From positions 1-41,626 of the forward strand of contig NZ_NHSH01000083.1 of assembly GCF_016653315.1 (NCBI RefSeq): a stretch of DNA of 41,626 bases, read 5' to 3'. Every line of letters starts with the position of its first letter. Position 1 is the first letter of the stretch. This document shows positions 1 to 41,626 of the stretch, in pieces. The position numbers and the translations under genes are program-made. The notes beneath the pieces were generated by a model. That model was not told where the DNA came from. It was given only the letters and a program-made list of their open reading frames with translations, and searched no databases. Source of the DNA: Halochromatium roseum. Lineage in GTDB: Bacteria > Pseudomonadota > Gammaproteobacteria > Chromatiales > Chromatiaceae.

Positions 1-52
1 CGGGAATGAGTGGGAGTTCGATCACAGCGGTTCAGGCAGGGACTTGTCGGGG

Positions 53-1620
53 TCAGGATGAGAGTGTCTGGTCGCCATGGTAACGCAGCAGCGACTCCCG
101 GTTGCCATGACTTATTGAGAAGTTACTCATTGGGATTGCTTGTCTGCCAAAGGTATTTCGTAGCGCCTCCATTTTTGGGCTTGAATCCCAAGAACAGATC
201 GTCGAGCCTCGATCAGCGCTTCGACTGATTGCAAATCCCGAATAGGTTGCTAACGCATCCCCATAAGCTGTCGCACCCTTTCCAAGTTGATCAATCCCCA
301 AGCCATCATCCGCCATGCCAGCCGCTTCGGCATCGGAAATTGCTTTCTCGCGCGCCTCTTGCACGAGATCGGAGAAGGTCGTCAGGGCGACAAGCTGGCG
401 TGGGGTGAAAAGATCGCCGTAGGTTGTTAGCCCATAGTCGACGGTCCAGAAATTTCGCGGATCATCCGGCAGAGCGGTCTCTGGCTTCCAGATTGGGTCT
501 GGCAAGTCCGCGCAACCTTCCATGTCTTGCGTTGGCGAGAGATAAACCCTCCCTCTCTTCCCTTCAGCGACAACGGCCATCAACCGAGCCTGCATGCGAC
601 CCGCCTTACCTTCGGCCTTAATGTATTTACCCTCAAGCGGCGTACCTGAGAGCACGCAGCGAAAGTTCGCTCCGCGGGAGAGCTTCGTCCCGCTCTTCGC
701 CCCATCCGGCGGCGTCCCAACCCGCACCTCAAACCGATAGCGATCCCCATCAACCACAGGCTCCACCCAAGCCTCTTTGCCCTTCTTGCTCGACAGCACA
801 AAGCTCGAGGCCAACGGCACATCGACATGACTAAACGCCGGATTCGGGCTCTTCACCGTCCGCGCCCAGAGCCAGGCGATTACCGTCAACTCCTGCCCCT
901 CGTAAGCCTTCAGGTCAGGCCGCTCGGCGACCATCTCCGGCGTGATCTCGACCTTGGGATAGAGATGCCCGATGCGCTTGAAGGCCTCCTCACGCATCCA
1001 GTGCCCATAGCGGCGCACGTCCTCGGCCAGCCCCGTTGCTCCAGGCCACTCGCGCGGAAAGCTCTGTTGCTTCTCGCCTTCGGGGATCGGCCCCACCGGC
1101 GCACGCCCGGCAAACTTGGGCGGGATCTCGATCATCGCCTTGTTGATCATCACCGCGACCGGGTTCAGGTCGCTGGCGTAGGCCTCCAGGCCGAGCCGCT
1201 GCGCCTCCAGCGGCAGCGCACCACCGCCGGCGAACGGATCATGGAAGGCGGGGAGCTTGTCTGGATTGAACAGCTCGGCGGCCTGCGGATGGTCGCGCGG
1301 GCGCGCTCGAGCACCGCCTCGTTGTTGGTGTTCTCCCACTTGACCAGGTCGCGGATGATGGCAAAGAGCTTCTCGCGCTTGATCTCCGCCTCTTGCTTGT
1401 TGACGCCGTATTTGAAGCCGCCGTCCTGCTGATAGCCGGGGTCGTTGACCATCTGCGCGAAGATCACCGCCCGTGCTGCTGCCAGCGGTCGCCTTGCCCA
1501 CCATAGATGCAGGGTGCTCGGATGCCCGTGGCGGATCGACTTCTCGCGCGCCGAGGCGACGTTGATGTCGTCGAGCGGCAGGGCGACCTCGATCAGCTTT
1601 TTTGGCGATTTGATGGGCAT
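53..1620 (-). pseudogene. DUF1156-type adenine-specific DNA methylase, frameshifted and C-terminally truncated
   Basis: The start ([20 protein letters not shown]) and the following [19 protein letters not shown] segment are typical of large DUF1156 DNA methylases. The N-terminal part (about 1285-1620) reads to [14 protein letters not shown]. The rest of the homology, [21 protein letters not shown] and on through [12 protein letters not shown], continues in another frame from about 1283 downwards. One missing base near 1283-1285 explains the switch. The second frame runs to [10 protein letters not shown], then to an unrelated tail and a stop at 53. Family members are usually about 900-1000 residues, so roughly 400 are missing, including the later catalytic part. 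The DPFAGGG motif is the SAM-binding loop. The gene lies downstream of a RelBE pair and, further up the same strand, a truncated helicase. In related loci this methylase works with that helicase in phage defence. It is almost certainly inactive here unless the frameshift is a sequencing error, which would still leave the truncation. Confidence 0.85.
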
Positions 1621-1669
1621 GGATTGTGACGCTTGGGTTTCTAATGCGAGTGGTCAGTACGGGAGGGAT

Positions 1670-1945
1670 TCATGGGCGCGGGAGATCGCGGTAGACCTCG
1701 CGCCGGTGGCCGATCTTGACCACCAGCACCAGCAGCGTTTGGTCCTGGATCTGTGCGATCAGGCGATAATCGCCGACGCGGTACCGATAGAGTTGACGCG
1801 GACCTTGCAGCACCCGGCCCAACTCGCGTGGGTCATCATGCTCGGTCAGTCGCGCCATGAATGACACCAACCGCTGTTGCACTGGGCGATCAAGCTTTGC
1901 CAGCTCACGCTTGGCGCGCGGCTTTAGGGCAATCTGCCAGGGCAT
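1670..1945 (-). CDS. relE: RelE/ParE-superfamily mRNA interferase toxin
   Basis: A 91-residue basic protein beginning MPWQIALKPRAKRELAKLD. The central RVGDYRLIAQIQDQ and the C-terminal VVKIGHRREVYRD are the characteristic beta-strand and C-terminal signature of RelE toxins, which cleave mRNA on the ribosome. The length matches the family (about 85-95 residues). The start lies one base after the stop of the antitoxin gene upstream (TGA-G-ATG), so the pair is translationally coupled in the usual antitoxin-toxin order. The family assignment is secure. The exact target is not visible, and ParE-like gyrase poisoning cannot be fully excluded, although the sequence reads as RelE. It sits between the methylase remnant and the IscB element. 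Confidence 0.85.
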   Translation of the reverse strand: MPWQIALKPRAKRELAKLDRPVQQRLVSFMARLTEHDDPRELGRVLQGPRQLYRYRVGDYRLIAQIQDQTLLVLVVKIGHRREVYRDLPRP

Positions 1946-1946
1946 C

Positions 1947-2159
1947 TCAAAGCTCCAGTTCGCGCTTCACCTGCTCCAGCGGAATCGGTGCTTCATCATC
2001 TGCCAGCGCCTCTAACGCATCGGCAAGATCCTCGGCGTCTTCCAAATAATGTTCCACGAGGGCTGCAATCAGTTGTTCTGGAGTCTGGCCACTCGATCTG
2101 GCTAATCCAGCCAGTGCAGTTGCAGCCTGATCAGGAATGTGCACGCTAAGATTTGTCAT
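1947..2159 (-). CDS. relB: RelB-type antitoxin
   Basis: A 70-residue acidic protein starting MTNLSVHIPDQAATALAGLA. It has a short N-terminal strand and helices like ribbon-helix-helix or CopG-type DNA-binding antitoxins, followed by an acidic tail (DAEDLADALEALADDEAPIP) that would wrap the toxin. The frame stays open upstream to 2231, but that extension crosses the GC-rich hairpin at 2177-2196, so 2159 is the better start. It is immediately upstream of and coupled to the RelE gene, which is the main support for the function. It probably represses its own promoter in the short space between 2160 and the IscB hairpin. The protein family is less certain than that of the toxin. Confidence 0.75.
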   Translation of the reverse strand: MTNLSVHIPDQAATALAGLARSSGQTPEQLIAALVEHYLEDAEDLADALEALADDEAPIPLEQVKRELEL

Positions 2160-2176
2160 CAGTCTTGCGCGAGAAA

Positions 2177-2196
2177 CCCCGCCCTTCAGGGCGGGG
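2177..2196 (-). terminator. GC-rich hairpin at the 3' end of the IscB element
   Basis: A perfect 8-bp stem (CCCCGCCC/GGGCGGGG) with a 4-base loop. On the minus strand it is followed by TTTCTCG. It lies between the iscB stop and relB and could end iscB transcription, mark the right end of the IscB element as in IS200/IS605-like units, or do both. A second short palindrome (CCGCGC-GCA-GCGCGG, 2209-2223) abuts the iscB stop codon. Confidence 0.55.
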
Positions 2197-2223
2197 AGGG
2201 AAAGCGCACCGCGCGCAGCGCGG

Positions 2224-3570
2224 TTAGGCAACCCGTCTCGCTTCCTCCGTTAACGTTGGGTGAATAGCATAGCCATAACCGTCGGCGCGTTGCACCACGC
2301 GGCAATGGCGGTGTGAAATCCCTTGGACCACGCCGCGCGCGGTCTGGATGTTGAAGGAGCCTGTCTTGCGCACCGCGACCCGTCCCACATGGTTTCCGGC
2401 GTGCTTGCCACTCGGCACCTCGGCAACGACCCGATCCCCGGTCTGGACGCCGTGGATGCGCTTGCGCCGGGTGAGGTAGCCGCGCGGGAAGCCGAAGCGA
2501 TCGAGTCGGGTACGCTGATAGCTTCCCCGCCACGTGGCCTTGATGGCCAGCGTCGGTCTGTTCCATCCATGCAGCGCCTCAAGCGGCCCGACACAGACGG
2601 CATCGAGCGCATGGGTCTTGGGAATCCCGAGGCGCTGGCGGTTGTACTTGGTCTGAGCGCCGGAGCTGCTTGCCACGGGTAAACCTGTGGCCTTGAGTCG
2701 CTCAAACAGCGCCCAGCGGGTGGCATTCACAGCAGCGGCATCCCTGAGTGGCGTCTTGGCCTGCGCCTGGATGCGGTGCAGCACCGTTGGTTTGTCCTTG
2801 AGAAAATGCTCGATTGGCTGGCTGCCCTTCCGTTCGTTACAGGGGGCACAAGCCAGGGTCAGGTTGCTGACCCGATTCGAGCCGCCCCGGCTCTTGGGCT
2901 GGATGTGTTCGATCTGGAGGGGGACGCCCTGGGCGCCGCAATAGGCGCAGGTGCGGTGCCATTTCTCCAACAGGTATTCGCGCACTTCGTAGCCAGCGAG
3001 TTCGCCTTGTTGGTAGTCGATGCCGCTGATTTCGGGATTCTGCATCGCTTGGGTGTCGAAGCGCACTAACTCTTGATGGAGGCTGGTGATCGGTGCGAGA
3101 CGCTGTAAGCGCGCCACCCAGCTCAGGGTGGTGTCCAGGCGATGGCGCAGACTCGGCGCGAGCCAGCCTTGGGGCTTGGTGCGATTGAGGAAGCGCGGGG
3201 CGCGATGCCGCAAGTTCTGTGTGCGGCGGCGACGCCGAGAGGCGCGGCGCGATGCCAGCCTGTCACGAATCTGAGCGCCGCGATGGGTGAGTTCACCCAG
3301 CCACACCACATGCGCCTCACGGCGCACCTCGCCCGTGTCGGGGTCGAGGGTCTCGTCTTCGCGCACCAATGCTATGCCTGTGGTCCGGCTGCCCGGATCA
3401 AGCTGCAAGCGCAGCGGTTGGGTCTCGCCGCCGAGGCGGTCTTTCAGCCGGATGGTGAAGGGGTGCAGCCGCACCACCACAGCCCGCCCGCGTTCCAACA
3501 ACAGCCGCGCCCGCTTCTCTGAGCAGGGCATCAGTGGGTGCTTTTTCTTGTCCAAAACAAAGACGGCCAT
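2224..3570 (-). CDS. iscB: IscB RNA-guided HNH/RuvC endonuclease
   Basis: A 448-residue protein with the full IscB domain order. An N-terminal PLMP domain (HPLMPCSEKRARLLLERGRA, about residues 11-30) is followed by RuvC-I (LQLDPGSRTTGIAL, Asp58), an arginine-rich bridge helix (RRASRRRRR, about 108-116), RuvC-II (SLHQEL, Glu167), an HNH domain with Cys208/Cys211 and Cys241/Cys244 plus the EH pair at 221-222, RuvC-III (HALD, His320 and Asp323), and a C-terminal target/TAM-interacting region. All expected catalytic residues are visible, so the enzyme should be active. IscB proteins, ancestors of Cas9, use an omega-RNA encoded directly upstream to cut double-stranded DNA. The frame is open further upstream to 3705 through the RNA region, but the PLMP-type start at 3570 fits the family. 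No transposase gene is adjacent. Confidence 0.93.
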   Translation of the reverse strand: MAVFVLDKKKHPLMPCSEKRARLLLERGRAVVVRLHPFTIRLKDRLGGETQPLRLQLDPGSRTTGIALVREDETLDPDTGEVRREAHVVWLGELTHRGAQIRDRLASRRASRRRRRTQNLRHRAPRFLNRTKPQGWLAPSLRHRLDTTLSWVARLQRLAPITSLHQELVRFDTQAMQNPEISGIDYQQGELAGYEVREYLLEKWHRTCAYCGAQGVPLQIEHIQPKSRGGSNRVSNLTLACAPCNERKGSQPIEHFLKDKPTVLHRIQAQAKTPLRDAAAVNATRWALFERLKATGLPVASSSGAQTKYNRQRLGIPKTHALDAVCVGPLEALHGWNRPTLAIKATWRGSYQRTRLDRFGFPRGYLTRRKRIHGVQTGDRVVAEVPSGKHAGNHVGRVAVRKTGSFNIQTARGVVQGISHRHCRVVQRADGYGYAIHPTLTEEARRVA

Positions 3571-3850
3571 ACGGTTCTCCAAAATCAGCGCCCTTACGGG
3601 CCTGGTGACAGAGCCTTGCGACTCGCTCCCCTCGGGCATGTGCACCACCGGCTCCCGCCTCGCGGCAGCGATCAGCACATTCGGCGTTTTACCTTGCGCC
3701 AGCATGATCCTGATCTTCCAGGGTCCGGGACTGAGGAAGCATCCCGGAGTGGGTCTTCACGACCTGTGATGCACGGAGCGGGTTTTCACCGCTTGCCCTG
3801 GTCAACCGAGCTTGCTTTCACAAGCTCCGGCCTTTAGGCCGGGGTAGTTG
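3571..3850 (-). ncRNA. Putative omega-RNA (HEARO RNA) upstream of iscB
   Basis: In IscB systems the guide RNA scaffold lies directly 5' of the iscB gene, with the guide at its 5' end taken from flanking DNA. This 280-base stretch has no recognised gene and is rich in short palindromes. One hairpin is CCGG-CCT-TTAGG-CCGG (3827-3842) and another is a 7-bp GAGCTTG/CAAGCTC stem (3808-3827), both near the expected 5' end. The scaffold would start close to 3850 and run into the iscB start region. The guide would then be the minus-strand copy of about 3851-3870, which overlaps the end of the neighbouring UPF0175-like gene. Both the position and the structures support this; the boundaries are inferred. 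Confidence 0.7.
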
Positions 3851-3856
3851 ACTTGC

Positions 3857-4176
3857 TCAAAAAGATTGGTGTTGTCCCGTCTCAAGGGTATTGAACGAGT
3901 CGCCAAGCTCAAAGCCCAAGCTGAGATCCTCGCGCGCGGTGTCGTCCTCAATTCGAAATCCGTAGCCGAAGTGCTCCTTGAGTCTGTAGTGGAATTCCTC
4001 ATAGCCCAGACCGGACAAGGCCGCGGCTGTCCCAAAGCTCACCTTGCCGGCGTGATATAGGCTGGCGGCCAGGAAGAAGTCTTCCGCGCCATCGCCGAAA
4101 GGCTCCAAGATCGTTGCAAAATCAGGATGTGTCATCGGTGCAGACATCGGGCGTTGCTGACTGATTGGCGATCTGG

Positions 4177-4180
<4 letters not shown>
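3857..4180 (-). CDS. UPF0175-like small protein (possible antitoxin), coupled to the helicase remnant
   Basis: A 107-residue protein. The core ([20 protein letters not shown], then [13 protein letters not shown]) resembles UPF0175 proteins, small helix-turn-helix antitoxins whose hallmark is a 'LY..GK.S.G.AA..A....EF' pattern. Its start overlaps the helicase stop by 4 nt (ATGA), so it belonged to the same operon. The last 15 or so residues ([15 protein letters not shown]) do not look conserved. The stop lies within a few bases of the IscB element edge, so the original C-terminus may have been altered by the insertion. No DUF3368-type partner toxin is visible next to it. Function is inferred from a weak family match. 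Confidence 0.55.
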
Positions 4181-6282
<2,102 letters not shown>

Positions 6283-6427
6283 GCGTTGACGCCACTACAC
6301 CCTGACCTTGCGCGTCTTGAGTCGTCAGAGCCACTGATACTACGCCGCGGCGCGACCGAGGCGATTTGATCTAGGGCAAGCGAAACCAGGGGCCTTGCGT
6401 CTGGCTTTTCATACGCTGGCTTTCCTG

Positions 6428-6457
6428 TCGCGAGCTTCTCAGTTGCGAGCTTATCAG
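6428..6457 (+). repeat. 15-nt tandem duplication in the gatB leader
   Basis: Two copies of a 15-mer (TCGCGAGCTTCTCAG, then TTGCGAGCTTATCAG), differing at two positions, lie about 110-140 bases upstream of gatB. The duplication sits next to a possible -10 box (TAGAAT, 6469-6474) that could drive gatB. No convincing -35 box at 16-18 bp spacing was found, so the promoter is only a suggestion. The remaining 6283-6566 spacer shows no gene. Confidence 0.5.
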
Positions 6458-6566
6458 TCGTCTTGGGCTAGAATGCAGCGTCATCCGCAACCAGACGCCG
6501 GCCGCCCCGTTCCGTGGCAAGAGCGCGGCAACAGCGCGGCAAGCCCCCAACGAGAACCGAATCCGC

Positions 6567-8009
6567 ATGCAATGGGAACCCGTGATCGGGCTGGAGATCC
6601 ATACCCAGCTCGCGACTGAATCGAAGATCTTTTCCGGCGCCTCGACCGCCTTTGGTGCGGAGCCGAATACCCAGGCCTGCGCGATCGATCTCGGCCTGCC
6701 GGGGGTGCTGCCGGTGCTGAACCTAGGCGCGGTGCAGCGGGCGGTGCAGTTCGGGCGCGCGATCGGGGCTGAGATCGCGCCGCGCTCGGTGTTTGCGCGC
6801 AAGAACTACTTCTACCCGGATCTGCCCAAGGGCTACCAGATCAGCCAGTACGAGCTGCCGATCGTCGGCAAAGGCAAACTCGAGATCGTTCTCGACGATG
6901 GTACGCAGCGGACCATCGGTGTCACCCGCGCGCATCTTGAAGAAGATGCCGGTAAGTCACTGCATGAAACCTTCTCGGGCGCCGGCGGCGGGCTCACGGG
7001 GATCGACCTCAACCGCGCCGGCACGCCGCTCTTGGAGATCGTCTCCGAACCCGATCTACGCTCGGCCGAAGAGGCCGTGGCCTACGCGCGCAAGATCCAT
7101 CAGCTAGTGCGCTGGATCGGCATCAGCGACGGCAACATGCAGGAGGGCTCGTTTCGGGTCGATGCCAATGTCTCGGTGCATCGCCCCGGTGCCCCCTTCG
7201 GCACCCGTGCCGAGATCAAGAACATCAACTCGTTCCGCTTCCTACAGAAGGCGATCGAATTCGAGATCGAGCGTCAGATCGAGCTGCTCGAGGACGGCGG
7301 CAGCGTGGTACAAGAGACCCGGCTCTATGATGCCGACAAGGACGAGACGCGCTCGATGCGCAGCAAGGAGGAGGCCAACGACTACCGCTACTTCCCCGAT
7401 CCAGACCTGTTGCCGGTCGAACTCGACGAGTCCTTTGTCGAGGCGGCCACCGCCGAGCTCCCCGAGCTGCCCGATGCGATGCGGCAACGCTTCCGCGACG
7501 CCTACGGCATCGGCGACGCGGATGCCGTGCAGCTCACCAGCAGCCGCGCCACGGCGGCCTACTTCGAGACGGTGGTCGCGCTCACCGGCGATGCCAAACT
7601 CACCGCGAACTGGATCAACGGCAGCCTCGCCGCGGCGCTGAACAAGGCCGGGCTCGAGATCAGCGACAGCCCAGTCAGCAGCGAGCAGCTCGCCGGGCTA
7701 CTCAAACGCATTCAAGACAACACCCTCTCCGGCAAGATCGCCAAGCAGGTGTTCGAGGCGATCTGGGCCGGTGAAGGCGACGCCGACCAGGTGATCGAGG
7801 CCAAGGGCCTGAAGCAGATCACCGACAGTGGTGCCATCGAGCAGATGATCGATGCGATCATCGCCGCCAATCCCGCGCAGGTGGAGCAATATCGGGCTGG
7901 CAAGGAAAAGGTCTTCGGCTTCTTCGTCGGCCAGGTGATGAAGCAGAGCCAGGGCAAGGCGAATCCGCAGCAGGTCAACGACCTGCTCAAGGCCAAGCTC
8001 AAGGGCTGA
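6567..8009 (+). CDS. gatB: Aspartyl/glutamyl-tRNA(Asn/Gln) amidotransferase subunit B
   Basis: The 480-residue protein matches GatB over its full length. It opens with [20 protein letters not shown] and carries the conserved [15 protein letters not shown] block and a C-terminal YqeY-like helical domain ending [20 protein letters not shown]. GatB carries the kinase/transamidase site that activates misacylated Glu-tRNA(Gln) or Asp-tRNA(Asn) with ATP. Ammonia comes from the GatA amidase, and GatC holds the two together. In most gammaproteobacteria gatC-gatA lie immediately upstream. Here the upstream neighbour is the edge of a decayed defence island, so gatB has been separated from its partners or they were always elsewhere. 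The enzyme itself looks intact. Confidence 0.97.
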
Positions 8010-8061
8010 GCCAGATCCCGCGCGGCGATGGACAGCGATTCGCTGAGCTTCAACGGGATGG

Positions 8062-8106
8062 AGCCCGGAGAACCGCCTTTGTAAGGCAGCCCCCGGTCTC
8101 CGGCTT
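8062..8106. terminator. Bidirectional terminator-like nested hairpin between gatB and pntB
   Basis: An outer inverted repeat (AGCCCGGAGA, 8062-8071, against TCTCCGGCTT, 8097-8106) encloses an inner stem GCCTT-TGT-AAGGC (8076-8088). It lies between the convergent gatB and pntB genes, where a shared terminator is expected. No long T tract follows on either side. Confidence 0.5.
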
Positions 8107-8119
8107 AAGCCCAGTCAGC

Positions 8120-9526
8120 TCAGTGCCCGCCGCCCTTCAGCGCCGAGACAATGCCTTCGATCGTATCCTTGGCATCGCCAAAGATCAGCGAGGTGTTGTC
8201 TTGATAGAACAGCAGGTTATCAACACCTGAGTAGCCCGGACGCATGGAGCGCTTGAGGAAATAGACCTGCCGCGCCTTACCGGCATCAAGGATCGGCATG
8301 CCGTAGATCGGGCTGGTCTTGTCTTCCTTCGCGGCTGGGTTGACGACATCGTTCGCGCCCACCACCAGCACCACATCAGTGCTCGGGAAGTCCGGGTTGA
8401 TCTCGTCCATCTCCAGGACCTGATCGTAGGGGATGTCGGCCTCGGCCAGCAGCACGTTCATGTGGCCCGGCATGCGCCCGGCGACCGGATGGATCGCGAA
8501 CTTGACCTCCACATCACGCGCCTGTAGCAGCTCCATCATCTCCTTCAGCGCATGCTGCGCCTGGGCCACCGCCATGCCGTAACCGGGCACCACGATGACG
8601 CGGTTGGCATCCTCCATCCAATAGACCGCATCCTCGACCGAGGCCGACTTGACGCCCTTCTCGGCGGCCACTGAGCCTGCGCTCTCACCACCACTGCTGT
8701 CGGTGCCGAAGCCGCCGAAGATCACGTTGATGATGCTGCGGTTCATCGCCCGGCACATGATGAACGAGAGGATGGCACCGGAGAAGCCAACCAGCGCGCC
8801 GACGATGATCAGCAGGTTGTTATGCAGCGTGAAGCCGGTCGCCGCCGCCGCCCAGCCCGAGTAGCTGTTCAGCATCGAGATGATCACCGGCATGTCGGCG
8901 CCGCCGATCGGGATGATCAGGGTGCCGCCGAGGGCAAACGCCAGCAGCGTCATCAACACCAGCGAAACCCAGCTACCGGTATGGGCGAAATGCACCGCCA
9001 GGGCGATGGTGGTGATGGCGATCAGGGCATTCAGCGCATGCTGTCCGAAGAACTTGATCGGCGCCCCGGACATGATCCCCTGCAACTTGGCAAAGGCGAT
9101 CACCGAGCCGGTGAAGGTGATCGCACCAATGACGATGCCGGCCGAGAGTTCGCCCATGAGCAGGGCATTCAGCGTGTCGGCCTGGGCGCGGTTGATGAAG
9201 GTGCCGATGGCGACCAGGACCGCGGCCATGCCGACAAAGCTATGCAACGCGGCGACCAATTGCGGCATCGCCGTCATCTGGATGCGCATGGCCACGACAA
9301 TGCCGATCACCGCGCCAATGGCGCCAGCAAAACCGATCAACCAGTAGCCTTGCACCTCGGCACCCGCCAGGGTCGCGCCGATCGCGATCGCCATGCCGAG
9401 CATGCCGAACAGGTTGCCGCGACGCGCGGTGGACGGATGCGTCAGCCCCTTGAGGGCGAAGATGAAGAGGATCGCCGAGACCAGATAGGCCAGCGCTTGA
9501 GTGGTTGGAGAGAGTGGCAGTTCCAT
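8120..9526 (-). CDS. pntB: Proton-translocating NAD(P) transhydrogenase, beta subunit
   Basis: A 468-residue inner-membrane protein. About nine hydrophobic helices occupy residues 5-260. The NADP(H)-binding domain III follows, with the GYGMAVAQAQHAL fingerprint, GANDVVNPAA and the KRSMRPGYSGVDN loop that contacts NADP phosphate. Together with the two alpha polypeptides it couples hydride transfer from NADH to NADP+ to proton re-entry, supplying NADPH. In a phototroph this would support CO2 fixation and biosynthesis. The length matches E. coli PntB (about 460). It is the last gene of the pntA1-pntA2-pntB operon and starts 6 nt after the pntA2 stop. Confidence 0.97.
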   Translation of the reverse strand: MELPLSPTTQALAYLVSAILFIFALKGLTHPSTARRGNLFGMLGMAIAIGATLAGAEVQGYWLIGFAGAIGAVIGIVVAMRIQMTAMPQLVAALHSFVGMAAVLVAIGTFINRAQADTLNALLMGELSAGIVIGAITFTGSVIAFAKLQGIMSGAPIKFFGQHALNALIAITTIALAVHFAHTGSWVSLVLMTLLAFALGGTLIIPIGGADMPVIISMLNSYSGWAAAATGFTLHNNLLIIVGALVGFSGAILSFIMCRAMNRSIINVIFGGFGTDSSGGESAGSVAAEKGVKSASVEDAVYWMEDANRVIVVPGYGMAVAQAQHALKEMMELLQARDVEVKFAIHPVAGRMPGHMNVLLAEADIPYDQVLEMDEINPDFPSTDVVLVVGANDVVNPAAKEDKTSPIYGMPILDAGKARQVYFLKRSMRPGYSGVDNLLFYQDNTSLIFGDAKDTIEGIVSALKGGGH

Positions 9527-9532
9527 CGCTGA

Positions 9533-9823
9533 TTAGCCCCGTTTCTTCTTCTTGAACATCGACAACATGCGATGCGTGACCAGAAACCCACCGAAGACGT
9601 TGATGCTAGCGAGCAGCACCGCGAGAAAGCCGAAGAAAGAGGCGGCGATACCGGCTTCTTCCAGCCCGGTGACCAGCAAGGCGCCGACCAGTACGATACC
9701 GGAGATAGCATTAGTCAGCGCCACCAGCGGCGTGTGCAGCGATGGCGTCACGCCCCAGACCACGTAGTAGCCGATGAAGCAGGCGAGCACGAAGACATAG
9801 AGCGCGAGGATGGATTCAGGCAT
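9533..9823 (-). CDS. pntAB: NAD(P) transhydrogenase, alpha subunit part 2 (membrane segment)
   Basis: This 96-residue hydrophobic protein ([20 protein letters not shown] at the start, ending in the basic tail MFKKKKRG) has three to four membrane helices. It corresponds to the membrane portion that in E. coli is fused to the C-terminus of PntA. The split into two alpha polypeptides is common in photosynthetic proteobacteria such as Rhodospirillum rubrum. An in-frame ATG lies upstream at 9880, but its extension is not conserved-looking; MPESILALY is the usual start. It lies between pntA1 and pntB on the same strand. Confidence 0.94.
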
Positions 9824-9940
9824 CCGGTAGACTCCGATGTGAAAGGTGAATGGCAGCGGCGCGGTCCAGCAGCCGAGCACGTTTGGGCAACCTCGACGCC
9901 GAGGTCCGCGGCCTCGGTGATGCGGTGATGCGAACAGCGC

Positions 9941-11032
9941 TCAGCGCGCGATGAGCATTGCCGCGGTGATCTCGTCTTGGGTCAGATCCTTGAGCACCAG
10001 GCCCTTGTCGGTCGCGTCGACCATGATCTCAAGGAGGTTTGAGAGGTTCTTGGCATAAAAGGCGCTCGCGTCGGCCGGAACCATCGACGGATAGTTGGTA
10101 TGACCAACGATGATCACGCCTTGATGGTCAATGACCTGATCAGGCTCCGAGAGCTTGCAGTTGCCACCATTGGCCGCCGCAAGGTCGACGATAACCGAGC
10201 CGGTTCGCATCCGCTCGACCACCTCGGTGGTGATCAGCTCTGGTGCCGGCCGGCAGGGGATCAGAGCGGTGGTGATGATGACATGCGCTTTGGCCAACTC
10301 CTCCCCGAGCAATTGCTGCTGGCGGGCCTTGGCCTCGTCTGACAACTCCTTCGCGTAGCCGCCCTCGCCCGCGCCACTCTCGCCAAGATCCAGCTCAATC
10401 GGCTTGGCACCCAGCGAGGCGATCTGCTCCTTGGTCTCTGGGCGCACGTCGTAGGCGAGCACGTCAGCGCCGAGCCGGCGTGCCGTCGCGATCGCCTGCA
10501 AGCCAGCCACACCAGCCCCGAGCACCACCAAGCGCGCCGGTTTGGCCGACCCGGCCGAGGTCATCATCATCGGGAAGAAGCGCCCGTAGTGAGACGCCGC
10601 TTCGATCACCGCGCGATAGCCGGCGATATTGCTCTGCGACGAGAGGGCGTCCATCGACTGCGCGCGTGAGATCCGCGGCATCCGCTCCATCGCCAGCACC
10701 TGCACGCCATGCTCAACCATGCGCGAGAGTAGCGGATCATCGCCGCAGCCCTCAACCAGGCTGATGTAGACAGCGCCAGAACCCACCGCTCGCGCCTCAT
10801 CGTCACTCGGCCGTCGCACCTTGAGCACAATGTCAGCTGAGAAACAGGCATCGCGCTCGACGACCTGGGCCCCGGCCTCGGTGTAGGCCGCATCCGTGTA
10901 ATGTGCAGCCACACCAGCGCCAGCCTCAACCAGCACTTCGAAGCCCTTGGCGACGAGTTTCTTCGCCACCTCGGGCGTGGTCGCGACGCGCCGTTCGCCG
11001 GCGAGCGTCTCTCTTGGAATACCGAGCTTCAT
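9941..11032 (-). CDS. pntAA: NAD(P) transhydrogenase, alpha subunit part 1 (NAD-binding)
   Basis: A soluble 363-residue protein related to alanine dehydrogenase. The N-terminus MKLGIPRETLAGERRVATTP is diagnostic. A Rossmann fingerprint GAGVAGLQAIATARRLGA lies near residues 170-190 and the conserved RPAPELIT loop near 260. It forms domain I, which binds NADH and passes hydride to NADPH on PntB. There is no membrane segment because that part is encoded separately (pntAB) 117 bases downstream. The 226-base space upstream to ppsR holds no gene and probably contains the operon promoter, although no clear box was identified. Confidence 0.97.
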   Translation of the reverse strand: MKLGIPRETLAGERRVATTPEVAKKLVAKGFEVLVEAGAGVAAHYTDAAYTEAGAQVVERDACFSADIVLKVRRPSDDEARAVGSGAVYISLVEGCGDDPLLSRMVEHGVQVLAMERMPRISRAQSMDALSSQSNIAGYRAVIEAASHYGRFFPMMMTSAGSAKPARLVVLGAGVAGLQAIATARRLGADVLAYDVRPETKEQIASLGAKPIELDLGESGAGEGGYAKELSDEAKARQQQLLGEELAKAHVIITTALIPCRPAPELITTEVVERMRTGSVIVDLAAANGGNCKLSEPDQVIDHQGVIIVGHTNYPSMVPADASAFYAKNLSNLLEIMVDATDKGLVLKDLTQDEITAAMLIAR

Positions 11033-11258
11033 ACAGTCGCTTCCGGGTAATGTCGATTCAGGGGGCTCAGTGCAGGGCTTCTGCCAGTGCCCACTTATGC
11101 GCGCCGCTTAAGACCTGTCACGGACCCGCGCAAGTCGGCCAACCTGCCTCAGCTCCACATGCGCGTCTACGTCTCGGCGCCAGCGGTCAGCTGCTGAGCA
11201 AGGCTTCGATGAAAGCGCGGCATTATCGACGCTCGGCAGTCTGATCTCAATGGCCGCG

Positions 11259-12074
11259 TCAGTGCTGGCCAGCATTTCGCAGACCCCGCAGCACCTGCGC
11301 CGAGATCTCCTCGATCGACTGGCTAGTGGTATCCAGCACCGGCACCCCGAGCCGGCCCAGCATCTCATGCGCCAGACGGATATCGTTGCGACAGCGTGCC
11401 AGTGACGCATACTCGCTGCCCGGCCGGCGTTCCTCACGGATCAGATGTAACCGCCGCGCCTCGATAGTGAGGCCGAACACCTTGTCTTTCACGGCACAGA
11501 CCTCGGGCGGTAGGGCCTCACGCTCGAAATCGTCCTCGGTGAGGGGATGATTGGCCGCGCGCAGACCGTAGTGGATCGCCAGATAGAGACAGGTCGGCGT
11601 CTTGCCAGAGCGCGAGACCCCGACCAAGACCACGTCCGCGTGGCGGAAGTTGTCCGGACGCATGCCGTCGTCGTTGCTCATGGCAAAGTTGATCGCCTCG
11701 ATGCGCTTGGTATACATGCTGGGCTTGGTGATCGCATGGCTGCGCCCAGACTCGCGGCTGGGCGAAACACCCAGTTCCTGACTGAGCGGCTCGACAAACT
11801 GCTCGAATAGCTCCAAGTGAAAGCAATCTCCTTCTTTTAGGATCGCGGCGATCTTGGCATCGAGCATGGTCGAGAACACCAAAGGGCGGGCACCGTCGCG
11901 CTCCGCAGCCTCATGCAGTCGCTGCGTTAGGGCACGCGCGCGCGCCTCGGTGTTGATATACGGCATGTAGACCTGCTCGAAATCGACGTTGTCGAATTGC
12001 GAGAGGAGACTATGACCGAGGGTCTCGGCGGTGATGCCGGTGCTCTCGGAGACGAAGAAGACGGTTCGCTTCAT
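11259..12074 (-). CDS. ppsR: PEP synthase regulatory protein (bifunctional kinase/pyrophosphorylase)
   Basis: The 271-residue protein belongs to the DUF299/PpsR family. It starts MKRTVFFVSESTGITAETLG and carries the P-loop-like GVSRSGKTPTCLYLAI (about residues 150-165), then GLTI and REERRPGSEYASL near the C-terminus. It inactivates PEP synthase by ADP-dependent phosphorylation of a threonine and reactivates it by phosphorolysis, adjusting gluconeogenesis. ppsA is often next to it, divergently transcribed. Here the divergent gene is an unknown protein, so ppsA must lie elsewhere. An alternative ATG 15 bases upstream (12089) adds MNHKP; the inner ATG matches relatives better. Neither has a strong ribosome binding site. 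Confidence 0.95.
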   Translation of the reverse strand: MKRTVFFVSESTGITAETLGHSLLSQFDNVDFEQVYMPYINTEARARALTQRLHEAAERDGARPLVFSTMLDAKIAAILKEGDCFHLELFEQFVEPLSQELGVSPSRESGRSHAITKPSMYTKRIEAINFAMSNDDGMRPDNFRHADVVLVGVSRSGKTPTCLYLAIHYGLRAANHPLTEDDFEREALPPEVCAVKDKVFGLTIEARRLHLIREERRPGSEYASLARCRNDIRLAHEMLGRLGVPVLDTTSQSIEEISAQVLRGLRNAGQH

Positions 12075-12158
12075 GGGCTTGTGATTCACGTCAATGCGGT
12101 GTAGTTAGTCGAGGCAAGATAGTAGGCGATGGCAAGAACATTAGGAGACTGACCTCTC

Positions 12159-12623
12159 ATGGCGACCATCAGTAACGACAAAGCGCTTCGTGATCTGCTC
12201 GAGCAGCTCTCCGTCGAGCAACAACGCCTGCTCGGCTTACGGTTTGCGCAGAGCCTTATCCACCTGAGCCGCGATGAACGGGTGAAGCGGGCTATCGAGA
12301 TCGGACTGCGTACCGATGCCTCTGAGTCGGAACTCGAAGACGCCTATCGCGGCGCCAAGGCCTGGTCGACCAAGACCTATACCGACTGCGGCAAAGACAC
12401 CGACTGGCTCGCTCAAGGCGATCATTTCGTTGCCGCTGCTGTTGCCGCTGCGCTGACACCAGACAGCATGCTCCCGGACAACAAGACCAACCGGGCCTGG
12501 AAGGCGGCCATGCATGCACGGATGGCCAACAACTGCGAGTTGGTCGAAGGCGAAGGCAACGCCCACCTCGATGAGGTCAAACGGCAGTACGAGATTGCCA
12601 GCGAGTTCGTCAGCGCGGATTGA
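12159..12623 (+). CDS. Conserved-looking hypothetical protein, upstream of the hydrogenase region
   Basis: The family was not recognised. This 154-residue soluble, mostly helical protein has no signal peptide or membrane segment. The N-terminus LRDLLEQLSVEQQRLLGLRF is amphipathic, and the centre contains TKTYTDCGKDTDWLAQGDHF followed by an alanine-rich helix (VAAAVAAALTP). An AGGAG-like site (12142-12146) precedes the ATG at good spacing. It lies between ppsR (divergent) and hypC (convergent), so it could belong to the hydrogenase locus, but nothing in the sequence proves that. Codon use resembles its neighbours, so it is probably a real gene. Confidence 0.7.
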   Translation: MATISNDKALRDLLEQLSVEQQRLLGLRFAQSLIHLSRDERVKRAIEIGLRTDASESELEDAYRGAKAWSTKTYTDCGKDTDWLAQGDHFVAAAVAAALTPDSMLPDNKTNRAWKAAMHARMANNCELVEGEGNAHLDEVKRQYEIASEFVSAD

Positions 12624-12647
12624 TCTCGCTAGCGGCTCTCACTGCCG

Positions 12648-12899
12648 TCACCGCTGCTCAGCCCCGGCGGCAGTGGCCTCGGCCGCAAGCATCTCGTCAT
12701 ACACCGACCAGGCGTCAGCGGCACGCTCCGCTGAGATCTTCTCGATCGCATGGCCAAGGTGGATGACGACGAAATCCCCGACCTCCAGCTCCTCCGGGTC
12801 GAGCATCAACAGGCTCACCTCGCGCTCGATCCCCTTGGCCTCACAGCGCGCGCCGAATCCATTGATCTCGAGAATCTGCATCGGAATACCCATGCACAT
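12648..12899 (-). CDS. hypC: Hydrogenase maturation chaperone HypC/HupF
   Basis: The 83-residue protein begins MCMGIPMQILEI, the invariant MC-x-(A/G)-IP start of HypC-type chaperones, in which Cys2 binds the iron and the large-subunit precursor. Internal VGDFVVIHLGHAIEKIS matches the conserved 'GDYVLVHVGFAI' block. HypC delivers the Fe(CN)2CO unit with HypD and holds the apo large subunit open for nickel insertion. An upstream in-frame ATG (12926) would bury the essential N-terminal Cys and is rejected. It is transcribed away from hynD and the structural operon. It may be a HynL-specific HypC/HupF paralogue, since hypABDE are not in the window. Confidence 0.93.
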   Translation of the reverse strand: MCMGIPMQILEINGFGARCEAKGIEREVSLLMLDPEELEVGDFVVIHLGHAIEKISAERAADAWSVYDEMLAAEATAAGAEQR

Positions 12900-13067
12900 G
12901 GAACCGCTCCCATCATCATGTCGCAATGCGTTGAGGCTAAGCCGCGGGCAGGGACCATCGCAAGCGGCTTACATCAATGCCCGAGCCGATCCCCGAGCCG
13001 ATACGCCCATTTCACGCACTCGCTGACGACCGGAGTGCCCAACAGACCAACGACAGGAGCCGCCAAC

Positions 13068-13556
13068 ATGCCCGCCACAGGTACCTTGATCCTCGGACTT
13101 GGCAACATCCTGCTCACCGATGAAGCCGTCGGCGCGGTTGTCTTGCAGGCCTTGCAGCCGATCGCCGCAACCGACCCCGATCTCAACCTCTATGACGGCG
13201 GCACGCTCAGCTTCACCTTGGCAGGCCCGATTGGCGACGCGGCGCGGTTGATCGTGGTCGATGCCGCCGCGATGGGCGATCCAGCGGGCACCGTGCGCCT
13301 GTTCGAAGGCGAGGCCATGGACCGCCAGCTCAGCACACACGCAAAGAGCGTGCACGAGGTCAGCCTTGCCGATCTCTTCGATATCGCGCGACTCACGGAC
13401 ACGCTGCCCAGCCAACGCGCCTTGATCGGCATTGAGCCGCAAGAGGTCGATTGGGGGGATCAACTCACCCCGCCGGTGGCCGCAGCCGTGCCTCAGGCCA
13501 TCGCCCTGATCCAGGATCTACTGCGACGCTGGCGCGAATCTGAAGATGAGGAGTGA
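13068..13556 (+). CDS. hynD: Hydrogenase maturation protease (HyaD/HupD family)
   Basis: A 162-residue protein of the endopeptidase family that removes the C-terminal peptide from NiFe large subunits after nickel insertion. Visible family features are LILGLGNILLTDEAVG with the Ni-binding Glu near residue 17, the VVDAAAMG aspartate segment near 60, and the STHAKSVHEVSL histidine near 90. The start follows an AGGAG at 13055-13059. The open frame reaches further upstream to 12750, but that part overlaps hypC and lacks homology. It is the first gene of the rightward hydrogenase cluster and most likely processes HynL, whose 15-residue tail follows DPCIACAVH. Confidence 0.93.
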   Translation: MPATGTLILGLGNILLTDEAVGAVVLQALQPIAATDPDLNLYDGGTLSFTLAGPIGDAARLIVVDAAAMGDPAGTVRLFEGEAMDRQLSTHAKSVHEVSLADLFDIARLTDTLPSQRALIGIEPQEVDWGDQLTPPVAAAVPQAIALIQDLLRRWRESEDEE

Positions 13557-13572
13557 GTCATGCTGGATTCCA

Positions 13573-13668
13573 GCCTCCCTCTTCACTCTCTCCTCACTCC
13601 TCTCCACTCACTTCTCTCCTCAAGGCCATGAGATTTCGCAGGAAACAACAGGGTTATTAGCCCTGTTG
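13573..13668 (+). other. Pyrimidine-rich tract and hairpin upstream of the hupH-like gene
   Basis: Positions 13573-13621 are almost pure pyrimidine on the plus strand, made of CTC/TCC runs, which is unusual for this genome. Just after it lies a perfect 8-bp stem CAACAGGG (13646-13653) and CCCTGTTG (13661-13668) with a 7-base loop. The element separates hynD from hupH-hynS. It could terminate hynD transcripts or act as a regulatory leader for the structural operon. No FNR or sigma-54 site was recognised nearby. Confidence 0.45.
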
Positions 13669-13744
13669 CGACAAAGGATGCCATAGGTCAAACACGGCCG
13701 AATAAGCTCTGCCTAACATAAGCATCAACCGATGGAGGAGCCTG

Positions 13745-14194
13745 ATGGCGCAGCTCGCCAACATTCCCATACGCATCGAGCAGCCCGAAGCCGAGCCGCA
13801 GCAATTCGGCAACGCGCTGCCGATCCTCAATGAGATCCGTCATGCGCTGGCTCGGTTCGCTGAGAGCGCTGAGCCGACCCGCATTGATCTCGCCGCCATG
13901 CCCTTCGGCCCCGGCGACGAAGAGCACTTGATGGCACTGCTCGGCCGTGGCGAGGTCGAGGCCACCATCGACGCCCTCGGTCCCACCCGCGTCTGGGAGA
14001 CTCGCTTCCCTGGGGTCTGGGTGCTCGACTACGCCAATGTCGAGGGCGAGCGCATCGCGCTGCAGATCGAGGTCGACGAGATCCCGCAGATGCTGCGCAC
14101 CCAGCGCGCCGACATCACCGACTCATTGACCGCACTCGACGCCGCACTGGCGTCGGCAACCGCGGCCGATCCGGCGGCTGAGTCCCGCCACTGA
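13745..14194 (+). CDS. hupH: HupH/HyaF-like hydrogenase expression protein
   Basis: The 149-residue protein matches the C-terminal domain of HupH/HyaF accessory proteins. The line IDLAAMPFGPGDEEHLMALL is followed by LGRGEVEATIDALGPTRVWE, FPGVWVLDYANVEGE and a closing EIPQMLRTQRADI. Family members assist maturation of the small subunit or assembly of Tat-exported uptake hydrogenases; the exact step is unsettled. A strong GGAGGAG precedes the start at 13734-13740. It lies 32 bases upstream of hynS and is probably cotranscribed. Full HupH proteins are often about 280 residues, so this is a short, single-domain version. Confidence 0.85.
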   Translation: MAQLANIPIRIEQPEAEPQQFGNALPILNEIRHALARFAESAEPTRIDLAAMPFGPGDEEHLMALLGRGEVEATIDALGPTRVWETRFPGVWVLDYANVEGERIALQIEVDEIPQMLRTQRADITDSLTALDAALASATAADPAAESRH

Positions 14195-14226
14195 CCGCCG
14201 ATCTTCCAGCAATGGCAGGAGCAACG

Positions 14227-15324
14227 ATGGCCACATCGAAGACCTTAGGCGAGAGCCTGCGCCAGCACGGGGTGTCACGCCGTGGATTCCTCAAATTCTG
14301 CGCCGCAACAGCGTCGATGATGGCGTTGCCACCCAGCATGGCGCCAGCAATAGCACAGGCGCTCGAGAAAGCGCGCCGGCCGTCCGTCATCTGGCTCTCC
14401 TTTCAAGAATGCACCGGCTGCACGGAATCCCTGACCCGCAGCTTCTCACCCACGGTCGAGAACCTGATCTTCGATGTGATCTCGCTCGACTATCATCACA
14501 CTCTGCAAGCAGCCGCTGGCGATGCCGCCGAGCACGCCCGCGAGCAGGCGATGAACAGCAACGCCGGCGAGTATCTGGTGGTGGTCGACGGCTCCCTGCC
14601 CGGCCCCAAGGCCAACCCTGGCTATTCGACCATCGCCGGCATCAGCAACTACGACATGCTGATGGATACCATCGATGGCGCCGCTGCGGTGGTTGCGGTC
14701 GGTACCTGTGCGGCCTTCGGCGGTCTGCCGAAGGCCGACCCCAACCCGACCGGCGCCGTCTCGGTGCAGGACCTGGTCAAGGACAAGCCAGTGATCAACG
14801 TCTCCGGCTGCCCGCCCGTGCCCATGGTCATCACCGGCGTGCTAGCGCAGTTCCTCACCTTCGGCACCATTCCCGAACTCGACGAATATGGCCGCCCGCG
14901 CGCCTTCTTCGGCCAGTCGATCCACGATCGCTGCTATCGTCGGCCGTTCTACGACAAGGGCAAGTTTGCCGAATCCTTCGACGACGAGGGAGCCAAGGCC
15001 GGCTGGTGCCTGTACCGGCTCGGCTGCAAGGGACCCATGACCTACAACGCCTGCGCGACCATGAAGTGGAACGGCGGCGCCAGCTGGCCGGTCGAGGCGG
15101 GCTATCCCTGCCTCGGCTGCTCCGAGCCAGATTTCTGGGATGCTGGCGGCTTCTACAAGGCGCTCTCGGTGCCGACCGGCTCACCCGGTGATGTCTTGCT
15201 CACCGCGGGCGCTGTCGGCGCCGCGGTCGGCGTCGGCGCGGGCCTGATGAGTCGTAACCAGGGTAAGCAGGCCGCCAAGCATCACGACAAGGTCACCGCC
15301 GATCAATTAGAGGAGAAACTCTGA
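14227..15324 (+). CDS. hynS: NiFe hydrogenase small subunit, Tat-exported (HynS/HupS type)
   Basis: A 365-residue precursor. The Tat signal SRRGFLKFCA (about residues 17-26) is followed by a hydrophobic stretch. Fe-S cluster ligands include ECTGC (Cys62, Cys65), the cysteines of GTCAAFGG and SGCPPVPMV, HDRCYRR, the Cys pair around WCLYRLGCKGP, YNACATMKWN and YPCLGC. These give the proximal, medial and distal clusters of a membrane-associated uptake-type enzyme. A C-terminal hydrophobic segment (VLLTAGAVGAAVGVGAG) anchors it and is followed by a charged tail. The start at 14227 has AGGAG six bases upstream; an ATG at 14212 lies ahead of it. Its stop overlaps the isp1 start (TGATG). The order hynS-isp1-isp2-hynL matches Thiocapsa roseopersicina Hyn. 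Confidence 0.96.
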   Translation: MATSKTLGESLRQHGVSRRGFLKFCAATASMMALPPSMAPAIAQALEKARRPSVIWLSFQECTGCTESLTRSFSPTVENLIFDVISLDYHHTLQAAAGDAAEHAREQAMNSNAGEYLVVVDGSLPGPKANPGYSTIAGISNYDMLMDTIDGAAAVVAVGTCAAFGGLPKADPNPTGAVSVQDLVKDKPVINVSGCPPVPMVITGVLAQFLTFGTIPELDEYGRPRAFFGQSIHDRCYRRPFYDKGKFAESFDDEGAKAGWCLYRLGCKGPMTYNACATMKWNGGASWPVEAGYPCLGCSEPDFWDAGGFYKALSVPTGSPGDVLLTAGAVGAAVGVGAGLMSRNQGKQAAKHHDKVTADQLEEKL

Positions 15325-15983
15325 TGACGCCGATGGATTTCCTCCTCCTGACCAAGGGGCCGCTGTTCAGTCTTGCGATCGCAATCTTCGCGCTCGGCAT
15401 CCTGATCCGGCTGTTCGAGATCTTCGCACTCGGCCGCGCCCATAACTATGCCGCGGCGCGCGGCAACGAGGTCATTCCGGGCCTGAAGACCATGTACCGG
15501 CGCTTCAACCCGGACCCGGGCACCTTCCAGCGCTCGACCTTCGATGTGGTGGTCGGTACCCTCTGGCACGTCGGCTTCGTCATCGCCTTGCTGCTGTTCA
15601 TCCCACACATCGAGCTGATCAAGAGCACGCTCGGGGTCAGCTGGCCAGGGCTGCCGAACCCGGTGGTTGACGCGGTCACCGCCATCACGCTGCTCGGCCT
15701 GGTCGCCGTCCTCATTCATCGGCTGACCCATCCGGTGAAGCGCTTTCTGAGCACGCCGCAGGACTATCTGATCTGGGCGGTCACCTTCCTACCGGTGCTG
15801 ACCGGCTATCTCGCCTATCACCGGCTGATCAATCCGTATCCACTGGCGTTGGGCATGCATATCCTGAGTGCTGAGATCTTTCTCATCGTGCTGCCCTTCA
15901 CCAAGCTCACGCACATCTTCACCGCCTTTGTCGCGCGTTACTACAACGGCGCCATCTTCGGCCGCAAGGGGATTCAATCATGA
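15324..15983 (+). CDS. isp1: Isp1, NarI/DsrM-like membrane cytochrome b of the Hyn hydrogenase
   Basis: This 219-residue integral membrane protein has about five hydrophobic helices. Histidines sit within or next to helices (LWHVGFVIALLLF, LIHRLTHP, LAYHRLI, GMHILSAE, LTHIFTAF), as in NarI, DsrM and HdrE, where they ligate b-type hemes. It should anchor the hydrogenase and carry electrons across the membrane between HynS and Isp2. The gene overlaps hynS by one base at its start and isp2 by 4 bases at its end (ATGA), so synthesis is coupled. The Isp1 name comes from the T. roseopersicina hyn operon. Confidence 0.93.
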   Translation: MTPMDFLLLTKGPLFSLAIAIFALGILIRLFEIFALGRAHNYAAARGNEVIPGLKTMYRRFNPDPGTFQRSTFDVVVGTLWHVGFVIALLLFIPHIELIKSTLGVSWPGLPNPVVDAVTAITLLGLVAVLIHRLTHPVKRFLSTPQDYLIWAVTFLPVLTGYLAYHRLINPYPLALGMHILSAEIFLIVLPFTKLTHIFTAFVARYYNGAIFGRKGIQS

Positions 15984-17310
15984 CCCATGGTGCCCACTCA
16001 TTTTCCGTCGAGCGCGGACTCAATGCCTGGCGCGAGGAGATCGACGCACCGGTGGCGGCCTTCTTCTCGAGCTGCGTGCACTGCGGCCTCTGCGCCCAAG
16101 CCTGCCCATTCTTCGTCGAGACCGGCGACCCGAAGTACACGCCGATCCACAAACTGGAGCCGATGCGGCTGCTCTGGGAGCAGGAATTCACCCTCTGGGG
16201 CAAGCTGAAGAAGACCGTCAAAGATCGCCTCGACGCCAAGCTTGGGCGCGAGCCGAAGCCGCTGATCACCGACGCGATGCTTGAGGAATGGGAGCCGCTG
16301 CTCTATGACTCCTGCAGCATGTGCGGACGCTGCTCGATGGTCTGCCCGGTCGGCAACGATATCCATTACATGATCCGCAAGGCGCGCGAGGGCATGGTTG
16401 CCTCCGGCCATTCACCCGAGGGCCTGGTCGCTGCCTCAGTGCGCGCGGTGAACACCGGCAGCCCGATGGGCCTGCAGTGGAAGACACTGGATGTGCAGAT
16501 CAAGCATGTCGAGACCTCCAGCGGACTCGAGGTGCCGATCGACAAGCAGGGCGCCGATTATCTGGTGCTGCTGTCGTCGATGGAGATCATCAACTTCCCC
16601 GAGTATCTCGAAGCCATCACCAAGATCTTCGACCACGCCGGCGTCAGCTGGACCCTGAGCCAGACCTGCTTCGAGGCCACCAACGCCGGTATCCAGATCG
16701 GCTCCAAGGACATCGCCGCCACCCTGGTGCAGCGCGTCGTCGATGCCGCTGAGCAGTTGCAGGTCAAGAACGTCATCAGCCCCGAGTGCGGCCATGCCTA
16801 CACGGCGATCCGCTGGGAAGGCCCGAACGCGATCAAGCGCGCCTATCCGTTCAAGGTCTACCACATCATCGAGGTGCTCGATCAGCTGCGCGCCGACGGC
16901 CGCATCAAGACCGAGGGCAAGGAGATGGACCGCCTGTCGATGCACGACCCTTGCAACCTGGCCCGCAAGAGCGGCGTCGTCCAGCAGCAACGTAGCCTGA
17001 TGGATCTGGTCGCAAGCAACTTCGTCGACCTCAAAGAGCACGGCGAATTCCAGTGGTGCTGTGGCGCCGGCGGTGGCGTCAGCTCCAACGAGCGTGCCGA
17101 GCCGCTGAAGCTGGCCGCGTTCAAGCGCAAGAAGGCACAGATCGAGGAGGTCGAGCCCGAGCGCATGGTGACCATGTGCGCCACCTGCCGCACCCAGCTC
17201 GAAGAGGGCCTAGAGGAGTTCAACATGGACATCCCCGTGGTCGGGCTGACCGAGATCATCGCCGATCATCTGGTCGAGAAAGAGGTCGAGAATAAGAAGG
17301 CTGAAGAATC

Positions 17311-17314
<4 letters not shown>
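15980..17314 (+). CDS. isp2: Isp2, DsrK/HdrD-like iron-sulfur protein of the Hyn hydrogenase
   Basis: The 444-residue cytoplasmic-type protein has two ferredoxin 4Fe-4S motifs (Cys32/35/38/42 in SCVHCGLCAQACP; Cys112/115/118/122 in SCSMCGRCSMVCP). A C-terminal region with two CCG-type segments follows: PECGHAY with HDPCNLARKSG, and WCCGAGGG with MCATCRTQ. CCG domains bind the unusual cluster that reduces disulfides in HdrB/HdrD and is shared by DsrK of the sulfite-reductase complex. Isp2 is therefore expected to link hydrogenase electrons to a disulfide or sulfur carrier, or to quinone via Isp1. It overlaps isp1 and hynL by 4 bases each. Confidence 0.94.
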
Positions 17315-19095
<1,781 letters not shown>

Positions 19096-19106
19096 GCCCG
19101 TTAACC

Positions 19107-19152
19107 TGAATCTCACGCGATTCATGTTCCATGGGTGGCGCCGCGCCATGAG
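19107..19152. repeat. REP-like palindromic repeat, copy 1 (downstream of hynL)
   Basis: Two short palindromes lie side by side: TGAATC-6 nt-GATTCA (19107-19124) and a GGCGCCGCGCC core ending CATGAG (19136-19152). The reverse complement closely matches 32112-32155. Seventeen of 17 bases agree in the GC-rich part and 15 of 18 in the TGAATC palindrome, with an 11- versus 9-base spacer. Both copies sit just after the stop of a gene. Confidence 0.7.
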
Positions 19153-19164
19153 TGTTAGGCCGAG

Positions 19165-19186
19165 CCCACTCCCCACGGGGAGTGGG
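19165..19186 (+). terminator. Terminator-like hairpin after the hyn operon
   Basis: A perfect 10-bp GC-rich stem (CCCACTCCCC/GGGGAGTGGG) with a 2-base central loop lies 70 bases after the hynL stop and is followed by TTCGGGC. It is the best candidate for the end of the hydrogenase transcript. The rest of the spacer up to pomA (19187-19394) shows no gene and no clear sigma-28 site. Confidence 0.6.
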
Positions 19187-19394
19187 TTCGGGCGACCCTC
19201 TCCACCTCAGCGTGATATTAAACACATCTCCTTCGGCTCAACTATAGAGGGCTAGCTTGCGACATCTTTCCTACCCTTGAAGCCGACGAAAAAGGGTTAT
19301 CATGGTCCACCGCGGGCAGTGCTTCTATGCACTCCGGCGCTCATCTCACTCAGTAGTACACACCGTTCGGGCAGTTGACCTAAGAGGCTAACAC

Positions 19395-20201
19395 ATGGAC
19401 TTGGCGACCATTATCGGGATGCTCGGCGCCACGATCATGATCGTAGCGGCAATATCGCTTGGAAGTTCGCCGCTGGTCTTCGTCAATCCAGTGAGCCTGC
19501 TCATCGTTATTGGCGGCAGCATCCTGATCGTGCTCTCGCAGATGAGCTTTTCGGAGGCACGCAATGCATTGAAAGCGGCCATCAAGGCGTTTAAGTCCAG
19601 CTTACCGGACGTTGAATCGACCATCGACGAGATGCTCGATATCGCCAAGGTCGCACGCAAGAGCGGCCTCCTTGCGCTCGAGGACCATGAAACCGACTCG
19701 ACATTCCTCGCCCAAGGGCTGCAGATGCTGGCCGATGGATACGCACCGGACATGCTCAGGGAAGTGCTCGACAAAGAGCGCTTGCTGACCCTGGAGCGCA
19801 ATCGCTCAGGTGCCCGTGCGTTCACGCTGCTTGCCGAGGTTGCACCCGCAATGGGCATGATCGGAACCCTGATCGGCCTGGTCGATATGCTCTCCAATAT
19901 GGAGGACCCGTCATCGATCGGGCCAGCGATGGCAGTCGCCCTGCTGACCACCCTCTACGGCGTGCTGATTGCCAACGTGATTGCGACCCCGATTGCCGAG
20001 AAGCTAGAACTCCGAACCCTGCAGCAAGAACAATTGCAATCGCTCTGGACCGACGCCCTGCTCGCCATCCAACAGGGCCGCAACCCCCGGATTGTCGAGC
20101 AGATGCTGATGACCTACCTGTCCCAAGAGCGCAGGGAGAAGCGTGACGACGCCGATGCGTCTCAGGCGGCGGAGACAAGCGACGAGGCCGGTAATGCCTA
20201 A
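19395..20201 (+). CDS. pomA: Flagellar motor stator protein PomA/MotA
   Basis: A 268-residue membrane protein with four predicted helices: two near residues 5-50, and two in the C-terminal half (MGMIGTLIGLVDMLSNMED and VALLTTLYGVLIANVIATP). The cytoplasmic loop carries RSGARAFTLLAEVAPAMGM. The N-terminus DLATIIGMLGATIMIVAAI and the overall length are those of PomA, the sodium-type MotA homologue. With PomB it forms the ion-conducting stator that turns the flagellum. The gene overlaps pomB by 8 bases. No other flagellar gene is in the window. Confidence 0.94.
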   Translation: MDLATIIGMLGATIMIVAAISLGSSPLVFVNPVSLLIVIGGSILIVLSQMSFSEARNALKAAIKAFKSSLPDVESTIDEMLDIAKVARKSGLLALEDHETDSTFLAQGLQMLADGYAPDMLREVLDKERLLTLERNRSGARAFTLLAEVAPAMGMIGTLIGLVDMLSNMEDPSSIGPAMAVALLTTLYGVLIANVIATPIAEKLELRTLQQEQLQSLWTDALLAIQQGRNPRIVEQMLMTYLSQERREKRDDADASQAAETSDEAGNA

Positions 20202-21006
20202 GAAGCGCGTCAAATGCACCAAGATACCACCCTGGATGGTGACCTATGCCGACCTGATGACGCTGCTGCTTTGCTTCTTCGTGCTCATGCTCACCTTCGC
20301 CGAGATCGATGCCATCCGCTTCAAACGTCTCGCCGGCGAACTCGCCAAGGCCTTTGGTGTGCAACGGGACGTCCCAGTAGAGGCGATCCCGATGGGCACC
20401 AGCCCAATCATGCGGGAGTTTACACCGGGTCGCGTTGAGCCGATCCCGTTCGAGGAGATTCGCCAAAAAACCAGTGTTGAAAAACCCACGCTCGCCTCAG
20501 GCGAGATCGACTCCCGTGTCGCTGAGCGGCTCGCCGAGCTTCAGGAACGACTCAACAGCACGATTCGCGAGGTGGAGACGGGCGGCAATGTGGCCGTCGA
20601 GCGCGATGGGCTGGATATCATCATCCGCATCGATGAGAAAGGGAGTTTTCCGTCGGGATCGGCCGAGATCAGCGGTTCCTTTGAGAGCTTGCTTGAGGCG
20701 CTCTCGAGCGAATTGAGTGAGATGCCGGGCTATATCGCAGTCGACGGCCATACCGATAATGTCCCGATCAACAGCCAGCGATTCGAAAGCAACTGGGATC
20801 TCTCGGCGATGCGCGCTGCCGCGGTGACGAATGTTCTCCTGAGGAACCCAAACCTTGAGCCGTGGCGCCTGATCGTCCTCGGGCATGCCGAAACCCGCCC
20901 TCTGGAGCCGAACGACACGGCCGAGCAACGGGCCCGCAACCGACGCGTCGAACTCAGTCTCCGTGCTGGTGAGGAGATCGAGCGCGAACTCGGCATCAGG
21001 GAGTGA
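20194..21006 (+). CDS. pomB: Flagellar motor stator protein PomB/MotB
   Basis: A 270-residue protein. The single N-terminal helix contains the ion-binding Asp20 in WMVTYADLMTLLLCFFVLML; the Cys-Phe-Phe pattern and the following AEIDAIRFKRLAGELAKAFG resemble PomB more than proton-type MotB. The C-terminal half is an OmpA-like peptidoglycan-binding domain (VDGHTDNVPIN, NRRVELSLRAG). The start at 20194 (MPKKRVKC) lies inside the pomA end; an upstream ATG at 20143 would overlap pomA by 59 bases and is unlikely. Sodium coupling is inferred from sequence similarity. Confidence 0.93.
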   Translation: MPKKRVKCTKIPPWMVTYADLMTLLLCFFVLMLTFAEIDAIRFKRLAGELAKAFGVQRDVPVEAIPMGTSPIMREFTPGRVEPIPFEEIRQKTSVEKPTLASGEIDSRVAERLAELQERLNSTIREVETGGNVAVERDGLDIIIRIDEKGSFPSGSAEISGSFESLLEALSSELSEMPGYIAVDGHTDNVPINSQRFESNWDLSAMRAAAVTNVLLRNPNLEPWRLIVLGHAETRPLEPNDTAEQRARNRRVELSLRAGEEIERELGIRE

Positions 21007-21024
21007 TCCCGGGGCCCGACCCAG

Positions 21025-21063
21025 CAACGGATTAGACCAGCGGATTAGCCCAGCGGGTTAGAC
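21025..21063 (+). repeat. Three tandem 13-nt units after pomB
   Basis: The units CAACGGATTAGAC, CAGCGGATTAGCC and CAGCGGGTTAGAC follow one another, starting 18 bases after the pomB stop. They contain no ORF or hairpin that would explain them. Confidence 0.75.
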
Positions 21064-21114
21064 CAACAAGCCAGATCATTGCCGCTGTATCCTTGTGCGC
21101 TGTTATGTAAGTGG

Positions 21115-21196
21115 CTGCCCATGTTCTACTTCCCGATGCTTACCTGACCCTGGCCCTCAAATCTGGCCCTCAAATCGGGAAGAAATTGATGGACAG
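21115..21196. repeat. Palindromic dispersed repeat, copy A (MITE-like)
   Basis: An 82-base element whose 23-base ends are imperfect inverted repeats (CTGCCCAT...TTCCCGAT against ATCGGGAAG...ATGGACAG; 17 of 23 match). The interior holds a direct duplication of 13 bases (TGGCCCTCAAATC, 21151-21163 and 21164-21176). A second copy in opposite orientation lies at 22774-22842, so the two flank the tatD-tcdA pair. Confidence 0.7.
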
Positions 21197-21221
21197 TTGC
21201 TAAGGTTGTGCACGCTTTGCA

Positions 21222-21992
21222 TCAACCAGGCTCCTCGACTTGCACAAGCCGCTGCACGCACAACCCAGCCAGGGTCAAGCCGAAGAGTCCAGGTAGATAG
21301 CTGATAGTGCCGTTGACAGCCCGCGCTCGACCTCGCGACATAGGCTCAGGCGCAAGTGGAGGACGCGGCGGCTCATCTGACCAGACTGCGGCGATGCCTC
21401 GGCCGTAACCGCGTCTACGCAGTTGCTGGCGCAGCTTACGCGCTAGCGGGCAGCCGTTGCTATCCATCAGGTCGCCGATGCGAATTCGGGCCGGGTCAAG
21501 TCGGCCGCCTGCCCCCATGCTGCTGACGACTGACGTGCTCGAATCAAGCGCGGCTCCAAGCAGCGCTAGCTTACTACTCAGACTGTCGATCGCATCGACG
21601 ACCTGATCGTAGCCACCATCAGCAATCAGCGATGGCAGTTCATCGGCAGCGAGAAACGCTTGCATCAACGTCACCTTGCAGAGCGGATTGATATCGAGGA
21701 TGCGCCCATGCATCACCTCGGTCTTGTGTGCCCCTAGCGTGCTGTGCAGCGCACAAAGCTGGCGGTTGATATTGGATGCAGCCACCGTATCGCAGTCGGC
21801 CAGGATCAGCTCGCCAACGCCGGCACGCGCCAGCGCCTCAGCCGCATAGGAGCCGACACCACCGAGCCCGGCGACCAACACCCGCGCGGCGCGCAGGCGC
21901 TCGACCCCCTGATCGCCGATCAGGATGCGCGTGCGCTCGGAGAGCCCTGCCGGTGCGCCAGTCGTCGCCAGCGTCTCATCCTCTGACATCAA
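21222..21992 (-). CDS. tcdA: tRNA threonylcarbamoyladenosine dehydratase (CsdL/YgdL)
   Basis: A 256-residue E1/ThiF-like protein with the nucleotide-binding loop LVAGLGGVGSYAAEALARAG (about 38-57), the ADCDTVAASNINRQL aspartate region and the VDAIDSLSSKLALL block. The conserved 'S.Y.PG.FGL..AG' end is visible as SYLPGLFGLTLAGL. The zinc cysteines of MoeB/ThiF are absent, as is normal for TcdA. TcdA uses ATP to cyclise t6A37 into ct6A in ANN-decoding tRNAs. Two adjacent ATGs (21992, 21989) are possible. The start lies 2 bases after the tatD stop, so the two genes form an operon. Confidence 0.93.
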   Translation of the reverse strand: MMSEDETLATTGAPAGLSERTRILIGDQGVERLRAARVLVAGLGGVGSYAAEALARAGVGELILADCDTVAASNINRQLCALHSTLGAHKTEVMHGRILDINPLCKVTLMQAFLAADELPSLIADGGYDQVVDAIDSLSSKLALLGAALDSSTSVVSSMGAGGRLDPARIRIGDLMDSNGCPLARKLRQQLRRRGYGRGIAAVWSDEPPRPPLAPEPMSRGRARAVNGTISYLPGLFGLTLAGLCVQRLVQVEEPG

Positions 21993-21993
21993 A

Positions 21994-22755
21994 TCAGCCG
22001 ACTAGGAGTCGGCGCGCGTTGGCGGTCGTTTGCGCAGCAACCCGAATAGGCTCCTCAGCGCGCACCGCCGCCAAGGTCTGCGCGACCTCGGGCAGATAAG
22101 CCGGACTGTTACGTTGATATTGGTGCGAGGCGACCGTCAGATCAGGCGCATCGGTCTCGAGTACGATCGCCTCGAGCGGTAGCTCGGTGGCCAAACGGCG
22201 CAGGCGGCGCGAGCGCTCGAAGGTGAGCATGCCGCCGAAACCAATACAGAAGCCGAGGTCGATATAGCGCTGCGCCTGCTGCAGGCTGCCATTGAACGCA
22301 TGCGCCGTGCCTCCAATCACCGGCGTCTCAGTCAGCAGCCGCAGCATCTCCTCATGCGCCTTGCGCACATGCAGGAGCACCGGCAGTCGTGCCTCACGAG
22401 CGATCCTGAGCTGGGCACGACAGAGCGCCAACTGCCGATCGCGATCGGCATCCTTAGCATGAAAATCGAGCCCGATCTCGCCGATCGCGACCGGCTTAGC
22501 GGTAGCCAGACGCTGCTCGAGTGCGGCGAGATCGCCCTCTGCGTGCCGCTCCAGATAGACCGGATGCAGCCCAAGCGCCGGATAGAGTTCAGCGTCGCTC
22601 GCGCAAAGCCCCAGCAGCTTATCCCAGCCCGCGGCATCGATCCCCGGGACGATGATCGACTTCACCCCAACCGCTCGCGCGGCGGCCAAGACCTCGGCAC
22701 GATCGGCATCGAATGCGTCGACATCGAGATGGCAGTGGGTATCGATCAATATCAT
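21994..22755 (-). CDS. tatD: TatD-family metal-dependent hydrolase/DNase
   Basis: The 253-residue TIM-barrel protein shows the metal-binding DTHCHLD at the start, GEIGLDFH (about 93-100), a histidine block (LLHVRKAHEEML) and the terminal ETDAPDL. These are the TatD signatures of a Mg-dependent 3'-5' exonuclease or related phosphoesterase. The open frame reaches upstream to 22821, but that extension reads through the palindromic repeat copy B (giving SSNREEVDG), so MILIDTHCHLD at 22755 is the true start. It is directly followed by tcdA. Confidence 0.94.
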   Translation of the reverse strand: MILIDTHCHLDVDAFDADRAEVLAAARAVGVKSIIVPGIDAAGWDKLLGLCASDAELYPALGLHPVYLERHAEGDLAALEQRLATAKPVAIGEIGLDFHAKDADRDRQLALCRAQLRIAREARLPVLLHVRKAHEEMLRLLTETPVIGGTAHAFNGSLQQAQRYIDLGFCIGFGGMLTFERSRRLRRLATELPLEAIVLETDAPDLTVASHQYQRNSPAYLPEVAQTLAAVRAEEPIRVAAQTTANARRLLVG

Positions 22756-22773
22756 CAGCACGGAACCAAGAAA

Positions 22774-22842
22774 CGGTCCATCAACTTCTTCCCGATTTGA
22801 GGACCACGCCAAAGCAATCATCGGCGAGTAGAAAGTGGACAG
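22774..22842. repeat. Palindromic dispersed repeat, copy B (MITE-like)
   Basis: This is a 69-base element in inverted orientation to copy A. CGGTCCATCAACTTCTTCCC at its left edge matches the reverse complement of copy A's right edge at nearly every base. Its own ends are imperfect inverted repeats. It sits in the leader of tatD and may supply or interrupt its promoter. Between it and 22947 lies a short stem GTTATCG/CGATAAC (22881-22902) downstream of the NYN gene, with no other gene. Confidence 0.7.
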
Positions 22843-22947
22843 CCGCGAAGGGCAGCCAAGCCGGGCTGTCGCCTGCTCGAGTTATCGACCTTGGCCGATA
22901 ACTGCTCAGGATGTCGATTGCTCGGATTTTCGACTGCTCGCGCCGAC

Positions 22948-23697
22948 TCAATCGCCCTCGGCCGCGCGCGCGTCGCGGATATAGTAGTGCTTGCTCGGCC
23001 CGTCGCCGATCAGCCGCGCCTGCACCTCGAACAGCTTGGTTGCCTTGATCAGCTCGCTGAGCTTGGCGTAGCCGTAACTGCGCTGATCGAACTGCGGCGC
23101 GCGCTTGTTGATGGTATTGCCGACGCTCGAGAGTTCGGCCCAGCCATCATCGTCGGCCGTATCCTCAACCGCGCGCCGCATCAGCGTCACCAGCCGCGCA
23201 TCGGCGCGCAGCTCCTTGGTACCGAGTCGCTTCGGCGACTTGGTCGCAGCACCCTCACCCTTGAGCAGTTCGGTGAAGATGAACTTATCGCAGGCAGCAA
23301 CGAAGGCGTCTGGCGTCTTCTGCTCGCCAAACCCATAGACGCGCAGTCCTGACTCACGAATTCGGGCCGCCAGCGGCGTGAAGTCGCTGTCGCTCGAGAC
23401 CAGACAAAAGCCGTCGAAACCGCCGCTATGCAACAGGTCCATCGCATCGATGACCATCGCCGCATCGGTCGCGTTCTTGCCCTTGGTGTAGGCGAACTGC
23501 TGGCGCGGCTGGATGCTGTGCCGCAACAGCACGTCTTTCCAGCCGCCGAGATTCGGGCGGGTCCAATCGCCGTAGATACGCTTGACCTGCGCGGTGCCGT
23601 AGTTCGCAACCTCCTCAAGCAGGCCATCGATGACCGATGCCTGCGCGTTGTCGGCATCGATCAGCAACGCGAGACGCTTCTCAGTCGTTTCCGCCAT
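22948..23697 (-). CDS. NYN-domain (PIN-like) protein with C-terminal OST-HTH/LOTUS domain
   Basis: The 249-residue protein has an N-terminal NYN domain of the LabA/DUF88 type. Acidic residues of the putative RNase site are in LALLIDADNA (about 9-18), KNATDAAMVIDAMDLL (about 74-89) and VSSDSDFTPLA (about 99-109). After a basic linker (TKSPKRLGTKELRADARL) comes an OST-HTH/LOTUS-like RNA-binding domain (WAELSSVGNTINKRAPQFDQ, then YGYAKLSELIK). The combination suggests RNA binding or cleavage, but no substrate is known from sequence. It follows a DUF2058 gene by 56 bases on the same strand and is probably cotranscribed. Confidence 0.9.
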   Translation of the reverse strand: MAETTEKRLALLIDADNAQASVIDGLLEEVANYGTAQVKRIYGDWTRPNLGGWKDVLLRHSIQPRQQFAYTKGKNATDAAMVIDAMDLLHSGGFDGFCLVSSDSDFTPLAARIRESGLRVYGFGEQKTPDAFVAACDKFIFTELLKGEGAATKSPKRLGTKELRADARLVTLMRRAVEDTADDDGWAELSSVGNTINKRAPQFDQRSYGYAKLSELIKATKLFEVQARLIGDGPSKHYYIRDARAAEGD

Positions 23698-23753
23698 CGG
23701 GCTTTAGCTCCAGAAGGTGATGGGACCACCAAGACGGGATCAGCAAGATGCGA

Positions 23754-24281
23754 TCACCACATCAAGTCATCAGGCACCTTGTAGTCGGCGTACTCGTCAT
23801 CGCCGTCCTCGGACTCTGGCTGATTATGCACCAGCACCAATGCCGGCTCGGCGCTCGCGAGACGTTCGGCGACGGCCGCCGGAACCAGCTCGTAGAAATC
23901 GTCATGGCGCACGATGGCCAGGCCTCCGGCAACCAGATCGCGATGTTGAGCAGCGCTGACGTAGAGCCGCTTCAAGGCCTTGCCATCGGTGAAATTGTAG
24001 GCGGTATCGGCCCCCGAGCGTGCGATCCGATTGTCGCGCACCAGCTGCCACAGCGCGATCTGCTCAGCCTTGCGCTTCGCCTCCTCGTCGCGCTGGCGAT
24101 TCAGCTCCTGGTCGCGCTTGCGCTTCTCAGCGGCTGCCTCAGCCGCCTGCTGGCGCTGAACGGCATCGGGAGGCTGGACTCCAGAGCGCTTCTGCTTACG
24201 CTTCTTCGACTTGGTGCTCCGGGCCTGCTGCTCGGTCGCCAGCCCGGCCTTGACCAGTTGATCCTGTAGGGAGCCCGCCAT
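23754..24281 (-). CDS. DUF2058 (YaiL-like) nucleoprotein
   Basis: A 175-residue protein of the DUF2058 family. The N-terminus MAGSLQDQLVKAGLATEQQA is followed by a very basic segment (KSKKRKQKRSG), a long charged helix (KRKRDQELNRQRDEEAKRKA) and a folded C-terminal part with IARSGADTAYNFTDGKALKR. E. coli YaiL and relatives are described as nucleoid- or polynucleotide-associated but lack a proven activity. It is transcribed just ahead of the NYN/LOTUS gene, which supports an RNA- or DNA-related role. The 315-base space upstream to the divergent skp-like gene carries both promoters; a possible -10 TATACA for the latter is at 24510. Confidence 0.9.
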   Translation of the reverse strand: MAGSLQDQLVKAGLATEQQARSTKSKKRKQKRSGVQPPDAVQRQQAAEAAAEKRKRDQELNRQRDEEAKRKAEQIALWQLVRDNRIARSGADTAYNFTDGKALKRLYVSAAQHRDLVAGGLAIVRHDDFYELVPAAVAERLASAEPALVLVHNQPESEDGDDEYADYKVPDDLMW

Positions 24282-24596
24282 GCGTTCTAACCTCCGGCAC
24301 CGCGAGCCCGGGGCCCGTCAGCAGCAAGATATCAAGTAACCTCGGATTGTAACGCCTACGACCGGTTTCCGCGCCATCCGGTCGCCGCTCGGCCAAATCC
24401 GGGCCGGATGGCTGCGCTGAGCGCGAGCGCCAGACTCATCCCTGAACGCAGGTCGAACGCAGGGCGAACGCAATGCAAAGCGTCGAAACACTCGTTGCGC
24501 GACAAGCGGTATACAATCACGCGCCACAGCCAGGGCTTCCAACATGCTACCAACATGATAGGAGGCCCAATCAGTCCAGCCCTGAGGAACTCAGCC

Positions 24597-25115
24597 ATGA
24601 ATCATCGTTTTGCCTTCTTCGCCCTGTTGATCGCACTGCCATTGGCGATATCCACCTCAACCTTGGCCAGCGAGATCGGCTATGTCGATATGCAGCGGGT
24701 CTTGGAAGAGAGCCAGCTCGGTAAGACGGCCCAGGCCAATCTGCAAGAGCGGTTCGGTGACGAGCAACGGGCCTTCGCCGAAGAAGAGGCGGCCATCCGT
24801 CAGCTGCAACAGAAGCTCGAGCGCGACAAACCCCTGATGAGCACCACTCAAGTGGAAAAGACCGAGGAAGAGATCATGTCGCGAATCAAGCAGTTCGAAC
24901 AGGACTTCGCAAAGATCCAGCAGCAGCTTGCGCAGGCCCAGCAGCAGGAGGGCCAGAAGATCCTCAAGCCCGCCCGCGATGCGGTCATTAGCGTCGCCAA
25001 GAAACGCAAGATCGACGCGGTCTTCGAGGCGAACCAAGCCGGCATCGTCTATCTCGACGAAGATGGCGACCTCACCGACGCGGTAATCAAGGCGATGGAT
25101 GCTGGCACAAACTAG
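24597..25115 (+). CDS. skp: Skp/OmpH-family periplasmic chaperone
   Basis: A 172-residue precursor. A signal peptide (MNHRFAFFALLIALPLAIST, cleavage near TLAS-EIGY) precedes the family start IGYVDMQRVLEES. A long coiled coil rich in Gln, Glu and Lys follows (about residues 50-130), giving the tentacles of the jellyfish-like trimer, and the C-terminus IVYLDEDGDLTDAVIKAMD closes the body. Skp keeps outer-membrane proteins soluble in the periplasm. The frame is open upstream to 24408 without homology; the signal peptide decides for 24597. The gene is not next to bamA-lpxD, where skp usually resides, so this may be an additional OmpH-like paralogue. Confidence 0.88.
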   Translation: MNHRFAFFALLIALPLAISTSTLASEIGYVDMQRVLEESQLGKTAQANLQERFGDEQRAFAEEEAAIRQLQQKLERDKPLMSTTQVEKTEEEIMSRIKQFEQDFAKIQQQLAQAQQQEGQKILKPARDAVISVAKKRKIDAVFEANQAGIVYLDEDGDLTDAVIKAMDAGTN

Positions 25116-25354
25116 CCTAGCAACCGATAACCTAGCGAAAGTCTCGCAAAACTTGACCAAAATTCCTGCTATTTTGCTAACTCAGATCAGGTTTTTCCGC
25201 CCCAGCCTAGGGCAGTTCATGACCGCTGGTTTACAATTCCACGGAGGGTCTTCAACGCGCAGGCAAACGCCGCGCGCTGGACCGTCCATCACCCATTTAA
25301 TAAAGACATCCGCGCCGCTATCGAAGCGGTGCCGTTCCGGAGGTTCACAAGCCG

Positions 25355-25591
25355 ATGCTTGGAGAAATTCACGATGTGATGCATGAGTTTCCGGAGCTCG
25401 AAGGCAAGATTGACGAGATGCGCGCCAGCAATTCTGCCTTTGCCGAGCTCATGGATTCTTATGACACCCTGGATGCGAAGGTTCGCAAGCTCGAGGAACT
25501 CGGCACGCCCGTTGCCGACGAGACCATCGAGGAGCTTAAGAAAGAACGTTTGCTGCTCAAGGATAGGCTCTACGATCTTCTCCGAACCTAA
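25355..25591 (+). CDS. YdcH-family DUF465 protein
   Basis: A 78-residue helical-hairpin protein. HDVMHEFPELEGKIDEMRAS at the start and LKKERLLLKDRLYDLL at the end are the hallmarks of DUF465/YdcH. Members are small coiled-coil proteins of unknown function that are widespread in proteobacteria. Length and both motifs fit. The gene follows the Skp-like gene after a 239-base spacer with no recognised feature, and it precedes the ABC exporter by 184 bases, so it is probably expressed on its own. Confidence 0.88.
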   Translation: MLGEIHDVMHEFPELEGKIDEMRASNSAFAELMDSYDTLDAKVRKLEELGTPVADETIEELKKERLLLKDRLYDLLRT

Positions 25592-25775
25592 TTCCGGGTC
25601 AGCGTTAGCGCAGGGGCCACGATTGCACGCTTAGCTCCCGCACCTCCGCAGTCTGACCTCGCCCGCCGCGTCCGATAATCAGCGCTAGCTAGAGGCCGCG
25701 GCGGCCTCCCTTGATCCGAGTGCATGGCTCGCGCCGACAGCGCAGGGCACTGCCTCGAGCCATAGATAGCACCTC

Positions 25776-27563
25776 ATGCGATCCTCCTCATCGTCAGCCG
25801 ACGCTCTCGATCGGCCGCGGAGTCGGCGTTTGCGACCACTCGTCCGCTTGCTTGGCTTCGGGCGTCCCTATCTCGGCCGTTTGCTGCTGGCCGTTGCCGC
25901 CCTGCTGTTCGCCGCTGGCGCGCTGTTGGCCTTTGGGCAGGTGATTCGCCATGTGGTCGATAGCGGCCTGGCCAATGGCTCACCGGCCTCACTGAACCGA
26001 GCCTTGCTGCTGTTCTTGCTGGTCGTGGTGCTGTTGAGCGGCGCCGTCGGGCTGCGTAGCTGGCTGCTGAATTGGCTCGGCGAGCGGATCGTCGCCGATG
26101 TGCGCCGAGCCGTGTTCGAGCGTGCCTTGGCGCTCAACGTCGGCTTCTTCGAGACCACCCGCACCGGCGAGGTCATCTCACGGCTGACGAGTGATACCGC
26201 GCTATTGCAGACCGTGGTCGGCTCGACCTTTGCCATGGGTCTGCGCAGTGCGCTGCTCACGGTCGGCAGCCTGATCATGCTCGCGATCACCAGCCCACAA
26301 CTCACCAAGCTGGTCCTGCTCGGCGTTCCGCTGGTACTGATCCCAGCCTGGGTACTTGGCCATCGGGTGCGCCGGTTGTCGCGGCTCAGTCAGGATCGGA
26401 TCGGCGATGTCGGCGCCTATGTCGACGAAAGCCTGCACGGGATTCGCACGGTACAGGCCTTCTGTCACGAGCCGATCGATCGCGCCCGCTACGCAGAGCG
26501 GGTCGAGGAGGCCTTCGGTACGGCGATGCAGCGCTCGCTGGCCAGCGCGCTGTTGAGCACCCTGGTGACCCTGCTGACCTTCGGCGCCATCGGCGTCGTG
26601 CTCTGGTTTGGCGGCCGCGAGGTGCTGGCTGGGCGGCTCACCGGCGGCGAACTCTCGGCCTTCCTGTTCTACGCCATCCTGGTCGCCGGCAACGTTGGCG
26701 CCTTATCGGATATCGCAGGCCAGCTGCTGCGTGGCGCGGGCGCCGCTGAGCGCTTGATGGAACTCCTCGAGACCGAGCCAGCGATCACCCCGCCCGCTCA
26801 CCCGCAACCGCTGCCAATGCCGGTTCGGGGTCAGGTCAGCGCCGAGCGCCTGAGCTTTACCTATCCATCACGCCCCGAGCATCCCGCCCTCGCCGAGATT
26901 GATCTCGAGATCGCACCTGGCGAACAGGTCGCGCTGGTCGGTCCGTCCGGGGCCGGCAAGTCGACGCTGTTCCACCTCTTGCTGCGCTTTTATGATCCGC
27001 AGCAGGGGGTACTGCGGCTCGACGGTATCGATCTGCGCGCGATGGAGCCGGCCGACTTTCGCCGCCAGATCGTCATCGTCCCGCAAGACCCGGTGATCTT
27101 CGGCGCTGATGCCATCGAGAACATCCGCTATGGACTGGACGCCGATGAAGCGGCCGTTGAGGCCGCGGCCCGAGCCGCGCACGCGCATGAGTTCATCCAG
27201 CGGTTACCAGACGGCTATCGAACCTTCCTCGGTGAACGCGGCGTGCGCCTCTCCGGCGGCGAGCGCCAGCGCATCGCCATCACGCGGGCGATCCTTCGCG
27301 ACCCCGCCGTGCTGCTGCTCGACGAGGCCACCAGCGCGCTCGACGCCGAGAGCGAGCGCCTGGTCCAGGACGCCCTTGAGCACTTGATGCAAGGACGCAC
27401 CAGTATCGTCATCGCGCACCGATTGGCGACGGTCCGCAATGCCGACCGCATCCTGGTCTTGGATCAAGGCCGCATCGTCGCCAGCGGCCGACATGAGCAG
27501 CTCCTTGCCGACGGCGGCCTATACGCTCGGTTGGCAGCCTTACAGTTTCAGAATGCACACTGA
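25776..27563 (+). CDS. MsbA-like ABC exporter (fused permease and ATPase)
   Basis: The 595-residue half-transporter has six membrane helices in residues 30-320, including LLLAVAALLFAAGALLAFG and ALLLFLLVVVLLSGAVG, and an ATPase domain from about 350. The domain shows Walker A GPSGAGKST (about 389-397), Q-loop VIVPQDPVIF, signature RLSGGERQRIAI, Walker B VLLLDEATSALD and the switch histidine in VIAHRL. It would work as a homodimer exporting a lipid, peptide or drug. Family members close to this type are annotated as MsbA/BmrA-like or Atm1-like; the substrate is not predictable, and no neighbouring gene points to one. Confidence 0.93.
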   Translation: MRSSSSSADALDRPRSRRLRPLVRLLGFGRPYLGRLLLAVAALLFAAGALLAFGQVIRHVVDSGLANGSPASLNRALLLFLLVVVLLSGAVGLRSWLLNWLGERIVADVRRAVFERALALNVGFFETTRTGEVISRLTSDTALLQTVVGSTFAMGLRSALLTVGSLIMLAITSPQLTKLVLLGVPLVLIPAWVLGHRVRRLSRLSQDRIGDVGAYVDESLHGIRTVQAFCHEPIDRARYAERVEEAFGTAMQRSLASALLSTLVTLLTFGAIGVVLWFGGREVLAGRLTGGELSAFLFYAILVAGNVGALSDIAGQLLRGAGAAERLMELLETEPAITPPAHPQPLPMPVRGQVSAERLSFTYPSRPEHPALAEIDLEIAPGEQVALVGPSGAGKSTLFHLLLRFYDPQQGVLRLDGIDLRAMEPADFRRQIVIVPQDPVIFGADAIENIRYGLDADEAAVEAAARAAHAHEFIQRLPDGYRTFLGERGVRLSGGERQRIAITRAILRDPAVLLLDEATSALDAESERLVQDALEHLMQGRTSIVIAHRLATVRNADRILVLDQGRIVASGRHEQLLADGGLYARLAALQFQNAH

Positions 27564-27666
27564 TCCTGCCGTAACTCAATCCCGCGATCGCCTCTAACGC
27601 AGGGCGCCTTGCCAATCCACCTTGCCTGGACTAGCCTCCAGCTTGCCCGGATGCTTTTCTACAATA

Positions 27667-27684
27667 AGCAGATAAGTATCTGCT
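27667..27684. promoter_or_regulatory. 18-bp palindrome upstream of the PhnD-like gene (candidate operator)
   Basis: AGCAGATA-AG-TATCTGCT is a perfect 8-bp inverted repeat with a 2-bp centre, 43 bases upstream of the start codon at 27727, in an AT-rich stretch unlike its surroundings. The size and position fit a dimeric repressor or activator site overlapping the promoter. The regulator is unknown. Confidence 0.5.
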
Positions 27685-27726
27685 AATTACAGGAAAAGCG
27701 ACTGAAAACAGCAGGCGAGCTAAGTC

Positions 27727-28794
27727 ATGCGCTCAGATGGGAACTGTCATTCGTCGCGGCTTCGAGTCCTCCTCGTTATCGGTCTCCTGTGTTGGCTGCT
27801 GCCGCTGATGGCTGCAGCACAACCGCTGCGCTTCGCGCCGCTTCCGCTCGAAGACCCAAAGATCATCCACGAGCAGATCGGCGGACTGATTGACTTCCTG
27901 ACCGAACAGGCCGAGGTGTCGATTCAGTGGACCCATTTCCGTGACTATGGCGATTTGCTCACCGCCTTCCATGAAGGTGAGATCGACCTGGCCTACCTTG
28001 GCCCCTTGCCGCTCGCCATCCTGCAGCGCGATCACAGCCATGCCCAGCCCTTGGGCTGCTTCCGTGAAGCCGATGGCGCCCCACATTACACCTGCTCCTT
28101 GGTGGCCTACGCTGATGACAGTCTGTTTCCATCTGAAATCCAGGGCAAGCGCATCGGGCTCACGCAGCCCTACTCGACCTGCGGCTGGCTGGCGGTCTCG
28201 GAGATGCTGCGCGCTGCTGGCCGGCGCCTCGATGGCGATACCAATCAGTTCACCTATGCCGGAAACCACGCCAAAGCAGCGCTAGGCGTCGTTCGAGGCC
28301 GTTTTGATGTGGCGGGCGTCAAGACGGCAATCGCCCAGCGCTATGCACATCTGAATCTGGAACCGATCGCCGAGAGTCAACACTGGCCAGGTTTCTCGTT
28401 GGTCGCCAACACCGCCACCTTGTCGGCCGCGATGGTTGCGCGACTACAACAAGTGCTGGCAAGCCTAGAGGACTTGGAGCACAAGCCAGCCCTAGCGCAA
28501 CTGACAGCCGCATGGGGGCCGCAGATCCGGCACGGGATTGTCGCGCCCAGAGAGTGTGACTACGCGGCGGTTACGGATGCGTTGAGCTACCTGCCTTGGC
28601 CGATTCCAGGTGCGCCAATTACAGGCGCACCAATTCCAGATGCGCCAATTTCAGGTGCACCGCTTCCGGAAACGCCCATGACACCTGAGAAGCGTATCAC
28701 TTCGCTGCAGCAAGCATCGGGAAGACCAGCGGAAGTAGTGGCACCCATGCCGCCACGGGCAGAAGCGCAATCACAGGCTATTCAACGGCCATGA
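27727..28794 (+). CDS. PhnD-like periplasmic binding protein, partner of the GGDEF/EAL protein
   Basis: A 355-residue exported protein. A signal peptide (LLVIGLLCWLLPLMAAAQ, about 15-32) precedes a PhnD/phosphonate-type periplasmic binding domain: LRFAPLPLEDP, then FHEGEIDLAYLGPLPLAILQ, then GKRIGLTQPYSTCGWLAVSE. Such proteins bind phosphonates, phosphite or other small anions. No ABC permease or ATPase is nearby. Instead the stop overlaps the start of a membrane c-di-GMP enzyme by 4 bases (ATGA), so it more likely acts as a sensory subunit, as NspS does for MbaA. The C-terminus (about residues 292-316) has five repeats of a PI-x-GA pentapeptide and a Pro-rich tail, perhaps a flexible tether. 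The ligand is unknown. Confidence 0.85.
   Translation: MRSDGNCHSSRLRVLLVIGLLCWLLPLMAAAQPLRFAPLPLEDPKIIHEQIGGLIDFLTEQAEVSIQWTHFRDYGDLLTAFHEGEIDLAYLGPLPLAILQRDHSHAQPLGCFREADGAPHYTCSLVAYADDSLFPSEIQGKRIGLTQPYSTCGWLAVSEMLRAAGRRLDGDTNQFTYAGNHAKAALGVVRGRFDVAGVKTAIAQRYAHLNLEPIAESQHWPGFSLVANTATLSAAMVARLQQVLASLEDLEHKPALAQLTAAWGPQIRHGIVAPRECDYAAVTDALSYLPWPIPGAPITGAPIPDAPISGAPLPETPMTPEKRITSLQQASGRPAEVVAPMPPRAEAQSQAIQRP
28600..28674 (+). repeat. Five 15-nt tandem units inside the PhnD-like gene
   Basis: The units are CCGATTCCAGGTGCG, CCAATTACAGGCGCA, CCAATTCCAGATGCG, CCAATTTCAGGTGCA and a diverged fifth. They encode the pentapeptides PIPGA, PITGA, PIPDA, PISGA and PLPET. Being a multiple of three, changes in copy number keep the frame open and would alter only the tether length. 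Confidence 0.85.
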
Positions 28795-31700
28795 AGCTGT
28801 GGTCTCTGCGACGGATCAAGCGGGCGAGCGTCATCGCGCTGCTGGTCTTCTTGCTCGCGGAGTCCCTCCTTGCCTGGACGCTGTGGATGGTCTTTCGCAA
28901 TGAGACGACCCACCTGCTGACGCTGTATCGGAGCGAGCTCCAACGCAGCTATGAGGATATCGTCAAAGATTATGCGCGGCTGATCAGGCTCCTGAACCTG
29001 CAGTCCGTCGACGTTCCGGCCGTGCGCACACTGCTTGCGCAAGCCGCCTCGGCCTCGGTTGAGGAGCGGCGCGCGCTACGTGGAAGCCTGTATCGCGCTC
29101 TAGCGCCGACCTATGACCTGCTGCGCTCACAGGACCTGCGGGTGCTGCAATTCGTCGAGCCAGACGGGCGCTCGTTCCTGCGCTTCAACCGTCCCGATCT
29201 CTATGATGATCGCATTGCCGCGCAACGCCCGATCCTGGCCGAAGTCATTGCCAATCAGCAGGCCGCACAAGGATTCGAGAACGGCCGCGTCTATCCCGGC
29301 TACCGGTATGCCTATCCATTATTCCAGGATGATCAGTTCATCGGCGTCGTCGACTACAGCCTCTCGTTCGATGCGCTGCGCAGGGCCGCTCAACGCTTGA
29401 GCGACACTGCGTCCGGCAGCGATCAGACCAGCCGGCAATCCGCCAACCGACTCCTGCTGAGGCGCGACCTCATGCAGAAAATCGCTCATCCCAGCGCGCT
29501 CGCACTGTTCGAGACGGTCCCGCTCCACCCGGATTACCTCGTCGAGGACGATACCAGCTCGCTCCGCGATGCAACCTTGGTCGAACCGAAGCAGCCATGG
29601 GTGGCCGACCTTGATCTCAAGCTGGCCTCAGATCAGGCTATCCAGCTGGCGATGGAACGCGGTGAGCCTTTCGCACGCAATACCTGCATTGGACTCAGCC
29701 CATGTTGGGCCGTGCTCGTACTCCCGGTCCGTGACAGCCAAGGCCAGATCGCGGCCTCATTCGTGTCCTATCTCGAAACGCCGGAATACGTCGGACAACG
29801 CGACTGGTTTATCGGTCTGTTCCTCATCGTCACGCTGGTGCTCGGCTTCTTGGTGCTGACATTAAGGCGCTGGATCAACTCGCGCCAGAGCCTTCGCACC
29901 ATCGGCGATCACATGGCCGAGGGACTCTATGTGATGGATCGTGATGGCCGCATCCTGTATTCGAATCAGGCCGCATCCGAGCTACTCGGCTATTCGCAAG
30001 ACCAGCTCAGCCGACAAAGCGCACATGAGTTGTTCCACCAGCACGGCGGGTCCGACGATATCTCAGCCTCAGAATGCCCAGTGCAGCAGACACCCTTGCG
30101 CGGCGAGGTATACCGCAGCGATAACGAGGTCTTTCGCCGTCGCGATGGGCAGCGACTGCCGGTGAGTGTCGTGGCTTCGCCGCTGCACGTCGAAGGTGAG
30201 CTCAGCGGCTCGGTGGTGCTATTCCGAGATCTGCGCGAAGAAAAAGCGGCGAAGGAAAAGCTGCAGACCGCCGACGTCGCCTTCCGTCATCTCGCCGAGG
30301 CGGTCTGCGTCACCGATCAGCGAGCCAGCATCCAGGCCGTCAACGCGGCCCTGACACGCATTACCGGTTATCGCGAAGAGGAGGTTCTCGGCAAGAATCC
30401 GAGCATCTTCGCCTCAGGCCGTCAGGACAAGGCGTTCTATCAAAGGCTGTGGCACGAGCTACTCACTCAGGGACATTGGGAGGGCGAACTCTGGAATCGG
30501 CGCAAAAACGGCAAGGAATTTCCTGAATGGCTCAAGATCAATGCAGTACGAGACCCGTCAGGAGAGATTGTCGGCTTTGTTGGCGTCTTCAACGACATCT
30601 CCGAGTTCCGCGCCAAAGAAGCGCGGCTGCATGAGCTGGCTTACTTCGACCAAATCACCGGTCTCTATAACCGCAATGCCTTTTTGGAGACACTCGAAGA
30701 AGAGCTCAGTCAAGCGCAGGCGTCTGCGAGCCAGTTTGCCTTGTTGCTCTGCAACATTGACCGTTTTAAGCGGATCAATGACTCACTCGGGCATGCCGCT
30801 GGCGACCAAGCGTTGAAGAAGATTGCTGTTCGTATACAACAGCTCCTCGGGCCAACCGACTGTGCAGCGCGCTGCGGAGGCGATGAATTTGGACTCATGA
30901 TGCGCAGCTTGGAGCACCCGGCAGCCCCATCACACACAGCACATGCGCTGCTCGCCGCCTTTCGTCACCCCATCAAGATTGCGGGTAAGCGGATTAACGT
31001 CAGCGCCAGCATCGGCATTTCGCTGTTTCCCAAGGATGGGCAGGACAGCGCCACCTTGATCAAACGTGCGAATGCCGCCTTATTGCAGGCCAAAGAACAG
31101 GGGCGCAATGGCTATCGGTATTTCACCGCTGCCCTCGATGATGATGCCAATAGCCGCTTCGAACTGGAGTTAGCGTTGCGCAATGCGCTCAGGAAGCGCC
31201 AGTTCCGCGTGCATTATCAGCCCAAGGTCTCGTTGATTGACGGACGTGTTGTTGGCCTTGAGGCGCTGGTACGTTGGCAGCACCCCACCGACGGACTGCT
31301 CAGCCCTGGTCGCTTCTTGGCTGTTGCGCAAGAGACGGGGCTGATGCAGCCGATCACCGAATGGGTGCTCCAGGAGGCCTGCCGCCAGTGCAAGCAGTGG
31401 CAAGCCGAGGGGCTGAATATCGGGCGGATATCGATCAATCTTGATGTCGGCTTCTTCCAACCGTCATTGCTCGAGAAGATGTTGCTACAAACCGTGCGCG
31501 AGTCGGGAATCGACCCACACGACCTAGAGTTCGAGATCCTTGAGGCCGCGATGCGCGACGAGCCGGAGATCACCGAGTTTTGGCAACATCTGGTCGGTGC
31601 GGGCTTCGAACTCTCGATCGATGACTTCGGCACTGGTGAGTCTTCACTCTCGCGCCTCAAGCATCTGCCCTTCAGCACGCTGAAGATCGATCGCAAATTC

Positions 31701-32024
31701 GTACTCGACATCGTCGAGCACGAGCGTGATTGGGCGATGGTCCGCACCATCATCGGGATGGCCAAGAGCATGGGCAAAGAGGCCGTCGCCGAGGGCGTAG
31801 AGACCGAGCAGCAGGTGCTTTATCTGATCAACGCCGGCTGTGACATCGTACAGGGCTATTACTTCTGCAAGCCTTGTCCGGCAGCGGAGATCGTCGCGTT
31901 CGTCAAAGCGGGATCGAGCGTTGAGCGGGTGCAGAAGCTGCGCAATCAGCTGCGGCCCACCGATCAGGTCGTGCGATACCTGGAGGCGGCTCAGTACAAA
32001 GCCGCTGAGCTGAGGCTGAGCTGA
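28791..32024 (+). CDS. Membrane sensor with PAS-PAS-GGDEF-EAL domains (c-di-GMP turnover)
   Basis: A 1077-residue protein. One membrane helix (about 13-35), a periplasmic sensor domain of about 300 residues, and a second helix (about 339-360) precede two PAS domains (about 370-490 and 495-620), a GGDEF domain (about 620-780) and an EAL domain (about 795-1045). GGDEF is intact at 696-700. In the usual D-x-D metal motif the first aspartate is replaced (Cys654-Asn655-Ile656-Asp657), and no RxxD inhibitory site precedes GGDEF, so cyclase activity is doubtful. EAL (824-826) and later residues (SINLD, EILE, DDFGTG, KIDRKF, EGVET, QGYYF) are all present, predicting c-di-GMP phosphodiesterase activity. 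It is coupled to the PhnD-like gene upstream. Confidence 0.93.
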   Translation: MKLWSLRRIKRASVIALLVFLLAESLLAWTLWMVFRNETTHLLTLYRSELQRSYEDIVKDYARLIRLLNLQSVDVPAVRTLLAQAASASVEERRALRGSLYRALAPTYDLLRSQDLRVLQFVEPDGRSFLRFNRPDLYDDRIAAQRPILAEVIANQQAAQGFENGRVYPGYRYAYPLFQDDQFIGVVDYSLSFDALRRAAQRLSDTASGSDQTSRQSANRLLLRRDLMQKIAHPSALALFETVPLHPDYLVEDDTSSLRDATLVEPKQPWVADLDLKLASDQAIQLAMERGEPFARNTCIGLSPCWAVLVLPVRDSQGQIAASFVSYLETPEYVGQRDWFIGLFLIVTLVLGFLVLTLRRWINSRQSLRTIGDHMAEGLYVMDRDGRILYSNQAASELLGYSQDQLSRQSAHELFHQHGGSDDISASECPVQQTPLRGEVYRSDNEVFRRRDGQRLPVSVVASPLHVEGELSGSVVLFRDLREEKAAKEKLQTADVAFRHLAEAVCVTDQRASIQAVNAALTRITGYREEEVLGKNPSIFASGRQDKAFYQRLWHELLTQGHWEGELWNRRKNGKEFPEWLKINAVRDPSGEIVGFVGVFNDISEFRAKEARLHELAYFDQITGLYNRNAFLETLEEELSQAQASASQFALLLCNIDRFKRINDSLGHAAGDQALKKIAVRIQQLLGPTDCAARCGGDEFGLMMRSLEHPAAPSHTAHALLAAFRHPIKIAGKRINVSASIGISLFPKDGQDSATLIKRANAALLQAKEQGRNGYRYFTAALDDDANSRFELELALRNALRKRQFRVHYQPKVSLIDGRVVGLEALVRWQHPTDGLLSPGRFLAVAQETGLMQPITEWVLQEACRQCKQWQAEGLNIGRISINLDVGFFQPSLLEKMLLQTVRESGIDPHDLEFEILEAAMRDEPEITEFWQHLVGAGFELSIDDFGTGESSLSRLKHLPFSTLKIDRKFVLDIVEHERDWAMVRTIIGMAKSMGKEAVAEGVETEQQVLYLINAGCDIVQGYYFCKPCPAAEIVAFVKAGSSVERVQKLRNQLRPTDQVVRYLEAAQYKAAELRLS

Positions 32025-32044
32025 ATCGCTGCGCCCCAGCTAAC

Positions 32045-32121
32045 GCTCATGGCCCGCTCATGGCCCGCTCATGGCCCGCTCATGGCCCGCTCATGGCCCG
32101 CTCATGGCCCGCTCATGGCGC
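32045..32121 (+). repeat. Seven tandem 11-nt units (GCTCATGGCCC)
   Basis: Six exact copies (32045-32110) and a seventh ending GCGC (32111-32121) directly follow the EAL gene by 20 bases. The seventh unit is also the first part of the REP-like repeat copy 2, suggesting the array grew by duplication of that edge. Confidence 0.9.
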
Positions 32122-32155
32122 GGCGCCATCCGGGCAATGAATCGCTCAAGATTCA
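32112..32155. repeat. REP-like palindromic repeat, copy 2 (downstream of the EAL gene)
   Basis: CTCATGGCGCGGCGCCA (32112-32128) and the palindrome TGAATC-GCTCAA-GATTCA (32138-32155) match the reverse complement of 19107-19152. It lies between the convergent EAL gene and the amino-acid-type binding protein gene, where it could also slow transcription from both sides. Confidence 0.7.
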
Positions 32156-32197
32156 CGTCAATCAACGGCCCGTGGTCACATGCGAAACGGCTCAGGA

Positions 32198-33046
32198 TCA
32201 GTCGCCAAACCCATAGATGAAATAGATGGTTTCGAGCAGTTGCGTCGGCGCCGAGTCCTCGCCAAACCAACGCTGGAAAATCTGATCGATCTCACCGCTG
32301 CGATAGACTTCAGCAAGCCCGCGGTTGACCTCCAGCCGGAAATCGGCATCGTTGCGCGGCAACGCAAACGCATAGGGCTCGACCGAAAAATTCGCATCCA
32401 CGAACGCGAAGTCCTCGGCCTTGCCGGTATCCGCAACCTGGCCGATCAACAACAAGCGATCGCCGGCAACCGCGTCCAGCTCATCCGCCATCAGCCGATC
32501 ACGCCCATCCTTAACATCGCGGATCGGCAGCAGTTCAAGCTCGATACCCTGCTCGCTCAGCGCTGGGCGCAAGCGGCGCTCAGTCGTCGTCTCCGGCACC
32601 ACACCGACCTTACGACCGGCGAGGTCGGCAAGTCCGCGCAAACCGCGATCGCTCTTCACCAAGATCCCGCCAGACTCGACGAAGACGACATTGGAGAAAT
32701 CGACCTGACGCTGCCGAGCCAGGCTCATGGTGGTCGTACCGCATTCAATGTCGGCCTCGCCATTGGCAACGGCGGCTACTCGGCGCGGCGTATTACCCTC
32801 GATCCAGGCGATCTCGAGTGCGTCGAGACCGAGCGCCTGCTGCACGCTGGTCACGATGTGCCGACAGAGATCCACTGAATAGCCGCGCGGAACCCCTTCG
32901 GTATCCTTGAACGAGATCGGATAGGCCGTTGGCGAGTAGGCAATGCGGATGGTCTGCGCGGCCTTGATCCGATCCAGCGCGCCGGTGTCAGCAAAGGCCG
33001 TGCCGAAGCTCAACAAGGCCAGGACAGCAGCGATGAGTCGCCACAT
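32198..33046 (-). CDS. Amino-acid-type periplasmic substrate-binding protein (SBP_bac_3), orphan
   Basis: The 282-residue exported protein starts MWRLIAAVLALLSFGTAFAD (signal peptide). It continues with the SBP_bac_3 fold of polar amino-acid binding proteins: IRIAYSPTAYPISFKDTEGV, GYSVDLCRHIV, ADIECGTTTMSLARQRQVDF, LAGRKVGVVPETTTERRL and YAFALPRNDADFRLEVNRGL. No permease or ATPase gene is adjacent, so it may serve a transporter encoded elsewhere or act in sensing. The frame opens upstream to 33220 but that extension lacks homology. The gene is convergent with the c-di-GMP gene and lies 163 bases downstream of the PH-domain gene. Confidence 0.88.
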   Translation of the reverse strand: MWRLIAAVLALLSFGTAFADTGALDRIKAAQTIRIAYSPTAYPISFKDTEGVPRGYSVDLCRHIVTSVQQALGLDALEIAWIEGNTPRRVAAVANGEADIECGTTTMSLARQRQVDFSNVVFVESGGILVKSDRGLRGLADLAGRKVGVVPETTTERRLRPALSEQGIELELLPIRDVKDGRDRLMADELDAVAGDRLLLIGQVADTGKAEDFAFVDANFSVEPYAFALPRNDADFRLEVNRGLAEVYRSGEIDQIFQRWFGEDSAPTQLLETIYFIYGFGD

Positions 33047-33209
33047 TGGCCAGTCAGGTGGCAAGCCTAATCGGCAGCCATCGGCCGCGGGATGATGAGC
33101 GAGCCTCAGAAAAGCAATCGGCGCCATCACCAGGGCCATGAGAGCGTCTGAGTCTATCATGAGCGGCATCGTGGGGGCCGTAAGCAAAGCGCAAGGGGAC
33201 TGCGACAGG

Positions 33210-33701
33210 CTATTCATCACCAGCGCTGTATCCCTTGATGTGCTGACGAATCTCCTGCGGCCGCGGCAGCCCGCGGATGGTCAGCTCTGGCTCATCACCA
33301 GCGGTAAAGATCTGCAGGTCGCCAGCACCAACGATACGCTGGAACAACGACTGCCCAATGCGCACCGTGCGCACCGAGCCCATGTTGATCTCGGTGTACT
33401 CCTTGCTCAGCAGACCATGAGTCCAGACCAGCTCGCGCTCATAGATCTCGAGCTGATCCATCAGCGTGGCCAGCCACCAGCGCAGCAGTTGGAAGCAGCC
33501 AATCGCCAGCAGACCATAACCCACCCAGCGCAGGTCGAAGCCCTCTGGCAATTGAATCGGCTGCGTCGGCTCAGGCAGGAAAGGGATCGCCCCGGTGAAG
33601 GCGATGACTGCCCCCAAGAGTATCAGCATCCAGGCAACGAGGGCGCCAAAGGGGTGCGAGCGCCAGATCGAAGGGTTTGCCTTATAGAGCAGCTCAGACA
33701 T
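33210..33701 (-). CDS. PH-domain membrane protein (DUF304/YdbS-like)
   Basis: This 163-residue protein has two hydrophobic helices (WMLILLGAVIAFTGAIPF and WVGYGLLAIGCFQLL), then a bacterial PH-like domain (YERELVWTHGLLSKEYTEIN, VRTVRIGQSLFQRIVGAGDL, LTIRGLPRPQEI). The RIGQSLFQRIVG.GDL stretch is the recognisable DUF304 motif. The function of these proteins is unknown; they are thought to sit at the membrane. The adjoining 208-base spacer to 33909 carries a 15-base direct duplication (33719-33733 and 33736-33750) and no gene. Confidence 0.85.
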   Translation of the reverse strand: MSELLYKANPSIWRSHPFGALVAWMLILLGAVIAFTGAIPFLPEPTQPIQLPEGFDLRWVGYGLLAIGCFQLLRWWLATLMDQLEIYERELVWTHGLLSKEYTEINMGSVRTVRIGQSLFQRIVGAGDLQIFTAGDEPELTIRGLPRPQEIRQHIKGYSAGDE

Positions 33702-33718
33702 GATGATTGACCACTATG

Positions 33719-33750
33719 CTTGGTTGATCCTAGGGCTTGGCTGATCCTAG
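33719..33750 (+). repeat. 15-nt direct duplication
   Basis: CTTGGTTGATCCTAG and CTTGGCTGATCCTAG are separated by two bases, just upstream of the PH-domain gene. One base differs between the copies. Confidence 0.75.
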
Positions 33751-33909
33751 AAACTGCAGATGACAGAGATAAACTTAGATTGAAGCCATCAATAAACGCG
33801 GCCTTCGCAAGCAGACCAAGGACCAAGACCGAAGTCGCCACTCAATGCGCAGCCATGATGAGCCCCCAGGAATGAGCACTCGGCGCCGCCATGACAGCAA
33901 GGCTCGCAA

Positions 33910-34488
33910 TCAGACTTGCGCGCTATCCATCTGCTGAAAAAAGAGTCGCGAATTGATATCGTCCAGATCAAGCTCATCGGGATCGAAATCGCCACCAATC
34001 CACTCCTTCAATTCATCGTGCTCGGGATGCTCGGGATTGGCCAAGGCATCGAGAAATGCGTAATAACCCCAGACCCCGCCAACATCCTCGGGCGGACAAG
34101 CCCCCTTGCCTTTGAGGCACTGCGGCAATCGTTGCGCCTGGTCGAAAGGCAGGATCTTCTCCAACGTGATCTTGTGATTCCAGCCATCGCCAAAATCATA
34201 CTCGTAGATCATTGACGCCTTTTCCTTCTTTAGGAGTTGATCAAGCCGATATTGTCGCTCGTCCGCCATCTCCATAAAATCATCATAAGGGCTTGGTGCG
34301 CCATAGTATTGACCCTCTACGATGAATTGGTGCAGATGAGAATCCGTCCACCCCATCAGGGTCTGCAGGATCTCATGCAAGTCTGCAAGCGGGGTTCTGT
34401 TCAGCACGAGGACGCGTCGCCAGATCGGCGGCTTAGTCTGCTTGAGCGTGACCTTCAACTGATAGATTTTACGTGATTCTTGGACCAT
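33910..34488 (-). CDS. Plasmid pRiA4b ORF-3 family protein
   Basis: The 192-residue protein shows the family pattern IYQLKVTLKQTKPPIWRRVL at the start, then DLHEILQTLMGW with DSHLHQF, YEYDFGDGWNHKITLEKI and the region around PPEDVGGVWGYYAFLDAL. The family is common on plasmids and chromosomes; its biochemical role is unknown. MVQESRKIY at 34488 is chosen over 34503 as the start because homology begins there. It overlaps the 3' end of the NTAQ1-like gene by 20 bases and should be cotranslated with it. Confidence 0.88.
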   Translation of the reverse strand: MVQESRKIYQLKVTLKQTKPPIWRRVLVLNRTPLADLHEILQTLMGWTDSHLHQFIVEGQYYGAPSPYDDFMEMADERQYRLDQLLKKEKASMIYEYDFGDGWNHKITLEKILPFDQAQRLPQCLKGKGACPPEDVGGVWGYYAFLDALANPEHPEHDELKEWIGGDFDPDELDLDDINSRLFFQQMDSAQV

Positions 34489-35161
34489 GGACGGCACCCT
34501 CATCTGCGCAATAGATCGCTAAAAATGCATCAAGATCAATCACAATCCCCGGCCCATCAGACGCGCTTAAATCTCGATAGGACCTCAGATCCCCCTTCGT
34601 ATCCGTCCTTGTACTGGCCTTGGCATCAGCGCTGTCTCCAACCCCAATACAGGGCCAGGGCGGCGGTGGCTGGAGCCAGTGTCCAGCAGCGTCCCGCATG
34701 TGACGCCGATCACTGGAAAAATCCCGCAGATAGTCTGCACTGGGGACCAGCCGAAACAGAGGCCGCAGCGGGGCCGGCCATGCGGCCGCCTGAGGGAAGC
34801 TGCGCGCGATCCAGATACGCGCCGCCACCGGTTGCGGCAACTGAGTATCCAGATCCCAGATGCGCCGCTTCTGATCGAGCGCAATACAATGGTAATCCCA
34901 CCAAGCAACGCCATCGGCCGCGCCAGCCTGCTGCTCCGCGATCGGGCAGATCCCAGAGAGACTCGCGACAAAGATCACCAGCTCGATATGGACGCCTAGC
35001 GGCGGTTCGGCGCAGAGCCACCAGATGTTCTCCTCGCAATAGAACGGCTGATAGCGCCGCTGCTGGCGGACCTGCTCCTGCTCGCGACCGCGGTGACGGT
35101 TCTGCTCATGCGGCTCCTGCAATCTTAGCTTGTGAGCCTGGTCAGCGTGAAACGAGCACAT
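34469..35161 (-). CDS. Protein N-terminal glutamine amidohydrolase (NTAQ1 homologue)
   Basis: A 230-residue protein that closely resembles eukaryotic NTAQ1, which converts N-terminal Gln of proteins to Glu. Shared blocks are FYCEENIWWLC with the catalytic Cys42, PIAEQQAGAADGVAWWDYHC with His91, IWDLDTQLP with the catalytic Asp among 103-105, then SADYLRDFSSDRRHMRDAAG and HWLQPPPPWPCIGVGDS. The Cys-His-Asp triad is complete. Human NTAQ1 has about 205 residues; this protein adds about 30 polar residues at the N-terminus. It begins 12 bases after the ppc stop and overlaps the pRiA4b ORF-3 gene. In bacteria a Glu so exposed could be leucylated by a Bpt-type transferase and degraded by ClpAP; that link is inference. 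Confidence 0.88.
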   Translation of the reverse strand: MCSFHADQAHKLRLQEPHEQNRHRGREQEQVRQQRRYQPFYCEENIWWLCAEPPLGVHIELVIFVASLSGICPIAEQQAGAADGVAWWDYHCIALDQKRRIWDLDTQLPQPVAARIWIARSFPQAAAWPAPLRPLFRLVPSADYLRDFSSDRRHMRDAAGHWLQPPPPWPCIGVGDSADAKASTRTDTKGDLRSYRDLSASDGPGIVIDLDAFLAIYCADEGAVHGPRIT

Positions 35162-35173
35162 TGAGCAGAGCCA

Positions 35174-37969
35174 TCAACCGGTGTTGCGCATGCCAGCGGC
35201 AATGGCGTTGATCGAACGCAACAACGGATCGAGCCACTCCTTGCGCGCCTCCTCGTTCGGCTCGTTGCGATAGCGCTCGAGCAGGGTGATCTGGATATGG
35301 TTCAAGGGGTCGAGATAGCTGTTGCGTCGCGCCAGCGAGAGCTGCAGCTCGGGCGTCTCCTCCATCACCGCATGCAGGCCGGCTACATTCAGCACTTGCG
35401 TCAAGGTGCGTTGATATTCATCGGCGATCGCCCGGTAGATCGACTCCGCGCGCGCCTGATCCGGCATCAACTGGGCGTATTCATGGGCGATCTGCATCTC
35501 GGCCTTGAACAGCGACATCTGGGTGTTGCTCAAGATGGCGCGGAAGAACGGCCATTCCTGATACATCCGCTGCAGCTTGGCTAAGCGCTCCAGATCCCCT
35601 TGTCGCCATTGCTCGATCGCGCTGCCGATGCCAAACCAAGCCGGTAGGGTATGTCGTGCTTGGGCCCAACCGAAGACCCAGGGGATGGCGCGGATCGAGC
35701 CCAGCGAGCGATCCGCCTTCTTCCGATGCGAGGGCCGCGAGCCGATGTTGAGCAGCGCGATCGCGTCGACTGGGGTCGCCTCATAGAAATAGTCCAGCAG
35801 CCCCGGTGTATCGCAGATTAGGCCCCGATAATGGGCCTCACCGAGCCGCGCCAGCTCTTCCATGATGCCGAGATAATCCTTGCGCGGCTTGATCGGCGGC
35901 TCGATCACGCAGCGGCTGGCCTTCATCAGGCCGCTGATCCCCATGGTCAACTCATAGAGAGCCGTTTCCGGGTTGGCATAGCGGTAGGAGAGCACCTCAC
36001 CCTGCTCAGTGAATTTGATCTGCCCATGCACGGTGTCTTCCGGCTGCGACAGGATCGCCTCATGGGTCGGTCCACCACCGCGACCGATGGTCCCGCCGCG
36101 ACCATGGAAGAGCCGGCACTTGACGCCGCGCCCCTCGGCCAGCGCAATGATCTTCTCCTGCGCCTCATAGAGGTTCCAGGCCGAGGCCAGGATGCCGCCG
36201 TCCTTACAGGAGTCCGAGTAGCCGAGCATCACCTCCTGCAGATTCCCGGAGGCCTTGAGCAGCGCCGCATAGGTCGGGTTGTCGAACAGCGCCGACATCA
36301 CGGAGTCGATATGCGCCAGGTCTTCGATGGTCTCGAACAGCGGCGAGATGCGCAGATGGCAGAACCAACCATCCGGGGTCTGTCCGGCGAGCCCGGCCAG
36401 GCGCGCCAGCAGCATCACTTCCATCACATGGCTGGCACTGTGCGTCATCGAGATCACATAGGCGCCGAAGACCTGCTCGCTGATCTCAGCACGCATCCGC
36501 GCCATCGACTCGAACACCTCAAGCGTCTCGCGCGTTTCCGGCGTCAGTGTGCCCTTATCGACATGGAAGGGATGCGGATGGCCGATCGCCTCGGCCAAGG
36601 CCAGCAGCTTCTGCTCCTCGCTGAAGGCCTGATAGAGCGGTGCACCGGGCTGACGCGCAAACAGCTCGATCACCGCTTCGGTGTGGCGCGTCGACTCCTG
36701 GCGCACGTCGAGATGCACCAGATGGAAGCCAAAGGTCTCGACCAGGCGCAGCAGATCCTTCAGCTCGCCATCAGCGGCATTCGCATCGCCATGGCTGATT
36801 AGCGAGTCGCGGATCAGGTAGAGGTCGTCGAGCAGCTCGCCCTCGTGCGCATAGCCTTCGGGCAGGATCTCCGGGCTTTGGTCATCATCGATCCGCGCTC
36901 GCACCCGCGCCAGCGTCGTCTCCAGCCGATGGCGGACGATGAACAGCTTGCGTCGATAGGGCTCGTGGAAATAGCGCCGATGGGTCTGGCGCATGGTGTG
37001 CAGCCAGTAATCCTCATCATCGTCGAGGGCATCGAGGAACGGCGTCGAGGGCTGCACCAGCAGGCTCGAATGGCTGAGGATGCGGGTCAATCGTCGCACC
37101 CGCGCGATGTAATGCTCGAGCACCAGCTCGCAATGCATGCGCACCGCCAGCTCGGTGGTCTCGGGCTTCACGTAGGGATTGCCATCGCGATCACCGCCGA
37201 TCCAGGAGCCAAAGCCGATGAAGCTCGGCACCAACACGCCGCTGTTGCTGCCGTACAGACGCCGAACCGCACGCTCCAGGTTGCGGTAGACCTGCGGCAC
37301 GGTTTCGAACAGCGACTCGCGGAAGAAGTACAGCCCTTGGCGCACCTCATCGGTCACCTGTGGCTTGTGCACCCGCACCTCGTCGGTCTTCCAGAGCACC
37401 TGGATCTCACTCAGGATCTGGCCCAGGCGGTCTTGCTGTTCTTCTTCGTTGAGCTTGTGCCGGTGCAGGTCGAGGGCAGCCAAGAAGATGCGTCGATGCG
37501 TCTCCAGCGTGGTGCGCCGCTTGGCCTCGGTGGGGTGAGCAGTGAAGACCGGCAGATAGGCAAGCTCATTCAGCAACCGCTGCAGCCCTGCCGCATCGAC
37601 GCCATCGGCATGGAACTGGCGCAGGGTGTGGTCGAACGAACCGCGCCAGAGCCGACCACCAGCGCTGATCAGCGAGCGCCGGTTCAGATAGGCATGCACA
37701 TCCTCGACCAGATGTGCCAGGCTGAAATAGATGGTGTAGGCGCGGATCACCTCGGCCAAGGTCTGCGGGTCGAGGCCATTGATGCGTTTCATCAGCTTGG
37801 CGCGCAGTTCGGGGTCGTCCTGCTCGCGCAGCGCCAAAAAGCCCTCGCGCAAGCGCTCCACCACCACGAGCACGCGCTTGCGGCTGTGTTCGCGCAGCAC
37901 CTCTCCAAGCAAGGTGGCGAAGAGTGCGATATCGCGCTCGGAACCGGATAAGAGCTGGGTGTCGTTCAT
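35174..37969 (-). CDS. ppc: Phosphoenolpyruvate carboxylase
   Basis: The 931-residue enzyme carboxylates PEP to oxaloacetate to refill the TCA cycle. Conserved blocks are VFTAHPTEAKRRT (about 172-184), GSWIGGDRDGNPYV, the catalytic FHGRGGTIGRGGGPTHEAIL, RAIPWVFGWAQARHTLPAWF and the terminal RNTG, which is needed for activity. The start MNDTQLLSGSERDIALFATL is chosen over an upstream ATG at 38071 whose extension is not homologous. Length is slightly above the E. coli enzyme (883). It is the first gene of an apparent operon with the NTAQ1-like and pRiA4b-type genes. Confidence 0.97.
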   Translation of the reverse strand: MNDTQLLSGSERDIALFATLLGEVLREHSRKRVLVVVERLREGFLALREQDDPELRAKLMKRINGLDPQTLAEVIRAYTIYFSLAHLVEDVHAYLNRRSLISAGGRLWRGSFDHTLRQFHADGVDAAGLQRLLNELAYLPVFTAHPTEAKRRTTLETHRRIFLAALDLHRHKLNEEEQQDRLGQILSEIQVLWKTDEVRVHKPQVTDEVRQGLYFFRESLFETVPQVYRNLERAVRRLYGSNSGVLVPSFIGFGSWIGGDRDGNPYVKPETTELAVRMHCELVLEHYIARVRRLTRILSHSSLLVQPSTPFLDALDDDEDYWLHTMRQTHRRYFHEPYRRKLFIVRHRLETTLARVRARIDDDQSPEILPEGYAHEGELLDDLYLIRDSLISHGDANAADGELKDLLRLVETFGFHLVHLDVRQESTRHTEAVIELFARQPGAPLYQAFSEEQKLLALAEAIGHPHPFHVDKGTLTPETRETLEVFESMARMRAEISEQVFGAYVISMTHSASHVMEVMLLARLAGLAGQTPDGWFCHLRISPLFETIEDLAHIDSVMSALFDNPTYAALLKASGNLQEVMLGYSDSCKDGGILASAWNLYEAQEKIIALAEGRGVKCRLFHGRGGTIGRGGGPTHEAILSQPEDTVHGQIKFTEQGEVLSYRYANPETALYELTMGISGLMKASRCVIEPPIKPRKDYLGIMEELARLGEAHYRGLICDTPGLLDYFYEATPVDAIALLNIGSRPSHRKKADRSLGSIRAIPWVFGWAQARHTLPAWFGIGSAIEQWRQGDLERLAKLQRMYQEWPFFRAILSNTQMSLFKAEMQIAHEYAQLMPDQARAESIYRAIADEYQRTLTQVLNVAGLHAVMEETPELQLSLARRNSYLDPLNHIQITLLERYRNEPNEEARKEWLDPLLRSINAIAAGMRNTG

Positions 37970-38315
37970 CGCGATACTGCGTTCGGGATGGGGAAGTTGG
38001 AAGCCTAGTCGCGGTTTTGACTTGGGCCGCGCCGCGGCTCGCTCAAGCGGGCTGAGGTGCAGGCAGCGCACGGACGCTTCGATCTGCCGCCGATGGTTCT
38101 GCAGGATTCATCCGCTGCGGGAGCTTGAGTCTACCCTGCCACCACCCCAATGAAAACCGAGTTGAGCGCCTAACCCCCCACCCGCGCTCACCGCTTGTCG
38201 CCCAGTCGCTGATGCGTCTATGGTCGCAGCGACGGCGTCGGCAGCCAAACACTCGCCCTGGAGTTGGCTGCCCGCACGCATTCATTGCACCCCGAAACCA
38301 CTCAGGAGATCCTGC

Positions 38316-39161
38316 ATGCGCCCGAATCATCATCTCGCCCACCTGTTGCCTAGGCTCGCCGCCGGCCCTGTCCCGGGGCTTGCTGTCAGTCTTGCCATCA
38401 GCCTTGTTATCGGCCTCACTGCCGGCGCTGCTCAAGCCGAGGTGCAAACCAAGGCCATCAGCTACGAGGACGAAGGCATCCCGCTCACCGGCTATCTGTA
38501 CTGGGACGATGCGATCCAAGGTGATCGCCCCGGCATCCTCGTCATCCATGAATGGTGGGGCCTCAACGATTACGCCAAACAGCGCGCACGCATGCTCGCT
38601 GAATTGGGCTATGTCGCCTTCGCGGCCGATATGTACGGCAACGATCAGGTCACCGACCAGCCTGCTCAGGCTAGGGAGTGGATGCAAGCGGTCACCGTCG
38701 ACCCCGAACTCTGGCGTCAGCGTGCCAATGCGGGCCTGGCGCAGCTCAAGGCGGCTGCTGATGTGGATGCGGAGCAGATTGCTGCGATCGGCTACTGCTT
38801 TGGCGGCGGCACCGTCCTGCAGATGGCCTATGGCGGCGCTGATCTCGACGGCATCGTCAGTTTTCACGGCTCGTTTCCTGCCGCCCCTGAAGAAAGTATT
38901 GGCAAGATCAAGCCTGAGATCCTGATCCTGCACGGTCAGGCCGATAGCTTCGTCGCGCCCGAGGTCGTCAGCAACTTCCAGAACAAGCTTGAAGAAGCGG
39001 GCGCCAACTGGGAGATGGATATCTACGGCGGCGCGCGCCACGGCTTCACCAATCCGAACGCCGGCGACTATGGCCTCGAGAACCTGCAGCATGATCCGCA
39101 GGCCGATGCCCGCTCCTGGCAGCGGATGCAGCGCTTCTTCGATGAGATCTTCGCTGATTGA
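38316..39161 (+). CDS. Secreted dienelactone hydrolase-family protein
   Basis: A 281-residue alpha/beta-hydrolase with an N-terminal signal peptide (LAVSLAISLVIGLTAGAAQA). The core starts VQTKAISYEDEGIPLTGYLY and shows GILVIHEWWGLNDYAKQRAR, the nucleophile in GYCFGGGTV (Cys as in dienelactone hydrolases), the acid in HGQADSFV and the catalytic His in GARHGFTNPNAGD. Substrates of periplasmic members are usually unknown. The ATG at 38316 begins the signal peptide; an upstream ATG (38220) adds residues without homology. A long perfect hairpin follows the stop. Confidence 0.92.
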   Translation: MRPNHHLAHLLPRLAAGPVPGLAVSLAISLVIGLTAGAAQAEVQTKAISYEDEGIPLTGYLYWDDAIQGDRPGILVIHEWWGLNDYAKQRARMLAELGYVAFAADMYGNDQVTDQPAQAREWMQAVTVDPELWRQRANAGLAQLKAAADVDAEQIAAIGYCFGGGTVLQMAYGGADLDGIVSFHGSFPAAPEESIGKIKPEILILHGQADSFVAPEVVSNFQNKLEEAGANWEMDIYGGARHGFTNPNAGDYGLENLQHDPQADARSWQRMQRFFDEIFAD

Positions 39162-39174
39162 GGCGAGCCAGAAC

Positions 39175-39206
39175 GAGCAAGGCGCGGTCTTGACCGCGCC
39201 TTGCTC
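39175..39206. terminator. Strong hairpin between the dienelactone-hydrolase-like and BCCT genes
   Basis: A perfect 15-bp stem (GAGCAAGGCGCGGTC / GACCGCGCCTTGCTC) with a 2-base loop lies 13 bases after the stop at 39161, between convergent genes. It lacks a T tract but is the strongest hairpin of this kind noticed by eye in the window. Confidence 0.7.
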
Positions 39207-39262
39207 CCTGATGGTTCAGCCAGCACCAGCCAGACTGAAGCTAGCCGACTCGCAAAAGCGCG

Positions 39263-40873
39263 CTAGGCGCTACTTTCGGCTGCTGCCGAATCGCGTTTGG
39301 CGCTGCGGCCTTCACCAAGCACGTAGCGCCGTTCATGGCTCAGTCCCATGTAGAGCGCGACACACATCGCCAACAGCACCAGCGTGAACGGCAGCCCCAC
39401 GGTGATTGCCGCCGCTTGCAAGGCACCCAGCGCATCGGCGCCGCCCCCGAACAACAATGCACCCGCGATCAGCCCTTCCATCGTCGCCCAGAAGATACGC
39501 TGCGGCACCGGCGCATCGAGCTTACCGCCGGCGGTGATGCTATCGATCACCAGGGAGCCGGAGTCTGAAGAGGTGACAAAAAACACCAACACGAGCACGA
39601 TCGCGAGAGACGACGTCCACATGGCCCAAGGCAGGTTAGCCAACATCTGGAATAACGCCAGCGAGACCTCGCCGACCCCATCAGCGAGTTCGCCGACGCC
39701 AGCCTGCATTTGATCGATTCCAGCACCGCCGAAAGCGCTCATCCAAACCACAGTCACGACGGTTGGAACCAGCAACACCGCGACCAGGAATTGACGCACC
39801 GTACGCCCCTTGGAGACGCGGGCGATGAACATGCCAACGAACGGCGACCAGGAGATCCACCAGGCCCAGTAGAACACCGTCCAGCCGTTGTAGAACTTCT
39901 CATCCTCACGCCCAATCCAGTTACTCAGCGGGATGATGTTCTCAGCATAGGCGCCAGCGGTGCGCGCCATCTCACTGAAGATGCCAAGCCCAGCGCCGAC
40001 CGCAATCACGAAGAGCAGCAGCGCCAGTGCCAGCAACATGTTGATGTTGCTGAGCAGCTTGACGCCACCATCCAGCCCGCGCACCACTGAAATGATCGCA
40101 ATCGAGGTCACGCCAATAATGATCGCGATCTGGGTATTGATACCGCCGTCGATCCCGAACAGATAGCTGAGCCCGCCAGCAGCCTGTTGCGCGCCGAAGC
40201 CTAAGGAGGTTGCCAGACCAAAGATGGTCGCCATCACCGCGACGACATCGATGACGTGCCCGAACCAGCCCCAGGAACGATCCTTGATGAACGGATAGAA
40301 GGCTGATCGGATGGTCAGCGGCAGCCCCTTGTTATAGCTGAAGAAGGCCAGCGAAAGCGCCACAACGGCGTAGATGGCCCAAGGATGTAGGCCCCAGTGG
40401 AACATGGTGGCGCCCATTGCCAGGTCAGCGCCTTCAGGCGTGCGCGGCGCAACCCCGAGCGGCGTCCCCCACCAATCGCTAAAGTAGGCGGCGGGCTCGG
40501 CCACGCTCCAGAACATCAGCCCGATGCCCATGCCAGCCGCGAACAGCATCGCGAACCAGGATAGCAGCGAGAACTCCGGTTTCGCATCAACCCCACCAAG
40601 GCGGATACTGCCCACCGGCAGCACGATCAGCAGCAGGCAAAAGAGCACGAAGCTGTTGCCGGCGACCAGGAACAGCCAATCGAAATTGTCGATCGACCAG
40701 CCCTTGGAGCCATCGAACGCCTGCTTGGCCTCGCTGGGGAAGATCAGGGTGCCGATCACGAACAGCAGCACCAAGATGCTGGAAATGATGAAGACTGGGT
40801 TGTGCATATCCATGCCCCAGGTTCTGATATTGTCTTGTCCGACCTCGTAGTCGGTCTTGTAAAGATCTCGCAT
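39263..40873 (-). CDS. BCCT-family compatible-solute transporter
   Basis: A 536-residue transporter with about twelve helices. The glycine-rich unwound helix AAGMGIGLMFWSVAEP (about 105-120) and the signature YWAWWISWSPFVGMFIARVS (about 320-345) are those of BCCT carriers such as BetP, which take up betaine, choline or ectoine with Na+. The GMGIG pattern points to the betaine-type sodium-coupled group. The short C-terminus (RRYVLGEGRSAKRDSAAA) is less basic than in osmosensing BetP. It is divergent from lspA across 160 bases, which hold no gene. It suggests life in saline water. Confidence 0.94.
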   Translation of the reverse strand: MRDLYKTDYEVGQDNIRTWGMDMHNPVFIISSILVLLFVIGTLIFPSEAKQAFDGSKGWSIDNFDWLFLVAGNSFVLFCLLLIVLPVGSIRLGGVDAKPEFSLLSWFAMLFAAGMGIGLMFWSVAEPAAYFSDWWGTPLGVAPRTPEGADLAMGATMFHWGLHPWAIYAVVALSLAFFSYNKGLPLTIRSAFYPFIKDRSWGWFGHVIDVVAVMATIFGLATSLGFGAQQAAGGLSYLFGIDGGINTQIAIIIGVTSIAIISVVRGLDGGVKLLSNINMLLALALLLFVIAVGAGLGIFSEMARTAGAYAENIIPLSNWIGREDEKFYNGWTVFYWAWWISWSPFVGMFIARVSKGRTVRQFLVAVLLVPTVVTVVWMSAFGGAGIDQMQAGVGELADGVGEVSLALFQMLANLPWAMWTSSLAIVLVLVFFVTSSDSGSLVIDSITAGGKLDAPVPQRIFWATMEGLIAGALLFGGGADALGALQAAAITVGLPFTLVLLAMCVALYMGLSHERRYVLGEGRSAKRDSAAAESSA

Positions 40874-41033
40874 TTTGTCCGCTCCGATAAGGATGGATTG
40901 CGGGCCTCAATCGAGTCTAAGGCCATGCAAAAACCTTCGTACCCTAACAGTCTCAGGCCTCGGTTTTCAAATCGCACCCTGAATTCCTGCCCCTGAAAAG
41001 GGGGCTTTTCGCGCACAAGATCGCTCGCTCCCG

Positions 41034-41540
41034 ATGAAAAACTGGCTATGGCTCTCCGTTGTCGTGATCCTCTTGGACCAGGCCAGCAAGTGGCTGGTGC
41101 TCAGCATGCTCGCCCCCTACCAAGTGCTCGAACTGCTGCCCAACCTGAATCTGACCCTCATGTTCAACCGTGGCGCCGCCTTCAGCTTTCTCGCCGACGC
41201 CGGCGGCTGGCAACGCTGGCTGCTTGCTGGCTTCGCGCTCCTGGTCATAGTCGTCCTGGTGACTTGGTTGGTCAGGCTACAGTCCGGCACCTGGCTACTG
41301 GCCTCTGGCTTGGCGCTGATCATCGGAGGCGCCATCGGTAACCTGATCGATCGTATCGTCTTCGGACATGTGGTCGACTTCATTCAGGTCTATCTGCCCC
41401 TGATCCCCATGCGCCTCTTCAATCCCTGGCCAGCCTTCAACGTTGCTGACAGCGCGATCAGCGTCGGCGTCGTGATCCTATTGATCGAGACCTTTCGCGG
41501 CGAGCATCCAGGGCCCGGCGCTGCAGGCTCGAGCGCATAG
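41034..41540 (+). CDS. lspA: Lipoprotein signal peptidase (signal peptidase II)
   Basis: The 168-residue protein has four membrane helices and the catalytic aspartates in GNLIDR (about 104-109) and FNVADSAI (about 133-140), plus the conserved LDQASKWLV near the N-terminus and LMFNRGAAFSFL. It cleaves prolipoproteins ahead of the lipid-modified cysteine. lspA usually follows ileS; here the upstream neighbour is a divergent BCCT gene, so the common ribF-ileS-lspA order is broken. Confidence 0.96.
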   Translation: MKNWLWLSVVVILLDQASKWLVLSMLAPYQVLELLPNLNLTLMFNRGAAFSFLADAGGWQRWLLAGFALLVIVVLVTWLVRLQSGTWLLASGLALIIGGAIGNLIDRIVFGHVVDFIQVYLPLIPMRLFNPWPAFNVADSAISVGVVILLIETFRGEHPGPGAAGSSA

Positions 41541-41605
41541 GAGCGAAATCTGCGGAGCAGATCTCAGTGCACCAAAGATCGCGCATTAGACCAAGAGCAA
41601 CCCCT

Positions 41606-41626
41606 TGGGGCTGGGGGCTGGGGGCT
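41606..41626 (+). repeat. Tandem 7-nt G-rich units running off the window
   Basis: TGGGGCT is followed by two GGGGGCT units up to the last base of the window. The array may continue. The G runs could form a quadruplex. Confidence 0.6.

What the first reader, a model, noticed from the sequence alone, without database searches (positions are those of the whole stretch)
2160..3870. Apparently intact IscB with its omega-RNA region, set in a decaying defence island
All RuvC (Asp58, Glu167, His320/Asp323) and HNH (Glu221-His222, four Cys) residues are present and the RNA region upstream is structured, so this may be a working RNA-guided nuclease. The guide position falls on DNA just outside the element, at the end of a UPF0175-like gene (about 3851-3870), and can be read directly.
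Basis: partly seen in the sequence, partly recalled or inferred. Interest (0 to 1): 0.75.

Follow-up and report, generated by a model that had tools for sequence, protein, structure and literature searches.

The report
IscB element docked at start codon
An apparently intact RNA-guided DNA-cutting mobile element of a purple sulfur bacterium sits exactly in front of a gene's start codon, and most of the relatives examined do the same, which suggests that the start codon is both their landing site and the mark their nuclease reads.

Summary
Window 2160-3852 (minus strand, 1,693 bp) is a complete IscB/HEARO element: omega-RNA 3852-3620 (Rfam HEARO, 112 bits; 35 of 67 predicted pairs with compensatory changes) and a 448-aa IscB (3570-2224) with RuvC and HNH residues kept and dN/dS 0.06-0.25. 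It is the genome's only copy found, lacks tnpA, and lies between broken hmaA and hmaB defence genes. Guide: 3868-3853 (CAAUCUUUUUGAGCAA); target-adjacent motif, from comparing right ends: ATGA (2159-2156).

In Rhabdochromatium marinum 8 of 11 tabulated insertions sit exactly at an ATGA that starts a long ORF (5% of genomic ATGA lie near starts); 7 of 9 annotated plasmid records agree; left flanks carry Shine-Dalgarno motifs (9 of 26 against 9.3%); element-free relatives show algH's promoter-like region where R. marinum has the left flank. Inferred: start-codon docking gives the 5'-guided omega-RNA a host promoter, makes the host leader the guide, and spares the downstream gene. Transcription and cleavage are untested.

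The parts
2160..3852 (-). IscB/HEARO element, 1,693 bp, from left end (3852, GTCAACTACC...) to right end (2160, ...GCAAGACTG)
   Evidence: left end = first base of the HEARO model and the conserved start of 26 R. marinum left ends (at most one mismatch in GTCAACTAC); right end = last position conserved among copies before the variable flank
3620..3852 (-). omega-RNA scaffold (HEARO RF02033)
   Evidence: 112.2 bits; 67 predicted pairs, 35 with compensatory change in 21 copies
3853..3868 (-). predicted 16-nt guide, encoded by host DNA outside the element (last codons and stop of the UPF0175-like gene plus 4 nt)
   Evidence: position relative to the HEARO start; that the guide lies 5' of the omega-RNA is established IscB biology, recalled
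2224..3570 (-). iscB, 448 aa, with GGAG upstream of its start
2177..2199 (-). right-end hairpin CCTCCCCGCCCTGAAGGGCGGGG, followed by TTTCTCGCGCAAGACTG
   Evidence: shared with right ends of relatives
2156..2159 (-). ATGA: inferred target-adjacent motif and start codon of the downstream antitoxin gene
   Evidence: NTGA flanks the right ends tabulated (one right-end-like sequence in L328 is followed by GTCA instead); the same ATGA is present at the element-free locus of G002
1947..2159 (-). RelB/RHH-like antitoxin gene, 70 aa, starting at the element's right edge
   Evidence: Pfam RHH_1 22.6 bits (cut-off 20.5); NCBIfam RelB-like 37.6 bits (below cut-off 50)
1670..1945 (-). ParE/RelE-like toxin gene, 91 aa
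   Evidence: Pfam ParE_toxin 50.9 bits
3857..4180 (-). UPF0175-like gene, 107 aa, ends 4 nt before the element
   Evidence: Pfam UPF0175 26.1 bits, just below cut-off 27.9
4177..6282 (-). hmaA remnant (C-terminal part)
   Evidence: PADLOC HmaA 1225 bits, profile 485-1172 of 1176
53..1620 (-). hmaB remnant, two frames (1620-1165 and 1504-53), near the contig end
   Evidence: PADLOC HmaB profile 3-114 in one frame and 124/125-517/518 in the other

Best explanation
This is an apparently intact, non-autonomous (tnpA-less) IscB element of the HEARO type. Shown from sequence: it has both ends, a conserved omega-RNA and an IscB under purifying selection, and it is inserted precisely between host DNA and an ATGA that is the start codon of an antitoxin gene; most relatives examined in the same clade insert in the same way, before a gene's NTGA start codon, in the orientation of that gene. 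Inferred: the Y1 transposase that moved it (in trans) inserts beside TCAT/NTGA; IscB with its omega-RNA (guide CAAUCUUUUUGAGCAA) cuts alleles that still carry the guide sequence followed by ATGA, i.e. empty sites, and so favours keeping or regaining the element. Because the guide of an IscB omega-RNA is its 5' end and lies outside the element, a promoter must come from the host; docking at start codons supplies one, turns the host 5' leader (often with its Shine-Dalgarno) into the guide, and leaves the downstream gene whole, its translation served by the element's right end (in some copies a GGAGG at proper spacing, in others the iscB stop overlapping the start).
For: Anatomy. Docking at starts: of 11 R. 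marinum right ends of the main subfamily 8 begin an ORF of 187 aa or more exactly at ATGA (a twelfth found later by script, L157, does so too), against 154 of 3,093 ATGA (5%) lying in the first 40 codons of called ORFs in 398 kb of that genome (binomial 5e-9) and 154 of 483 if only start-like or intergenic sites count (0.0065). Ten downstream proteins match a family model from near its first position: UbiG, TsaB, AlgH, oxopropionate reductase-like, IorA, DUF5615, Usp, response regulator, RecJ, GlgB. The annotated next gene starts at the boundary in 7 of 9 annotated plasmid records. Left flanks: Shine-Dalgarno tetramer in 9 of 26 R. marinum flanks against 287 of 3,093 background ATGA and 23 of 64 longest-ORF starts (p 3.7e-4); 5 of 25 in other taxa, without a background of their own. 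Element-free algH of 17 relatives: 14 have GATAC within 22 nt of the start (background 36 of 3,092), 10 start with ATGA; the R. marinum left flank shows a like arrangement, TTGC...GGAATACT. NTGA, NTG and NTGG TAMs are measured for IsrB relatives (passages of PMC9581776). G002 has the same antitoxin ATGA without an element.
Against: No transcript or cleavage data. Not all insertions are at starts: 3 of 11 in R. marinum, G001 (in what I read, without a family search, as a cobW gene), G006 (in a vapC gene) and others are not. One right-end-like sequence is followed by GTCA, not NTGA (L328). The motif-only test is weaker: 25 of 37 right ends start an ORF of 60 aa or more against 33% of control ATGA. 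Promoter-likeness of left flanks is marginal (p 0.047); the in-frame stop test is uninformative (17 of 26 against 1,646 of 3,079). The window's own left flank is a coding end without a clear promoter or Shine-Dalgarno. The R. marinum algH flank itself reads GAATAC, not GATAC, and blastn at 1e-3 found no longer upstream match. The iscB stop/start overlap is hardly more frequent over 112 IscB ends (18 by 4 nt, 16%) than in control ORFs (87 of 661, 13%), so it marks only some clades. The left flank of the window (UPF0175) is absent at the G002 locus, so G002 is not a perfect empty site.
Confidence: 0.66

Rival explanations
1. Survivorship only: the transposase inserts at any TCAT/NTGA; insertions inside genes are lost, so those at gene starts and in intergenic DNA remain. 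Start-codon docking has no function and no link to promoter use.
For: NTGA is a short common motif; a few insertions within genes exist. Restricting the null to start-like or intergenic ATGA lowers the enrichment to 8 of 11 against 32% (p 0.0065).
Against: Against that null the wider count is 24 of 35 (p 9e-6; R. marinum background used for all taxa, and some boundaries were recognised with the ORF in view); R. marinum left flanks carry Shine-Dalgarno motifs about as often as true starts.
Confidence: 0.3
2. Domesticated regulator or defence part: with no tnpA and in a defence island, this IscB could serve the host, for instance by repressing or cutting the locus named by its guide.
For: single copy; the best Y1-transposase match of the genome is split over two frames; location between hmaA and hmaB remnants; purifying selection.
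Against: the guide matches exactly only its own flank; of 36 further sites with 2-3 mismatches the 3 opened have no NTGA behind them; catalytic residues are kept; many relatives in multi-copy genomes look the same; the island itself is broken.
Confidence: 0.1
3. Dead relic: complete in sequence but not expressed or not active.
For: no promoter could be named upstream of the guide by reading the flank; the host island is decaying.
Against: open frame, dN/dS 0.06-0.25 against six relatives, structured RNA with compensatory changes; same-strand genes upstream could supply transcription.
Confidence: 0.25

Closest known systems
IscB / OMEGA (ISC, HEARO) elements
   Same: IscB with PLMP motif, RuvC and HNH, HEARO omega-RNA upstream, guide taken from the flank, hairpin ends
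   Different: start-codon docking; right end offering a Shine-Dalgarno or a stop/start overlap in some copies. I found no description of this in the papers I could search
DtIsrB and other IsrB with NTGA, NTG or NTGG TAMs (PMC9581776, passages seen)
   Same: TAM 3' of the target reads as a start codon (NTG), followed by A or G in some
   Different: IsrB lacks HNH and nicks; the passages seen do not connect the TAM with gene starts
OgeuIscB and OrufIscB (PMC13180657, passages seen)
   Same: protein family, fold and omega-RNA use
   Different: reported TAMs (NWRGNA for engineered OgeuIscB, NTAAA for OrufIscB) are not start codons, so the docking rule cannot hold for all IscB
TnpB elements of IS200/IS605 (recalled)
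   Same: RNA-guided cutting of the empty site favours the element; TAM equals the transposase target
   Different: TnpB's guide is at the 3' end of its RNA so the promoter can be inside the element; IscB's guide is 5' so the promoter must be outside
IStrons (PMC4227781, start of abstract in a search listing)
   Same: make insertion harmless to the host
   Different: by RNA splicing rather than by docking at the start codon

Membership tests
IscB (RNA-guided endonuclease) | RuvC with inserted HNH, N-terminal PLMP motif, arginine-rich helix | tested here: met
   NCBIfam guided_IscB 463 bits, Pfam RRXRR and HNH, alignment with 23 relatives, fold match to solved IscB
IscB (RNA-guided endonuclease) | catalytic residues of both nuclease domains | tested here: met
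   D58, E167, H222, H320, D323 and four cysteines present and conserved
IscB (RNA-guided endonuclease) | RNA-guided double-strand cleavage | not testable with these tools
   needs biochemistry
HEARO / omega-RNA | covariance match directly upstream of the ORF | tested here: met
   112.2 bits, gathering 83; covariation
HEARO / omega-RNA | expressed as RNA with guide at 5' end | not testable with these tools
   no RNA data
IS200/IS605-type mobile element (ISC) | hairpin ends and precise insertion beside a fixed tetranucleotide | tested here: met
   conserved ends and NTGA in the right ends tabulated, with one GTCA exception
IS200/IS605-type mobile element (ISC) | own tnpA (Y1 transposase) | tested here: not met
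   no second gene in the element. Y1-domain matches lie at four other places of the genome; the best (C77) is in two frames, the other three were not examined. So a non-autonomous derivative at best
Start-codon docking class (proposed here) | right end abuts NTGA that starts the next gene on the same strand | tested here: met
   window: ATGACAAATC starts the antitoxin gene, also in the element-free G002 locus
Start-codon docking class (proposed here) | left flank is that gene's promoter and leader | tested here: inconclusive
   good for R. marinum algH, partial for ubiG; for the window the left flank is the end of a UPF0175-like gene

The most novel reading that the evidence does not exclude
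In this IscB lineage the target-adjacent motif is in effect the bacterial start codon (NTGA). The element docks between a host gene's promoter/leader and its ATG, so that the host promoter drives the omega-RNA, the host 5' leader with its ribosome-binding site becomes the guide, and the element's right end restores translation of the gene. The measured NTG/NTGA/NTGG TAMs of IsrB would then be traces of an old start-codon targeting habit from which Cas9's PAM reading later evolved.
Probability: 0.4. Interest if true: 0.85.

Novelty: new variant of a known kind. Interest (0 to 1): 0.66.

Why it matters
IscB is the likely ancestor of Cas9. Why it reads the motifs it reads, and how its 5'-guided RNA gets a promoter, are open questions as far as I know. 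A lineage whose TAM equals the start codon would answer both at once and makes them testable: guides would be host 5' leaders, omega-RNA starts would be host transcription starts, and the element would be a nearly harmless passenger in operons. It also gives a simple rule for reading natural guides and TAMs from genomes.

Tried and rejected
Considered a general 'iscB stop overlaps next start' rule: over 112 distinct IscB ends (115 less 3 with too little downstream DNA) 18 overlap by 4 nt and 4 by 1 nt, against 87 and 17 of 661 control ORFs, so hardly any general excess; it marks some clades only (Schekmanbacteria, Sulfobacillus, one R. marinum subfamily; two plasmid records have 1-nt overlaps). 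Promoter scoring of 26 left flanks: marginal (p 0.047). In-frame stop test of left flanks: 17 of 26 against 1,646 of 3,079, uninformative. Looking for a second target of the guide in the own genome: one exact site (itself) and 36 sites with 2-3 mismatches; the three opened are not followed by NTGA. Looking for a perfect empty site of the window: only G002 (left flank absent) and the own paralogue C29, which has no element. Longer nucleotide matches upstream of algH were not found at E 1e-3; the likeness rests on short promoter-like motifs read by eye and counted. One row (L145) was a wrong stretch and was dropped before the structure count. One row (L257) had a wrongly set boundary; it counts as a miss there and as TTGA. 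In one search one of the 37 rows (L024) is not an element, and of the 8 rows without NTGA one (L328) looks like a real right end, followed by GTCA. R. marinum copy C38 (L047), whose right end lacks the hairpin, was left out of the counts; the downstream ATGA there starts an ORF of 244 aa.

Literature: answered searches (terms around IscB, HEARO, TAM, start codon, ATGA, GTGA, Shine-Dalgarno, TnpA). Passages seen: PMC9581776, PMC13180657, PMC9755519; otherwise listings only. Not held: the HEARO discovery paper (Weinberg 2009), Altae-Tran 2021, Kapitonov 2015 and a Breaker review. From memory only, the HEARO paper reported insertion next to ATGA or GTGA; whether it noted start codons I could not check, so the novelty of the docking rule is not established.

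Full report
1. What is there. The window is contig C83 of a 5.17-Mb genome of 88 contigs. The nearest named carriers of related IscB are Chromatiaceae (Rhabdochromatium, Halochromatium, Allochromatium). The minus strand from 4180 to 1670 reads: UPF0175-like gene, IscB element, RelB-like antitoxin gene, ParE-like toxin gene; these lie between a C-terminal remnant of hmaA (4177-6282) and a frame-broken hmaB (below 1620). Rfam gives one match in 41.6 kb, HEARO at 3852-3620, full length, 112.2 bits. The 448-aa ORF 3570-2224 is IscB by NCBIfam (463 bits), Pfam, solved-structure search and fold. Pairwise dN/dS against five Chromatiaceae copies is 0.06-0.21 and 0.25 against a more distant one (synonymous sites near saturation in one pair). 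The omega-RNA alignment of 21 copies gives 67 consensus pairs, 35 with at least one compensatory change.

2. Ends, guide and TAM. 26 R. marinum left ends begin GTCAACTAC (at most one mismatch) with unrelated sequence before it. Right ends share a hairpin, then TTTCTCGCGCAAGACTG or a variant, then ATGA, then unrelated sequence; one right-end-like sequence in L328 is followed by GTCA. G002, of the same genus, has the same locus without an element and keeps ATGACAAATC, so ATGA belongs to the target. Hence element = 2160-3852, guide = 3868-3853 read on the minus strand (CAATCTTTTTGAGCAA), TAM = ATGA. In its own genome the guide has one exact match, its own locus.

3. The unexpected part. The window's ATGA is the start codon of the antitoxin gene. 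I therefore listed right ends. In R. marinum, main subfamily, 8 of 11 start an ORF of 187 aa or more exactly there; of the other three, one has a second ATGA 14 nt on (C3), one starts a 46-aa ORF (C6a), one a 36-aa ORF (C89). A twelfth R. marinum end of this kind (L157, found later by script) starts a 288-aa ORF, which would make 9 of 12. Over a wider set of 34 ends, 24 start an ORF of 70 aa or more; with the vapC copy this is 24 of 35. In the 54 ends (which share 30 rows and add 12 plasmid and 12 viral-contig records), 39 start an ORF of 60 aa or more or one open to the end of the stretch. In more distant clades the boundary was partly recognised with the ORF in view, so these counts lean towards starts; the motif-only version found 37 NTGA right ends (one of them not an element), of which 25 start an ORF of 60 aa or more (or one open to the end of the stretch) against 990 of 3,031 control ATGA (p 1.5e-5). 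That control also counts in-frame methionines inside genes, which is why homology matters. Of 23 downstream proteins given to NCBIfam, Pfam or both, ten match a family model from near its first position (residue to model position: UbiG 12 to 1, TsaB 3 to 1, AlgH 5 to 2, oxopropionate reductase-like 10 to 2, IorA 10 to 2, DUF5615 1 to 1, Usp 1 to 1, response regulator 8 to 2, RecJ 12 to 14, GlgB 8 to 28), three match no family (L151, L214, L048), and ten match only domains or weak models that do not fix the start. I saw no clear case among them of a gene cut in its middle.

4. Independent checks. (a) Annotation made by others: 88 plasmid records hold a match; I fetched 12 (the best-scoring ones, less two near-duplicates); 9 have genes annotated there, and in 7 of the 9 the next annotated CDS starts at the boundary (two of the 7, L331 and L336, look like the same insertion); in some of these the element's end adds one in-frame ATG, so that the annotated start is at or one codon before the ATGA. 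(b) Left flanks: 9 of 26 R. marinum left flanks carry AGGA, GGAG or GAGG at -16 to -3, against 287 of 3,093 for all ATGA and 23 of 64 for ATGA starts of called ORFs; spacing to the boundary is 4-10 nt; in other taxa 5 of 25. (c) Empty alleles: I looked at algH in 17 relatives (of the 29 further matches listed), none with an element at the start; 14 have GATAC within 22 nt of the start (36 of 3,092 in the background) and 10 start with ATGA; the R. marinum left flank ends TTGC...GGAATACTTAGGAACCT, a like arrangement though not an exact GATAC. For ubiG 13 of 22 relatives start with ATGA and 3 with GTGA, and the R. marinum left flank shares the upstream neighbour gene with 2 of the 22.

5. Null. 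In 398 kb of R. marinum there are 3,093 ATGA: 154 within the first 40 codons of a called ORF (64 exactly at the longest start), 329 intergenic, 2,610 inside genes (simple ORF caller). 8 of 11 is unlikely under random insertion (5e-9) and still unlikely if all gene-breaking insertions are lost (0.0065; the wider 24 of 35 gives 9e-6 with the same background).

6. Mechanism. Shown: precise docking at NTGA starts in the gene's orientation. From established knowledge (recalled): the IscB guide is the 5' end of the omega-RNA and lies outside the element; the TAM is 3' of the target. It follows that the promoter of the omega-RNA must be in host DNA. Inference: start codons are the one kind of site where a promoter, or at least transcription in the right direction, is nearly guaranteed upstream, while the gene downstream is not cut. 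The right end of some copies ends in GGAGG plus 5 nt before the NTGA (G041, G034, G006, G390), others read iscB through the right end into the TGA of NTGA (Schekmanbacteria, Sulfobacillus, R. marinum C46). The window copy has neither in strong form; its downstream antitoxin must be translated in some other way, or weakly. Not shown: transcription, cutting, transposition. The rival, survivorship, is kept at 0.3.

7. Surroundings. The island is a broken Hma system (PADLOC). The slot between hmaA and hmaB holds different small cassettes in four alleles: UPF0175 plus RelBE-like here, RelB-like plus another small gene in G002, Phd/VapC-like (my reading of the translations, no family search) in G006, and another pair in the own paralogue C29. 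In G006 an omega-RNA-only element of 385 bp lies in this same slot but at another target.

8. Known or new. The element is a regular IscB/HEARO member except that it lacks tnpA. NTGA-type TAMs are known from IsrB (PMC9581776, passages). The link between TAM and start codon was not found in nine answered paper searches, but key older papers are not held, so I call it a new variant with the reservation that the HEARO discoverers may have seen part of it.

Noticed in passing
L097:3862-4246, L172:501-883, L108 (positions 1501-1656 of the reversed strand): Omega-RNA elements without iscB (385, 383 and 156 bp from left to right end), two of them (L172, L108) before the start of a long ORF, with GGAGG-type right ends: non-autonomous omega-RNA-only elements.
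   Followed up: partly
window 53-1620 and 4177-6282; own paralogue L096 (G000:C29): Broken Hma defence system (HmaA C-terminal part only, HmaB in two frames), while a full-length HmaA (1,226 aa) exists elsewhere in the genome.
   Followed up: partly
L095:5000-5700, L096:5370-6190, L097:3200-3860, window 1670-4180: The slot between hmaA and hmaB seems a hot spot for exchange of small toxin-antitoxin-like cassettes; two species have IscB-family insertions at different targets there.
   Followed up: no
L041 (Acidithiobacillus marinus), IscB alignment position 58: The RuvC-I aspartate (D58) is replaced (ITPGS instead of LDPGS): a possible nickase or RuvC-dead IscB, itself beside a TTGA that can start the next ORF.
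   Followed up: no
G011 (Rhabdochromatium marinum): 33 HEARO matches, many at contig ends: the element is so repeated that it seems to break the assembly; a good organism for RNA work.
   Followed up: partly
L074 (IMGVR_UViG_3300028751_000018): A viral contig with HEARO at 134 bits, a tmRNA and five tRNA matches; its IscB is followed by an ORF starting ATGG, which would fit an NTGG TAM.
   Followed up: no
L095 about 6191-6526 and L096 about 6727-7086: A four-helix-bundle-type ORF (like those in 23S rRNA intervening sequences; name from memory, not searched) lies inside or beside hmaB in two alleles.
   Followed up: no
G000:C77:6229-6584: The best Y1-transposase match of the genome is split over two frames; three further Y1 matches (C55, C72, C53) were not examined.
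   Followed up: partly
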